Below, piece after piece: positions 1 through 64,000 of a stretch of DNA of 64,000 nt (positions are counted from its first letter, which is position 1; every line of letters begins with the position of its first letter). Under the pieces are notes generated by a model. The model did no database searches. It saw nothing but the letters and a program-made list of their open reading frames with translations, and was not told the DNA's origin. The DNA lies in the NCBI GenBank assembly GCA_949751835.1, contig CATKHK010000018.1, positions 434,001-498,000 on the forward strand, written 5' to 3'. The translations under genes and the position numbers were made by a program. This stretch comes from Blepharisma japonicum (Eukaryota; Ciliophora; Heterotrichea; Heterotrichida; Blepharismidae).

Positions 1-576
1 AACTTCTTGTTCAGAAAGAGCTACAAGGGTGTGGTTTGTGATAAACCAAATTCCTTCTACGGCTCCTACACCTGAAAAGGCATATCCATCTCCACATTGC
101 AATTGGTTGCCAACTGGAGTCACAGCGCCTTTAGCTCTCCAGTCCCAACTTGTTTGGTTGGTGGCGTTTTTAAGGTTTCCTGACAGGTTTGTCCTTTCAG
201 GGAGTTGGTATTTAATAGGAGCGTAAATGCTAGAGAATTCCTCTTGAGTCATGTCAATGAATTGAGTGATTCCTAAATGATAGGAACGGCCAAGGGTGTT
301 GTGGACTCTGGCATAGGCATAATTGTCCCTGAAAATTTTGAGGCGTGCTTGGTATTCTTCTTCATTGGCGTAAACTTTGTTAAATTTGGCCATAAAGCTT
401 TGGAATTCTTGTTCTTCAATAGCGAATTGCTGAAGAGCGTAATTGGGTGCAGGGGTACTGGAAAGAGTGGCAAAGGCGGCAACGACTCCAACAAGGGCGA
501 CTACTCCGACAGCACAGAGCACAATCTTCTTTTTGTTGCTGGGTTCTGCTTTATCGCTGAAGTAAAGCTTGTCCAT
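1..576 (-). CDS. Papain-family (C1A) cysteine protease-like, membrane-anchored, catalytic Cys replaced by Gly; truncated by window start
   Basis: Reads from ATG at 576 to the window edge (192 codons), so the C-terminal two thirds of the mature domain are missing. Residues 1-20 are polar, followed by a hydrophobic anchor at about 21-42 (IVLCAVGVVALVGVVAAF), suggesting a type II membrane protein or uncleaved signal. Residues about 48-115 are an I29 propeptide with the ERFNIN-like helix and a GITQFIDMTQEEF segment. The mature domain begins with DWRAKGAVTPVGNQLQC. Papain enzymes have CGSCWAFS there, with the second Cys catalytic; this protein has CGDGYAFS, so the nucleophile is Gly (codon GGA). 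The oxyanion Gln is kept. It is a paralogue of the next gene and probably catalytically dead, as in the plant P34-type papain homologues that also carry Gly here. The His and Asn sites lie outside the window. Confidence 0.85.
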   Translation of the reverse strand, partial: MDKLYFSDKAEPSNKKKIVLCAVGVVALVGVVAAFATLSSTPAPNYALQQFAIEEQEFQSFMAKFNKVYANEEEYQARLKIFRDNYAYARVHNTLGRSYHLGITQFIDMTQEEFSSIYAPIKYQLPERTNLSGNLKNATNQTSWDWRAKGAVTPVGNQLQCGDGYAFSGVGAVEGIWFITNHTLVALSEQEV

Positions 577-1104
577 TTTAAGTTAATTATTTCACCTATG
601 GATGTGAATATGGGTCAGTTTAGATATAAGAATTCGTAGAGGAAATAATAAAAATAAAGAAGATAGCTGGATTTAATAGAGGAGTAAGGGAAGTTTTTGA
701 GATGAGAAGGGAGGAAAATAAGGATTTTTTGATTTATTTGAAAAATGAGAAAGAAGAGTAATGGAAAATTATGAGGATTTTTAATTAAGGCGTTTTATAA
801 TAAATCATAACATCTGCTAAAAAATTTATCAATATTTTTAAGTTTGATATGACAAAATGTATAATATGAATATTTTCTATCACAATTTGATATACTTTTG
901 ACTTTCGCTCAAAAGGTAAATCAATTGATATATAAAAATTTTAAATTTTGGGAAAATTAATAAAAATTTAAGCACATCAATGCATGGAAAATATATCTGA
1001 AGTTTATAACTGAAAATTTATTTTAAGTTAATTTATATTTTAAATTAAATTTATTTCTTCTACACAATATTTCAACAAATATTAAAAATCAAGGGAATTT
1101 ATAT
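577..1104. other. Intergenic spacer, AT-rich
   Basis: 528 bases between two papain-like genes that point the same way (minus strand). It must hold the promoter of the first and the 3' end of the second. I see only AT-rich low-complexity sequence, with no open frame, repeat array or RNA-like fold. Confidence 0.6.
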
Positions 1105-2175
1105 TTAATAAATTGTATAGGTAGGTACCATATTAATGCCACAAATCCCGCTTCCACTTGAAATGGCTATTCTTATATACCCATTTTCTCCCCAGCTTGC
1201 TCCCCATGAATTCTTAACAATCCAATACGGAGGATTATTTGTATTGTCATAGCCCACAATAAGCACACTGTTATCAAGATTTACCCCACAGTTATCAGTA
1301 ATGATCCCAGTCCTATAGAACTGCCAAGCAGCTTGATTTGATTCTACTACAACTGTAACAGGCCACTGAGCGACAATTGCCATAAGAGAATTAGGTGAGT
1401 TTGGAGGGACTGTCTCATAAGAAGTTATTTTGGCAAGACTTTGTGATTGTTTAGATGTATTACATTTTCCTTTAACACCTTTGTAAGGATAGTTAGTTTC
1501 ACTTGTAATGCCATTAGCTATCACAAACTTAAAAGCTTGAGATGCCAAACCGCCACTGCAGCCATTGGTGCCAAAAGAAGTTGAACAGTCTAGTAACTCT
1601 TGTTCTGATAATGAAAGCAGTTTATTATTGTTAATAAACCAAATTCCTTCAATAGCGCCTGTAGCTGCAAAAGCCCACCCACACGCACATTGTAGCTGAT
1701 TTTTAACTGGAGTCACTGCTCCTTTAGTTCTCCAGTCAACTTGTTGAGGAATATCGCCATACGAAGCTTCTTGTTCCTGATTTTCTTCAGTGATTATTTC
1801 ATACTTTATTGGAGTCATAAATCTTTGAAATTCTTCATGGGTGAGATCAGAAAACTGATTTACACCTAAAAGATAAGAGTTTCCAAGAGAGTTGTGAAAT
1901 TTTATATAAGCGAGATTGGTAAGAAATATGCCGAGGCGAGTTTTGTATTCTTCAGGGGTTTTATAATCTTTGTTGTAGTTGGAAATAAAGTTTAGGAATT
2001 CTTGATTTTCTAAGTCAATTTGTTGGAGTGCATAATAATTTCTATTCAGTGGAATATTATAAAATACTCCAATTATTGAAAGCATGACTATCACAAAGAT
2101 AAGTGCTGGTAATCAGAACCAACTTTTATTTCTTAAATTAGCTTCTTCTCTGCAGCTAATATAAAAGTTGTCCAT
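1105..2175 (-). CDS. Papain-family (C1A) protease homologue lacking catalytic Cys and His
   Basis: A 356-residue protein. The start is ATG at 2175, because an in-frame TGA at about 2108 is Trp and the N-terminus (MDNFYIS...) then matches that of the neighbouring paralogue (MDKLYFS...). A membrane anchor lies at about residues 20-40 (WFWLPALIFVIVMLSIIGVF). An I29 inhibitor propeptide follows (LLGVNQFSDLTHEEF), then the mature C1A domain from DWRTKGAVTPVKNQLQC. The active-site block is CACGWAFA where active enzymes have CGSCWAFS, so the nucleophile position is Gly; a Cys sits one residue earlier. The catalytic His block is LDNSVLIVGY instead of LDHxVxxVGY, so His is Asn. The third residue (Asn in VKNSWG) and structural cysteines such as GCSGG are kept. 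I infer a folded, proteolytically inactive pseudoenzyme, perhaps a binding or inhibitory protein. Confidence 0.9.
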
Positions 2176-2561
2176 ATAAATAGAAACATAAGATATTGCC
2201 TCAACCTGAAAATGGAGAATTAAATACTGAAATATTTTCAATTTGCTGATTTCTTTTTGATCACAGGATAAAAGCTCTTTATATACTTGCTTTACTATGA
2301 TTATTTAAAATAAAAAACGCCTGAAAGTTTAATAAGAAAAGATAAATAATTCTTTTTCCTTCAAAACAGACAGAGCCTGATTAGCAATAATTAAAAATAT
2401 ATGAGTATTTACTTTTGAGAATATTAATTAATAATTATAGCGCTAGCCATAAAGCAATTGCAATTTAGCACTTCAAGCTAATTAAAAGTATTAGTTTATT
2501 GCTAATTCATAATTTCTGATGTTTCCTTACGCAGTTTCAGTTGCCTAATAATCTCATTTAA
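2176..2561. other. Divergent intergenic region
   Basis: 386 bases between the start of the papain-like gene (minus) and the start of the tail-anchored protein (plus). It should contain both promoters. It is AT-rich with no motif I can name. Confidence 0.5.
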
Positions 2562-3275
2562 ATGGAAAGAAAATTAAAATATTTGTGAATCGGAAATCAA
2601 CAAACAAAAGAACCACTTTTCAATTTTTCATGAGATAATGTATTAACTGACCAAACTTATCAACAATTATCTGAAATTCTCAATAAAGAAAACTTTTCTA
2701 GTGATCTTAAAGCTATAAATTCAGATATTGATACATGATATGGAAAAGCGACATACAATTTTCTTTTCATGATTTTAGCAGATCAAAACAGTGAACTAGC
2801 CTTTATGAATAAGATATTCCAAAAATTGGAAAGACTATTCCACGGTTACCATTATGAGTCTGATTTAGACACTTCTAATCAATTGTGGATAAGGGATTTG
2901 TGGAGGCTGAAGAAGAAATATGAAAATGGCAATAAACCTGAGACTATAAGCTCAATTAACATTGCGGAGCAATTAGATCGTCAATTGTTATGAGAAATTG
3001 ATATTCATGAGCCTTATATAAATACAAATAATTTGAGTGATATGATAGAATACAGTGCTGATAGGATTGATAGGCTTGGTAGACTCAATAGGATTGATGT
3101 GGTTGACGAAGTCTCAGAAACAGAATTTTATAGAAAAAGAGTAAATGACACTCAGAATCGGATTTGGAAAGAATTAATACCAATTACTATTGGAGTCGTT
3201 GTATTTTTATCTGTATTAGGCTTAATGCTTGCTACAGCAATCTATTTAAAGCCAGAAAACAATCATGAATTATAA
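2562..3275 (+). CDS. Tail-anchored membrane protein, longin/R-SNARE-like
   Basis: A 237-residue frame beginning MERKLKYLWIGNQ. It is continuous only if four TGA codons (2586, 2631, 2736, 2991) are Trp. The N-terminal 100 residues resemble a longin-type profilin-like fold, including a stretch like the longin end (FLFMILADQNSELAFMNKIFQKLERLF). After a charged linker, residues about 165-205 form a heptad-rich amphipathic segment (LSDMIEYSADRIDRLGRLNR) and the protein ends in one hydrophobic anchor at about 208-231 (IPITIGVVVFLSVLGLMLATAIYL) plus a few polar residues. Longin plus coiled coil plus C-terminal anchor is the layout of VAMP7/Sec22/Ykt6-type SNAREs in vesicle fusion. The SNARE core and zero-layer Arg are not clear, so it could be another tail-anchored longin protein. 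Confidence 0.5.
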
Positions 3276-3308
3276 TTTATAATATTTTCAAAAAATATAT
3301 TAATTATT

Positions 3309-4376
3309 TTAATTTAAATAAAGAATAGGCATTCTTTCATTATATTCCATTTGAGTTGCCAATGTTTGCTCTATCATCCCATATGTAATTGGATTTATAT
3401 CAAATAAATACAAAAACAAAACTTGCCTTCACGAATAAGGGTGGATTCTATCAGTGACTGCTACAAATTCTAGTCGGCTAATTTTAGGGTCATGGCTTTC
3501 TCAGTCTAAATCTCATATATAGCATTTAAGGACTGACCAGTGGCAGATTTCGTTTTTTCTCATAATTTTTTTATCAAGTTTAAATAGTGTGTAGCCTTCT
3601 AGAGTCTGTAAGGATCCGTCAAATTTAGCTCGAAGCATTACTTCTATGTTCCCAGTCCTGATTTGACAATCTATTGAGCAGTTGCTGTCTTTTCAGATCA
3701 GAACGTCAGGGTTGAGACCGTGGACATATGTTCCTGATTTATTGTAAAAAGTTATACCATCTCTTGGAAAAGGCCACTGAGAATAATAGACCCAAGATAA
3801 GCCTTCATTGCTCGCAGGAACTCAAGGGAGTCTTTGAAACTGATAATTAGTTCTATTTGTGCTTGTATCAATTTCATCCAATTTAGTCTTCAAATAAGTC
3901 AGTCTATCTTCCGCCTTAATATCACAGAGATTTTGCCGCTCCCAAAGCTGGATATCTTGAAGAAAAATGGTATTAGTGTCTTGGTTCAATATACAGTCAA
4001 GCATTATATAATCATCATCAAGATCATCAACAGGGAAAAACGACTGAAAATGCATAATCAAGAACCCAGAATACCCATATAAATATGTTCTACCTTTTTT
4101 TGTCACTAATAAACATTTTTCTCCTAGAGGACGTGGCATTACTAAAAAATTTATTCCATCAATATAATCAAGTGATGTCAAATAGTCTTCTGTCATTATT
4201 TGGTTGCAGTAGTAAACAGAATTTTCATCAGAAAAATCTCCTAAGCCTTGATTTTTTTCTCGAAATTTTTCCCTTTGATCATTTCTTAGTTTTCTTGCGA
4301 AATTGAATCTTCGGTTGCTGTCTTTTTCATTATAATCTGGATTTGGAATAAAGGTTCTATTAGGTCTAAAACTCAT
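3309..4376 (-). CDS. Snurportin-1-like m3G-cap snRNP import adaptor
   Basis: 355 residues, close to the roughly 360 of animal snurportin 1. The first 45 residues are basic (NRRFNFARKLRNDQREKFREK) and match the position of the importin-beta-binding segment. The central domain carries the cap-binding fold pattern: FLVMPRPLGEKCLLVTKKGRTYLYGYSG, then DDDYIMLDCILNQDTNTIFLQDIQLW, with the conserved pattern PxPxGxRCLxxxxxGxTxxY and LDCIxNxxxxxxxxxDxxxW. Several TGA codons (about 3822, 3685, 3505, 3496, 3430) are read as Trp; stop is TAA at 3309-3311. The family carries spliceosomal snRNPs with a trimethylguanosine cap into the nucleus, which fits an organism that must splice very small introns. It ends convergently with the preceding gene, 33 bp apart. 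Confidence 0.85.
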
Positions 4377-4588
4377 TTATTATTTTAAGATTAACTTTTG
4401 TATGGAGTTTTATGCTTGAAATTATAAAAATTACGAAAAGATGGACTTCGCATTACCCAAGTAGCTACTTGTCCTCTAATCTTTGAAATTTTTGATATCT
4501 GGTGCTAGTTTTTACAGCCCTGCCATATTGAAGCTCCTAATATTAAAGAAATCAAAATAATTGAGACACCCCCCTCATAATAATTACT

Positions 4589-6925
4589 ATGGAACTCACT
4601 GTTGCAAGACGTCCAAACACCTGCTCTATCGGAACTGTGATTCCCATCTGTGCAAACTTTTTCAGGTTCAACACTGCTTCAAACGTTGATTTTATGCAAA
4701 AATACAGCGTTGCTTTTGAGCCAGATATTCCTGCCAGCTTATTTAAGCAACGTGAAAGACTTCTAAGAAAAGTTTCAAGCCAGCTTATCCCTCAAATTGG
4801 GAAGTATGTGTTCGCTAATACTGCAGTCTACTGCATCCATTCAGCTTCACAAGGACTCAGCGGAAGTATCACTGTGACATGCAATTTCGACAATGTTGAC
4901 TATTCAATTACACTAACCCCTACAGGCCGAGTCGAAAGCACAGAAGAAAAAAAACATTTTTTCAACAGATTCTTCAATTCAGTCCAAGGAAAGCTCGACC
5001 TCATCATGATTGGCAGAAAATTCTACGACCCAACCAATTCAAAAGATCTTCCCCAGCACCACATTTCGATTTGGCCTGGGTATTATACCTCAGTCGGTTC
5101 TTACGCTGAAGGCTGCCTTGTCAATATTGACATTTCCCACCGCTGCTTACGTACCATCACTGTCTATGACCAAATAAAAGAAATCAGAACTCGCTCCAAC
5201 AATGACTATGCCCAAAACTCCTTAAAGCTTTTACTAAACGCCACAGTCCTTACTCTTTACAATAAGAAAACTTATAAAGTAATCGACATTGATTTCGACT
5301 CAACAGCTGAGTCCACCTTCCAAGACTCTACTGGAAATGTCCAAACTTATAAAGACTATTACGAAAAAAGATGGCAAAAAAAAATTGAGCATAGTGAGCA
5401 GCCATTATTAAAGGCAACTACCAATAAAAACCCTAACCCTTGCTACCTGATCCCTGAATTTTGTGTACTCACAGGCCTTACTGATGAGATGAGGGCTGAT
5501 TTCAATATCATGAAAGATATGGCTAATGCGACGAAAAAGGAGCCTCAAGAAAGACTTCAAAAATCAGCGGCACTTATCAATACAGTTAACACTAACCCTA
5601 AGACTAGAGGTGAAATTGACCAATGAAGAATTTCTTTGTCACCTGATCCAGTCACTATTGAAGGAAGAGTACTGCCAATGGGAGGGATTATGCTGGCAAA
5701 TAACCAGACTTTTAATATTGGGCAAAGTGGAAGCTTTGATAGAGAGTCACAAGGAGCGATGTTTGAGCAGCCACCTATGAATAACTGGGCTATTCTACAT
5801 TGTGAAAATGATAAAAGACTTGTGGATACCTTTATCAGCATGCTACAAGTGGTCATAAAAACTTATAATGTTGCCTGTAATCGGCCTGTTGTGATATCAC
5901 TGAGAAGTGATAGATGGGATGAATGGGAAAGAACACTTAGCAACCCTAATAACAATTCTCAGCTAATTGTATGTGTACTTCCAGGACAAAGAGGAAAATC
6001 AAGACTTTATGATGACCTCAAAAGATATGTGCTTGCAGTAAAACCGATCCCTGTCCAAGCAGTTTTAACTGGAACTTTAAAAAGAGAAAAGGGTTTAAGG
6101 TCAGTTGTAAACAAGGTCATGATGCAGATGACAGCCAAGCTAGGTGGAATCCCATGGGCCCTCAACCAGCTTCCTTACTCTGACGTAAAAACCATGATTG
6201 TCGGCATTGACGCCTACCAAAAAAGAGGTCAATTTAGCATCCTCGGCTTCTGTGCCTCCATCGACAGAAACTTCGGAAAATATGTAACAGTACCCCAAGT
6301 AAATAGCAGAGGTGAACAAGATATTTCTAAGCTTACTGACAGCATGTACTCCGCCCTTATTCAATTTAAGGCTGCAAATAACAACGAATTCCCCAAAAGA
6401 ATTGCAATTTTCAGAGATGGGATTTCAGAAGGCCAAAAAAGAGTCGTCCTAGAAAGAGAGATCCCTATGATAATGGAAGCTTTTAGTAGATGCAAAAGCC
6501 AAGGGCTGACTGAAGACCCAAAACTTATTTATACCCTCGTCAATAAAAGAACTAACTCAAGATTCTACCAAACTCAAGGGAAAAATATTTCAAATCCACC
6601 TATTGGGACTATTATTGATAAAGCAGTTGTGTCTGAAGACGGGTATGATTTTTATATTTTACCAGCAAGAGCTACCCAGGGTGCTATGACTCCTACGCAT
6701 TTTATTGTGATTTTTGATAATACTGGATGCAGATGTGAAGAAATTCAAGGGTTGGCCTTCAAGTTGTGCTTTTCGTATTATAACTGGAGCGGATCAATCA
6801 GAGTGCCAGCACCTTGCCAATATGCCCACAAGCTTGCTTATCTTTATGGAGAAAGAGCTACCAACCAAGGGCCACCAATTCCTCATGGCGATTGGACGCA
6901 ATCAAGATCTCTTTACTTCTTATAA
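4589..6925 (+). CDS. Piwi-clade Argonaute, slicer residues present
   Basis: 778 residues with PAZ (about 190-310), MID and PIWI (about 500-778) domains. The PAZ end reads CYLIPEFCVLTGLTDEMRADFNIMKDMA, diagnostic for the Piwi rather than Ago clade. An in-frame TGA at 5624 falls on the Trp conserved after PAZ in Piwi proteins (RELRDWG-type motif), direct support for TGA=Trp. In PIWI the DEDH residues can be placed: Asp in VGIDAYQKRG, Asp in RIAIFRDGISEGQ, His in VPAPCQYAHKLAYLYG, with a plausible Glu finger between. The MTPTHFIVIFDNTG block and the C-terminal end SRSLYFL are typical. In ciliates Piwi proteins bind small RNAs that guide DNA elimination during development of the new macronucleus; some have other roles. 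Start ATG at 4589 gives a shortened N-domain compared with animal Piwi. Confidence 0.95.
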
Positions 6926-7300
6926 GGGTAGTAAGTTTCTTTATGACTAGTTCTTCTTTTATAAATTATGTCATTTTTTGGTATTATAAAAAGAGAGCAA
7001 TTGATGATTCTGCTAAAGGAAAAATGCTCGAAAGAAAAGAAGAGTTTGATGGAGATAGCAAAAATCACAAATTGATATTTTTTGCTTACAACAAATATTC
7101 TCAACAACTTAAATATATATTATACTTCTTTTAGGCGAATTCATTTGAAAAGGTTTCTCTTTACAGGGATTTGCTTGCCACGAGACTAAAGTAAAGAGCC
7201 ATACGTCATAAAAGCCAATCAATTTTAAATAAATATTTTTGAAAAATTCCAAGATATTTTCAAGTCTACAAGTTTATTGCGTCATGAAATTATAATTAAT
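6926..7300. other. Intergenic region with an 8-bp hairpin
   Basis: 375 bases between Piwi and the enoyl-CoA isomerase-like gene, both on plus. It is AT-rich except for 7157-7198, a perfect 8-bp inverted repeat (CTCTTTAC / GTAAAGAG) around a 26-base loop. No supported gene is seen. Confidence 0.4.
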
Positions 7301-8011
7301 ATGGTTGAGCTAGAGCAGAGAGGAGGCGTTTTCATTCTCACCATCCCTCACGCCTTCACAGTTCCTTTAATTCAAGAAGTTCACAGAGCTCTTGACACTG
7401 TAGAAAAGTGCGACGGCCCCACTGCTCTTGTATTCCGTTCCACACATCCGAATATTTTTCATGCAGGAATGAATCTTAAAGTATTACAGAAAGAAGGCCC
7501 TGAAGAATTTTTCAGAATTTATGAAGGTCTTCAAAATCTCTGCTCAAGACTTCTCGGACTAGGCTTCCCCACAATAGCAGCTTGTAATGGCCCTGTAGTA
7601 GCAGGAGGGTTCGTTTTCTTGGGAGCAATAAGTTATGTGGTATCCTCTCCTACTGCATTTTTCTCAATGACAGAAATGAAATTAGGGATGATTGTTGAGA
7701 AGTGCGGCTACATGATTTTAAGAACCAAAATGGATGAGAGAACAATCAGAGACATTGCACTTTTTGGTAGAAAAATAGAAGCTGAGGAAGGTTTAAAACG
7801 AAAAATTATTGATGAAATTGTGCCAAAAGAAAGAGTCTTGGAAAGAGCAATAGAACTAGCTAACGAATTAGCACCTCTAGGAGAAAAAAAAGAAGTGCAT
7901 AAATGCATAAAGCAAAGCATGTATAAAGACATGATAGAGTCTGGTGCGCGTGCTACTTACCCTGAAGAATTCAAAGTTCATGTAAGAAATGCATTTAACC
8001 CTAAATTATAA
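7301..8011 (+). CDS. Enoyl-CoA hydratase/isomerase family protein, ends in PKL
   Basis: 236 residues with the crotonase fold. The start is taken as ATG at 7301 (MVELEQRGG), since the frame upstream offers only TTG. The two oxyanion-hole segments are recognisable: NIFHAGMNLKVL (usually FSAGxDLKE) and ACNGPVVAGGFVFLGAISYVV (usually NGxxxGGGxxLxxxxD). The third conserved block FFSMTEMKLGMIVEKCGYMIL corresponds to FxxPExxxGxxPxxG. The catalytic Glu positions of hydratases are not obvious, which favours a delta3,delta2-enoyl-CoA isomerase-like or non-canonical member in fatty-acid breakdown. The last three residues, Pro-Lys-Leu, resemble a peroxisomal PTS1 tail (PKL is used in plants), so peroxisomal targeting is possible. 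A PEX14 gene lies elsewhere in the window. Confidence 0.85.
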   Translation: MVELEQRGGVFILTIPHAFTVPLIQEVHRALDTVEKCDGPTALVFRSTHPNIFHAGMNLKVLQKEGPEEFFRIYEGLQNLCSRLLGLGFPTIAACNGPVVAGGFVFLGAISYVVSSPTAFFSMTEMKLGMIVEKCGYMILRTKMDERTIRDIALFGRKIEAEEGLKRKIIDEIVPKERVLERAIELANELAPLGEKKEVHKCIKQSMYKDMIESGARATYPEEFKVHVRNAFNPKL

Positions 8012-8192
8012 TAACTCTTATTATTTTTTTTAAAACATAATTTAATGATTTTATGGTTTTCTTATACTTTTTAAATTGGTATTATTAAAATTCACTTATA
8101 TTTTTTCCTTATTTTTCGTAAACTTAATTATAATATAAGATATCTTTACAAGCTTTATAAAATATGAAAAAACACCTGGGCTATATTTTAAT

Positions 8193-10754
8193 ATGGAATC
8201 ATTAGACCAGATTTGGGAAGAGCTTCATACTCACAATGCCACTGAAATGATTATCCCTTTAGATTCTCCAATTATGCTACCAAACCCCTACTCCAATGAA
8301 GAATACACACTCACACATTATTTTCAACAATCCACAAATGCTTTTATAGGAAAAGACCTAGGACAAAACAAATTTCACATAAAAATTTTACCATGCTCTT
8401 CTTTTGACCATGTAAAAATTATCCACCACAATCTCAAGCTGCTGCGGCAAAACAGCCAAGCATTAAAACTGGTAGAAATCAAAGACATTTTTGAATACAA
8501 AGAAGAAGGATATTGAATGGTAATCATCGTAAACGAGCTATTAGACGGCTACTCATTAGATGAGTTCGCTAATTTAATAGCTCAGCATGAAATCCAAAGC
8601 TCATTATCTAAAGACACCTGCATATGAGTATTTCTTACTATTCTAGATATAATAGAAGAAGCTGATAAAGTAGGGATTTTATTAGGAAGTTTATTACCAG
8701 ACAGTATCATTATTCATAAACTTTCTGAAGGAAAAAATAATCCTTATGGAATAAAAATTTCTGTAACGAGTAAGCATCCTTTATTCTGTGGAAAATCGAA
8801 ATTGGAGCATTTATACCCACCTCAAGCCAAAAGAAATTTAATTGATGGAGAAATCTGAGGTGCTGGGATTTCTCTATATACACTTATAGGGACAAAAAAA
8901 CTTAATGAAATTCAGCCACTAAGAGAGCTAGATGAAGAAGCTAGGTCTGGACAGTTACCTATAAACTTTAATGACCCAGCATTAGAACACATATTAAAAA
9001 GGACTTTTAAAGATTCTAATTCTCAATCAATTTTCACACACAGCTTTGTAAAAGTCTGAAAAGGGTTATTAAACAATGACCAAAGCCTAATCGATCCTAC
9101 TTCTTTTAACGAGCTTCATGTCCTTAACTCTGGCTTATTATTTGATTCAGAAGTAGCTCGATCTCTCAGTGTTAAAAAAATCCTTGAAATTGGCACTGAA
9201 AACAGCTCCCAAACCTGCCAGTATCTCAATAAATATGAAATCCTCAACCATTTCTTAAAACTCTGCATAAGTTTTGACTGAAGCAACCATTTAAATCTGC
9301 TTGATTCTCTTTTTCTAATATCCAGCAACAAGCTATCAAGCCAAACTTTTAAAGAATTTTTAACAGAAATCGGATTTCTTTCCTTAATGCCGTTAACAAT
9401 GGCTCAGGAGGTCAACCAATACACAATCAGCAAGTTTGTAGAAAATTTTATTGGAAATAACACCCTTACAATGCTGCAAATAATAAAAGACTGCAGGATG
9501 ACTGATAAAATTTTGACGAAGGCTGCCACATGGAGAAGAGAAAATCCAAAGCATGAAGAAGACGAAAAATTCATTAGGTCGACTATGCCTTTTTATGGGC
9601 CAGATTCTATTGAAATTATTGAGTCTGCGTACAATATATTAGGTATGAACGAAATTGCCACTATTGAAGCTCTGCATGAAGTCCCTTATTATTTCAAGCT
9701 GGAAAACTGTGAAGCACTTATAAAAATGCTGCATGGAGTTGCCAAAAAAGGCTTAAAAAACCAAAAAAATCAAGAAAATATTACGTATATGCTGAAAGAG
9801 GTCGTCCTTATATTAGGAGAAATTTTAATCCTGCCAGGTTTATTGCAAAACCATCATATAAAAGGTGCTTGTATAAGCCATGATAAAGAAAAATATTTTT
9901 CCTATTTAGGGAAAAATCCTTTACTTTTAGAATGCTTAGAATGTGGAGGGTCATACTGCACAATTTGCTATTTATATTGCCATAAAAATCATAAGCGGCG
10001 GTTTTTGCATTATAATCAGCCTCATTTTAGGTGCTCTTGTACACAAGACCATGAAGGAAATAATATTGACCCAGCCCAATTTATTCTACCTGTATTTCGG
10101 CAGCAGTTTGCATTTGAATTATCAGATGGTACAACCCAGACCACAAATAATTTTAAATCAGATGGACATTTAGAAATTAAAACAGCTGAGCCAATTGCAA
10201 ATAATTGGAATGAACTGTATAGAGGCACTGTTGCTTATTTTGAAGTAAAAATATTGAAGGCAGGGAGTAATGAAGATATTACTATAGAGCTTAAAGGCTC
10301 AGGGTTTGCTTATCACAGTTTGACTGGAGTTATTACTAAAGATTCTATAGAAATATCTAAAGGGCCAAGATTTGGATCATATGATACTGTAGGAATGGGA
10401 TTAACGAGCCATCATAAATTATTTGTGACTTTTAATGGGCTTATTGTACATCCTCTGCTTGATTTTGATAGTATTGTGGAGATCAGACCATTGGTGATTA
10501 TAAATGGAACAGGGTATGAGATAGAAATTAAGCTGAGGAATTGAATGTTTTATTCAGCAGAAAATGCAGGGCAGGAAATATATTCTAGTGGGCTGTTTAA
10601 TCTGTGCGAGCCTACACTGGAGATGCTTTGTAAACAAATCAATAGATTGAAGAAGAAAAATAGTGATAGCGGCACAATAACACTTCATGAAATGTTTAGA
10701 GAAGTTTTGGAGACTTTAAAGAGGCCTGCTCTTTTGAAAAAACTGAAAAAATAA
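8193..10754 (+). CDS. Pseudokinase - UBR box - SPRY domain protein
   Basis: 853 residues, continuous when TGA at 8514, 8625, 8856, 9057, 9279 and 10542 is Trp. Residues about 60-280 look like a degenerate protein kinase: a lobe-hinge segment (MVIIVNELLDGYSLDEFANLI), a position like HRDxxxxN that reads GILLGSLLPDSIII, and a late-lobe pattern IWGAGISLYTLIGTKKL resembling DxWSxGxxLxxLLTG. No HRD Asp, DFG or VAIK Lys is seen, so it should not phosphorylate. Residues about 555-620 hold a Cys/His cluster (CxxC-x4-CxxC-x4-CHKNH ... CSC) like the UBR box zinc finger that reads N-degrons in E3 ligases. Residues about 660-785 resemble a SPRY domain (FGSYDTVGMGLTSHHKLFVTFNG). I know no standard family with this order. 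Confidence 0.65.
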
Positions 10755-10902
10755 TTGATAACTTTAGAACTTTAATAGATACTTCACCTTATTTTAAAGA
10801 TTGTTTGGAACTATAAATTATGATTTTTTATTTAAAAAAATGCATTAAATAATAGAAATTTCATTTAAAGTTAAAAATTTATATCTATTTAATTTAGATA
10901 CA

Positions 10903-12177
10903 ATGAAAGCAACAATCGGAGTCCCTGCATTTGCAAAATTTGGCCTTCTTCCAGAGCTCTGTGATTGCTTAGAGTTGCATGGAATCAAGCTTCCTACACC
11001 GATTCAGTCCCAAGTAATTCCATCCATGCTTAAGTTTACAGATCATCACCTAATCACAGCCCAGACAGGCACAGGCAAAACCCTTGCATATCTTTTACCA
11101 ATTTTCAATCTATTAAAAGAGCAAGAACTCGCCAAACAAGGCATTTTGACTCAGCCATGTGCTCCAAGAGCTCTAATTGTGGTGCCAAACCGAGAATTAA
11201 CCAAACAATGTGTCGATGTCATGGGGATGCTAAAACACCATGCTAGGCTTAAAGTATTTGGAGTACATAATGGAAATGCAATGAAAACAGAAAAAAGAGA
11301 GCTTAATGATGGCATTGATATCTGTGTAGGAACTCCTGATAGGCTTGACAAACATTTGCGTATGAGGACATTAGATTTTAGGTACTTAAGTCATATTGTG
11401 ATTGATGAAGCAGATACCATGGTAGACGGAGGATATATAGATTTCATTGACCAATACGCCCAAGAAATCAAAAGAACCCAAGGAAAAATGAGCTTTGTAG
11501 CTGCAACTTTGCCAAGGCTCTTAGAAACTGTAATTTCTAAGCATTTTTCTTTTAAACCAGAAGGAAGCTTACCTTTTATTAAGAAAATCATTGAAGAAAA
11601 GACTCACATGAACTTAACACACCTCAGACATGAATTTATCCATCTTGGAGAATTCAATAAAAACCCGACCTTGCTTAAACATGTTGCTGATATTTACCCT
11701 TTTTTAAAAACAGGTGGATGCATGATATTTTGCAATACCATCCAAAGTGCGAGAGCTACAGAGTACACCATAACTGAAAATGGATTTAAAGCAGTATCAC
11801 TACATGGAGATATCCCACCTAAGAAACGTAACGAGTTTATTGAGAAATTCAAAGCAAGAGAAGTTCCTATTTTAGTCTGCACAGATTTAGCTTCAAGAGG
11901 GCTTGATTTTCCATTCCTCAACTATGTGATTCAGTATGATTTTCCTCGAACTATCAGTGACTATGTGCACAGAGCAGGCCGAGCTGGAAGAGGTGGAAAA
12001 CCAGGGACAGTCCTTACCTTTTATCGTAATAAAGACTACGAAGTCATAAAAGAGCTTCAAAAGAGCTACGACACCAATACCCCTCTGAGCATCACAAATT
12101 CAGCCTACTCGTTTACTAATAAAGAAGATATGAAAAATTTCCCTATTGAGAGGTTTAAAAACACAATTAAGAAATAA
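10903..12177 (+). CDS. DEAD-box ATP-dependent RNA helicase
   Basis: 424 residues holding two RecA-like domains with little extension. Visible motifs in order: Q-motif region (GIKLPTPIQSQVIP), motif I TAQTGTGKT, Ia VPNRELTKQ, Ib GTPDRL, motif II IDEAD, motif III AAT (usually SAT), IV CMIFCNT, V CTDLASRGLDFP, VI HRAGRAGRGG. All ATP-binding and RNA-contact motifs are present, so it should be an active RNA-dependent ATPase. The Ser-to-Ala change in motif III is unusual because that motif couples ATP hydrolysis to unwinding. The short form, with a subtle basic N-terminus, could be organellar (DDX28-like) or a ribosome-assembly helicase; I cannot decide the subfamily. It ends 24 bp from the convergent next gene. 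Confidence 0.9.
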   Translation: MKATIGVPAFAKFGLLPELCDCLELHGIKLPTPIQSQVIPSMLKFTDHHLITAQTGTGKTLAYLLPIFNLLKEQELAKQGILTQPCAPRALIVVPNRELTKQCVDVMGMLKHHARLKVFGVHNGNAMKTEKRELNDGIDICVGTPDRLDKHLRMRTLDFRYLSHIVIDEADTMVDGGYIDFIDQYAQEIKRTQGKMSFVAATLPRLLETVISKHFSFKPEGSLPFIKKIIEEKTHMNLTHLRHEFIHLGEFNKNPTLLKHVADIYPFLKTGGCMIFCNTIQSARATEYTITENGFKAVSLHGDIPPKKRNEFIEKFKAREVPILVCTDLASRGLDFPFLNYVIQYDFPRTISDYVHRAGRAGRGGKPGTVLTFYRNKDYEVIKELQKSYDTNTPLSITNSAYSFTNKEDMKNFPIERFKNTIKK

Positions 12178-12201
12178 TCATTCAAATATAGTGAATTACT
12201 C

Positions 12202-12819
12202 TTAACTTTTAATGGCTTGGAAAAGGTTGGTCCAGTCACCAGGAGTTTCACAGGTTGTTGCATCTGGGGACCAAATTCCATTGATTAAGTACTGAGGAGT
12301 TCCAGTGATGCCTCTTGTGAATGCATAAGTGGTTGATACTCCGAGATCGTAATAGTAAGCGTTGTTGTTTAAGGCATTGGCAACTTGACCAAATGGAGCA
12401 CCAGTGGCGGTCTGGGTGTCTGTAGCGAGATTGCTTTTAATTGTGGCAAGGTTCCAGTAGAGGGCGGTGTCAAGGTACTTGTCTTGGTGGGCGAACATCC
12501 AGGTTACAAAATCAGTGAAGTTTTGTGGGTAGTTTAGTTGAATAAATCTTCCTGCTACACCAACAATAAAGGCATAATAGTGGTATGGTAGAGGGTGAAT
12601 GTGAATGACCAACTGTAGCCAATCTTGATTTTGCTGCCAATATTGGTAAAGTCCTGGCCATGCTGCTGCAGAGTCTGAACAAAGATGATCATAGAATACT
12701 TCAAGAGTATAATTGGTGGTTGTTGGACCCATAGCAAAGCCATCTGGAGGGGTAGCTATTGGTACCCATTGGGTTGCAGATGCACAAGCAATGATAGTGA
12801 CTGCTAGAAGCAACTTCAT
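12202..12819 (-). CDS. Secreted DsbA/thioredoxin-fold protein with CxxS
   Basis: 205 residues with a cleavable signal peptide (MKLLLAVTIIACASA). The rest resembles the DsbA-like thioredoxin fold: a strand followed by the active-site turn FYDHLCSDSAAAWPGLYQYW, an inserted helical domain, and a late cis-Pro loop ITGTPQYLING. In redox-active members the turn is CxxC; here it is CSDS, so the resolving Cys is Ser. The protein cannot form the usual active-site disulfide and may act as a chaperone-like or isomerase-like lumenal protein. Aromatic residues are frequent (Trp and Tyr). It would act in the ER or outside the cell. Confidence 0.7.
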   Translation of the reverse strand: MKLLLAVTIIACASATQWVPIATPPDGFAMGPTTTNYTLEVFYDHLCSDSAAAWPGLYQYWQQNQDWLQLVIHIHPLPYHYYAFIVGVAGRFIQLNYPQNFTDFVTWMFAHQDKYLDTALYWNLATIKSNLATDTQTATGAPFGQVANALNNNAYYYDLGVSTTYAFTRGITGTPQYLINGIWSPDATTCETPGDWTNLFQAIKS

Positions 12820-13581
12820 ATTTATTCACCATTTCAAGAAGGTGAAAAGTTATATGAAAATTGTGTGGGAGTTATCTAATTTAATTTTTATTTCCTAATA
12901 TGTGAGCTTTAATTGTTAGTTTATATTGATTTACATAAAATTTTCGCATGCTAATTTTATTATAAATTATTTTTTGGAATTTTTCTCTTGAAATTATTAT
13001 GAGAAATGCAAATCTATTTATTTTGGCTAATTTTCAGCATATTATAATCACAAAGTCAAAGAATTTGCATTTTGTCTAATTTATATAAAGCTCTATATAG
13101 ATTTCCAAGTCTATTCATTGGATTTCTTCTAACGTTCTGCATTCTATATCCTTGCCAAAGCAACAAATTATTCTCTCTGTTTTTGCCATTCTTATTAAAT
13201 GTCAAAACTTTCCTACTTATAAATCTTTATGTGCTCAATTTTTAATTTTCCTTTTAAACTTCTTGATCTTTGATATATAAAATTGTTTTACCTTTGATAT
13301 TCAGTATGCTCTATAAAAATGATCTTTTGATATGAGCTGAAGCATGCCCCATTATTAGATTTTCCATTTATTGTGCTGCTTCAGTTCAGGGTCAGATTTT
13401 GTAATTATTTCTTTATCTGATAAAAAAGTTTCAATTTTGAAATTAGCCAATATTATCTATTACCAGCTTGGCTCGAACCAGATTATTTTTGTAAAAAAAG
13501 AAGTATTACTATACATAAGGTAAAGATATAATAATTATCTTTACTTGTCGATTTTAAACATCTATAACTTGTTGATTAAAA
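12820..13581. other. Divergent intergenic region
   Basis: 762 bases between the DsbA-fold gene (minus) and the lipase gene (plus). It is AT-rich without a long frame even when TGA is sense. GGCTCGAACC at 13470-13479 is the complement of a tRNA T-loop sequence, but no cloverleaf can be built around it. Confidence 0.5.
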
Positions 13582-15354
13582 ATGGAGAGGTTTAAGAAAA
13601 ATAGCTATAAAGTCGTATCCGCTGGAGCAGCTGCTATTGAAAATGTTGCTAAGCCTGCTGCAAAACACTCAACAAAAATAATGATTGAAGGAGCCCAACA
13701 GATATTTACAGGAATCAACGGTTTCTTTGAAGAAGTCGATAGAGGGACACACCGGAAGTTATCATGGCTGTTTAATGGGCTGAAAAAGATGAATCGGGGT
13801 GTAGAAAAGCTGACGACCTACAGCCTTGTTGCAAATTACCAAGATACCATGAACAATTTAAACATTGTAGAAAGAGGACTCAATGCCCAACAAGAAGACA
13901 TGGAAAAGTACTTTAAAAAGGTAGGCATTGACATTGATAGAAGTTGGGCGTTTTCTATTGAAAACAGAGAAACCATTAGAGAAATATCTGAATTTATGAA
14001 GGAAAATACGAAGGAGTGCAAGAATATTCCGTATCATAAAATTTGGCAATACTTTATGGCGTTCGTTATTGTACAAGAGCGAGCAAGGCATTTATTGTGG
14101 AAAGCAGTTATCGTCCCAAGGACTCCTGAAATGGCAACTTCTTTAGAAGAAATGGCTTATTATAGCCGGTATGCAACTGCTATATATGGCAAATATCTTA
14201 TCAATATTCTGATGGAGAAAAAAGTTCTGGATTTATTCAAAAAAATAAATGATACCCAAATCTTTTTAAGATACTCTAATACAAGTCAAGAAGATCTTGT
14301 ATACTCTCATATAAAATCCCAAAGGTTTTTCCCAGGACATACAATATGCTTAAACCATTCCAGAAAATCCATAATTTTATGCATCAGAGGCACAATGTCA
14401 GTTTTTGACTGTATGACAGATCTCAAAGGTGAATACACTTCTCACGACTACACAGACCCATTTACTGGCGAAGTTAAAGTTACGGGCTCTGTCCATATGG
14501 GCATCATGCTATGTGCAAAAAATTTAGCCACCAATCTCAAACCTCTAATTTTAGAACAATTTGAAAAATTTCCTGACTACTCCTTAGTAATAGCCGGACA
14601 CAGCCTCGGAGCCGGTTCCACCGCTTTATTAAGCCTAATCTGGATGTCAGACCCTGACATAATGAGAAAGGGGTTCAAAGCTTTTGCTTATGCCCCTCCT
14701 GCGGTTGTATCAGAAAATCTCAACCCTTATCTAAAACAATGCCTTATGAGCTGCTCACACGGTAATGACCTAGTGGTCAGATGCTCTTTTGGAGCCATAA
14801 AAGATGCAGTTGGGATGATAGAGGCATTTCATAGAAGAGACCGAACTGCAGGAATAAAAGCTTCTCATATTGTCAATAAAGAACTTTTCAAAGGGACTTA
14901 TACTGATACAGAAATTTTAGCTGTTTATGAGGACATAAAATCAAATTTCACCAATTATAAGCTCCAACCTCCTGGGCATATTTTTCAGATTTACCATAGA
15001 TTAAGGCATAGTGACGCCCAAATTTTATATGAAACACAAAATCCTGAAAATTTGTATGTAGGGGAATTTGTGGAACCAGAACTATATTATGAAATTGTGT
15101 ATGCAAGGACAATGCTGAGTGATCATATGCCAGATTTGTATGAAAAAGGACTGAACTTTTTGGTGTATGGGGATGAGAAAAGACAGGAAATTGAGTGTGG
15201 GGAAGCAAGCCCTTCGGAAGAAACTCAGGAGCCGGATGAAAATGAAGCGGTTGTGACTGATGATGAATGCAATTATCTTGAGGCAGAAAGCAAAGAAGTG
15301 CCAAATCCAAGCCAGGAAGAAGCAAAAAGTAATGATGACCCCTATTTGATGTAG
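13582..15354 (+). CDS. Class 3 (diacylglycerol) lipase-like alpha/beta hydrolase
   Basis: 590 residues. The N-terminal 180 residues are basic and helical without a signal peptide. The lipase domain spans about 190-480. The nucleophile elbow is IAGHSLGAGSTALL (GxSxG). The oxyanion-loop strand is SIILCIRGTMSVFDCMTDL, typical of class 3 lipases (xxxFRGTxSxxDxxxDL). A DDxVPR-like acid position is NDLVVRCS and the likely catalytic His is in PPGHIFQIYHRL, near residue 470. The C-terminal 80 residues are acidic and low in complexity. The family hydrolyses diacylglycerol or triacylglycerol; sn-1 DAG lipases are the closest layout, but the four membrane spans of animal DAGL are absent, so it is cytosolic or peripheral. 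Confidence 0.85.
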   Translation: MERFKKNSYKVVSAGAAAIENVAKPAAKHSTKIMIEGAQQIFTGINGFFEEVDRGTHRKLSWLFNGLKKMNRGVEKLTTYSLVANYQDTMNNLNIVERGLNAQQEDMEKYFKKVGIDIDRSWAFSIENRETIREISEFMKENTKECKNIPYHKIWQYFMAFVIVQERARHLLWKAVIVPRTPEMATSLEEMAYYSRYATAIYGKYLINILMEKKVLDLFKKINDTQIFLRYSNTSQEDLVYSHIKSQRFFPGHTICLNHSRKSIILCIRGTMSVFDCMTDLKGEYTSHDYTDPFTGEVKVTGSVHMGIMLCAKNLATNLKPLILEQFEKFPDYSLVIAGHSLGAGSTALLSLIWMSDPDIMRKGFKAFAYAPPAVVSENLNPYLKQCLMSCSHGNDLVVRCSFGAIKDAVGMIEAFHRRDRTAGIKASHIVNKELFKGTYTDTEILAVYEDIKSNFTNYKLQPPGHIFQIYHRLRHSDAQILYETQNPENLYVGEFVEPELYYEIVYARTMLSDHMPDLYEKGLNFLVYGDEKRQEIECGEASPSEETQEPDENEAVVTDDECNYLEAESKEVPNPSQEEAKSNDDPYLM

Positions 15355-15493
15355 AGTGGTTTCATTAATTTTATGGAATAATTTATTATTTGTCGATAAT
15401 TTACTCAAAATTTCAAATTGTTCATTATAAAATCAATTATTTTTAAAAAAACTCAAAATTCAATAATTTCCAATATAATTATAAGAAAAATTC

Positions 15494-17659
15494 ATGGAAG
15501 TCTACACAGGCCATCTCTTTAGTTCTCAGCCTCCTTTAGTCAGAATGGGAGGCTATTCTCCACCCAAAATCTCTGTTAAATCAAAAGTAACAGACCACAG
15601 CCTTGCCAGCACAATAGAAGATTCCTCATTTATAGGCCCATTAAAAATAGTGATAGTCTCCTCCACATCAGGAGATCGCCCAATCGCCATAGTCCCTGAA
15701 AATCTTGGCCGAACCCAAAGAATCCCAGTCCTTTTCAAAGATTTCAAAAAACTCAAACAATTTAAACCTCCTACAAACCAGCCAAACGTAATTTTAAGCG
15801 AAATAACAGCTGATTTAACCTCATGGAAAAGCTCTACAACACAGCCAAAATTAATCAGACCTAATACAGCTAAATCAAATTCTGTATCTAGATTTTGCAC
15901 TGCGAGATTATCTATAGAAAGCCCTCGTTCTAACACTTTTAAACGCTTAACAATTAGAAGTTCATCATCTACCAAAAAAGATTTATCAAAGAAAACAAGC
16001 AGACTTATTTGAAATCCATCCCAGCTTCACATGAAACTACAAAGGGAAGGTGAAAAAGGCCCAGCTGCATTACTAAACACTCAAGCTTTAGAAGAAAAGC
16101 TCTACGAAGAATTCCCAGAAAAATTAAATATTTTGCATTATAAAGGAGGGTATAGGTCAGGCCAAAGAGAAGGGACTGGAAAAATTGAATACGACAATGG
16201 AGACTGATATGAAGGAAATTGGATTGGGAATATGAGAAATGGGAAAGGAACTTATTTTTATAGCGCCATGCAAGCACACTATACAGGAGGCTGAAAAGAC
16301 AATTTAAAGCATGGCCCAGGGGCAATGAAACTTAGAAGTGGCCATGAAATTGAAGGCGATTGAAAAGATGACGTTCTTCAAGGAGATTTTGTAACTATTT
16401 TGTATGCAGAAGGAGGAAAGTACCAAGGATCAATTGTAAATGGCAAAAGAGAAGGAAGAGGGGTTATGATTTATCAGGGCGGGGCGAGATATGAAGGAGA
16501 ATGGGTCGCTGATATGAGGCAAGGGCTAGGAATACTGATTTTTCCTAATAAATCTTGATTTGAAGGGAAATTCTATATGGATTATACGAGTGGACTAGGA
16601 GTTTACGTAATTCCTGAATTCATGCCTAAAGATCTATCAAAGCCACCTCCACCTCCGCCACCTCCTCCACCAAAACGCAAAGTTTTTGTATATAATCACA
16701 GAAAAGAGCCGCCTCCAGTTGTAATTGACTATGAAACCCAAAAAAACAAAGCTTTAACACAATATAAGCACAGAATTTTTGGCAAAAAAACAGGTTTGCC
16801 GACTTTTGATAACTACCAAATAACCAGCTCAGACGTCATTTTTATGTCTTCTACCAATGGGGATAATATAGGCGAGTTTCGATCAGGAAAGCTAAATGGC
16901 TATGGAATTGCCTTTTATGGCAAATACGCATTATATGAAGGAAATTTCCAAGATGGGCTGAAAAATGGGCCTGGAAAAATCAGCTATACAGACCCTGACC
17001 ATGAAGTTTCATGGCTGCCTGAGTTTGAAGCTGACTATGAAGGAGAATGGAAACATGATTTTCGAAACGGAAAAGGAACTATAAGCTGACCAAATGGAAT
17101 AAAATATGTAGGAAATTTTAAAAGTGATAGAAGACACAATGTCCAAGGGAAGCTTTATTTTTTGAATGGAGATATTTATGAAGGAGAATGGATGGAAGAA
17201 CTTATGCATGGGAGAGGAAAATTTACCACGCCTGATGGGAGAGAATATAGAGGACGGTTTTTGAACGGCGAGTTTGGAGGAGAAGGATTTTTAATATTTC
17301 CTAATGGAGATAAATACGAGGGGGAAGTAAAAACAATGCTACCAGAAGGGAGAGGAAAATTATATTTGTTAAATGGAAATAAATATAATGGACAGTTTCA
17401 TAATGGAATTATGGACGGAAATGGACATATGGAATACAAAAATGGAGATGAGTATATTGGAGAATGGAATCATAACCAAAGAAACGGATTTGGATTAATG
17501 AAATACAAAGCAACTGAAGAAATCTATGAAGGATGATGGATCCAGGATAAAAGGCAAGGACAAGGTACTTTATATAACCACAAAAAAGAAGTCAGGTTTT
17601 CAGGAAATTGGTTTGACGACAAAAAGGAAGGAGAAGGTGAAATGATTTTGCAGCTTTAA
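15494..17659 (+). CDS. MORN-repeat protein with proline-rich linker
   Basis: 721 residues. The first 170 are Ser/Thr-rich and probably disordered. From about 200 onward the protein is built of MORN repeats (YxGxxxxGxxxGxG pattern, for example YEGNWIGNMRNGKGTY, YEGEWVADMRQGLGILIF, YEGEWMEELMHGRGKF), at least a dozen in two blocks. A run of ten prolines at about 381-390 separates the blocks. Many repeats use TGA for the conserved Trp after the Glu/Gly pair (for example 16205, 16292, 16361, 16556, 17087, 17534). MORN proteins bind phospholipids or act as scaffolds at the cortex and basal bodies in ciliates. No kinase or other catalytic domain is joined here, so a structural role is likely. Confidence 0.9.
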
Positions 17660-17792
17660 TAAAATATTGATATAAATATTATATTTTTTAAAGAAAAATA
17701 TCACCATCGCTTATTAAAGTAAATTAGAATTTTTAATAATAAACTATTACTATAGTTTGATATAAATAGATATTGATCTATAATAAATATAT

Positions 17793-19454
17793 TTAAACAG
17801 TGTTTTTAAAGCTTTGTGACTCCCCTTTTGTGTTTTTTCCATCTTTAGCATTTTGCTTCAAAATCCAAATAATTTTATATATGCTAAAAAAAATAATCAA
17901 AATTAGCAAAAGAGCTATCCCCATAATGCAAAAAAGCAGCAAATTTGAAGCCTTCATTTCTATCAAATTATTCCCTGATCATTCGCTAGCATTATGGTTT
18001 ACCATAACAGTCCCTTGATCATAAAGAACCATCATCATTTTATTATCAAGTTTTTCTGGATAAATACTAGCATTGTAAGAAATCACTGAATTCGTTGCGG
18101 AATTAATGGTATTTAGCCTAAAAACTTGAAGGTTTATTGTAATAAACGCATCATCAAAAGGAGAAAAATTGAAGAATGCTTTGAGAGAGATAGTGCTATT
18201 AGTGTTGTTTATTTGGTATTTATAAGGCTTCATAGGGTCATTTATACTTGATGGGTCCTTTAAGGTGCCTTCTAGATATAAAAAATCACTAGGCTTAATC
18301 ATATAGTCTGCAGAATTTGAATTTGAAAATTTTATCTCAAAAACAATGTTTCTTGCCATAGTTAGCCCTGAGTTTATGATTTCTACTTCAAAATCAATGT
18401 AAGCAAAATCGTTTTTTGGGTCACATTTAGAGACATCAGAGATGCAAGCAGATACAGTTCCTCCCATGTAAGCTTCTAAATAAAACGTAGCAGTTTCCAT
18501 TAGAAACTTAGCTGCATTTCATTGTGAAAAAATATAAGTATGCATAATTTTCGGATCATTCTGTATTTTAGGACCGATCCCGACCTCCATAGAAAACATT
18601 CCTTGAGATACTGCATAATCTATGAGTGAGCCATCTCCATATACCCCATAAATATCTTTATAAGTCCCAAAATTTACTTGATTAACATACATAGCGTCCT
18701 GAAAAATAGAATATGCAAAGCTAGCGCCATTCTTAACAGCATTATAATTTTCTGCTTTATAAGGGTGTACATAGTTATTTCCATACATTTCATAATGAAT
18801 CCATGTAGTAATATTTTTATTTTTCACAAATTCTTTTACCAGCTGAGTTTCTACCTCAGAAAAAGGGGAAGCTCCACGATAATTTTCGTTACAAAAATCA
18901 TTAGAAGACCCATTTTTGGTTTCTCCTCAGGCAAAGTCTCAATTTTTATCTAAATTTACCCCATTGCTAGCCTGATTAGAACAGTTGAAAAATCGGGAAT
19001 TTTTTGTGAAATTTTTATTTTGAAATTGACTGTCTTCTAAAAGCTTATATGCGTCTACATTAATAACAGGAATGAATCATACATTAGATGATTGTAAAAT
19101 ATAAGTTTCGCTGCCTGTTACATTATAGTTTTTAGAAAGGCGGTTTATAAGGTAGATTATTTGGACTGTGTTTATTGGGTATAACGCAGTCTGACTCGCT
19201 GATAATAAAATTCCGCCTTTTTCACTGCTTGGTAGTCCAGGTGCTGATAATTTCAAAAAATATATTGGTACCCCAGCAGTGCTATTTCCAATAATTCCAA
19301 AACTCGCTAAATTCGGAAATTTATTTGCAGTAAAATTCAAACTTTCTTTTATATCATGCAAACTTGGATAATTATCATATGATTCCCCACTGAGTGTCCA
19401 ATTCCAGCTTTTTACAGTCAAAATTAATGCTAAGAATGCTATATATTTTACCAT
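17793..19454 (-). CDS. M14 carboxypeptidase-like membrane protein lacking all zinc ligands
   Basis: 553 residues: signal peptide (MVKYIAFLALILTVKSW), an M14-type domain at about 20-330, a beta-rich stalk, and a single C-terminal membrane span at about 508-530 followed by a short basic tail. Against the pancreatic carboxypeptidase pattern, AGIHAREW is SASQTALYP (both His and Glu ligands lost), the substrate-binding NRNW is DKNWDFAW, and the third ligand in IDxHSYG is Glu in IHYEMYGNNYVHPY. The catalytic Glu remains (FSMEVG). TGA codons are Trp, two of them in DKNWDFAWG. I infer a type I membrane pseudo-carboxypeptidase that may bind peptides. Its start lies only 13 bp from the stop of the AROM gene on the same strand. 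Confidence 0.8.
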
Positions 19455-19467
19455 TATTTTCTTTTAA

Positions 19468-22400
19468 TTAAAGTTTGGTATATTTTTTAATTTTAGATAA
19501 AGCGACATTTCTACCAGTAAAATGCTGATATTGATAATAAGCTTGATATACAAACATTGTGAGTGCAATTATTCTTAATGATCCAGCACTTGCAACCTGT
19601 CTTGATATGTAGGTTTCTGGAGGGAAATAGGCAGCTTCTAAAACAACTGTGGCTGGGTTTAACCAGGGAAGGTCAACTTCTGCAATTCCTGGCAGCGTGC
19701 TTATGATTAACTCAGCGCCGCTTGCCAAATTTAAATTTGTAGTTTTATTAGGCCAGTTTATACCTTGCAGCCTTGCTTCTGATCTATTCCATATCCATAT
19801 TTCTCTAACTTTGAGCTTCCTTAATGCATATAATGCTGCTTTGCAAGTCCCCCCAGCCCCTAAAATCACAGCTTTCTCAAATTTTTTGCCTAGCTCTGCA
19901 ATTGGACAATAAATTCCAAGCCAATCAGTATTATCCCCAATCAGTTTTCCATTATGTTTCATCAGCGTATTAACAGCTCCTAATTCTTTTGCATCATCAG
20001 TCACAAAATCTAAATATTGCATTATATCTTGCTTAAATGGAATAGTGACTGAGCCTCCTAAGCACTCTCTGCTTTTTATTATATGAATAATAGGTTCCAG
20101 TGTCTGAGTTTCCATAACTGAGTAATTATAAGGGATTTTTTTTTCTTCAAAAATTGAATTAAATAAGAAAGGGCTTGGTGATTTTTTTACATCATTTCCA
20201 ATTACATAAAATTTGAATAGAGAAGGAGAAATATTAAGCGAAAATTGAAAATTTTGGATCTCTTCAAATGTAAGCTGGCCTTCTGCAAGTTTTTCTGATA
20301 ATGCGACATAATTGGTAGAAGTATTCTGGACCCTGGTGATGATATTTTCTTTTCCCATTGTAAAATGGATCATCCTTTGGAAGCCAGGGGAGGAGAGTTT
20401 TTCAAAGCTTGGGGTAATAAATTTGAGAATGTCTGGCTTGGCTTGGGTCATCATATAGTGAATTTCTTTTAAGTTTTCTGTGTTATGGCTGTGATAAGAA
20501 AGGATTATTCGAGGAGATATACATTTTTGTAGGAATTCATTGTAATTGTGTTTTCAGTCTACAGTTGGGGCGAATTCTACGTCAATGAAGTCTGGGGCCC
20601 ATAAAAGAATTTTATGGAGAATTTTCCAATATTCGTTTCCATTATATTTTCCCCCTTGTTGGGAGGTCCTTAAGGTTAGAATAATTTGGAGTGAGTCTGA
20701 TATTTCTCTGATGCGACTTAATAGCTGTAAAGCCTCTTTTGCACTATTCAAGCAGTCAATGCGTATCTCATAACCTGTTATATTGCTATTATTTCTGATA
20801 TATTCAGAAATAGAACCATTACTAAAGCTTGATATGCAGCCAAAGTAGCTAAAATCATTCGGAAGTGGTGCCTTTTCTCCTAAAATTCTTTTAGTGAAGG
20901 TTAAAAATGACCCAAAAACTTCATCGATATCCCTAAAATAATAATAGAATTTAAAGTCATGGACTTGCTTGTACAATGGCTTCCTAAGTGCATAAGTTTC
21001 TTCTATATCTCCTGAAATTCTATTTTCATTTTTGTCACCTTCTATATTTTGAGCGATGTTGCTAGTGCTTGATTTCATTCATATAACAGGATAAAAGGCT
21101 TTTAAAAGAGTTAAAGATTTAGGATTCTCAATAATCCCTCCTCCAGTAGAAATAATGACTCTTTCTTTTCTGATGATTTTACTTAAAGTGGCAAATTCTA
21201 ACTCTCTGAATGCTAGAATTCCATGATTATAAATCCATTCCTTCAGACTTTCAATTTGTAAATCATTTGCTATAATTGTATCAATATCAATGAATTCCCA
21301 TCCGGTTTCTTCAGCATATTTTCACGCTATGGATGATTTTCCAATTCCTCTCATCCCAGTTAAAATAAGACTTTTAGGCGTTTTCATTTTTTTCTGTGTA
21401 CTTTTGTACTCAATTCCACAATCTCTTAGTTTTTTTCAAAACTCAGGGAAAGTTTTATTTACAACGTTTCTTCTTTTTATTACTAATCCTCCTTTTACTA
21501 CGGTAGATAGTACACCAAAAGCCATAGCAATTCTATGGTCATCATAAGTCTCAATTTCATAATTCCCAAACAATAAATCAGCTGAATTTCCGTATATTTT
21601 AATCCCATCTTCCAGCTCTTCTGAATACACCCCCACCTTTTGAAGCTCAGCTATAACTGCTTTAATCCTATTACATTCTTTTACCCTCTGATTAGCAATT
21701 CCTGTAATTATGCTGACTCCTTCTATGCAAGCCATTATAATTGCTGCAGTTATAAAGGAATCTGTGCATCTATTCATATTCACAGTGACTGGTTTTAGGT
21801 CATTAGGAGTTACTACAATGCAGTTGTTATAGCACCTTATAGTGGCCCCCATTGCTTCAATTACATTTAAGAATTCTAATTCTCCTTGGACTGAATTTAA
21901 GTTTATTTGTGAAATTGTGATGGGTTTTTTATGTAGAACTGATAAAGCGCAAAAATATGATAGTGAACAGGCATCAGGCTCAACTATGTATTCTCCTGGA
22001 CTTTTATATCCAGTTGGGTATATTTTGTATTCTCTATTACTTATTTTTTCAACTTTCCCACCAAAAATATTCATTACTTTAATAGTCATTTCTATATAAG
22101 AAGCTGAAACTGGCTCTTCATCTTCATCTAAATCAGTCAAAATTAGAGTAGTCTCGCCTGTAAACAGCGGAGCAGCAATTAAAATTGCTGATACAAATTG
22201 AGAGCTGACTTTACTTTTTAGTCCAATAATGCCACCATTAAAGCCTCCTCCTTTAACCCTTATTGGGAAATGGTTTTGATTTTCTATAAACTCCACTCTA
22301 TTTTCACTATTATTCAAAGCTTCACTTAAATCAGAAATAGGCCGCTCATTCATCCTAGAAGAGCCTTTTATAACAGTGTCATTTTCTAATAGTAAGCAAA

Positions 22401-23727
22401 CTGCTGTCAAAAATCTGGCTGCAGTGCCTGCGTTTCCTATATAAATTTCTTTCTCTTGTGGATTATTTGTAGGTAATTTGCCTGTTATTATTCATCCGTC
22501 ATTTGTTTTTATATGCTCACCTATACCTAATGTTTGTAGACACTGCATCATAATCTTGGTATCATCTGCTTCTAATGAGTTTTTTATTATAGTGGTTCCC
22601 TCTGCTAATGAGGAAATCAATAAGACTCTATTTGTGATTGATTTAGACCCAGAAACTTCAAGTGGAGCCGAAAAATCAGGAATTCCTTGAGGCCTTGAGT
22701 CATCTTCAAGTATAAATTTTATTAATTTTGCATCACATTTAAGGACTTCTGTAGGAATTTTTCCGATTTCTTTTGGAACTAAAATAGGAATCTCTTTTCC
22801 CAGCTTTTTTTTATCTAAATTCATTTTCTTTAGCAGCTTATCTGTATTCATTCTGGGCATTTCTATAGGAAGTTCATACTGCTTTAAAATTTCTCTAATT
22901 TCATCAATATCAATTTCAGTCTTTCCCATCATAATAGCAGCTTCAACCTCTTTTATTATTCCTACACTGACACAAAATCCATGATTTCAGAACCCATCCA
23001 GTTCTGCTTCTATAGCATGGCCAATTGTATGACCAAAATTTAAAACTTGTCTTAGACTCTTATCGAATTCATCTTGAATGACAATGTCGACTTTGTGCTG
23101 AATTGATGTGCTGATTACTTTTAATAGTAGCTGAGTGTCATTTTTGAGAGAATTTATAGTAGCTGATTTAAGTAGATTGTAAAGATCACGGTCTTTTAGG
23201 AGGCTCATTTTAATTATCTCACTGAATCCAGCTGCCCACATCTCTTGTGGCAAGGTGTTTAAAAAGGCAATGTCTATATAAACCTCTTTGGGACGATAAA
23301 TGCGGCCAATTGAATTTTTGGCAAAAGGTGTATCGATTGCAGTTTTGCCACCGACTGAAGAATCAACCATGGCTAAAAGGGATGTAGGAATTTGGATAAA
23401 ATCAATCCCTCGCATATATGTTGAAGCTAAGAACCCAACTATGTCTCCTACAACTCCTCCACCTAGGGCAATAAGAGTGCTATTTTTGGTGCAATTTTTT
23501 TGGAATAAAAAGTCTTCAATCTCTTCTTTTGTCTCTCTTGATTTATGGATTTCTCCGGATTGGATGATGTAGCATGGGCAGTTTGATGAATTAATTCAGT
23601 CCTTGTAATAATGGAAAATATTTGAGTCTGTAATAATGAATAATTCTTGATTTTGGTCTCTTAGTTGATTTAAATCGAGATAGCTTATCCCAAGATGAAT
23701 CTTGTAAGATTGACAAGAAATATCCAT
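19468..23727 (-). CDS. Pentafunctional AROM polypeptide (shikimate pathway)
   Basis: 1419 residues, one frame with TGA as Trp, covering five enzymes in the fungal order. 3-dehydroquinate synthase, about 1-330 (LIALGGGVVGDIVGF, VGGKTAID, NFGHTIGHAIE). EPSP synthase, about 345-770 (SGSKSITNRVLL, GNAGTAARFL, DDHRIAMAF). Shikimate kinase, about 780-925 (P-loop GMRGIGKSS, STGGGII). Type I dehydroquinase, about 950-1165 (EIRID, LSYHSHN, Schiff-base Lys in DILKFITPS). Shikimate dehydrogenase, about 1170-1419 (Lys in VTIPFKQDI, NTDWLGI, GAGGTCKAAL). All key residues I can check are kept, so the cell should convert DAHP to EPSP by itself. Such fusions are known in fungi, oomycetes, apicomplexans and ciliates such as Tetrahymena. 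The start ATG at 23727 precedes a normal DHQS N-terminus. Confidence 0.95.
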
Positions 23728-23982
23728 ATTTATGCTGATCATATAAGATTTTCAAAACATCTTTAAATCTCTAACGCCACACTATATTATTGTAAACGCA
23801 TCAAATTTAACGCAAACGCAACATTGCTTATGGACTTTCAAACGTACCAAAGCACAATAAGCGATTATTTAAGCTATTCCAAGAAATTCTAAGTTGAATT
23901 TTCGCAAATTTTCTAATGATTATCGGTATAAGACTTAATTATCGAAAGCTTTTTGAGTTATTACTCTTGGCAATAATAAATA
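23728..23982. promoter_or_regulatory. Divergent spacer with clustered AACGC motifs
   Basis: 255 bases between the AROM and MYB-like genes, which diverge. AACGC occurs four times within about 50 bases at 23773-23820, three of them as AACGCA. CG dinucleotides are rare in the flanks, so the cluster may be a regulatory element, but nothing proves it. Confidence 0.3.
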
Positions 23983-24363
23983 ATGACTAAAAAGATAAAT
24001 CACGGTAGGTGGACTGATTCTGAACACCGAAGATACGAAGAAGCATTAAAAATGGGTCTTAGCTGGAAAAAGCTAGCGAAAGTTGTTGCCAGTAGAACGA
24101 TTCAACAATGCAGATCCCATCATCAAAAGATGAAAATAAATCCAATTAGCAACCGAATTGCTAAAATAGGCATCACAATGTAAAATTTACTTAGGATTGA
24201 TGCATGTACTCAATATGAAAACCCTATGGCAGAGCATCTACTTCGTACTTCAGAGTTTACCTTATCTAACGTGGAAAGGTTGTTTAAATCATTTGGATAT
24301 CTTAGTGAAGAAGGTTTTGAGGCAACCATGTACCTAAGTGATGCTTTACCTAAAGGCATTTAA
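23983..24363 (+). CDS. Small MYB/SANT-domain protein with one 15-nt intron (copy 1)
   Basis: 121 residues from two exons, 23983-24179 and 24195-24363. Without the intron the frame stops at 24181. Residues about 8-52 form a MYB/SANT fold close to the SHAQKYF class: GRWTDSEHRRYEEALKMG, LSWKKLAKVVASRT, QQCRSHHQKM; the third Trp of classical repeats is replaced and SHAQKYF is SHHQKM. Such domains bind DNA as single repeats. The second exon (56 residues) has no known domain. The protein is a paralogue of the next gene, which faces it tail to tail 36 bp away; second exons are both 169 nt and both end near a YxxALP segment. Confidence 0.8.
24180..24194 (+). other. 15-nt spliceosomal intron
   Basis: GTAAAATTTACTTAG. 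Removal joins the MYB exon to a second exon of 169 nt. A at position 10 matches the other introns of the window. Confidence 0.85.
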
Positions 24364-24399
24364 CTTAAAAATAACTAAAAATAGTTTAACAATATCCGC

Positions 24400-24757
24400 T
24401 TATTTTACACAAAATTCCGGAAGGGCTTCAGTATAATACACTCCTGACTCATAAGATACAGATACATCGGTTGATGGTGAAGAGATCTCATATTTTTGCT
24501 CATCTGATCTTACATACTCCCAGGATAAGGAATCCAACTGGCACTCATACTGAGTGCTTTTATCTTTCCTGAAATAAATTTTACATTTTTGATGGTAATT
24601 TGCGGGCCTTCATTTTTTGGTGATGCGATCGGCATTGGGTTTCTGACCGAGTACCAACTCTCCGCGCGACCTCTTTCCAAGAAAGGCCTTCTTTTAGAGC
24701 TTCTTCGTACGTTTTATGCTCTTCTTCTGACCATTTGCCAGCTGTAATTGCTTTCAT
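24400..24757 (-). CDS. Small MYB/SANT-domain protein with one 16-nt intron (copy 2)
   Basis: 113 residues from exons 24585-24757 and 24400-24568 (minus strand). The MYB repeat reads GKWSEEEHKTYEEALKEG, LSWKEVARRVGTRS, TQCRSHHQKM, closely matching copy 1. The intron sits at the same phase just after the repeat, directly after an ATG split AT|G in both genes, and begins with the same GTAAAATTTA. The second exon is 169 nt as in copy 1, but its sequence has diverged strongly except for a TQYE start and a YTEALPEF end. The pair looks like an inverted duplication. Likely a DNA-binding regulator; the target is unknown. Confidence 0.78.
24569..24584 (-). other. 16-nt spliceosomal intron
   Basis: GTAAAATTTATTTCAG on the minus strand. 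It shares its first ten bases with the intron of the facing paralogue but has one extra base between the position-10 A and the AG. Confidence 0.8.
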
Positions 24758-25825
24758 TATCTAAATATTAATTTCAAATTGAAGAGAAGTAAATGGCTTA
24801 ATTTTGAAGATTGACATTTAAATTGTAATAAAATTCGTGAATTAAAAAAAAATTTAGACCATTCATTTTTAGTAAAACTGCAATATACAAAGATGAGAGT
24901 CTTCAGCATGAATTTAGCATAAGGCTTATTTAGTTTCATCTATAAACGATATTCTTCTTAAATTAAGGATTTTGTAAAGTTTAAATTTAGTCTATAAATT
25001 ATAAATGATCATACAGTAACTTGCGGAATTTTTGACATAATATTTAGAAAGAATTTTTGCAGGCTAGATTAGGGAGGCTAATTATAAAGTATATTACCAG
25101 AGTGAAACACTTTAATGATTCCATTTAAATTAATTAGCGATGCATAAGACTCACAAGCCAAAAAGCTGATCAACACTGACAAATAATTTTTGTCTTAAAT
25201 ACAATTTTCCATGATTAATGTTGAAACAAAATATAAAATAATTATTTTAGATGCACACTATAAGAAAATAATCATAATGGCTTATCAGAAAATCAAAAAA
25301 ATTCAAAATAATTAATATGATACTCATGCTGACTATTTATATATATTATAAAGTCTTTTTTTTGGAGTTATAATTTTAATACTCTAATTAATTCCTAAAC
25401 AAACTCTAAAGACTTTTACAATAATTTAACAATTTTTTCCAAAAATAAAAAAACTGAAAACTTTTCTGATTTTCTTATCTAAAAAGAAAATAAAATTAAA
25501 AATAATTTTAAATTTTTTTGATGCCTGCAATAAGAATAAGAAACAAAATTTTATATAATAATTACATATTATTTTTAAAAATTTGTTCGGAAACCTAAAA
25601 GGTCGAAAAAATGCATGCAAAATTTGTAACAAAAAATATTTGCATAAATATCAAATAAATCTACTGCTCATCTATTTGATTTTTACACTGAAATAGGTTT
25701 ATATCATTTTAAGAGTCATCATAGCAGCAAAGGATGATAATTTAAAATAATATTGATTTTTATTTGCTCTTATAAATTTAATTTATATAAAAATGACTAT
25801 AATAAAGTAAGATATCGATGAAATA
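24758..25825. other. Long AT-rich intergenic region
   Basis: 1068 bases between the second MYB gene and the 3' end of DNAAF5. Very AT-rich, with A and T runs. A slightly less AT-rich patch lies around 25020-25110, but I see no frame or fold that supports a gene. Confidence 0.5.
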
Positions 25826-28758
25826 TTAATTTAGATGGAAAATCGCATTCAAATAGTCCCATCTCTTCAGCATTCCTGCCGCTTTGGCTTCCATAGATTC
25901 AATATAAATAGCCTTTGAATTCTTTTCCTTTATTATAAGTAAACAGCTGTGTAAGCTTTCTTTAAATGGTCCTTCTGGCTGTGACAAATATGCCCCTACA
26001 ATTTTTCTAATCACTTCTTTGAAATTCCCCAACAGCTCTTCTTCAAATTTCCCATAATAATTATGCGAAATAGGATTTTTTACATTTAAAATATCAAAAA
26101 TCACCACTGGAAGACACTGTAACAAATCCTGAAGTACCAAAATCGAACTCAATTGAATATTTTCATTAGGATTTTCAAAAAATTCTAAAAAACTAGCTGT
26201 TAATGCTGGAAGAATTTCTTTATTTTTGTATAAAAATCCGCTTAAAAAGTCAGGTTTTTCCAATACAATGCTTTTTAATGTCTCTAATTGTATATGAAGC
26301 TCTTCTAAAGACTTAGCGACAACTTCTAAATTTGGATCAAGCAACGACTGATAAAGACCCCATGTTAGTTTTTTATGAACGGTTGAAACCCCAAATAAGC
26401 TTAGCATTTCTAGCACTTCTAAGCGTAATAATGATTTTAATTCCTTATTGGGGCAATCCCCTAGCAAACAGTTAGCCAAAATAGTCTTCACAATTTTTTC
26501 TGAATCAAAAAATGAATATTTTGCTAGAGTCAAAATTTCTTTATGGATGCTAAAAAGTCTTTCATTTTTTGATACTATTTTCATGATATTTAAAGCTTGA
26601 TCAATAATCAGCTTACAGTCAGTCAGTTCGTGAAATGAATCGATTTTATGAACTGCCACTACAAAAACTTGCCACTAAATATTCATTACATTTTGGTCTA
26701 AAGGATGCCAATATACTATATTTGAATTTTCCAGCTGCATTAGTATATTTGTAAAAGCTGCCAAAAAATTTGACTGAGAGCCTATACTTTTAGTTCTGGC
26801 TTCTTCATAAGCTGTAATATTTATAATAGAGGACAAAATTTTGTTCCCAAGCTTATCATTTGGTTCCTTTCTGCTCATTGATTCTGCCTTTAAAATCATT
26901 TTTATTAGAGTTTCTAAATGATTTGTGAGCTCTGAAACACTGCCTAGTTCTTGTATTTTTTCAGATAAATTTGTGACTAGGGTGTCAAGGACTTCTAAAA
27001 AGTCTTGAATTTGGCTTGGGACAATAAATGGCAATAATCTTTGTAAGGAATCTATTAGAGGGTCTATATGTTTAGCTAGTCTTGATAATCCTCTATCTGG
27101 AGGCAATGCTTCAATTACTCCTTCTAGTATACTCTTTAAAGCTTTCAGTGCTCCTTCATGCATTTTGTCTTGATCTTCTTGAAAATCTCCCTGAAAACAG
27201 TTAAAAATTGTCTTAAAACATATATATGAAGACTGAGAAGGCTGTCGATCACTTACCTTACCATTAAAGCAGCAAGAATTTGAGGCATATAACTATCAGT
27301 ATTAACATATCTCCCTACTAGTTTTATAGCGATTTGCAAATTTTCTATAACTTTTGGGTTCGTATTCATAATTAATGCTTTATAGATACATGATAAAAAT
27401 TTGTCTAAATGCTGGGTAATATAATCTTCAGTGAAAATTATTAGACAGACCAGTAAATTTGACGAATAAAGTCTTGACGACGCAATCCAATCACCTAATT
27501 CAGCAAAAATGGCATTTAGATACCGACGGACGTATTGACGAAAATATAGCCTAGCTCCTAATCTAGGTCTTTTCGCAAATGGCTCTGGCAATGGCAGATA
27601 AGTCATAATTCCATCACAAGTCCACGGCTCTTGGTATCCTAGCTGTCTTATTTCTCTGATTTCTTTTTCTTTTTCCTCTTCATACTTTTGACCTATAGCT
27701 TCAATTTGTGCAAAAGTATTTTCCCTTATTCCAGGAATAGGATCAAATAGACCTGATAATAAATATGGGATTAGCCTGGTTTCTAAGTCATATTTGTCAG
27801 GCAAGTTTAATAGTCAATCAGAAATGACATTCAAAAACGTTTCTCTCACATGGGCTGATCTGTCATTAATAAGTATTGCTAGATAATTTACCCTGGTGCT
27901 TGGTTCATAAAAGTCTTTTATAGGCACTACATTCGGGTCTCTAAACCCTATCAGCCCTTCTACAATAGTAGCGTTATATTTAAAAGTTCCAATATACATT
28001 ACCACTCTTAGCGCCTCTAAACTCGCACATCTAACTTTTCAGCTTTTATGCACAATAGCTGTATATAAACTCCTCGCTAAAGGCTCACTATAATGATGAA
28101 GAAGATCTTTAGCTTTGGCAGCCAAAAATTCCATTGTTTTGCATGAGGTTATTATCACGTCTCCATTGCTAGGATCCATACAAAGAATTCTTATGACAGA
28201 AGTCAATTCTTGAACATAAGGGGAAAGACTTCTGACTGACGTTTTTTCTGTTATGACTTGTATGAATTTCGAGAGGGAAACTCGAAGCTCTTCTGAAGGT
28301 TCTTTAGGGGCTTTTACAACTTGTGGCCGCTGTGATGGGTTGGGCCGCATAACTTCAGGGAGGTTTTGAATGCCTTCAATATCATAAGCATCTAGTCTTT
28401 CTACTAAAACAGGGAAAATATAAGCTAAAAATTCATCAGGCTCCACACATCTTCCAATTAAACTACATAAACCCTACCTGGTCAAAATCTCAATAGCAAT
28501 TTCTCTGCACCTTTCTTTTGGGTCTGCAAAACAATGCAAAATCGGCTTGATTATTTCAGGCAAAATTTCTTGTATAACATCTAAATATTCCTTACATGGA
28601 GGGATTATCGAAGACATGAGGCTTGATTTCATCGAATTTAAACTTGCTAAGCGGATGTTTTGGTTGCTATCTTTTAGCCCGTTTATATCTTTTTGATGAA
28701 ATTGCAATAAATCCTGCATAGGCGGTACTTGTGAGGAATAGACTACTTCTTCAGACAT
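25826..28758 (-). CDS. DNAAF5: HEAT-repeat axonemal dynein assembly factor (DNAAF5/HEATR2-like), with a frame break
   Basis: About 960 residues over exons 28478-28758, 26690-28462 and 25826-26674, joined by two 15-nt introns. The protein is all helical HEAT repeats. The block RLIPYLLSGLFDPIPGIRE...QKYEEEKEKE, then RPRLGARLYFRQYVRRYLNAIFAELGDWIASSRLYSS and LLVCLIIFTEDYITQHLDKFLSCIY, follows the human HEATR2 pattern (pre-assembly of axonemal dynein arms), which fits a ciliated cell. The frame breaks near 27252-27261, where GTAAG is doubled; removing five bases, or a 20-nt non-consensus intron at 27242-27261, restores it. The start ATG at 28758 touches the stop of the upstream gene; a second Met lies 13 residues in. 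Confidence 0.85.
26675..26689 (-). other. 15-nt spliceosomal intron
   Basis: GTAATGAATATTTAG in the DNAAF5-like gene. Without removal the frame stops at the TAG inside it; the frame is the same on both sides. Confidence 0.85.
28463..28477 (-). other. 15-nt spliceosomal intron
   Basis: GTAGGGTTTATGTAG in the DNAAF5-like gene. It splits a Ser codon and removes an in-frame TAG. Confidence 0.85.
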
Positions 28759-29364
28759 TTATAAAAGAGTTAATTTATTATACATGCTATTTTTTGGGGT
28801 AATTTCAAATGGGTATTCTTCAGTACCGACACGAGATGGGTTGATGCTACTTTTTAGTGATTCATCGCGTCCTGGGCTGCTGGCTTCAGGCACTGTAAAT
28901 AATGAGCCTGATTTTTTGAATAAAACTTGGAGATGATTAGGGTATTGTTGTCGCTTTATTTCTTTTTCATATTTAAGGTCGTGGAAGCTTGAGATAAGGA
29001 TTGGGCTTATCTTTATGAGGTGCTTTCCAAAAACTCTGGCACGATATTTCAGGTCTCGAATATAATAAACATCATAGTTTCCAGCCTCAGCAGGCAAATA
29101 AAGTCTTGTGACACCTGATGTATTACCTTGGTCCCTCACAATTTTGTATCTTTTTATTAATTACTTTTTTGTTTCAGGTGATATTGTTTCGCCTGATTTA
29201 GTAATTTTGAGGTAGTCATTATCTAATATTGTAGTCCTATCCACTTGAATAAATACATCTGTCCAAAGCAAATTTCCAGCGGATTCAATATTACTATGAC
29301 GAAACTCAATGGCTGGATCTGCAGAAAGGCAACACCAAAAAGAAGAAAAATTGCAGTTGCTCAT
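28759..29364 (-). CDS. Unknown beta-sandwich-like protein, stop codon abuts DNAAF5 start
   Basis: 196 residues from exons 29165-29364 and 28759-29149. I do not recognise it. The N-terminus is Cys-rich (CNFSSFWCC). Residues about 15-110 alternate short strands, with GVTRLYLPAEAGNYDVYYIRD resembling the loop-and-strand pattern (LPxxxGxYxxxYxxD) of immunoglobulin-like sandwiches such as SKICH domains. The C-terminal 70 residues are polar and Ser/Pro-rich. The intron removes a TAA. The stop TAA (28759-28761) is followed directly by the ATG of the next gene on the same strand, leaving no spacer for a 3' end and promoter unless transcripts overlap. Confidence 0.65.
29150..29164 (-). other. 15-nt spliceosomal intron
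   Basis: GTAATTAATAAAAAG. It ends AAG rather than the usual TAG or CAG but keeps A at position 10; removal restores the frame. Confidence 0.75.
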
Positions 29365-29793
29365 ATTATTTCAATTTCTGATTTTAAGAAAAAAGATAAA
29401 TGTATGTTATAAATTGAGGATTATTATAGTTTTTATGAAATTTCAGGATTTTAGTGGTCTATTTATGCGTTTTTATATAATAGAATTTTAATTTAAATTT
29501 GTTCTTTATTTATAATGTTGATGGTCAATAAGACTTTTATATAACACAATATAAATTTAGCTGAATAACATGCAAGAAATAATTAATTATCAGCAGCATT
29601 AAGTATTTTTATATCTCAGCTATGATTTTTTTTAGGAGTGTGACTTAAATTCATTATAACTCATTTCGGATTTATTGCTAATCTGCAAAGAAAAGGATAA
29701 ATTCATTATTAAAAATGCTATAGAGTTTGACTATTTTCAAAAAGGTTGACTCGACAAGTGATTAATTTATATGAAAATAATTTACGGGCCAAA
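29365..29793. other. Divergent intergenic region
   Basis: 429 bases between the unknown minus-strand gene and eIF3h. AT-rich; nothing else seen. Confidence 0.5.
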
Positions 29794-30729
29794 ATGTCAG
29801 ATCTTTTCTGTGTAAAATTAGAAGGAACAGTTCTCCTCAAGCTAATTCAGCACTGCCAAGATACTGACTCCACCGCAATAGGTCAACTCATTGGTCTCGA
29901 GTCTTCCAATTCTCTTGAAGTCACAAATTGCTTTTCTCTCCCATCCAATTCTTCTATTGGCCCTCAAGAACTCGAAGAATACAGCAAAAGAATGTGCGAT
30001 CAGCTTAAAGACTTATTCTTCGAAAACTCTGTCATAGGATGGTACCAAAGATCAGACGAAGGTGCATTTTTAGATATAAGCTCTATAGAATATCAATACA
30101 ATATGCAGATTGAAATCCCTAACGCCGTCATGGTGGTTTACGACCCAGTTATATTTGTTTCAGGGGGATTTCCTCTTAAAGCGTATCGTCTTACCCAAGA
30201 GTTCCTTGATTTTTTCAGCGAAGAAGAGTTTACAACACAGAGAGCCGCAGCCTTAAAAGTGGACTCCACAAAGGTTTTTTCTGAAATTCCTTTGAGGATT
30301 GAAAACAGCATGCTTACTAATGCATTTTTAGCACAATATGCCCCAGATCCTTATGAAGTCGCAGACAAGGACTGTTATGAGCCTTTTATTAAAAAGCATT
30401 TGGAAGCTTTATACCAAGGATTTGAAGAATTAGTGGAAAGACAACAAAAACAATATGGGTATGCTAAAGCTGTGCAGAAACAAAAACAGCAGCAAAAAGC
30501 ACATGAGGTGCAAAGAGCTGCAGAAAACAAAAAAAGAGAAGAAAGAGGAGAGCCATTGTTGGAGCTGACTGAAGGCACAGGATCACTATATAGGATGATT
30601 CCACCACCAAGCAGGCTTGAAAGCTTATTGGTTTCACAGCAGCTGAACAGTTTGAGTGAAGAATTGCAAGAATTCTGTGGCGAATCACACGCAAAAGTAG
30701 ATCTTTTTATGTCTTTGACCCAGAAATAA
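29794..30729 (+). CDS. EIF3H: Translation initiation factor eIF3 subunit H
   Basis: 311 residues (human 352). The start is ATG at 29794, as the upstream frame begins only with TTG. The MPN domain covers about 5-150: VKLEGTVLLKLIQHCQDTDS, IGQLIGLESSNSLEVTNCFSLP, SVIGWYQRSDEGAFLD, VYDPVIFVSGGFPLKAYRLT. The metal-binding JAMM motif (HxH...SxxD) is absent, as in other eIF3h proteins, so it is structural and not a deubiquitinase. The C-terminal half is helical with a Gln/Lys-rich coiled coil. It belongs to the eIF3 complex on the 40S subunit. It is convergent with the next gene, 28 bp apart. Confidence 0.92.
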   Translation: MSDLFCVKLEGTVLLKLIQHCQDTDSTAIGQLIGLESSNSLEVTNCFSLPSNSSIGPQELEEYSKRMCDQLKDLFFENSVIGWYQRSDEGAFLDISSIEYQYNMQIEIPNAVMVVYDPVIFVSGGFPLKAYRLTQEFLDFFSEEEFTTQRAAALKVDSTKVFSEIPLRIENSMLTNAFLAQYAPDPYEVADKDCYEPFIKKHLEALYQGFEELVERQQKQYGYAKAVQKQKQQQKAHEVQRAAENKKREERGEPLLELTEGTGSLYRMIPPPSRLESLLVSQQLNSLSEELQEFCGESHAKVDLFMSLTQK

Positions 30730-30757
30730 TAAATATTACCAATTTCATTAAAATAGC

Positions 30758-31474
30758 TTAAAAATGCATGTCTTTCATAGTTTTCACTGAAATCTTGGAT
30801 TTCTTATGCAGCTCTTGGCTGCATAGCAAAACTGGGGTATAAGATCTTCCTTTTTTCAAATGCAAAGAAATTTTTTCTCATTCAGTGGGGAATTCTTTTG
30901 AATAAAAACTGTCGTTGAGGTAACTCAGCGTAATTGGCTCAGGCTTTAAGCAGGATCCTATAGAAGTTGATGGCCTTGTACTAGAAGGCTGGCTGTCAGT
31001 ATTAAAATGTACTCTTTTGGTTGGAGAACAAGAGCTTGGCCTTATTTTCATTATTGATAAGTTTGGCTGAGGCTTAAAGTGGGTAATTGGGGATTTTGGC
31101 TCAAAGCTTGTTGTATGTTTTTTCCGCAAAATGAGGGAATATTCTGGAGTTTTTTGCCTTGAGGTTTCATTGGAAAAATTCAGAGTAATTGGTCGTGGGA
31201 CAGTGTCTGATTTAAAGGTAGTTTGAAGATAAGGTGATGGAGGAATTGTTTGACAGCTGCGTCTCGATCTTGTGGAGGTTTTCAATTCAAATGGCTGAAT
31301 AACAGTAGGTTTCCAATTAGAGCAGATTGATTCTTTTAAGGCTTTTAGAATTGATTTATAATCGTCAAGTTTTACATCTAAAGGCTTTTTCACAGAATTT
31401 CTAAGTACATTATTCCTTGTATTTATTTCTTCATCTCTAGAATGCTGATTTCTAGGCTGAGAGTAAATTTTCAT
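30758..31474 (-). CDS. Unknown basic, Ser/Thr/Pro-rich protein
   Basis: 238 residues, extended past a TGA (Trp) at 30878 to TAA at 30758. I do not recognise it. It is basic and low in complexity, with many SP/TP sites (for example PPSPYLQT, SSCSPTKR, KSPITHF), so it is probably disordered and may be phosphorylated. One predicted helix, about residues 33-55 (LDVKLDDYKSILKALKESI), is the only ordered segment. The gap to the next minus-strand gene is 20 bp. Confidence 0.65.
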
Positions 31475-31494
31475 TATAAAAGTTATTATTCTTA

Positions 31495-31749
31495 TTAGTT
31501 TATCAAATTTTCTTCTGTTTTAATTGTATAGAAGTCACTTGGACTCATAACTTGAGCTTCAGTTGCAATGTCATTGTAAGTTGAGAGGATATCAAAGCTT
31601 GAAACACTGTAGCAAAGTGAGATGTCAAGGTCTGGATATTGAATTGGAGTATCAAAAAAGTCATCAAACTGCAAAAACCGGCTTGCAGACTTTGAAGGAG
31701 AGCTGTGAAGGGGGAGAATACTTGACTCATCTTCGACTGTATCTTGCAT
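31495..31749 (-). CDS. Small acidic unknown protein
   Basis: 84 residues, no TGA and no intron needed. Acidic, Ser-rich, with FDDFFDTPIQYPDLD near residue 27. No known domain. It may be real because it is densely packed with its neighbours and has a clean ATG and TAA, but length alone is weak support. Confidence 0.4.
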   Translation of the reverse strand: MQDTVEDESSILPLHSSPSKSASRFLQFDDFFDTPIQYPDLDISLCYSVSSFDILSTYNDIATEAQVMSPSDFYTIKTEENLIN

Positions 31750-32125
31750 TATATCTTTATAAGTAAGTTAATATGGAGTAATGTTACGCAAAAATAATTT
31801 TTAGGTGAAATACACCAGGTTAAACGGACCGTAAATAGTTACACTATAATAAATGCTATTTTTTTATAATTAAATATAGAATTTTGGATATCTTTGAATT
31901 TTGTATATCATCAATATTGAACTGTTTTTGGTCATATTTTGTTCTACAGAGATTTGTATTGAGTGAAATTTTTTTAGATCTGTCAAAAAAAAGAAAATGA
32001 TAGAGTCAAAAAATTTATAAGACAATTATTGTAATATATGCAAACCTTATCATCAATATTTTCTGTAGTCATTTTGGTTTGGTGTGCGATCAGGGCCGTT
32101 ATTTGTAATTAGAAATGATTAAGAC
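31750..32125. other. Intergenic region
   Basis: 376 AT-rich bases between the small acidic gene and the 3' end of the BAH-PHD gene, both on minus. No gene seen. Confidence 0.5.
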
Positions 32126-33565
32126 TTAATTATTGCTAAGAAAATTAATTCTGGATATAACCCTTTTGGCCTGGGCTTCCTCTAAATAATTATGTATTGT
32201 ATCTTTAAGCTTCCCAGAGAGCTTCTTAGGAGTCCAATCTTTCACAATCTCGAAAATACGCTCATTGATCCCTTCCCCACTTTTTGGCCTGACTTCATAC
32301 TTTTGCTCACCCTCATAATTGTCTATATCAAAAGGATCATCACTTTTCACCACTTTTGTAGGAGAATCTGTGCTCTTACTCTTTGTCAGCACCGTATCCA
32401 ATATATCTGTGCTAGTCATATCTGTAACTACCTCTCCAGGCAAAAACACAGCTTCCCCTTTATGTGTCTTCACTACTAATTTTTCATCTGCCGTTGGTAA
32501 AACAAGCTGCTCTTCTGTGTATTTCTTTTTTCTCTCAACTCTGAAATTTTTAATAGCGCTTGAGGCCATATCTCTTGATTGCATTTTAGAAAGCTCTGCA
32601 GGCGAAATTTCTCCTTTAAGTATATCAAACCTAAAATCAGGGTTTTTTTCATCACAAAGATTAAAAAGTAGAGACCTTACCTTTCCTTTATAAGCTTGTG
32701 AATTAGCATTACTGCCAGTTGAATAATAAATTGATGCTTCTATTTCCATAGCTTTTTTTTCTAGCTCTTGCAAAGAATAGTCTATTCCTAGCCCTCTATT
32801 TTCTTCTATTGATAAATACAGAGCACACACAATTTTGGAGTCAAGCTGATGCCTGATTTTTTCTTCACTACTCAATGAGGACTGAAGAGCCATAAAATTT
32901 AGATGGACATTCCACACATTTTCTTGCAGCCTTCCACGTCCTTCTTCACTCAAACTTTGATACTTATCAGCATCTAACGGCAAGCTGCTATTATCAATAT
33001 TTCTGCTTTTTGTCACCATTGTGGTTTTTATCTGTTTTTTTGGCGACTCGGGCAGGTTTTCTTCAATTCTTTGCCTTTTAAAAATATATGAGCAGTCAGG
33101 GCAGGAATTTGTATCAGTTAGACATAAGGAATGAAAAATTTGGTTGCATTTTTGACAGATAATGTAAGGCATATCTGGATTTAAAGGCTGGCGGCATAAA
33201 CAAACTGAAGGCAGGGTTGATGGATTGAAAAGCTTGGAATTTTTATCGTAAGACTGCCGGATTAGGATTCCTTTTGAGGTAGGATAGTCTTTTAATGTAC
33301 AAATAGGCAGAATTTCTTGTACTATAGATTGAGAAATTTCAAAAAAAGTGTTTGTGCGGTATAGTTCGCGGTCACCAAAGTAAAGGTGGCGATTTGCTAG
33401 ATAAGGTTTACCTTTGATGTCTTCAGGGCGAAGAAGCTCTGTGCATCTTATGGTGTTGTCTTTGATATCATAGACTTCGGCAATTACTGGATTAGAATGA
33501 GAATCTAGAAATTTAATTGCTTTGCCTTTTAGCCCACTTTCCATTAAGATATGGATTATTGTCAT
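32126..33565 (-). CDS. BAH - PHD finger - TFIIS central domain chromatin protein
   Basis: 479 residues. A BAH domain covers about 12-115 (VYDIKDNTIRCTELLRPEDIKG, RHLYFGDRELYRTN). A PHD finger covers about 118-158, C4HC3: CLC, then IICQKCNQIFHSLC, then CPDC. A TFIIS M-domain covers about 200-330: YKGKVRSLLFNLCDEKNPDFR followed by LKGEISPAELSKMQSRDMAS, the classical pattern. The C-terminus is acidic then basic. BAH plus PHD reads methylated histone H3 tails in plant EBS/SHL proteins, and PHD plus TFIIS-M binds Pol II in Bye1/PHF3/DIDO; this protein joins both. I infer a factor linking chromatin marks to transcribing polymerase in the nucleus. Confidence 0.88.
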   Translation of the reverse strand: MTIIHILMESGLKGKAIKFLDSHSNPVIAEVYDIKDNTIRCTELLRPEDIKGKPYLANRHLYFGDRELYRTNTFFEISQSIVQEILPICTLKDYPTSKGILIRQSYDKNSKLFNPSTLPSVCLCRQPLNPDMPYIICQKCNQIFHSLCLTDTNSCPDCSYIFKRQRIEENLPESPKKQIKTTMVTKSRNIDNSSLPLDADKYQSLSEEGRGRLQENVWNVHLNFMALQSSLSSEEKIRHQLDSKIVCALYLSIEENRGLGIDYSLQELEKKAMEIEASIYYSTGSNANSQAYKGKVRSLLFNLCDEKNPDFRFDILKGEISPAELSKMQSRDMASSAIKNFRVERKKKYTEEQLVLPTADEKLVVKTHKGEAVFLPGEVVTDMTSTDILDTVLTKSKSTDSPTKVVKSDDPFDIDNYEGEQKYEVRPKSGEGINERIFEIVKDWTPKKLSGKLKDTIHNYLEEAQAKRVISRINFLSNN

Positions 33566-34138
33566 ATGTTTTTGGGGATTTAATTTTATTTAGATTATCT
33601 AGAGAAAAGCTATATTATTGCTGAAAAATATAATATCAATTGAAAATCAATGAAGAGAGATAGAAAATTATATTTATAATCAATTATTTACAAGCTTGAA
33701 CAAAGAGTTTTCATTTTTAATAAAATTGAGGTCGATATAGAATTAAAAATTACAGTATATTAAAACTAAATTAAATAGTGCGACTAGTCTATTAAATATC
33801 TCTTCAAACTTAGTAAATCGGAAATACTCAAAAGCTATCTTAAAAATATCATATTTTATGCATTAAAAAGATTTGGCATGCTAAAACTTAATTAATTTGA
33901 TTTTAAATTTCACAATTATAATTCTTCTAAAGAAAATTTTCTTCACCTAAATCAATTTTAATAAAATCAAAAAGATGGTCTGAAAACTACTTTTTATTTA
34001 TACGACTAAATATTCTTAATATTCGGTATCCATTATTTCGCTGTATCTGTTTCACCACAAACAAATTTTGAATTTTTTTAAATTAATTTTCCCAGCGAAA
34101 TTTGTTCCAGGATTAATTAAATTATTCAAACTATTTAA
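33566..34138. other. Divergent intergenic region
   Basis: 573 AT-rich bases between the BAH-PHD gene (minus) and a tetraspan gene (plus). No gene or repeat recognised. Confidence 0.5.
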
Positions 34139-34867
34139 ATGGCAGCAACTGTGTGCTGTATGAGTACAAAACTTTGATGGGGATTGAGCATCGTGTTTCT
34201 TTTAATGATAATGGCTCTAGAGCTTGCTTCTTTAGGTGTTACTAGATGATTTACTCAAGGTAATGAGCCAGAAACTGATTGGGAAGGAGGGCTGCTTAGC
34301 CCAACTCCTGATTCAAATTATTTCTCAGATGCATTACCATATTCAAATAGGTGGGATCGTTGTAATGATGGCTCAACAAATGACCAAGATGGCCTTTGTG
34401 AAATGTGGCATAGCCTTTGGGCTGGAGGAGTAATATATATACTCTTTGAAACTATTTCATTATTTTGTATAACAGCCACTATTTTTGTGCTTCTTTTGGA
34501 TATTTGTAAAGGAACGAGAGAAATTTGGCTATCTGTTGTGCTTTATTGGAACGTTTTAGCGTGGCATTTCTTTGCATTAGTGATTTGGTCAGGTCTTTCA
34601 ATTATGTATTTTGACGAAAACTGTGACAGTATCACATGGAATCATGGAAAAAGCCAAGCTAGAGTGTGTGGAAAGGAAGGTCCAGCGATTGCATTGGCTT
34701 GTGTTTTGTTTATTCCTTTTGCTGCAGCTCTTCATACAGGGGTTTATCTAGTTGCTAAAAAAAAGCAGCTTAAAGAGGCAGATGAATATGATTTAAAGGT
34801 AACCAAAGGACCAGAATCAGATAAGATGGCTTATGACAATAGATTAGAGGAAGAAAATGAGCTCTAA
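34139..34867 (+). CDS. Claudin-like tetraspan membrane protein (distant member)
   Basis: 242 residues with four membrane spans at about 16-38, 98-123, 128-155 and 180-205. TGA codons (34178, 34247) are Trp. The loop before span 2 (RCNDGSTNDQDGLCEMWHSLWAGGVIYI) has two Cys followed by WxxLW, the same plan as the tandem genes at 42706-47191, which end WCEMFAQLWISELIYI. A second loop has Cys pairs (ENCDSITW..RVCGKEGPAIAL), matching their CALxGPxxxL. The C-terminal tail is charged. The layout resembles PMP22/claudin tetraspans, but homology across kingdoms is not shown. Function is unknown; plasma or alveolar membrane is likely. Confidence 0.7.
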
Positions 34868-35767
34868 CCCTTATTATTGCCGCAAAGGTACTCAAACTTA
34901 ATATCTAAATTTATTTTCATAAAATTATCGAATATTTTCAGCAAAATGGCAAATATACTCTTTTCAATATTAGCAAAATTGAGTAGCAGCAAAAATAGTT
35001 CGCAGCTTTTAAAATTGCATTCGTAAAAAGCTAAAAAAGAAAAGAAATTTAACTTGCAATAAAGGTGGTCTCATAAAGCTGGATATTTATATTGCCCATT
35101 ATATTTCATAATATATTATGATGAAAGCATAAAAAAATATGCCATCATAATATATGAGTGCTATCTTAACAATAGTTTTTAAATAAAGGCAAAACCTTTT
35201 ATCTTGACAAAGTGATACGATTTTGACTTTTTTACTATTGCTTCTGTTATTAGATGAATACCAAATATCCTATATCTCTATGAAAAATTAGATCCCCAAT
35301 AAATATTAAATGTCTAATTTAAGCAAATAACCATAAATTCTCAGCAATTAGAAAAGAGGGCATAATAATTAAGCATAGATAGAGCAGTAATTGCATCAAG
35401 CAATTATTTTAAGAATAAAAAGAAAAGTAATTGATATATAAAATAATAAAGGATTATTTGATAAAATCCACAAGCTTATATAATAATCCTACGAAAATTA
35501 ATAAGAAATAAATTCATTTTTGAATTTGTACAATAAGGTATAGTTACTGGATTTTTATATTAAAATTATCTTCGCAGTTCTTGATACTAACATAGAGTGT
35601 TTATCTTAACTTATTTTACATCATATGACATTTAAAAGTGTTAAGGAGATTATTTTCCAGCTTTTTATTTAAAAATATCAATGACTTGTCTTGATAATTT
35701 AAATGAATTATTTTTTGTACTCTTTTATTGCTTATTATAATTTTTACTAGCCATTACCTATATAAAT
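34868..35767. other. Long AT-rich intergenic region
   Basis: 900 bases between two plus-strand genes. No convincing frame with TGA as sense, no repeat array. Confidence 0.5.
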
Positions 35768-38700
35768 ATGACTAAAGTCCTCTTACTGTGCCTTTCTATG
35801 TGAGTTTTTTCCTTAGAAATAAGCTTAATTCCTCCTACTGGAGTTCCTCCTCCAAACTCAGTCTTAGGTCACATGGTATATGATACTGCAAATAATCAAC
35901 TTATTCAGTTTGGAGGAATGCAGACAGGCGGATCCTATTTAAACGACCTTGCTTCCTTCAATTTATCCCAAAAAAGATGAAGCCTAATTTCCCCTTACAT
36001 TTCTACTGTTCCAGACGAAAGAGCGGCTGGAGCGTTATTTTATCATCAAAAGTCCCAAAAATTACTTTTATATGGCGGAAGAACTCGTGCAGGTCCAGCT
36101 GGCGATTTTTGGAGTTACGATTTAAACGAAAACAGCTGAGAAAAGCTTGAGAAGAATGGAGTCGACCCAGGAGCAAGAGGCTATATTGCTTCAATTACTT
36201 ATACCCAAAATGGAAGCACCTTTTTCGCTATATTTGGTGGGCTAAGCTCGACTGGAGTTGATAATAACCTTTATATGTAAAATCTATGCAGACTGGATGG
36301 AGAAAGCCTTTTCTGAAGTAAAAAGCCAAATTATGGGAATAGCCCACAGCCTCAAGAAAGCTCAGGAATTGCGTATTATAAAGACAAACTTTATGTATGG
36401 GGTGGACTTAGCAGATTTTCTACAATAATTCATGATACTACACTTTATGAATATGATTTAGTAAAAGAAGAATGAAAAATAATTGAAATTAATGGAAAAA
36501 AGCCTGCAGGGAGGTTTGAGCATTTTTTGTGTGTCATAGGAGATTTTTTATATGTGTATTTAGGTGTGGATTTTGAGACTGGGCTAACTATTTTTGATAT
36601 ATGAAAAATAAATTTAATTAGTCTTGATACATGAATAGAAGTAGATTTTAAAGACCCAAGCTCAGCAGCTACAGGAAGTGGCTCTTTAACTTTAGTTTCC
36701 TCTGTCCTCTGGTCATTTGCAGGCTATTCTGATACTGGTATCAATAATTCTGTAATTTCTCTCGATTTTTCATTGGAAGCTCCTACAATAAACTTAATTT
36801 CCCCAGAAATGACAGGGCCGACCGCAAGGATGTTTCATTCCTTACAAACAATTCAAACAAACTTGTGGGTGTTCGGAGGGATTGACAATGATAAAAATTA
36901 CCTTAACGAGATGTGAAAATTTGATATTTTAAGCAGCGATTGGAGCATTATGAACCCTACTGGAGATATTCCATCAGTCAGGGCAAAACATGCAAGCTGT
37001 GTTATTGCGGATACACTGACGATATTTGGAGGTGAAAATTCTTCAGGATATTTAAGTGATATGTATGAATATACAGTCCTTTCAAATACTTGGAAAACAG
37101 TCCCATATGGCTCTGATACAAAACCTGTAGGAAGAGCTGGGTCTTGTATGGCAATTGCTGATGGCACAATTTATATATTTGGTGGACTAGTCGTAGGAGG
37201 GTATTCTAACGAATTATGGCAATTTAATACAATTGATAACACTTTTACGCTGCTTGACGATGGGCTGTCTGAAAGAGTTCCAAAACTTGCATATGCAAAA
37301 TGCTTTATGAGGAATATAGATTCTAATTATTATTTTTATATCGCAACAGGGGAAGGAGAAGACGAATATCCAAACTCTGAAATACACAGATATGATATAT
37401 CTGGCCAAGAATGGCTTCCTGTGCTGGATAAAGGCTACGGGTACTTTTCTCTTGCACAGGCTGCCGTCGTGAATATCGATAATTACATAATCATCATAGG
37501 TGGCGAACAATGAAATTTTGAAGCTTTTGACACTATTTATATGGTAGATTTAGACGCAAATTCTCCAAATCCTACCTTAATTGGCCATTTAGAAGAAGCC
37601 ATCTATGCTACAGAAATCACTTATTTCCAAAACTCTATATATTTATTCGGCGGAGGAGACACGCTTTCTTCTCTAGTCCAGAATTTTATAGCGAAAAGAT
37701 TTTTATTCAAAATTTCTCTTCAGAAAACTGATGATTTTTCTAGGCCTTGTAGTAATGGGACGTATGGAGAAAACTGTGATTTGTGCCCTGAAGGTCATTA
37801 TTCTGATACATTTGGAGCAGAAACATGTAAGGCTTGTCCTAAAGGAACTTATAACAAATTTTCAGCTGCAAGAACCTTAAGTGAGTGCTATCCTTGTAAA
37901 TATGACAGTTATGCAGATAATGAAGGGACTGATATATGTGATAGCTGCCCAGCCAGTTTTTTTTGCCCTGTAGGATCAATTTCTCCATTAGATATCCAAG
38001 ATAAAAAGAGCTTTGAGCAGTCTCAGCCAAATCTATATAGCTCAGATTCCAGTTTAGGCTCAGCTGATATAAATATCATTGAATACTCCATTATTTCTGT
38101 GATCTGTGGGATCACAGTCCTTTCACTTTTCCATAAATCAGTTAGAAGTTCTTTATATAAATATGATGGCTACAGTACAAATCATGAAACAGAAGATGGG
38201 CAGCCTGTAATTAAAAGGAAAACTGCAATCGGTGGGTTTTTTTCTATTATTTTTTCTTTAATATGCCTTTTATTTGTATCGATAGGAGTTCTGCTTTATA
38301 TTACAAATAATATTGTTGAAAATAAAAATTTAGTCGCACTTGAGTCATTAGAAAACAAATATGGGTCATTTCCTGGAGATGTAAATATTGAAATTACTTT
38401 ATATTACTATGGCGGACAGTGCGTAGATTCAGACTCAAGCTGCACAAATGATTTAAGTTATACTTTTGAGGACGTAATAGGAGAAATAAGTCAGCCAAGC
38501 TGCATATTAGATTCAAAAGACTGTATTGTCTCTTTTATATGCAAAAATTGCGACTTAGGAGTAGGTGCTTTAATTACAGTAAAATTGCTTGAGCCCCAAA
38601 GCTATACAAGCTATATTTCAGTTAAAGTCTCCTCTACATCTTCAATACCTAATGAAATCAGCATGGTGAAAACTTATTTATCCCCAACCTCTACCTCACT

Positions 38701-39238
38701 CATATTCCGAGGTCTAAATCCTTCAAAATTTACATTTACAATGACGCCTTCATTATTTTTGTCAGAAATTTCTGACTGACCTGCAAAATCAACAGGCTAT
38801 CACGTATCTTTGCCTTTTTCCCCGGAGGTAGGAGACACACTAACAGTAGAAGAGTAATTGCCATTTAGAATAAATTTTGAGCATGGGGTGGTGGTAGCTG
38901 TATTTCCAGATATAAGCGATGTGGTTCTGGTTACTACAAGGGAATATTCGCAGACACTATTTGTGCTTTTTGGGACTTTATTAGGATCAGTGTTTGGGTT
39001 ATTGCAAACTGGTGGGCTTGTAATGTCAAAATTTGAGGATGTCTATAATTATGTCATGAATAAAATTAAAGAAAAACTTAATTTTGAGATGTTTGGACAA
39101 AATATGGAGAGGTTGAGAACAATTTTTGGAATTTCAACTCATGGAGTAGAATTTACAGCAGCAGAGCTGACTCTTGGAGATGTAACTATGGATCTTAAAG
39201 ATAGAGAAGTTAAAATAACACATAGTGTTATTTTATAA
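35768..39238 (+). CDS. Kelch-repeat, Cys-rich (GCC2/GCC3-like) multi-span membrane protein
   Basis: 1146 residues in exons 35768-36276, 36292-38853 and 38869-39238, with two 15-nt introns. A signal peptide at 1-17 precedes kelch-type repeats over about 25-620 (for example YDLNENSWEKL, LTIFGGENSSGYLSDMYEYT, IYIFGGLVVGGYSNELWQF). Residues about 654-740 hold a Cys-rich stretch (YGENCDLCPEGHYSDTFG, CKACPKGTYN) typical of ephrin-receptor-like repeats in ciliate surface proteins. Membrane spans lie at about 765-785, 815-840 and 1050-1072; a 200-residue domain with paired Cys lies between the last two. A kelch propeller facing outside fits a surface receptor or adhesin. Many TGA codons are Trp, several at the conserved Trp of kelch blades. 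Confidence 0.85.
36277..36291 (+). other. 15-nt spliceosomal intron
   Basis: GTAAAATCTATGCAG in the kelch gene; unspliced it gives TAA. Confidence 0.85.
38854..38868 (+). other. 15-nt spliceosomal intron
   Basis: GTAATTGCCATTTAG in the kelch gene; unspliced it gives TAA, and the frame is the same on both sides. Confidence 0.85.
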
Positions 39239-39341
39239 ATAAATCTTTTTTGAATTAAAATTTATTTAATATCAGTCAAATTATAAATATTATATAACAA
39301 ATCTCTTTCTAGTAAAAATTTTACATAATTTATCTTAAAAT

Positions 39342-41273
39342 TTAAAAAATTGCACATTTCAAGTTTCCTTTTCCACAAACCCTTCCTCCTTCTTGCATTA
39401 TTACATGCTTCGGGCCTTCTACATTTCCATTAATATTATGCTTTATTTCCTCAGGATTATCCAAAAATGTTACTAATTCTTTGGATCCTTCTCCAATCAT
39501 CATAGCTCCTTGTGTATTATCTCCAATAATTGTTTTTTTGATAAGAACTTTGAACTTAGCAATGGTAACTCCATATCCTTTATTCATAGAAATATCGTTA
39601 TTTGACAAAACTACAGTCCCTCTCAAATTTTCTGGAGCTATTTGGTCTTTTCCTTTTACATGCGAAATCTGATCTCTAGATTGCATTAAATAAATCCCAT
39701 TGTGGTAATTTTCTGAAATTTTGCATTGGTCAATCTCAATCCCGCCTTGATAAAAGTCAAGGACAGTCACCCCATTTTCTCCATTGCCCGAAATTTTGCA
39801 TTTTTTTATTTCTAAATTTGTCTCGATTTCAGCTTCTTTATTGGAGCTCCCAACCACCATTATCCCTCCCAAGCTGTTTCTAAACAATTCGTTATTATCA
39901 AGAATTCCGCCAGCTTCATATAGGTAAATTCCATACCCTCCACAAGAGTCAAAACATCTATTAAGCATGACTGTAATTTGTGAATCTTGAGTCAATTTAT
40001 ATACTTTTTGTAGCCAGAGTCCACTTCCTTGACTTCAGCTGAAATCGTTAGAAGAAATGAATAAGTCTTGGAGTGCCAGATGTCGGATTGCTAAGCCTTC
40101 TTTTGAAGACTGCTCAATTTTATTTTTTTCAATATTTACTATGGAAGGGAAATGAGAAACTTGTTCACTTCAAATACTAATCCCATATGCTCCAGAATTT
40201 TTTATATCGTTTCCTTCAATTCTTATATTTCTTGACTGTATTTCTCTAGAACTTGTCAGTGATGGGGACCGTGAGCCTGGCTTCCCAAAGCTTGAATTTG
40301 GTATTATTCTTATCTCGACCGAGTTTTTCTGACAATTTTGTATAACACTTTCATATAATTCAAAAACAACTGGGTTTAATATACTGATTCCATTGCCAAA
40401 ACAATTATTTATATGCGTTTTTTCAATATGTATTGACGAATTTATGCCACCTTTAATAACTTCATAGAAATTGCTGATGTTACAAGATTTTATAATAAGG
40501 GAACTGTTATATCTAAGATCAATTCTTGTGGCATGCCTTTTAAAAGAAATCCCATTAGCCCAGAAACAAATATCTTGGAGTTCTTCTGAGGAGTCTTCAA
40601 CTGCAGAAACTATAGGCTTCACTGGATGATTTACACTTTTAATTTCACAGTCACGAACTTCTAGACTTGTATTGGGAGAGTCCATAATAAAAAGTGCAGG
40701 AGGGGACGTGCCTGAAGGATCGAAATGGCCTTTTAAGTTAAAAATTATGGAAAGCTCGCACATCAAAGCGGTTTCTGGGAGGGAGGAAATCATGCTTTCT
40801 TTGGAATGACTGCTGAAATCTACTACAATGGAGCCGTTCACGATTTCTAAGGAACAGCCTGGAGTACCTTTGATAGTGATAGGGGAGGTAATTAAAAGAC
40901 CGTTTAGGCTAATATTTTGAGCTGGTAAAGTAATTAAAGCTCCTGGGGCAGCTTTTCTTATGACTTCTTGAAGTCTTAAAGCAACATCATTTTCATCCTG
41001 AAAGCTTAAACGGCTTAAATCAATATCTTGAAGCCCAATAGAAAAAAGCTGTTCTATAGTTCGAAATGAGTCTTGAGAAATTGCTCTTGAAATTTCCATG
41101 CTTGGTCGAGATATTGAAGGCTGGAATTTCCCTGAATAGGAAAATTGAGATCGATTACTCATTGATTCTTCCTTAAGATGCAGATCATTTGTATTGTGAT
41201 AAAACGTGTTTTTAAGGATTTTACGCTCGATGTTTGAGAGGTTAATATCTTTGGGTGAGGAATCACTTGACAT
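39342..41273 (-). CDS. Parallel right-handed beta-helix repeat protein
   Basis: 643 residues, no signal peptide or membrane span. The first 80 residues are polar. From about 85 onward the sequence is a series of beta-helix coils of the pectate-lyase/NosD/FBXO11 type: repeated short strands with Asn or Gly turns, for example GNSxDI-like coils INNCFGNGISIL, ISENYHNGIYLMQSRD, NNDISMNKGYGVTI. TGA codons at 40170 and 40047 are Trp. No F-box is seen and no catalytic acidic triad can be assigned, so it could be a scaffold rather than a glycan lyase. The C-terminus ends with a few Cys and basic residues (CGKGNLKCAIF). Confidence 0.75.
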
Positions 41274-42705
41274 AATAAATATGAGTTTTTTAAGGATGAA
41301 TGTCAGTGAATAAGGAATTAAATGGATGATTAAAAAATTGAATTTTTAGAGATTGATTGGATTTTGGAGAAATAAATGTACCTTTATTGCTTAATATTTT
41401 TTCAAAAAACCCATAAATATCCAAATATCAACTTAAACATTTCTTTAAATTCAGATTATTGATAATAAAATGGTTGGATTTTGAATGGAAAATTGTTTTA
41501 TGAATACTTTAAGATGGTTTTGAGAAAATTATTAAGCTTTCTCTCAGCATTTTTGAGTCTTAATATAGAATCATTTCAATAAAAGAGAAAGCAAAAAAAT
41601 ATATTAAAAGTCCTACCAACCCCAGTTATTGATCTTGTCAAAAGATCCTAATAAATTTTATTTATTAAATTATATAGTGATTTTTTAAAATGAATATAAT
41701 AAATTAAAAGAAAAATGCAAAGTCATTCTTAGATAATTAAAAAAAGGTAATTTTCTAAAATCGAGAAGAGAAGTAAATTTATAAAAAGTATAAAATTCAT
41801 ATAAAAGAAATAAATAAATTACAGGAGCTATATATTAAGGGAAGGGGGAGAAAGTTAAATTTAAAAATAAACACTTAGCAAGCAAAAGTAGTTTATATTT
41901 TCAGTCTAAAAATGAAGAAAAATTCCCTTAGAAAGTGAAAGAAGCTTCAGTTGGCAATATAAGCTTAGCTAATCTTAATGAGATAAATAAAAAATTTTAT
42001 AAATAATGAGACTACATAATAAGTAGGAAAACTTGCTTTTGTAAATCTATTTTAATTGGAAAATAAATAAGAAAATCTCGTCTTTTAGAGTTTAATCATT
42101 ATTAAAGCTGGCTCGCCTGAAAAATGCAACCTCCTATCCGATTTAATTAAAATAAATGGCATTTTTTAGGCTAAATTTCAAGCAAAAAGCTTTCTATGAA
42201 TAAGCAGCTTATAAATAATTATAGTTCCATTTCATGCTAATATGACGTAAATAAAAATGCTGTAAAAGAATTGTATTTTGGCGCAAATCCTTATTATTTT
42301 TTATATTTTCTAAGTGATTATCAAGTCTTTATCGCCTTAAAAATCTATATGAATGAAATAATTATTATTGAACAACTATTTTCTTCATTTAACCCTCAAA
42401 TAGATAAGCCAATCCCAGATCATAAATTTTTTGCTCTGTAGCATTTCTCAATCTATATTAATCAATATAGGTCAAGCTTTCATAGTGATACTTAGTTATC
42501 AATGATTGTTCTACGATTTTCTTACATAAATTTTAATCTAAAAATATGCCTAGAGGGAAACCATAAATTTATCCAAAAAGGATCAAAATTCCATTTTGAC
42601 ATCATCACCACGATTTACTGATTTTTCTATCGATAAGTGGGAAATTTAAAATTAATTCATCCTAAACTCTTTTTAATTACAAAAAAACTGGCCAATAATT
42701 AATAA
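41274..42705. other. Longest gene-free region
   Basis: 1432 bases between the beta-helix gene (minus) and the tetraspan array (plus). Very AT-rich. I find no frame of credible length, no tandem repeat and no tRNA. The part next to 42706 holds the block AATTACAAAAA...CTG that recurs before the decayed tetraspan copy. Confidence 0.5.
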
Positions 42706-43419
42706 ATGGACAAAATCCCTAAAAACCACAGAATTCCTCGCTTATGTTGGGTAATTTTTCAGGCTTTCCAGCTCTCAGCAATTGGGATCATGATCTGGGC
42801 CTTATTTACAACAAGCTGAGTTGAGCTTAATATTCCTGGTTTCTATGGAGATTTGAAATGGAGTGGCTCTTTAACCTCGGTTCATAAGGGTTTACGAGCA
42901 CTCGAAGGCAGTTCCTACTCAGAATTATCCAGTGCTTTTTGTAGCATAACTCAAAAGTCCAAGGACATTCCTAAAAAGGAACCTTCATGGTGTGAGATGT
43001 TTGCGTTACTTTGGGTTGGCGAAATAGTTTATTATATTCTTGAAGCTTTAGCAATCGTCGCAATACTTATATGAATTTACACAATTGGGTTCAAGCTTAA
43101 AATTCATACAGGTTATTGGAAAACCCCAGGCTTATGCTGGGCGTATATAGCTTGCATATCACATGAAATTGCCTTTATCACTTGGATGATATTGTCAAAT
43201 GCAACTTTCACCGGGGAATGTGACCAAGAAAGCGATGGAAAATCGCCGCCTCAACTCTGTGCTTTAAAAGGACCTACTATTGCATTAATTCTTGCAATTG
43301 TCCTGCCAATTTTTTCAATATTATACTCATTACTAACCCGATTTCTTCCAAAATTAGTTGAGGAAAAAGGGATTATTAAAGAAGATTCTGAAGGGAAACT
43401 CAATGAAATTGATGTTTAA
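42706..43419 (+). CDS. Claudin-like tetraspan protein, array copy A
   Basis: 237 residues, four spans at about 14-36, 108-130, 148-172 and 192-214. TGA at 42817, 43072 is Trp. Loop 1 has the plan SWVELNIPGFYGDLKW ... CSITQ ... WCEMFALLWVGEIVYYIL; loop 2 has ECDQES ... QLCALKGPTIALIL. A short acidic tail ends EGKLNEIDV. Copies B and B' share about half of the residues and all loop cysteines. The Trp/Cys/Cys arrangement in loop 1 before span 2 recalls claudin/PMP22 proteins. Function unknown, probably a surface or alveolar membrane protein. Confidence 0.75.
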
Positions 43420-44321
43420 AAAGATAGATTTAATTATCAATAGATTTTTTATCAGAAAATGGATAAATATGTATAAATAAAAATGAAATTTAGTGATTTT
43501 GTGTGAAATTTATTAAAAATCATGATGATTATCTTGTGCTCTTTAAGAGATAATTATTTGATAAAAATTTTGGCCTAAATTATTTTATAATAAAATCAGA
43601 ATTTTTAACTATTAAAAAATATAACTAAATTTTTTATGGCATGCTAAATTTTTAATTGGTGAGTTTAGCTAAATTGGCTAAAATTATGAGCAATCAAGAC
43701 AGCAGGCTATATTAAAATGATAATGATGTTTTAATTTTATTTTGAAAATAGATCGAAATAATAGCCATCAGATGTGAGACTCTTTTAAAGACTTAAAAAG
43801 ATATATGCGGCTAATGCTAGTGACAAAAATTATCCTGCTGGACAGGCCCATTCAAAGATTTCAATAGAGCGAAAAATGTTCATGGTTGAGGAATATCATG
43901 GGAGCTGTAGATTATCAGACAGAGTAGCAGACTTTCTAAGGCAAGCTATTCTCTGGTTTCCTCCAAAATGATGTTCTGGTCCTAAACTGTTATTTAATCC
44001 TAAATCAAATCCTTTCTTTTCTCTCTATCTTAAATCAATAACGCTTTATTTCTTTGAGCTATTTTACCATTTTATAACCTATACTCCAATTTCACATTTA
44101 TCTTAATTCCTTGCTCTTTCGCCATAAAATTTTTCTCCCTTTTCATAAATCTTAAATAGCAGAAGTCTATCTTCAATTTTATTTGATGCATTAAAGATCT
44201 TTTTAGTGTTAAAAATTAACTGGACAAATTTCAGAACATTTTAATTATTAAGCAAATTTTGAAACGATTATACTGATGTTTAATTATTTTTTAAAAATAA
44301 TGAGAAGTAATAATAGTAATA
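43420..44321. other. Spacer between tetraspan copies A and B
   Basis: 902 bases. Mostly AT-rich, except a patch of higher GC near 43800-43985 that is listed separately. The last 110 bases before copy B are similar to those before copy B' (shared TTAACTGGACAA, GCAAATTTT and AATGAGxAGTAATAAT blocks), so the upstream region was duplicated with the gene. Confidence 0.5.
43801..44106 (+). other. Coding-like open segment, possible gene fragment
   Basis: An open frame with TGA as Trp runs from just after a TAA at about 43786 to TAA near 44104. The first 60 codons look coding (GQAHSKISIERKMFMVEEY, then RLSDRVADFLRQAILWFPPK) and have clearly more GC than the flanks; the last 40 look random. The first ATG is at 43876. 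I do not recognise it. It may be an exon remnant, a decayed gene or chance. Confidence 0.25.
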
Positions 44322-45029
44322 ATGAAAAGCTTAGCATATGGCAAAATTTCAAATTTATGCTGGGTTATGTTCCAGGGCTTCCAGCTCACTACTATCGGAA
44401 TCATGACTTGGGCCCTCTTCACAGACAATTGGGTAGAGCTTAATATCTCTGGCGTATACGGGGACTTGAAATGAACAGGAACCTTAACAAAAGTCCGTAA
44501 GGGCTTAAGGGCTTTAGAAGGGAGCTCGTACTTTGATATGTTTATAGCTTTTTGCAGCACCACTCAAAAGTCTCAAGATGTTCCTGATGAAGAAATGACC
44601 TGGTGCGAAATGTTTGCACAACTTTGGATCAGCGAATTGATTTACATAATTTTAGAAATAATCACAATTTGCGCAGTGGCCATATGGATTATTTCACTCA
44701 GATCTGCATTAAAAACTAACAAAATCAAACCAGTCCCAGCTCTTTGGTGGGCACAAATTGCGTGAATTTCCCATGAAATCGCATTTATAAGCTGGATGGT
44801 ATTGGCCAAAGCAAATTTTAGTGGAGATTGTACCAGTGAAAGCGATGACGCCTCACCACCTAAGCTTTGTGCTCTTACTGGGCCCATCCTTGGCTTAATT
44901 TTAGCAATTATGCTGCCTATAATGTCACTATCATATTCATTATTGGTGCGATATTTACCAAAATCAATTGATTGTGACATTGTAGTTCAAAAAGAATCAG
45001 AAGAGACTTTAAAAGTAATTACTGCTTAA
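44322..45029 (+). CDS. Claudin-like tetraspan protein, array copy B
   Basis: 235 residues, four spans as in copy A; TGA at 44469 and 44763 is Trp. It is nearly identical to copy B' over long stretches (MFAQLWISELIYI, SLRSALKTNKIKP, SGDCTSESDD), showing recent duplication or gene conversion. Differences concentrate in the N-terminal 90 residues and the last 20. Loop motifs are YGDLKWTGTLTKVRKGL, WCEMFAQLW, KLCALTGPILGLIL. Confidence 0.78.
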
Positions 45030-45389
45030 TAAATAAGAAAATTGTCAATAAATAATCTTATCAGTAAATAAAAAAAAAATCGCCAGAAACCTTATAAATA
45101 TATATAATTTTAAATAATCAGCCTTAAAATATTGTTTGATTTGAGAGATCGAAGATTATAACTGCATTATTAAGTTTATTAATCTCCGGAATTTTAGTTA
45201 TTAATTAAATCATTTCTTATGAAGGAATTTCAATTGCCAAAAGTAAATACGTACAGATAAAGTAATCCTATATTATTCAAAAAGAATTATTTCATTTTTG
45301 ATAGCTTTTTGCAATTTATGGGTTTGAAATTTAAAAATACCTATTCATCTTAATTACAAAAAGCCTGAAAAATGATTTATTAATTATGG

Positions 45390-45975
45390 TAAGCCTAAAA
45401 AGCAAAATAATTTCTCGTTATACTTCAGTTTTTCCAGTAGAGATGGTAATCTGGATTTTATTCCACTAAACTGATACTAAAGGATTTAAAATTTAGAAGC
45501 TCTTTAATTTCAGTTTATAAGCGTTAACAAGCATTAAAGATAGCTCCTACTAAGAATTATTTAGTGAATTCTACATAACTGCTTAAAAATCCAAAGATTT
45601 ACTTCTCGAAGAGCCAGTCTAGTGTAGGATTTTAAATTATTTTTGAATTATTTAATAATTTAGAATCAGCTAACATTTTCAATACTTTTCAGAATTTAAG
45701 CTATTAAATTTAATCTTAAAACCAAAAACCCATCCTTATTTACTATATATAGTTCTATCTCACGTGAAACAATATTTATTGCCTGCATTATTTTCTTAAA
45801 TGCTGCTATCCGTAATGACTATGGTCAGAAAAGTATTAAAAAGCCACCATCTAAGCTTTGCTACATATTCGGCCTACTATTTTGCTAATTCTTCAAGCAT
45901 TTTATTAATTTTTTTATTATCATGTTCGATCTAGGCTGATTTCTTGAATCCCTTATAAGATTTATGAATATTTTG
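45390..45975 (+). pseudogene. Decayed tetraspan gene (array copy A remnant)
   Basis: Aligns by eye with copy A at 42706 but is riddled with TAA/TAG and indels. Clear matches: GGATTTAAAATTTAGAAGC to the GDLKWSG codons; TAGCTCCTACTAAGAATTAT to GSSYSEL; AAATCCAAAGATTTACTTC to KSKD; CTCACGTGAAACA to SHEIA; CCACCATCTAAGCTTTGC to PPQLCAL. The sequence just upstream (AATTACAAAAA then CTGA) also matches copy A rather than B. It is a dead duplicate of copy A, and its place before B' shows that an A-B block was duplicated. Confidence 0.8.
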
Positions 45976-46480
45976 TTTATTTGAAGTAAATAATACTATA
46001 ATCCACGCCTCATAATAAAATAACTTCAATTGTAATAAGAAATGCAATCAGTATGATTTAAAACTAATACAAAAATTATATATAAAGCATTATTTTTGTA
46101 ACTCAACTTGCACCATTTTTCATTCTATTATTTATAGATTGCAATTACTACTTTGCAAATTCCACTCTATAGCATTAAAAATAACTATGATAATCTTACT
46201 TCATTCAAAAAATTCTTTGCATTTTATGAGTCAGAATTTTTAAATTCTCTTTCAATATACATCTTAATTAACGTCACTATTTTTTAACGACTCTCAAAAT
46301 CAATAATACCAAAAATAAAAGCCTCTTATTTTCAATTTTCCTCAATAAAAGGAGATCTTATTACTTCTAAAATTAACTGGACAATTTACGGGACATTTTA
46401 CTTATTATGCAAATTTTGTAACGAATATTCTGAATGATTATTGATTTTAAAATTAATGAGTAGTAATAATAATTATCATA

Positions 46481-47191
46481 ATGAAAAGTACAGCATTTAA
46501 CAAATTTTCGAATTTATGTTGGCTTATGTTCCAGGGCTTTCAGCTGGCTACTATCGGAATTATAGCTTGGGCTCTCTGGTCGGACAACTGGGTGAAGCTT
46601 GATGTCTCTGGCGTATATGGAGACTTGAAATGGACAGGCTCTTTAACCAAAGTACGTAAGGGTCTGGTGGCGCTACAAGGCAGCTCTTACTATGAAATGT
46701 TTACAGCTTTCTGTAGCACCACAGAAAAATCTCAAGATGTGCCTGATGAAGAATCGACCTGGTGCGAAATGTTTGCACAACTTTGGATCAGCGAGTTGAT
46801 CTATATAGTTTTAGAAATAATCACAGTCAGCGCAATGGTCATATGGATTATTTCACTCAGATCTGCATTAAAAACTAACAAAATCAAACCAATCCCAGCT
46901 CTTTGGTGGGCACAAATTGCGTGAATTTCTCATGAAATCGCATTTATAAGTTGGATGGTATTGGCCAAAGCAAATTTTAGTGGAGATTGTACCAGTGATA
47001 GCGATGACGATTCGCCACCTAAACTTTGTGCTCTTACTGGGCCCATCCTTGGCTTAATTTTAGCAATTATTTTGCCAATAATGTCAATATCGTATTCTTT
47101 ATTAATACGGTATTTGCCGAAGACAATTGAATCTGAGCATGTAATTCAAAAAGAATCTGAAGGGGCTTTAAAAGAAACTCCTACTCAATAA
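46481..47191 (+). CDS. Claudin-like tetraspan protein, array copy B'
   Basis: 236 residues with four spans at about 15-37, 108-131, 148-172 and 188-212. One TGA (46922) is Trp, where copy B also has TGA; copy B additionally uses TGA where B' has TGG (in LKWTGSL), showing silent exchange between the two Trp codons. Loops carry YGDLKWTGSLTKVRKGL, STWCEMFAQLWISELIYI and KLCALTGPILGLILAI. It ends SEGALKETPTQ. Function unknown; same family as copies A and B. Confidence 0.78.
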
Positions 47192-47381
47192 ATAATATAG
47201 ATTCCCAATTAAAATAAATTTATTATAGAAAAATGAGTCATAATTCGTGTTTTTGACATATTATCATCTAATTTTAAATAAACTATCAATAATAAATTAT
47301 GTCGAAAAATTCAAATATATAACTCGATAAATGATTTTTGAATTATACAATATATCACAATGCACCTGAAATGCAAATTTA

Positions 47382-48314
47382 TTATACTTTATTATTTGAT
47401 ATAATTAATTCAATTGGGTGATGGTCACTTCCCATGATAGTATCGTATATTATATGATCTTTAACCCTTGACATAAAATTTGCACTTACAATTGCATAAT
47501 CAAGCCTCCAGCCTCTATTTTTAATTCTTGAATCAGTTCGTCTTTGACTAAACCATGTATATTTCCTCACATTTGGGTAAAGAGATCTAAAAGTATCAAC
47601 CAAGCCGTCATTTAAAGTTGTTGAAAATGAATTTCTCTCTTCAATTGTGCATCCTGGGCATCTTTCGTTGCCTTTAAAGCTATGTATGTCAAGTTCTTGA
47701 TGCACAACATTTAGATCTCCTATTCAAATAACACTTTTTCCTGTTTTTTCTAAGTTTTTAAGATACTCTTTTAGGTCTTTGTCCCATTCTTCTACTCGGT
47801 ACTCAAGACGAATTAGTCCTTCTCCTGCATTTGGTATGTATGAACATACTAAATAAAAAGTGTCATACTCAGCTGTAAGGACTCTTCCTTCATCATCATG
47901 CTTTCTTTTATCAATCCCTGGCTTGACGCTAATAGGCTCAGTTTTGCTTAAAATTGCTACGCCTGAATATCCTTTTTTGACACGGCTGCATGACCAATAT
48001 TGATATTTATATTGAGGAAAACGTTCCTTTAAATCGCTTGTCATAGATTCCTGAAGCTTTGTTTCATTAAAACAAAAAATATCAAAGCGGTCTTGGGCTA
48101 AAAAATCTAGGAAAGTCTGCTTTTTTAAGCATGCTCTGATACCATTTACATTTCAGCAGCCTATATGGATTTCAGGGCTATCAAAAGTACCATTACCATT
48201 TGATTTTGGTGGTTTCTCTACAGCAAGTGTAAGCTGTCTAAAAGGTGCTTTACAAAGAGTACTTGTTTCTGGAAGAGGGATTTTTCGCTTGGCGGGAAGC
48301 AATTTTTTTAGCAT
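47382..48314 (-). CDS. AP endonuclease (ExoIII/APEX family)
   Basis: 310 residues starting at ATG 48314; the first 50 residues are basic and may hold a nuclear signal. Catalytic motifs in order: WNVNGIRA (the Trp is TGA), FNETKLQ (metal-binding Glu), GYSGVAILSK, IGDLNVVHQELD (Asp and Asn), TWFSQR, RGWRLDYAIVS, and GSDHHPIEL (Asp-His). All ExoIII-family active residues are present. The enzyme cuts DNA 5' to abasic sites in base-excision repair, in the nucleus or mitochondrion. It converges with the tetraspan array, 190 bp away. Confidence 0.95.
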
Positions 48315-48911
48315 TATGGAATAATAAATAATTCCATCCTTTTATTTCTTTATTAAAACATATTTATGCTGCCTTAAATATATAAAAAAACACTTAATTT
48401 ATTATAAAAATCTAATAAATTCTTTAATTTTCTTATTTATGATTTGAAATCTTGTGCTTATAATTTATTGATAAAAATAATGGAAGAAAATATACTCAAA
48501 ATTTATGGGTCAACTTTATCTCCTCCTACAAGATCGGTACTAATTTTTTGTAAACTTCATAATATTCCATACGAACTCATCAATGTTGATTTAGCTCATG
48601 GAAAGCAAAAATTACCTGAATTTTTAGCTATTAATCCTTATGGTTTAATACCTGCCATAACACATGGAAATTTTAGTATAGGGGAATGTGGAGCAATAGT
48701 TTATTATTTAGCAGAAGCTTTTCATATAAATAGTCAATGGTTTCCCTCAGCTCTCTGTGAAAAGGCAAAAATAAATGAGTATATGCATTGGCATCATACG
48801 AATACTTGAAGTGCTATCATACCTCATACTTTTAATATGGTTATTTCTCCAAATCTTTTTCATAATCCCCCTATTTCTGCTGAATTTGAAGCAGAAATAC
48901 TTAGAAATCTG

Positions 48912-49456
48912 TATACTTTTTTGAGATCGCTTACTCTTTCACGATCTCAGCAAAGGCTAAATTTTCGAAGCTCAAATTTTTGTAATGTATTCTTGGCTAA
49001 TAATTTATTAGAATATGCATTTAACATATGTTTTCTACAGTTTATATTAGTAGTTGGAGTTTTAATTAATTTAGCTAAAACAATTGAAAATGGTGAGACC
49101 TGGTAAGGGATTGTTCCAATATTAAAACTCAGCGAAGGGAACTTCGATTCTCTAAGAGTTTTAGTTAACAGAAACACTCTCCAGTGGGAGGGGCAATGGA
49201 AAAAGAGAGTTCTTCTAATCTAGAGGCGGCATGAATTATAAAGCTGATGCAAATGCCGACTTAGCTGCTCAGAACTAAGGTCGCTCTCATGTAAAGGCAC
49301 AAGGAAAATCAAGAATTAGTTTAATTATAAATACTCTTATGATATAAAATTTATCTAGTAAATATAAAAACGAAACTTATATATAAACAATTTAGCTATT
49401 ATTTTTTGAACAATTTCTAAAGTTAAATGTCTTATATTTTCTTAATTCCAAATCTG
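48912..49456. mobile_element. 545-bp insertion in the GST gene with 7-bp direct repeat
   Basis: Bounded by AAATCTG on the left (48905-48911) and right (49450-49456). The length is not a multiple of three (545 = 2 mod 3), and exact removal restores frame and family-like sequence. No terminal inverted repeats and no transposase frame are seen. The left end has a 7-bp inverted repeat, GAGATCG (48923-48929) and CGATCTC (48942-48948). The edges are AT-rich; the core at about 49100-49310 is GC-richer and folds. Candidates: retained internal eliminated sequence, SINE-like retroposed RNA gene, or another non-autonomous element. IESs in Blepharisma are said to end at TA, which this repeat lacks. Confidence 0.6.
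49125..49300 (+). ncRNA. Possible structured RNA within the GST insertion
   Basis: A patch with more GC than its surroundings that contains four consecutive helices: CGAAG-GGAA-CTTCG at 49133-49146 with a GNRA tetraloop; CTCTCC-AGTG-GGAGGG at 49177-49192; CGGCAT...ATGCCG at 49227-49258; GACTTAG...CTAAGGTC at 49258-49282 with one bulge. No coding frame spans it. I compared it in mind with SRP, RNase P/MRP, U snRNAs, telomerase RNA, tRNA and group I introns and cannot assign it. Strand is not certain, as helices read on both strands, but the GNRA loop favours plus. Confidence 0.4.
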
Positions 49457-49722
49457 GAAATTAACGAATTATTTGCAACAGGTATTTATATTGCGAGAAC
49501 TCCAAATCCAACATATGCTGATATTTTATTATACAGCCATGTTTCTCATTTAGAAATGGCGAAATTTGATTTTAGCCCTTATCCTGCATTAGATAGATGG
49601 AGAGAAGAAATTGGTTCAATTGAAGCTGTTAGACAAATACATGATCCATTTCGAGAAGAAATTGGTCAATGGTACAAACTTAACCTTATTAAAAACTTTT
49701 AATAAACTTCTTGATATCTTAT

Positions 49723-50598
49723 TTACTCATTTATTTTGACTTTAAAACTAAAATCCATCTTCGGACTTCTATTTTGTGACAGTGTTTTCACATTGAACTG
49801 TGACGCACTTACAAGAGTTAAATACTTATTTATCCTATTTCTCACCACGATCCCTAATGCTCCTTCACTATCTCCTCTAGTTTTTATAATTAAATCAGGA
49901 CTAAATATATATTGGCAGCCAAATTTTACTTCAACAGTTTTTTCGCTTGTATAGCTGAAGGAAGAGCCTAATTTTAAGTCTTTTTTGAAATCATAATACA
50001 TTGAGCATATTAAATTTCCTAATGAGTATGCGTTTTTGTCAGTGCTTATGTGCTTTATACCTATTTTATGATGTTCATTTGACCAAAATAATGCTGCGTT
50101 ATAAGTTATAAATCGTAAGGAGCGGAGTCCTAAAGCAAGCTCTAATCCGCAGCCGAAATTATTATGTTTGGCTACAGTACTTATGTTTAGAGAAGGAAAA
50201 TCAGTAATAAAAAATTTAGTCCTATGTTTTTCAGTGATCTGCTCTATAGAGATTGATTTTTTTTGTGAATGGGAGCCTGCATTATGCTCAAGCTCTAATT
50301 TCAGGGTTGAATTTGGGTACTTCGGATTAGTGTATTCTACCAAAGACTTAAAGAGTTTAGATGTAAAAATTTCTTGCTTAAACATAAACTGCGGAATAGC
50401 GTAGCTAAAGTAAACTGAGCCGATTGTAATAGGAGTATGATTATCACTGGGAATCTGTCTTATCGAAGATTTCGTTTTTAAGTCATCAGCTGCTTTAGCA
50501 TATAGTGAAATTGCAGCAATTTGGTTAAAACAGTAGCCTTTTTCAAGTAAATCTTCTTGAAGCTTAGTTATACGATCAAAACTTTCAAGTTTTGCCAT
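49723..50598 (-). CDS. Mitochondrial porin (VDAC/Porin_3 family)-like
   Basis: 291 residues, close to the 283 of VDAC. No membrane helix; instead, alternating strands across the length, as in a 19-strand barrel (for example STLKLELEHNAG, NNFGCGLELALGLR, LKLGSSFSYTSEKTVEVKFGCQY). The end LIIKTRGDSEGALGIVVRN...LTLVSASQFNV...KMDFSFKVKINE corresponds to the last hairpins of VDAC. The N-terminal 60 residues are helical and longer than usual. The protein would conduct metabolites across the outer mitochondrial membrane; Tom40 is the alternative. It converges with the GST remnant, 20 bp apart, and diverges from the next gene. Confidence 0.72.
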   Translation of the reverse strand: MAKLESFDRITKLQEDLLEKGYCFNQIAAISLYAKAADDLKTKSSIRQIPSDNHTPITIGSVYFSYAIPQFMFKQEIFTSKLFKSLVEYTNPKYPNSTLKLELEHNAGSHSQKKSISIEQITEKHRTKFFITDFPSLNISTVAKHNNFGCGLELALGLRSLRFITYNAALFWSNEHHKIGIKHISTDKNAYSLGNLICSMYYDFKKDLKLGSSFSYTSEKTVEVKFGCQYIFSPDLIIKTRGDSEGALGIVVRNRINKYLTLVSASQFNVKTLSQNRSPKMDFSFKVKINE

Positions 50599-50719
50599 TT
50601 ATTATATCATAAAAGGCTTTCAGAAATTAATGAAAATAACTACCAACGAAATTTTATATTAGAAATTATTTTTTGCAATAAGAATTCTCCATTGTTATTT
50701 TCTGTATCAATAATATATA

Positions 50720-52594
50720 ATGGGCTGTGGAGGATCAAAGAAACCGAAAGAGGAAACCAAAAAAGTTGAGGAAAAGCATGAAGAAAATAAGCATGACACT
50801 ACCAATGGAGGACAAGAGGCAGAAAAGCCTACTCATCAGCCAGAAACTAAAACAACTGAAGAAGGCCAAGCTGGTGGCCATGCAGGAACACTTATCTTTG
50901 AAGGCAACCGTCTTCTCAAAAAAGCTAAAAAAGGTGAAATTGATTTCTTTCAATATCTCTATAGCCCAGACCAAACTGATCAAGATGTAATTGAGCTCAG
51001 AAAATTCGCCCCCAGTTTCTACGGAATTGAAGAGCGAAATAACGAGCCCTATATTTCAATGGAAAATTTACTAACAGGGTACGAGCATCCAAATATTATG
51101 GACTGTAAGCTTGGAAGAATCACTTGGACCCCTCATCATACTGAAGAAACCAAAGCTCATCAAGAAGCCAAAAATAGAACCACCACAACTGGCTCTTTAG
51201 GCTTTAGAATTTCAGGAATAATTACCAAAGATTCCCATGGCAAAAAAATTGAAGCTTGGGCCAAAAAAGAAGGCTTTTTTGGAATCAATGAAGGAAATAT
51301 ACACGAGCAGTTTGTAAAAATCGCGACTCATGACGGAAAAATCAATTATGAAGCTATTGATGTATTTATTAGAGGGACAAATGAAATATTAAATTGGTTT
51401 AAAAGGCAAAAAACAAAGCATTTTGTAGCAAGCTCAGTATTTTATGTCAGTGGGAAAAATAATAAGCATCAGGTGAGATATATTGATTTTGCACATGCAA
51501 TTGAGGCGAATGGGGAAATTGATTATAATGTAATTGAAGGGCTCGAAAATTGTATCAAAATTTGGGAGAAATTAAAAAATCCAATACCACAGCCTGTAGC
51601 TTCAGGTGATCAAGCAGGAGGGCATGAGGGTAGCTTGATTTTTAGAGGAAATAAGTTACTTAAAAAAGCCCATCCTGCCGAAATAGGGTTTTATAGTGCG
51701 CTATTTGATCCACAGCTTGAAAATTCTGAGTTAATTGAATTCCGTAAATTTGTGCCATATTTTTATGGAGTGGAAATAATTAATAACAAAAATTATATAG
51801 TCCTTGAAAATGTGCTGTTTGGGTATGAGCACCCTAATGTATTAGATTGCAAAATAGGAAAAGTAACCTGGACTAAAGACCATAATGAGGTGAAAACTAA
51901 AAAACAGCAAGAAAAAGCAAGGACTACTACAACTGGATCACTAGGTTTCAGGATTTCTGGTTTAATAACCAAAGACGAGTTTGGAAATAAAATTGAATCT
52001 TGGAGCAAAGACGGTGGATATTTCAATATAACCCCAGAAAATATTCATGAGCAGCTTGTAAAAATTGTTCACAGAGGAGATACTTTTCAGCTTGACAGAG
52101 CAGAGCTGCTATTAAAGCAAACTCAAGAAATATTAAACTGGTTCACAAAACAGCGCTCTAAGCTATTTTTCACTGCTTCTGTTTTATATGTAAATGGCAC
52201 TGACAAAGCCCAAGCTCGATTTATTGATTTCGCTCACGTTTTTGATGCAGAAGGGCATGAAGATATAAGTAATTTCTAAATAGATACGAGAGAAGGACTA
52301 GAAAACCTTATAAAATGCTGGCAAGAAGTAATAAGAAAATACTGCCCTCCTCAAGAGAGAGTAAAACCTCAAAAATTCCCTTATGAAGTTACTTTAGAAG
52401 AAGGAAAAACTTACCATTACTGTGACTGTGGGAGGTCAAAAGTGCAGCCATTTTGTGATGGTTCTCATATTGATACCTCTTTTACTCCAATTGCTGTGGT
52501 AGTTAGTGAGACTAAATCTTACCATCTCTGTGGTTGCAAGTCAACCAAAAACAAGCCTTATTGTGATGGTTCTCATACTAAATTAGACTGGTAG
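50720..52594 (+). CDS. Tandem inositol polyphosphate kinase fused to two CDGSH iron-sulfur domains
   Basis: 619 residues in exons 50720-52268 and 52284-52594. The N-terminus MGCGGSKK fits N-myristoylation on Gly2 and palmitoylation on Cys3, so it is probably membrane-tethered. A charged linker leads to two IPK domains, about 51-290 and 297-530. Each has the family motif PxxxDxKxG (HPNIMDCKLG, HPNVLDCKIG), the TTTTGSLGFRISG block, and the metal-binding IDFAH (about 255 and 502), so both may be active IPMK/IP6K-type kinases making higher inositol phosphates or pyrophosphates. The last 80 residues hold two CDGSH motifs, CDCGRSKVQPFCDGSH and CGCKSTKNKPYCDGSH, each able to bind one [2Fe-2S] cluster through three Cys and one His. 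I know of no described protein with this combination. Confidence 0.9.
52269..52283 (+). other. 15-nt spliceosomal intron
   Basis: GTAATTTCTAAATAG. Removing it deletes a TAA and aligns the second kinase end (INTREGLENLIKCWQEV) with that of the first (VIEGLENCIKIWEKL), which proves that the CDGSH part belongs to the same gene. Confidence 0.9.
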
Positions 52595-52612
52595 CTTATT
52601 TTTTAAATAAAT

Positions 52613-53656
52613 TTAATCTCTATAATTCCTACTGGGTATTTTATTTCTCTCTGGGAATTTTTGTCTGTCTATTTCTTTGCTTTCTGTTCCCTTCATGCTT
52701 GATATTTGAAGCTGCAAGCCTTTTAATGACTCTATATGGTCTGCTACAGACTGTGGGCTAATAAAGCACTTCATACTGACAGTCCTATCATAGTTTTGCA
52801 GCTGGGAAGTCTCAGCTTCTACCTTTAAAAACAATTTTTCTTTACTTTCTGCATAAAAATCAATTAATTCTCTACTATTGGCTTGCTGCAATATTTTTGA
52901 GACATTGCTGTATAGCTCTCCAATAGATGTAACTTTTGAGGCTAAAGCGCGGCTTATGGCGTCTAATTCTTTTAAATTTTCTTCTAAAAATCTGTCTGCT
53001 TGAGATGTTAATTCTTTTTCTTTTTTATCTAATCTTGCTCTTAAATCTTCAAAAGCATGCTTTATTTGCTGCTTGGCTGTATGAGACTGGTCTAAAGTTT
53101 CTTTTTTCCGCTGCTCTATTTTATCTTCAAGACTTTGTAGCTCATCTTGTTTATTGGAAAGGAGAAGTAGCATATCTTCAACTTTTCCTTTTATGATAGG
53201 AAATGCTGTTTTTACTCTCATAACTTCGTGACCTTTATGCAGACCATGAATTGCGCATTCTGAGCAGATGCATTCTGCTTCACACTCAAAACAAAAATAA
53301 TTAGGAACTTCGTCTGGGTGATCTTTGCAGTATTCTTGAGCTGGCTCCCAATTTTGTTTGTAATGATCTGAAGAAGTTAAGTCTCCTTCGTCAAGTTCTG
53401 AATCTTTTGGCTCTTCTAAATTAAGCTTGAGAAGCTCATTTGCACTGGCTGGGTCTAAGATAGTTGAGGAACGACATATATCACAAGCAACTTTCTATAT
53501 GGAAAATACATAAAAAGGCTCATTTTCTTTAGAATAGTCCTTGAGAATGTTTCGAGCTGAGCAGAGCAAGCAAAGATTATGATCACATGTAAGAATCAGC
53601 ATATCTGAAGGCTGTCTTCCGCATTTTGCACAAGTCATGGCCATAAGTGAGTCCAT
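52613..53656 (-). CDS. RING - B-box - coiled-coil (TRIM-like) protein
   Basis: 342 residues in exons 53510-53656 and 52613-53494. Residues about 9-64 are a RING-like zinc finger: CAKC, then CDHNLCLLC, then CDIC; the intron lies inside it. Residues about 105-145 form a B-box (YCKDHPDEVPNYFCFECEAECICSECAIHGLHKGHEV). A long coiled coil follows at about 160-260 (KQDELQSLEDKIEQRKKE). This order is that of TRIM-type E3 ubiquitin ligases, without a recognisable C-terminal substrate domain. The start could also be the Met 6 codons in. It converges with the kinase-CDGSH gene, 18 bp apart. Confidence 0.82.
53495..53509 (-). other. 15-nt spliceosomal intron
   Basis: GTATTTTCCATATAG in the RING/B-box gene; unspliced it gives TAG between the RING half-sites. 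Confidence 0.85.
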
Positions 53657-53799
53657 TTTCAAAAAAATAGTTTATAACTGTGGCTTAATTTTTGTAATAC
53701 TTTTGCCGTTTTCTTGATTAAGTTTAATTTATTTATATTAATTTATAAAATACTAATAATATTAATAAATTCCTTATAATAAATAGTCAATTTAACTTA

Positions 53800-56106
53800 T
53801 TATATATTTTCTGGAATTTCTTCAAGTTGGGCTGCTCTTGTTGAATTTTCATCATCAAAAGATATCAATCTTCCTGACTTTGGGATAATTCCTGGCTTAA
53901 TATCACTGGACTCATTAAAAGCGTACAGTTTCCTTGTCCTAGGTGTCAAATAATTCGATCTCGGCGAGCACCCCATTCCAGGTGACCCCAAAGGTGAATA
54001 ATATTGCAAAGGCGAGGGCAAATTTGCTCTCAACGGGCTCGTTGGGTTCAGCGCTGCAATTCTTGGTTTAATTGGGTTCAAGCCTGTCAAAAACACTTTG
54101 AAGCTTGGTATAAAGCATTTATTATAAAATCTTATAATATCTCCAGCTTGGTATATATCTTTATATATTTTCTGGTTATCACCATATATTCCTGTGTATT
54201 GCTCAATTAAGCTTTTAAATTCAATTGGGCTATGGAGCTTGCATATTGAATATACACAGCACAGAATTAGCGTGTCTAAATGCCTATTTAAAAGAATTTC
54301 TGTATGTTCAGATAAAGCAATTTTTAAAATATCCCAAATATGTTCTCTGATTTCGTCATTAATTCCTAAAATTTCTGTTAATTCTAGCACTCGGTGAGCG
54401 GAATGGGATAAAACTCGTCTGAAAAATATTGAAAAAATGCCGTTATTTGGGGATTTTGGGGTGAGGTCAGAAGATTCACTTTCGTCAAGAGCTTCAGGGA
54501 TAGGGGAATGAATTTCTCCAATATATTCTTTTAAATATTGAAAAATTGGGCTGCTTTGCTCCCAGGCTAGCTCTGATAAAATTCTGACCTCAATTTCTTT
54601 GAAATGCCTTTTCAGAGGAATTGGGAATTTTACGTCAAATTGTGCGAAGCTGTTAATGAGTTTCCAAAATTCAAATCCAGTGATTTGGCAGAAGCTTAAC
54701 ACTTGTGAAAAAGTTATATGTGTTAGCGAATGCAAAAATATCACCGAAATAATGCTGCAAGCTAAAGTAGTTTGATGGAAAGAGTCATTATTGAGCAAAA
54801 CCCCAAAGTTTCTTGAAGTCAGTCTTTTTTCTTCATTTGCCAGCATTCCATCAATAGACTTCAAATACAAGCTTAACGTGATTTCTACCTTTTGGTTGGG
54901 CTTTGAAGAAGACATATATTCCATAATAATATCAGGGCAATTCTGTGTTTCGTCATAGAAAAGTGCCAATTTATTCCGATACTCATTGATTTTTTGAGAA
55001 ATTTGAATTTCAGTATTTGCTAAATATTCAGCAAGCTTAGGAGGTAAATTATCAACAGAGACTTTTTTAGTAATATCTCTGAGTCAACTGCTCATTTCCA
55101 TCGCCATACTCATAGGGGTCGCCATCTGGAATGGAGACATCGGTGGCAGCCTTTTTATGCTCTCTAATTGGCTTTTTAATGAAATATCTTCATTGTCGTT
55201 ATCCCATGCTATAAGCCTTTTTGAGTTAACTGTTTGATAATTTAGTGTTTTATTTCTCAAGATTTTAGGAAGCTGCTTTACAGGGGTGCTAGCTTTGTGC
55301 TTTTGGATAAATTCTCGATCATCTATTCTAGAGCGGCTTTCATTTTCATAGAATTTTGATAAATTTTGCAAATTGTGATTAAGGTGACAAGCTGAAAAAA
55401 TACCTTCTAAGTTTTCAGTCTCGTCGACATTTCCTCGTAGAATTTCCTGTTTTTTTAGGTTCTGGATTAAATTTAAGACAGTCAAAGCGGAGTCTGTACC
55501 TTGTTCTTCATCTCCGCTTAAGAGAGATGCAAGGTAGTTCATAAGAGAAGAGTTTGGGCATGCATATGTGACTGTGGATGGGAGATTTGTTAAGATGAAA
55601 TAAAGAACACCTATCATAAGGCATGCAGTCTCGACAATGTCGTAAGGGTTAGTTATAAGCATGAGTCTTCCTAAGGAAACAAGCATCCAAGCAAATTCTT
55701 TTATCATCCCGACAACACCGAAGTGTCCTTGCTGCTCATTAAGTTCAAGTTGTCCCCAAATTTCTTGGAATTTTCTGAATACGCTGGCTGTGAAGGAAAA
55801 TTTGTCAACTTCAATAAGAACATCATTAGCTGCATTTGTTGATTTTAAGAAATCTTTTAAAAATGCAATAAAATCAGCAGTTTCGTCAACTCCTTTTGTG
55901 AGTCTATATAACGAAACTTTGATTTTTTCTGGGTTAATTCTCATTGCTAAAAAGATTGAAGCTCTTGACAAATATGAGTCGAAAAACTCAATTTTCTGGT
56001 TGTTTTGGTTGAATTCTTTAGAAATTTTTGATGCAATTTGTATTGTTTGGGTGTCTAAGTTCAGCTGGGTTGCCAAGCTCTCAATGTAATTTGAATCATG
56101 GTTCAT
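53800..56106 (-). CDS. Retinoblastoma-family pocket protein
   Basis: 768 residues; TGA at 55084 is Trp. The N-terminal 250 residues match the helical RB N-domain (FGVVGMIKEFAWMLVSLGRLML). Pocket A spans about 325-535: EITLSLYLKSIDGMLANEEKRL, NNDSFHQTTLACSIISVIFL, RILSELAWEQSSPIFQYL. A short acidic spacer leads to pocket B, about 565-690: RVLELTEILGINDEIREHIWDILKIALSEHTEILLNRHLDTLILCCVYSICKL, the classical cyclin-like fold. The tail has several Ser-Pro sites (SPLQYYSPLGSPG), as in CDK-regulated Rb. It should repress E2F-driven genes and control entry into S phase in the nucleus. Length is near that of plant and algal Rb proteins. Confidence 0.93.
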
Positions 56107-56385
56107 TTTAATAGGCGGGAATTTTTAATATGAAAATTAATGCATAGAAATTTTGCATTTGGGTATTTATTTTTGGTTTATATAATAAAAGCAATATTTA
56201 TTTTAAATTTTAAGAGAATTCTTTTATTTTTCTCAAGCAAATTATTGAGCAATGGGTGCTTTAGGAGTAATTTTATACTATTAATTATGAATAATTTTTT
56301 AGAATATTACGAAAGCCTAAATTATAATAAATAATTTAAAATATAAAAGTCCCATTCTTTTCTATCAAATTACAATTTTCCATTT

Positions 56386-56985
56386 ATGCAAGGAATCCCC
56401 GAATTTCAACAGAACATCATATCTCTTGATGATTACGCTACAACTGGTCTAATAACTACAACCAACATATTAATAGTCTGCAGAGTAAAGCCAGATCCGT
56501 CAGATTACAAACTAGAAATAGCAGCTACAGATGTAAAACAAAATTACTGGGAATGCATATGAGGAATCCGTGAATTTAGTCATCATCAAGATACTATTGG
56601 GGTAACCCAGAAAAATTGGCGTGTTTATTTTGACTTATTAGCTACAGCTTTAGCAAATAAACCGATTTTAGCAAGAATGTTAGAACATGATCTATGTCTT
56701 CAAATAGAATATCCAATAGCTCAGGCACAGCTGAGAGGAGAAATTATGCTAAAAAACACTCCAGACGAGAGACGAATCAACATTACTGATTTGGTGTTTC
56801 GAGGAATCGCTGGATTAGAACCTAAAGTCAGCTTAAAAAGGCCAAGACCAAGCTCTCCTGAGCTTTCTCAAATGATGAGCCAGCCTAAACCAGTTGAGAT
56901 CCCTAAAGCTCCTAAAGTAAAGCCTAAGGCTGGAGGTTTTAAGAAAAAGCCAAGAACTAAGCAAATCGGTTCTAAAATTGCATAG
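56386..56985 (+). CDS. Unknown protein, possibly XRCC4/PAXX-fold
   Basis: 199 residues; TGA at 56560 is Trp. The first 135 residues look like a small beta-sandwich followed by a helix: LIVCRVKPDPSDYKLEIAATD, YWECIWGIREF, NWRVYFDLLATALAN, LCLQIEYPIAQAQLRGEIML. That strand order, with a Trp after the second strand and a helix-turn before the last strands, recalls the head domain of XRCC4, XLF and PAXX. The tail is basic with KRPRPSSPEL and GGFKKKPRT, reminiscent of the Ku-binding tails of PAXX/XLF. This is a weak resemblance; non-homologous end joining would be relevant because ciliates repair many breaks during genome rearrangement. Confidence 0.4.
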
Positions 56986-57030
56986 CGAAGTTAATTTAAA
57001 TGAATAATTCATTTTGAAAGGATTTTTACA

Positions 57031-57228
57031 TTATTTATGGCAAAGTTTTCTCCTTTTTTGCTTAATCAAGTCATCAATGAACTTTAATAAATCTTCTCTC
57101 TGCTTTAGCTCATCTTCTAAATTTTTGATATCTGCTACTACTAGTTCTAATCTATGCTTTAGCTCTTCTATGGTAAGCCCTGAAAGTTTAATTTTTAGAT
57201 CATCACGTGTTTTGGCCTTGACGTCCAT
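57031..57228 (-). CDS. Small coiled-coil protein
   Basis: 65 residues, clean ATG and TAA, no TGA. Nearly all predicted coiled coil (LTIEELKHRLELVVADIKNLEDELKQREDLL), ending in basic residues. No family recognised. Length and composition fit a small subunit of a complex. Confidence 0.5.
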   Translation of the reverse strand: MDVKAKTRDDLKIKLSGLTIEELKHRLELVVADIKNLEDELKQREDLLKFIDDLIKQKRRKLCHK

Positions 57229-57382
57229 ATATAACTGTAACTATTTAAGTATTATATGTCGAGATAAATTTATCGTTTGAATTATCTGTAGAAATTAATT
57301 AATAAATTGGAATAGGAGGGAGAAGTAATGAATTTTTTGTATTAAGATAATGAAAAATACTGCTAGAGAAAGTATAAGCGTT

Positions 57383-57721
57383 TTAGTTAGTAAGTTGGCT
57401 TTCTGGCTCTAGAGGTGATTTAGGGCTGTATTTTTCTGTTAGTTCTGCTATTAATTTATTTTTTTCTTTTTTTGCAGGCACAGAACAATAAAATCCGGCT
57501 CATACAGGGGTTAGGCCTATAAGTAGCAAGTTTATTTTTCCGCCTGTTGATTGCAAACAAAAATTCATGAACTGTTTATTCTTGAAAACAAAAAAATTTG
57601 TTATTAAACCTACTCCACAGCCGATTATACTCATATTAGATTTCCATTTGTCTCATTTTTCAATTTCTTCTCTCTCTTCAGGTGTCAGCTTATGCTTATT
57701 CTCTTCAAACCAATCAGACAT
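57383..57721 (-). CDS. Small protein with two hydrophobic segments
   Basis: 112 residues when TGA at 57655 and 57502 is Trp; otherwise the frame is broken. The N-terminus is charged (MSDWFEENKHKLTPEEREEI). Two membrane-like segments lie at about 30-46 (MSIIGCGVGLITNFFVF) and 58-76 (INLLLIGLTPVWAGFYC). The tail is Lys/Glu-rich with Ser-Pro. This looks like a small organellar (perhaps mitochondrial inner membrane) protein, but no family is recognised. Confidence 0.55.
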
Positions 57722-58172
57722 ATTAGCTGTATCAGTTTATTGGAAAGTTTACAATAATAAATAATTCATGAGTAATAGTTGTTTCTTTGATAAATATTTG
57801 AAAACTCTAGAGCATAGCTTGAGCATAATTTAATGCTGCTTTTAATTGCTGAAATAAATTTTTATATATTAAATAAATAACAGAATGATGCTTAAAAACA
57901 ATGATATCAATAAAATATAAAACTAAATATTTAGATAAAATTTTCTGAATGATGGGTCATTTTAAGAGTATCAAAAAATTGATTTAGTATATAAAATTAA
58001 ACTACCTCCCAACCTGCGCATTTTTTGAATATTAAAATAATATTTTATTATATCTACTCAATAAGCCTATAATTTTTATTATTCTCTATCTATTTTTTCA
58101 CATTCTCAATAACTCTTGATTTTCAAAATCTCCTCTATCTTCCCTATCTAAATAAAAATAACGCCTAATAAA
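57722..58172. other. Divergent intergenic region
   Basis: 451 AT-rich bases between the two-span protein (minus) and the secreted protein (plus). Nothing else seen. Confidence 0.5.
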
Positions 58173-59258
58173 ATGCTCTTAATATTTTTCTTACATGTAG
58201 CATTCGGAACTTTAACTTTAAACGAAGAACTAGAAATCGAGCTTTCCGCAAGTCAAGTATCAGGCAAAGATTTTGAAAGTTCAATGACTGTAAATGGCGT
58301 CGAATACCAAACAATATGTGATTGCACAGACCCTGAACTAGCCACCGAACAAACAGTAAAATGTGCACCCACAAATATCGTGATTACACAAGAACGTGAA
58401 GGTGAAGGGGCGACTTTGGACGATCTTGAAGAAAAATTCAGCTCAGAAACCTATGAATGGGTAAATGTCCTTGATAGCTCTTTTCGATGTCTCGACGGAA
58501 GAATCACTGAAGGCTCTTTAGGTGCTCCTGGTGGAGATTTTGGGGAATTTGCTTTAGCTTTACTAGTGTATGAGGATATGTCTGGGAAAAGAGTGGACGA
58601 AGATTCCATAAGGGTTTATTTTTTGGAATATTTGGATTGGATGGATCAAGAATACTTTTATTGGTGTACTGATGATGACGCTGTAGGAAGCGTAGAAAAA
58701 CAGATAGGCGTAGAAGGAATTGATATCACAAACCCTAGAGAAGGGCTACAAAGCAGCTTATTGACCTATTTAAATCAGCCAAATGGGGTTGGTGATTTAC
58801 ATATAAAAAATTTGATTGAAAGCCCAGAACTGTATTCAGCAAGGATTGAAGCGATCGAGCATTTTATTACAGTTTTCTATAAGGTGCTTTGGGATAAAGA
58901 TGATTATCATAATGAAAAAATTTATTTAGAAGTTTTTCCAGGAAGTCATAATGAAACTGCATTTGTAGAAATCCGAGCATATGAAGACTGTATAGTCCAG
59001 CAAGTCGCACCTTTAATTATCCCAAGAAATGGAGATGCAGATAATTTAAGCATTTTTGTAAATCATGCATTTGGGACTAGCACTAAAAGACAACAGATAA
59101 GCAAATTCTTTGTGGATAAAGTCGCGAGAAACCAAGATGGGATTACAGTTGATAAATTTTTATCTAGGATGAATCATCATGGACTGCTATTTTTAGACGT
59201 GACAGGAGAATTAATCGCTGAAAAGCTCCCATTTTATACAGTGACTTTTGAAAATTAA
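58173..59258 (+). CDS. Unknown secreted or lumenal protein
   Basis: 361 residues without TGA. A short signal peptide (MLLIFFLHVAFGTLT) precedes an acidic globular protein. Conserved-looking blocks are FRCLDGRITEGSLGAPGGDFGEFALALLVYEDM, rich in Gly and typical of a binding loop, and EYFYWCTDDDAVGSVEKQIG. Cysteines occur as a pair near residue 49 (CDC) and singly later. No known domain identified by eye; not a protease or glycosidase pattern that I know. One to two N-glycosylation sites are present. Confidence 0.6.
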   Translation: MLLIFFLHVAFGTLTLNEELEIELSASQVSGKDFESSMTVNGVEYQTICDCTDPELATEQTVKCAPTNIVITQEREGEGATLDDLEEKFSSETYEWVNVLDSSFRCLDGRITEGSLGAPGGDFGEFALALLVYEDMSGKRVDEDSIRVYFLEYLDWMDQEYFYWCTDDDAVGSVEKQIGVEGIDITNPREGLQSSLLTYLNQPNGVGDLHIKNLIESPELYSARIEAIEHFITVFYKVLWDKDDYHNEKIYLEVFPGSHNETAFVEIRAYEDCIVQQVAPLIIPRNGDADNLSIFVNHAFGTSTKRQQISKFFVDKVARNQDGITVDKFLSRMNHHGLLFLDVTGELIAEKLPFYTVTFEN

Positions 59259-59358
59259 TTAGTATATAAGACATTATTTATTAAAATATAACCTTCCTGC
59301 AGATTTATTAATTTAGAAGAGAATTAATGATATTAATATTAATCAAAACCATTTTATA

Positions 59359-60042
59359 ATGTCTGAGCACAAAATCCAAAAAAGTCTCTTATTTTTAAAA
59401 AATCCCAAAGGTGATTTCAAAACAGTTGCGAAAATGCCATTAGAGAAAAAAATTGAATTTTTAAAAACCAAACTAACAACGGAAGAACTTGATAAAGTTT
59501 TAAACAAGTTTAATGAAGGGGAAGAATTAACCAAATATTTTGAGCCAGCACAGGATTTAAGCACTTCTTTAGACCCTCCTCATCAAATCGCTACAAAAAG
59601 TCGCTGGGGATGGGTCAGCACTATAGGTGCTGGAATTATTGGTGCAATAGGAAGTGCGATGGTACTTGTAAAAATCATATAGAATAGACGCGAAGACAAA
59701 AATAAAAAAAGTAAAGTCGGGCAGCTCGAACGAGTCAATAGCTTTTCTACTTTTGAGCAGAGAAAATATGAATTGGATATGGCTTTAGTAGACGGCCAAA
59801 GAAATGAAAATAAAATAGAAAGGCTAATTAACAAGCATACTGAAGCATTTGAAAATTTAAGCAAGCAAATTGCTTCCTTAAAGACTTCTATTGAAAATCT
59901 CAAAGATACACAGGAAAAACTAGCAAGCTCATTAAATAATTCAACCGAAAACTGCCAAGTTTTCAATCAATTCTTATCACAATTCACTTCCCTTGACAAA
60001 ACTCTATCTGCGCTCAATACATTAAAAGTAAAAAATATATAG
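59359..60042 (+). CDS. PEX14: Peroxisomal membrane docking protein PEX14-like
   Basis: 222 residues in exons 59359-59667 and 59683-60042. Residues about 5-50 match the PEX14 N-domain that binds PEX5 and PEX19: IQKSLLFLKNPKGDF, MPLEKKIEFLKTKLTTEELDKVL, corresponding to the pattern AxxFLxxPxVxxxPxxxKxxFLxxKGLTxxEI. A hydrophobic segment at about 83-103 (WGWVSTIGAGIIGAIGSAMVL) is the membrane part, and a coiled coil follows (IERLINKHTEAFENLSKQIASLKTSIENL). This is the full PEX14 plan. It docks PTS1 receptor and cargo at peroxisomes. The N-domain lacks some aromatic residues of animal PEX14. Confidence 0.78.
59668..59682 (+). other. 15-nt spliceosomal intron
   Basis: GTAAAAATCATATAG directly after the membrane segment of the PEX14-like gene; removal deletes an in-frame TAG and keeps the frame. 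Confidence 0.85.
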
Positions 60043-60099
60043 TTTTATTTCCAAAATATTTTAACAAGTCCTGCGAACCCACAAAGAAATAAAATTAAC

Positions 60100-60321
60100 A
60101 TGACAAATGAAGACTATAAGAATAATCTATCCCCAAATCGAATGATACGACGACTTTTGGAGGTTTCTGGATTTCATCTAAAAGGGATTTTTATGGAATT
60201 TGATCCTACTCAACTCAGTTCTTTGCAGTCAACTTTTACTTTAATTCAAAATGAAATCGATCAATTAGAAAACTCTGAATTGACACCAGAATCTTCATCC
60301 GATTTAATTCAAGAAAAATAA
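60100..60321 (+). CDS. Small unknown protein
   Basis: 73 residues, ATG to TAA, no TGA. It lies 57 bp after PEX14 and 32 bp before the channel gene on the same strand. Basic start, acidic Ser/Glu-rich end. No domain recognised; might be an unrecognised short gene or the start of a transcript leader. Confidence 0.4.
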   Translation: MTNEDYKNNLSPNRMIRRLLEVSGFHLKGIFMEFDPTQLSSLQSTFTLIQNEIDQLENSELTPESSSDLIQEK

Positions 60322-60353
60322 TAAATTTTAATAATTGTAAATATCGATTTTTC

Positions 60354-62558
60354 ATGTCAAATGTGCATCATCTGGTGGTACCGCATAGGGAAAGAACAAG
60401 AAAATCTTTAATGGCCCATAGAAGATTGACAAAGATCCATCCAACTGTCCCAGCCGAATTTTATGAAAAAATATCAAAAAATAAATCCAACCCAGAAAAC
60501 TCAAAAATTGAACAAAGCACTTTTTTAGAGCATACTTTTGTTTTTCGCTCGAAATATCAAGATGTATGGAAGCGAGCACGAGCAAGGCTCCTTGCAGTTT
60601 TACTTCTTAAAAAGAACACAAAAACACTCCACACTGAAGATTACTCTCCACCAGAAAATTTAGAATTTAAGCGTTCTGTAAGCTCATTGCGATTTGTTGA
60701 AGCCTTAAACGAAAATCTTGAGAAAACTAGAGAACCAGTCCCATGTGGAATTATCCACCCTGACCATAAATTCAGAACTTATTGAGATATCGCAATGCTT
60801 TTTGTTTTATTATATACAGCTACAGTAATGCCATTTAGTATGGCTTTTGTTAACTCTGTCTTGTGAGATACCTGGTTTTTAATGGATTTAATAGTGAATA
60901 TGTTTTTTATTGCAGATTTAGTCATCAATTTAATGTGTGCTTATGTTACACCTGAAGGAAAATTGGTAACGAGCCGATGAAGGATTTTTTTAAAATACCT
61001 AAAATCATGGCTTATAATAGACTTAGTCTCATCAATCCCATATAGCCTGCTTCCAGGTGCAAATAGTGACTCATCTGGGTCGTATAATAGCAGCATGTCT
61101 CTATTAAAATTGCCAAGACTTTATAGACTATTCCGTATATCAAGAGTTATTAAACTTTTAAAAAAATATAAAGATAGTGAATTTATGGAGAAATTGCAGG
61201 ATTTTTTTGATTTAAAACAAAACAGATTAAGACTAATAACAACAGCACTTACAGTAGCACTTTGTGTGCATATTGCAACGTGCATGTGATACTTTTCAGC
61301 TAAACTTGAAGGGTTTTATTACGATACCTGGGTATTTAGAAATGGATTAATGAATGAGGATACTGGGACTTTGTATTTGACATCTTTGTATTGGGCGATA
61401 ACAACTTTGTCTACGGTAGGATATGGGGATATACATGCTCAAACCATAACAGAAAAGATTTGTTCAATTGTTTGGATGATTTTTACTGTTTATGTTTTTT
61501 CTTTTGTCATTGGTAGCTTAGGGAATATGCTTTCAACTGTGGATTCTAAAGAAAATGTCCTTATAAATAAACTCGCTGTAATTGACGAATTCGCTAAAGA
61601 AGCAAGCTTAGAAAAAGATTTAAAGCATAGATTAAGAATAGCCTTACGCTACTCCACAGAAAAAACCGGTTTTTCATGGGCAGATAAACAAAATATTTTC
61701 AACGAGCTTCCAAAGAATTTCCGGTACGAAGTAGCAATGGCAATGCATAGAGGCGCAGCCAAAGATTTGACATTTTTTGCTGATAAAGACCAAGTTGTAG
61801 TAGCTTCAATTGTACCATTTTTGCAGCCAGTTTTTGCACCAGGGACCGAGCTTGTATATGATAAAGGTGAATTTGCAGATGAAATTTATTTTGTGGTAAA
61901 AGGAAACGTCAGCTATGTTTTTGGAAAAGATAATAAACTAATCCGTTCTACACAGCGAGGAGGTTATTTTGGCGACATTGAAGTGGTCTCAAGAATCACC
62001 CGAAAATATGCAGCACTCGCTGTAAGAGACAGCGAGCTACTTATTATGGGAAAAGCACTAATAAATATAATTGTGGACGAATATCCTCACATTTGGGACG
62101 AAATTGTTCTGGTAGCTGCAGAAAGGGATAACGTGAACCAAAAAACGATTGCAGAAATAGAAGTCCTAAATGCAATGAAAAACAAAGGGGATTTAGCCAG
62201 CATTGATATGGAAAAATACAAAAAAGAGGTAGATAGATTTATTACAAGAATGAAATATAAAGATTTAAAAAAGAAAATAAATTTGGACCCAAAAAAGCCA
62301 AGTTTAGAAGATGTGACAATAAATGATATGAATGACAAAATTGAGTCAATTTTTAGGTCAATTGAAGCCTTAGAAGTGCAAATTAAAGATCTAGGGAAAA
62401 ATGCTGCAATTTCAAAAAGCCCAGGCAGGCCAAAACTGCCACCTATTTTTAAGAGAGGGTCAAAGTCGCCTAGCAATAGTAAAGCAGCTTTAAGCAGCAC
62501 GTTTAGCACATATTGCAGCCACTCTTCAGGAGAAGATCCTATGACATCTTTAATATAG
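60354..62558 (+). CDS. Voltage-gated K+ channel with cyclic nucleotide-binding-like domain
   Basis: 734 residues; TGA at 60783, 60867, 60978 and 61287 is Trp. A cytosolic N-terminus of about 145 residues precedes six spans. S4 is rich in Arg and Lys (LPRLYRLFRISRVIKLLKKY). The pore has the filter TLSTVGYGD at about 348-356, so it should be K+ selective. A C-linker (FRYEVAMAMHRGAAKDLTFF) leads to a cNMP-binding fold at about 490-600 (FAPGTELVYDKGEFADEIYFVVKGNVSYVF, GGYFGDIEVVS). The phosphate-binding cassette lacks the usual Arg-Ala after the GE motif, so the domain may not bind cAMP, as in EAG/HERG channels. Channels of this class are strongly expanded in ciliates and control membrane potential and ciliary beating. 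Confidence 0.92.
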
Positions 62559-62735
62559 TATTTAATATAAAAAGTTTAAATATTATTTGCAAAGTATTTT
62601 ATTATAGATTGATAATTATTCTGTATATTTTTATTTAAAAAAGCTTGCATGTGAATAGGCTTTTTATATAATTTATTAATTTTAAGTGTGATAACAGTTA
62701 CTATGCTAATTTTTTGTAAAATCTATAATTTTCTA
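62559..62735. other. Short intergenic region
   Basis: 177 bases before the next gene. ATG at 62703 lies in frame with the chosen start at 62736 and would add eleven residues. Confidence 0.4.
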
Positions 62736-64000
62736 ATGGAAAATTCTCAAGAACTAATTGGAAGACTTCAAGAAGCCATCAACTTAAAAGACAGCACAGC
62801 TGTTACCTATTGTATATCAGAGCTAGTCAGATGAGGAATCAAAGTCACTATTGAGCCTTTATTGTACGAAAAATGCTCATCTCATATCTATATTTATCCG
62901 GGTTTTCCAAATCTTTATTCCCCTGAACATTTATATTCCCCTGTCATTTGTAATCTACATCATCGTATTTGCTGGTTTTGCATACAAACATATATTTCAT
63001 CTATTTTCTTATCAAAAGGCCTATATTATAGTTATGAGTGTCCTGAATGTGAAAGGCAAGCTGAATGTGAAAGGCAAGGAATAAGAAATTCTCAGTTATT
63101 TTATGACTACGAACAGCGCGCATATCTGGAGTGATTGATAGGAATGGAAATGATACAAGAATGGGAAAGACGAAAAATTATCATATATGAAGAGGAAGAA
63201 GAAGAAGATATTTCTAATCTTCAAATCTGCCAGAATTGCTCTTCTGGATATTTAAATTTATCCAAAATTTGTCTTGATAATCACAAAGTTTGCAATACAT
63301 GCCTTATAAACAATATAAATAGCACAGCTGATGATGGGAAATTTATATGCAAAGTAAATGGGTGCAAAAAAACTATATTTCATGATATCGCTAAAGCTTT
63401 CATAGAAAACGACCCCAACTTAATTCGAAAATTTTGGAAAAAATTAAAATTGAATGGAATAAAATTCTCATTTTGCCCTAATTGCAAAAAACATATGGAG
63501 CTTGACAAAAAAAAGACTGAGGAGTCATGTGTTTGTGGAACAAAAATATGTGTCAGATGCACACAAACTTTGCATGAAGGCTTATCATGTTATAATGTTG
63601 CAGGGCTACAGCTAAATGATCCTCCATTTATTGATATTTACCCACCTAATAATTTATCAAATTATGAATATTTACGTGAAGAATACGAAAATGCTAAATT
63701 CGCATTTGAAAAATTTGCGAGGGCAGCTAATTTAAAAATGGCACAAGTGAAGCTAGTCGTTAATCCTGATCTAGAAAAAAAATTTGAAGCTAAAAAGAAA
63801 CAGCTTGGTTGTAAAGAAGAATATGTGTTCCATGGGTCAAATTATGTGAACTATGCAAAAATATGTAGTGGAGGATTTATCATAGGCGGGACTAATGGAT
63901 TGGCAGTGGCTCATGGGAAAGCTGTAGGGTATGGAGTTTACACTGGCCTTACACCTGATATATCAGCTGGGTACGCGCAGGGGAAATCATGAATGCTGTG
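62736..64000 (+). CDS. RING-IBR (RBR-like) plus PARP catalytic domain protein, truncated by window end
   Basis: At least 421 residues, open to the window end with TGA at 62832, 63132 and 63990 as Trp. An N-terminal Cys/His-rich segment (about 45-115) may be an extra zinc domain. Residues about 163-215 form a RING-like finger (CQNC, CLDNHKVCNTC, CKVNGCKK) and about 245-285 an IBR (FCPNCKK, CVCGTKICVRC, HEGLSC). From about 341 a PARP/ART fold starts: VNPDLEKKFEAKKKQLG, EYVFHGSN with the first triad His, and AVGYGVYTGLTPDISAGYA with the Tyr; the third residue lies beyond the window. This combines a ubiquitin-ligase module with an ADP-ribosyltransferase. The second RING of a full RBR is not seen before the PARP domain. 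Confidence 0.8.

Follow-up and report, generated by a model that had tools for sequence, protein, structure and literature searches.

A single spliced gene in the window that we analyzed (the whole stretch of DNA, 64 kb in length) encodes an acylation-type N-terminus followed by two inositol polyphosphate kinase (IPK) domains and two CDGSH motifs, and a second gene of the same design is present on another contig of the genome. The spliced coding sequence comprised 1,860 nucleotides and gave 619 amino acids plus the stop codon. In Pfam, only two families scored above their cutoffs in the spliced protein, IPK (PF03770; E 3.6e-66, 223.1 bits versus a cutoff of 22.2) and zf-CDGSH (PF09360; E 1.5e-17, 64 bits versus a cutoff of 29.5), each in two stretches, and the two other families listed were below theirs. 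At the level of the sequence, one mRNA is predicted to encode all of these parts once the intron is removed. The preliminary description had proposed such a gene, with a true fusion of two complete kinase domains and two full CDGSH motifs behind the leader and a 15-nt intron at the end of the second kinase, and these points were borne out by the evidence given below. The coordinates of the features are collected in Table 1.

Table 1. Features of the kinase-CDGSH fusion gene (positions in the window)
Feature	Position	Strand	Basis or detail
Whole gene	50720-52594	+	ATG 50720 to TAG 52594; two exons, one 15-nt intron
Exon 1 (leader, IPK domain 1, IPK domain 2 as far as the last helix)	50720..52268	+	ORF and translation; Pfam IPK in two stretches
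Leader, 48 amino acids, charged, starting MGCGGSKK (G2, C3, S6)	50720..50863	+	Sequence; same MGCxxSKK in the C22 paralogue and C52
IPK domain 1 (PNIMDCKLG 51089-51115, IDFAH 51482-51496)	50867..51577	+	
IPK domain 2, split by the intron (PNVLDCKIG 51833-51859, IDFAH 52223-52237)	51611..52333	+	Pfam, PDB phmmer, alignment
Intron GTAATTTCTAAATAG, 15 nt, phase 1, in-frame TAA inside	52269..52283	+	IPK C-terminus recovered when it is omitted
Exon 2 (end of IPK domain 2, linker, tandem CDGSH, stop TAG)	52284..52594	+	Spliced reading
CDGSH motif 1, CDCGRSKVQPFCDGSH, 3 Cys and 1 His complete	52421..52468	+	Residues 563-578; Pfam, pattern
CDGSH motif 2, CGCKSTKNKPYCDGSH, 3 Cys and 1 His complete	52529..52576	+	Residues 599-614; Pfam, pattern

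The start codon is preceded, three codons upstream, by an in-frame TAA. Exon 2 consists of 102 complete codons and contains no methionine; thus, the CDGSH part has no ATG start of its own. A 15-nt GTAA...TAG stretch was found at the identical codon and in the identical phase in five IPK genes (the fusion gene and those on contigs C22, C5, C85, and C128), and in each of the five its omission joins D-x-N to the ...GL stretch that follows. The IPK domains that lack the intron, namely, domain 1 of the fusion gene, domain 1 of the C22 gene, the C82 domain, and both C25 domains, run through this position uninterrupted.

The second fusion gene, on the minus strand of contig C22 at about 462 to 464 kb, has the order MGCGISKK-IPK-IPK-CDGSH-CDGSH and is open across all domains when TGA is read as tryptophan; its 15-nt intron stretch contains no stops and is a multiple of three in length. 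Synonymous differences between the two fusions were near saturation, while nonsynonymous differences were lower in all three domains compared (pS 0.71 and pN 0.17 for the first kinase domain, 0.76 and 0.35 for the second, and 0.80 and 0.22 for the CDGSH pair), which we read as purifying selection on each of the three. A dN/dS ratio was computable for the first kinase domain only (0.09, with a dS of 2.1). In our judgment, two fusions of one design make the case for a true fusion much stronger than a single gene would. An apparent CoA-transferase gene, recognized by eye, lies downstream of the C22 fusion.

The genome in which these genes were found (45.2 Mb in 224 contigs) reads TGA as tryptophan, as in the stretch GRIT-TGA-TPHH of the C22 gene versus GRITWTPHH in the fusion gene of the window. 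All nine tryptophan codons of the latter are TGG and none is TGA, so its reading is indifferent to this change of code. Telomere repeats (CCCTAACA) gave 77 and 91 matches of a three-unit pattern, several of them at contig ends, versus 0 and 0 for the reversed control; at three contig ends (both ends of C18 and the start of C22), they were absent. This code, these telomere repeats, and 15-nt introns are all reported for Blepharisma stoltei in part of the published genome account (PMC9942806), and all three features match Blepharisma.

Both kinase domains retain the catalytic residues of the family in the alignment, with PxxxDxKxG at residues 124 and 372, [V/I]DF in the form IDFAH at residues 255 and 502, and the N-lobe lysine (K18 of the alignment), which we take to be the ATP-site lysine. 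Roles for the PxxxDxKxG and [V/I]DF motifs are set out in parts of two earlier reports (PMC10897400, PMC11000326). In sequence searches of the PDB, each of the two domains had human IPMK as its top match (E 3.2e-18 for domain 2, by phmmer), and the model of domain 1, in which the IPK fold was present, had it as its best fold match among the Foldseek matches listed. The inositol-binding region of this model consisted of two short helices (93-104 and 107-111), while that of human IP3K is described in part of PMC11000326 as helical and about 60 residues long; a region as short as that of the model would fit the IPMK subfamily rather than IP3K, and this is a feature common to IPMK and IP6K. In the model, domain 1 appears closest to human IPMK, and the IP6K type may be a further option. 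The likeness to IPMK/Ipk2/Arg82 covers the fold of domain 1, the PxxxDxKxG and IDF motifs, the presumed ATP-site lysine, and the inositol region of two short helices. However, the matched PDB chains are constructs of 257 to 363 residues with one IPK domain, whereas the Blepharisma protein has two in tandem and also carries the acylation-type leader and the CDGSH pair.

The strict pattern C-x-C-x2-[S/T]-x3-P-x-C-D-G-x-H was matched twice in the six frames of the 64-kb window, both times in the fusion gene. When the 72-residue tandem was compared with the PDB, a bacterial MiNT homologue came first (3tbn, 6.3e-24), followed by human CISD3 (1.6e-17) and by two Tetrahymena CDGSH subunits (6z1p_AV and 7w5z_FS, 1e-14 and 3.4e-14). 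The mitoNEET chains were much weaker, with E values of 0.0028 or worse by sequence and 0.15 or worse by fold. The two leading sequence matches also led by fold among the matches listed (3tbn and 6avj, TMq 0.58), for a weak model with a pLDDT of 68.8 that falls below 50 across most of motif 2. Because 3tbn and CISD3 were well ahead of the mitoNEET chains, we assign the pair by its sequence to class II, the tandem CISD3/MiNT type, which is described in parts of two reports as having two motifs on one chain (PMC5859297, PMC6006223). The mitoNEET type named in the preliminary description, and class I (mitoNEET/NAF-1) as a whole, was ruled out by the two motifs on one chain, the weak matches, and a leader without a hydrophobic stretch: the cluster motif is the same, but mitoNEET has one motif per chain, forms a homodimer, and carries an N-terminal transmembrane helix (PMC6006223, in part).

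The likeness to CISD3/MiNT/Miner2 rests on two complete 3Cys:1His motifs and a 68-residue alignment to 3tbn, with human CISD3 next. MiNT, however, is described in part of PMC6006223 as a small protein inside mitochondria, whereas here the pair stands C-terminal to two kinase domains and behind an MGC leader. The Tetrahymena subunits share the tandem but lack a kinase domain; their chains are 160 and 188 residues long and belong, by entry title, to the mitochondrial ribosome and to complex IV. In bacteria, CDGSH is likewise joined to other domains, but the partners named in part of PMC5859297 (Fer4_19, Glu_synthase, ferritin-like, and Rieske_2) are domains of iron and redox metabolism and not signalling kinases.

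The 48-residue leader is rich in lysine and glutamate and, by eye, contains no hydrophobic stretch. It opens with M-G-C-x-x-[S/T], which we take to be the consensus of N-myristoylation plus palmitoylation. This start occurs as MGCGGS in the fusion gene, MGCGIS in the C22 paralogue, MGCFSS in the C52 gene, and MGCCAS in the C1 gene; the longer MGCxxSKK is common to both fusions and C52. In all, the tandem CDGSH was matched at 12 places in the genome (the two fusions, C52, C1, a RIIa-like gene at C22:208 kb, C13, C34, C53, C22:210 kb, C31, C26, and C50), 4 of which have an MGC start, always MGCxxS (first Met chosen by eye). The stand-alone genes on C52 (about 312 kb, L035, minus strand, start MGCFSSKKK...) and C1 (about 389 kb, L037, plus strand, start MGCCASVD...) are 69% and 63% identical, respectively, to the CDGSH part of the fusion gene; they encode apparently acylated NEET-type proteins that are perhaps located outside mitochondria. 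On C22 at about 208 kb (L038, 1171-1713), a tandem CDGSH with 61% identity follows a RIIa-like domain, which scored 18.1 bits and so fell below its cutoff of 22.4; this arrangement suggests a module targeted either to cilia or to a partner of the AKAP type. The C13 and C34 proteins are short and very similar to each other, and C26 and C50 form a near-identical pair.

A CDGSH tree of 11 rows, from which C50 was left out as a near copy of C26, did not resolve, with one of its eight inner branches starred. The thought that leader and CDGSH part came jointly from an MGC-CDGSH gene into which the IPK pair was inserted therefore stays conjecture. In the IPK tree of 10 rows, four of the seven inner branches were starred, and it gave no resolved place for domain 2 of the fusion gene, domain 2 of the C22 gene, or C5. 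IPK domains without CDGSH were present in five other genes of the genome, including one double and single IPKs. The double gene, on C25 at about 345 to 346 kb (L003, 571-2055, reverse strand), has an open frame starting MDQAGGH and arose by a separate tandem duplication in the IPK tree (100/99).

Other parts of the inositol pathway were also represented in the genome of this single-celled ciliate: the N-terminal domain of the IP3 receptor gave at least 10 matches and the ITPK family gave two. The families of IP5 2-kinase and the PPIP5K N-terminus gave no match in the genome; as the control genomes were equally without one, these families may be present all the same. A search of six proteins against NCBIfam returned no match at E 0.01. 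With a few short peptide patterns, which distant relatives may escape, relatives of the whole protein were sought among viral contigs (8 pattern matches, 0 confirmed) and relatives from the IPK alignment among viral contigs (59 matches, 0 confirmed) and genome contigs (73 matches, 0 confirmed).

Two neighbors in the window deserve mention. A VDAC-type porin (49723-50598, minus strand; Porin_3, E 4.6e-15) stands head-to-head with the fusion gene, with 121 nt between the ATGs. Contact between mitoNEET and VDAC is known, and the adjacency seen here may be chance. On the other side lies a retinoblastoma-type pocket protein (53803-54969, minus strand; RB_A 2.6e-28, RB_B 1.3e-26).

Regarding the working of the protein, we tentatively favor, with confidence somewhat short of an even balance, a membrane-anchored inositol polyphosphate kinase of IPMK type with two kinase domains, in which the MiNT/CISD3-type CDGSH pair would serve as a labile input for iron, redox state, or pH. 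Myristoylation at G2 and palmitoylation at C3, suggested by the MGCxxS start, would hold the protein on a membrane. Phospholipase C makes IP3 at the membrane, and the kinase domains would phosphorylate the inositol phosphates made there, most likely Ins(1,4,5)P3 and InsP4, which IPMKs use, with IPMK-type domains converting IP3 to higher inositol phosphates. The matches to IP3-receptor-type and ITPK families make it likely that there is a signal for such a kinase to act on. Each CDGSH site would hold a labile 3Cys:1His [2Fe-2S] cluster, as the motifs suggest; NEET-type clusters of this kind are described as labile in part of PMC6006223. The least certain step is the last one, in which the state of the cluster (oxidized, reduced, or lost when pH or iron is low) may alter kinase output or the binding of a partner. 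A stricter form of this reading, in which cluster loss, reduction, or protonation directly changes the output of the IPMK-type kinase, so that iron and redox state are coupled to IP3/Ca2+ signalling within one polypeptide, is less likely than not; such a switch would have arisen before the two fusions parted and been kept in both.

The strongest competitor, credible though less than probable, holds that the CDGSH pair does not regulate the kinase but carries clusters or electrons, or binds a partner, at the same patch of membrane, sharing its tether with a kinase that works independently. The existence of separate kinase genes and separate MGC-CDGSH genes makes this a serious rival: the five kinase genes without CDGSH and the two MGC-led tandems without a kinase show that either part occurs alone, the stand-alone C52 and C1 proteins imply that an acylated CDGSH protein would have a use of its own, and the RIIa-like fusion, for all its score below cutoff, suggests a module attached to different localizers. 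However, a physical link has been kept in two diverged fusions and would be needless for co-localization by acylation alone. It is improbable, in our estimate, that the kinase acts instead on a membrane lipid, as an IPMK-type PtdIns(4,5)P2 3-kinase brought to its substrate by the acyl anchor. The MGC leader and the best fold match, human IPMK, for which PtdIns(4,5)P2 3-kinase activity is reported in part of PMC11000326, are in keeping with such a role, but the same source also has IPMK using soluble inositol phosphates. Finally, the idea that there is no fusion, but rather two adjacent genes or a kinase cut short at an in-frame TAA (52277-52279, where the unspliced frame stops) with a CDGSH pseudogene behind it, can be put aside as very improbable in view of the methionine-free exon 2 and the single open frame of the C22 paralogue, to which are added the intron site and phase conserved in five genes, the kinase C-terminus restored by its omission, and the introns of Blepharisma stoltei, mostly 15 and 16 nt long in the part of PMC9942806 that describes them.

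The membrane-anchored kinase with a CDGSH pair that we favor is built of parts that are each of a known kind, and it is their combination that, by sequence, appears new. As the preliminary description had supposed, no account of an IPK-CDGSH fusion was found in the literature searched, a scope that took in the top-ranked matches of the wider searches and left bioRxiv, most subscription papers, protein databases, and the proteomes of other ciliates outside. Papers that combined CDGSH with inositol polyphosphate dealt, by title, with ferroptosis, omics, cell death, or other matters, and deposited Blepharisma proteins may hold the same architecture as automatic annotation. Inositol polyphosphate kinases and NEET-type proteins both touch on signalling and metabolic control, and their joined form was absent from the literature searched. 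The occurrence of the fusion twice in one genome, with low nonsynonymous change, is a strong hint of a functional link, and the single protein offers a target for a direct test of the link between kinase and cluster. If true, control of inositol signalling by iron or redox state through fused clusters would be a mode that we have not met in description.
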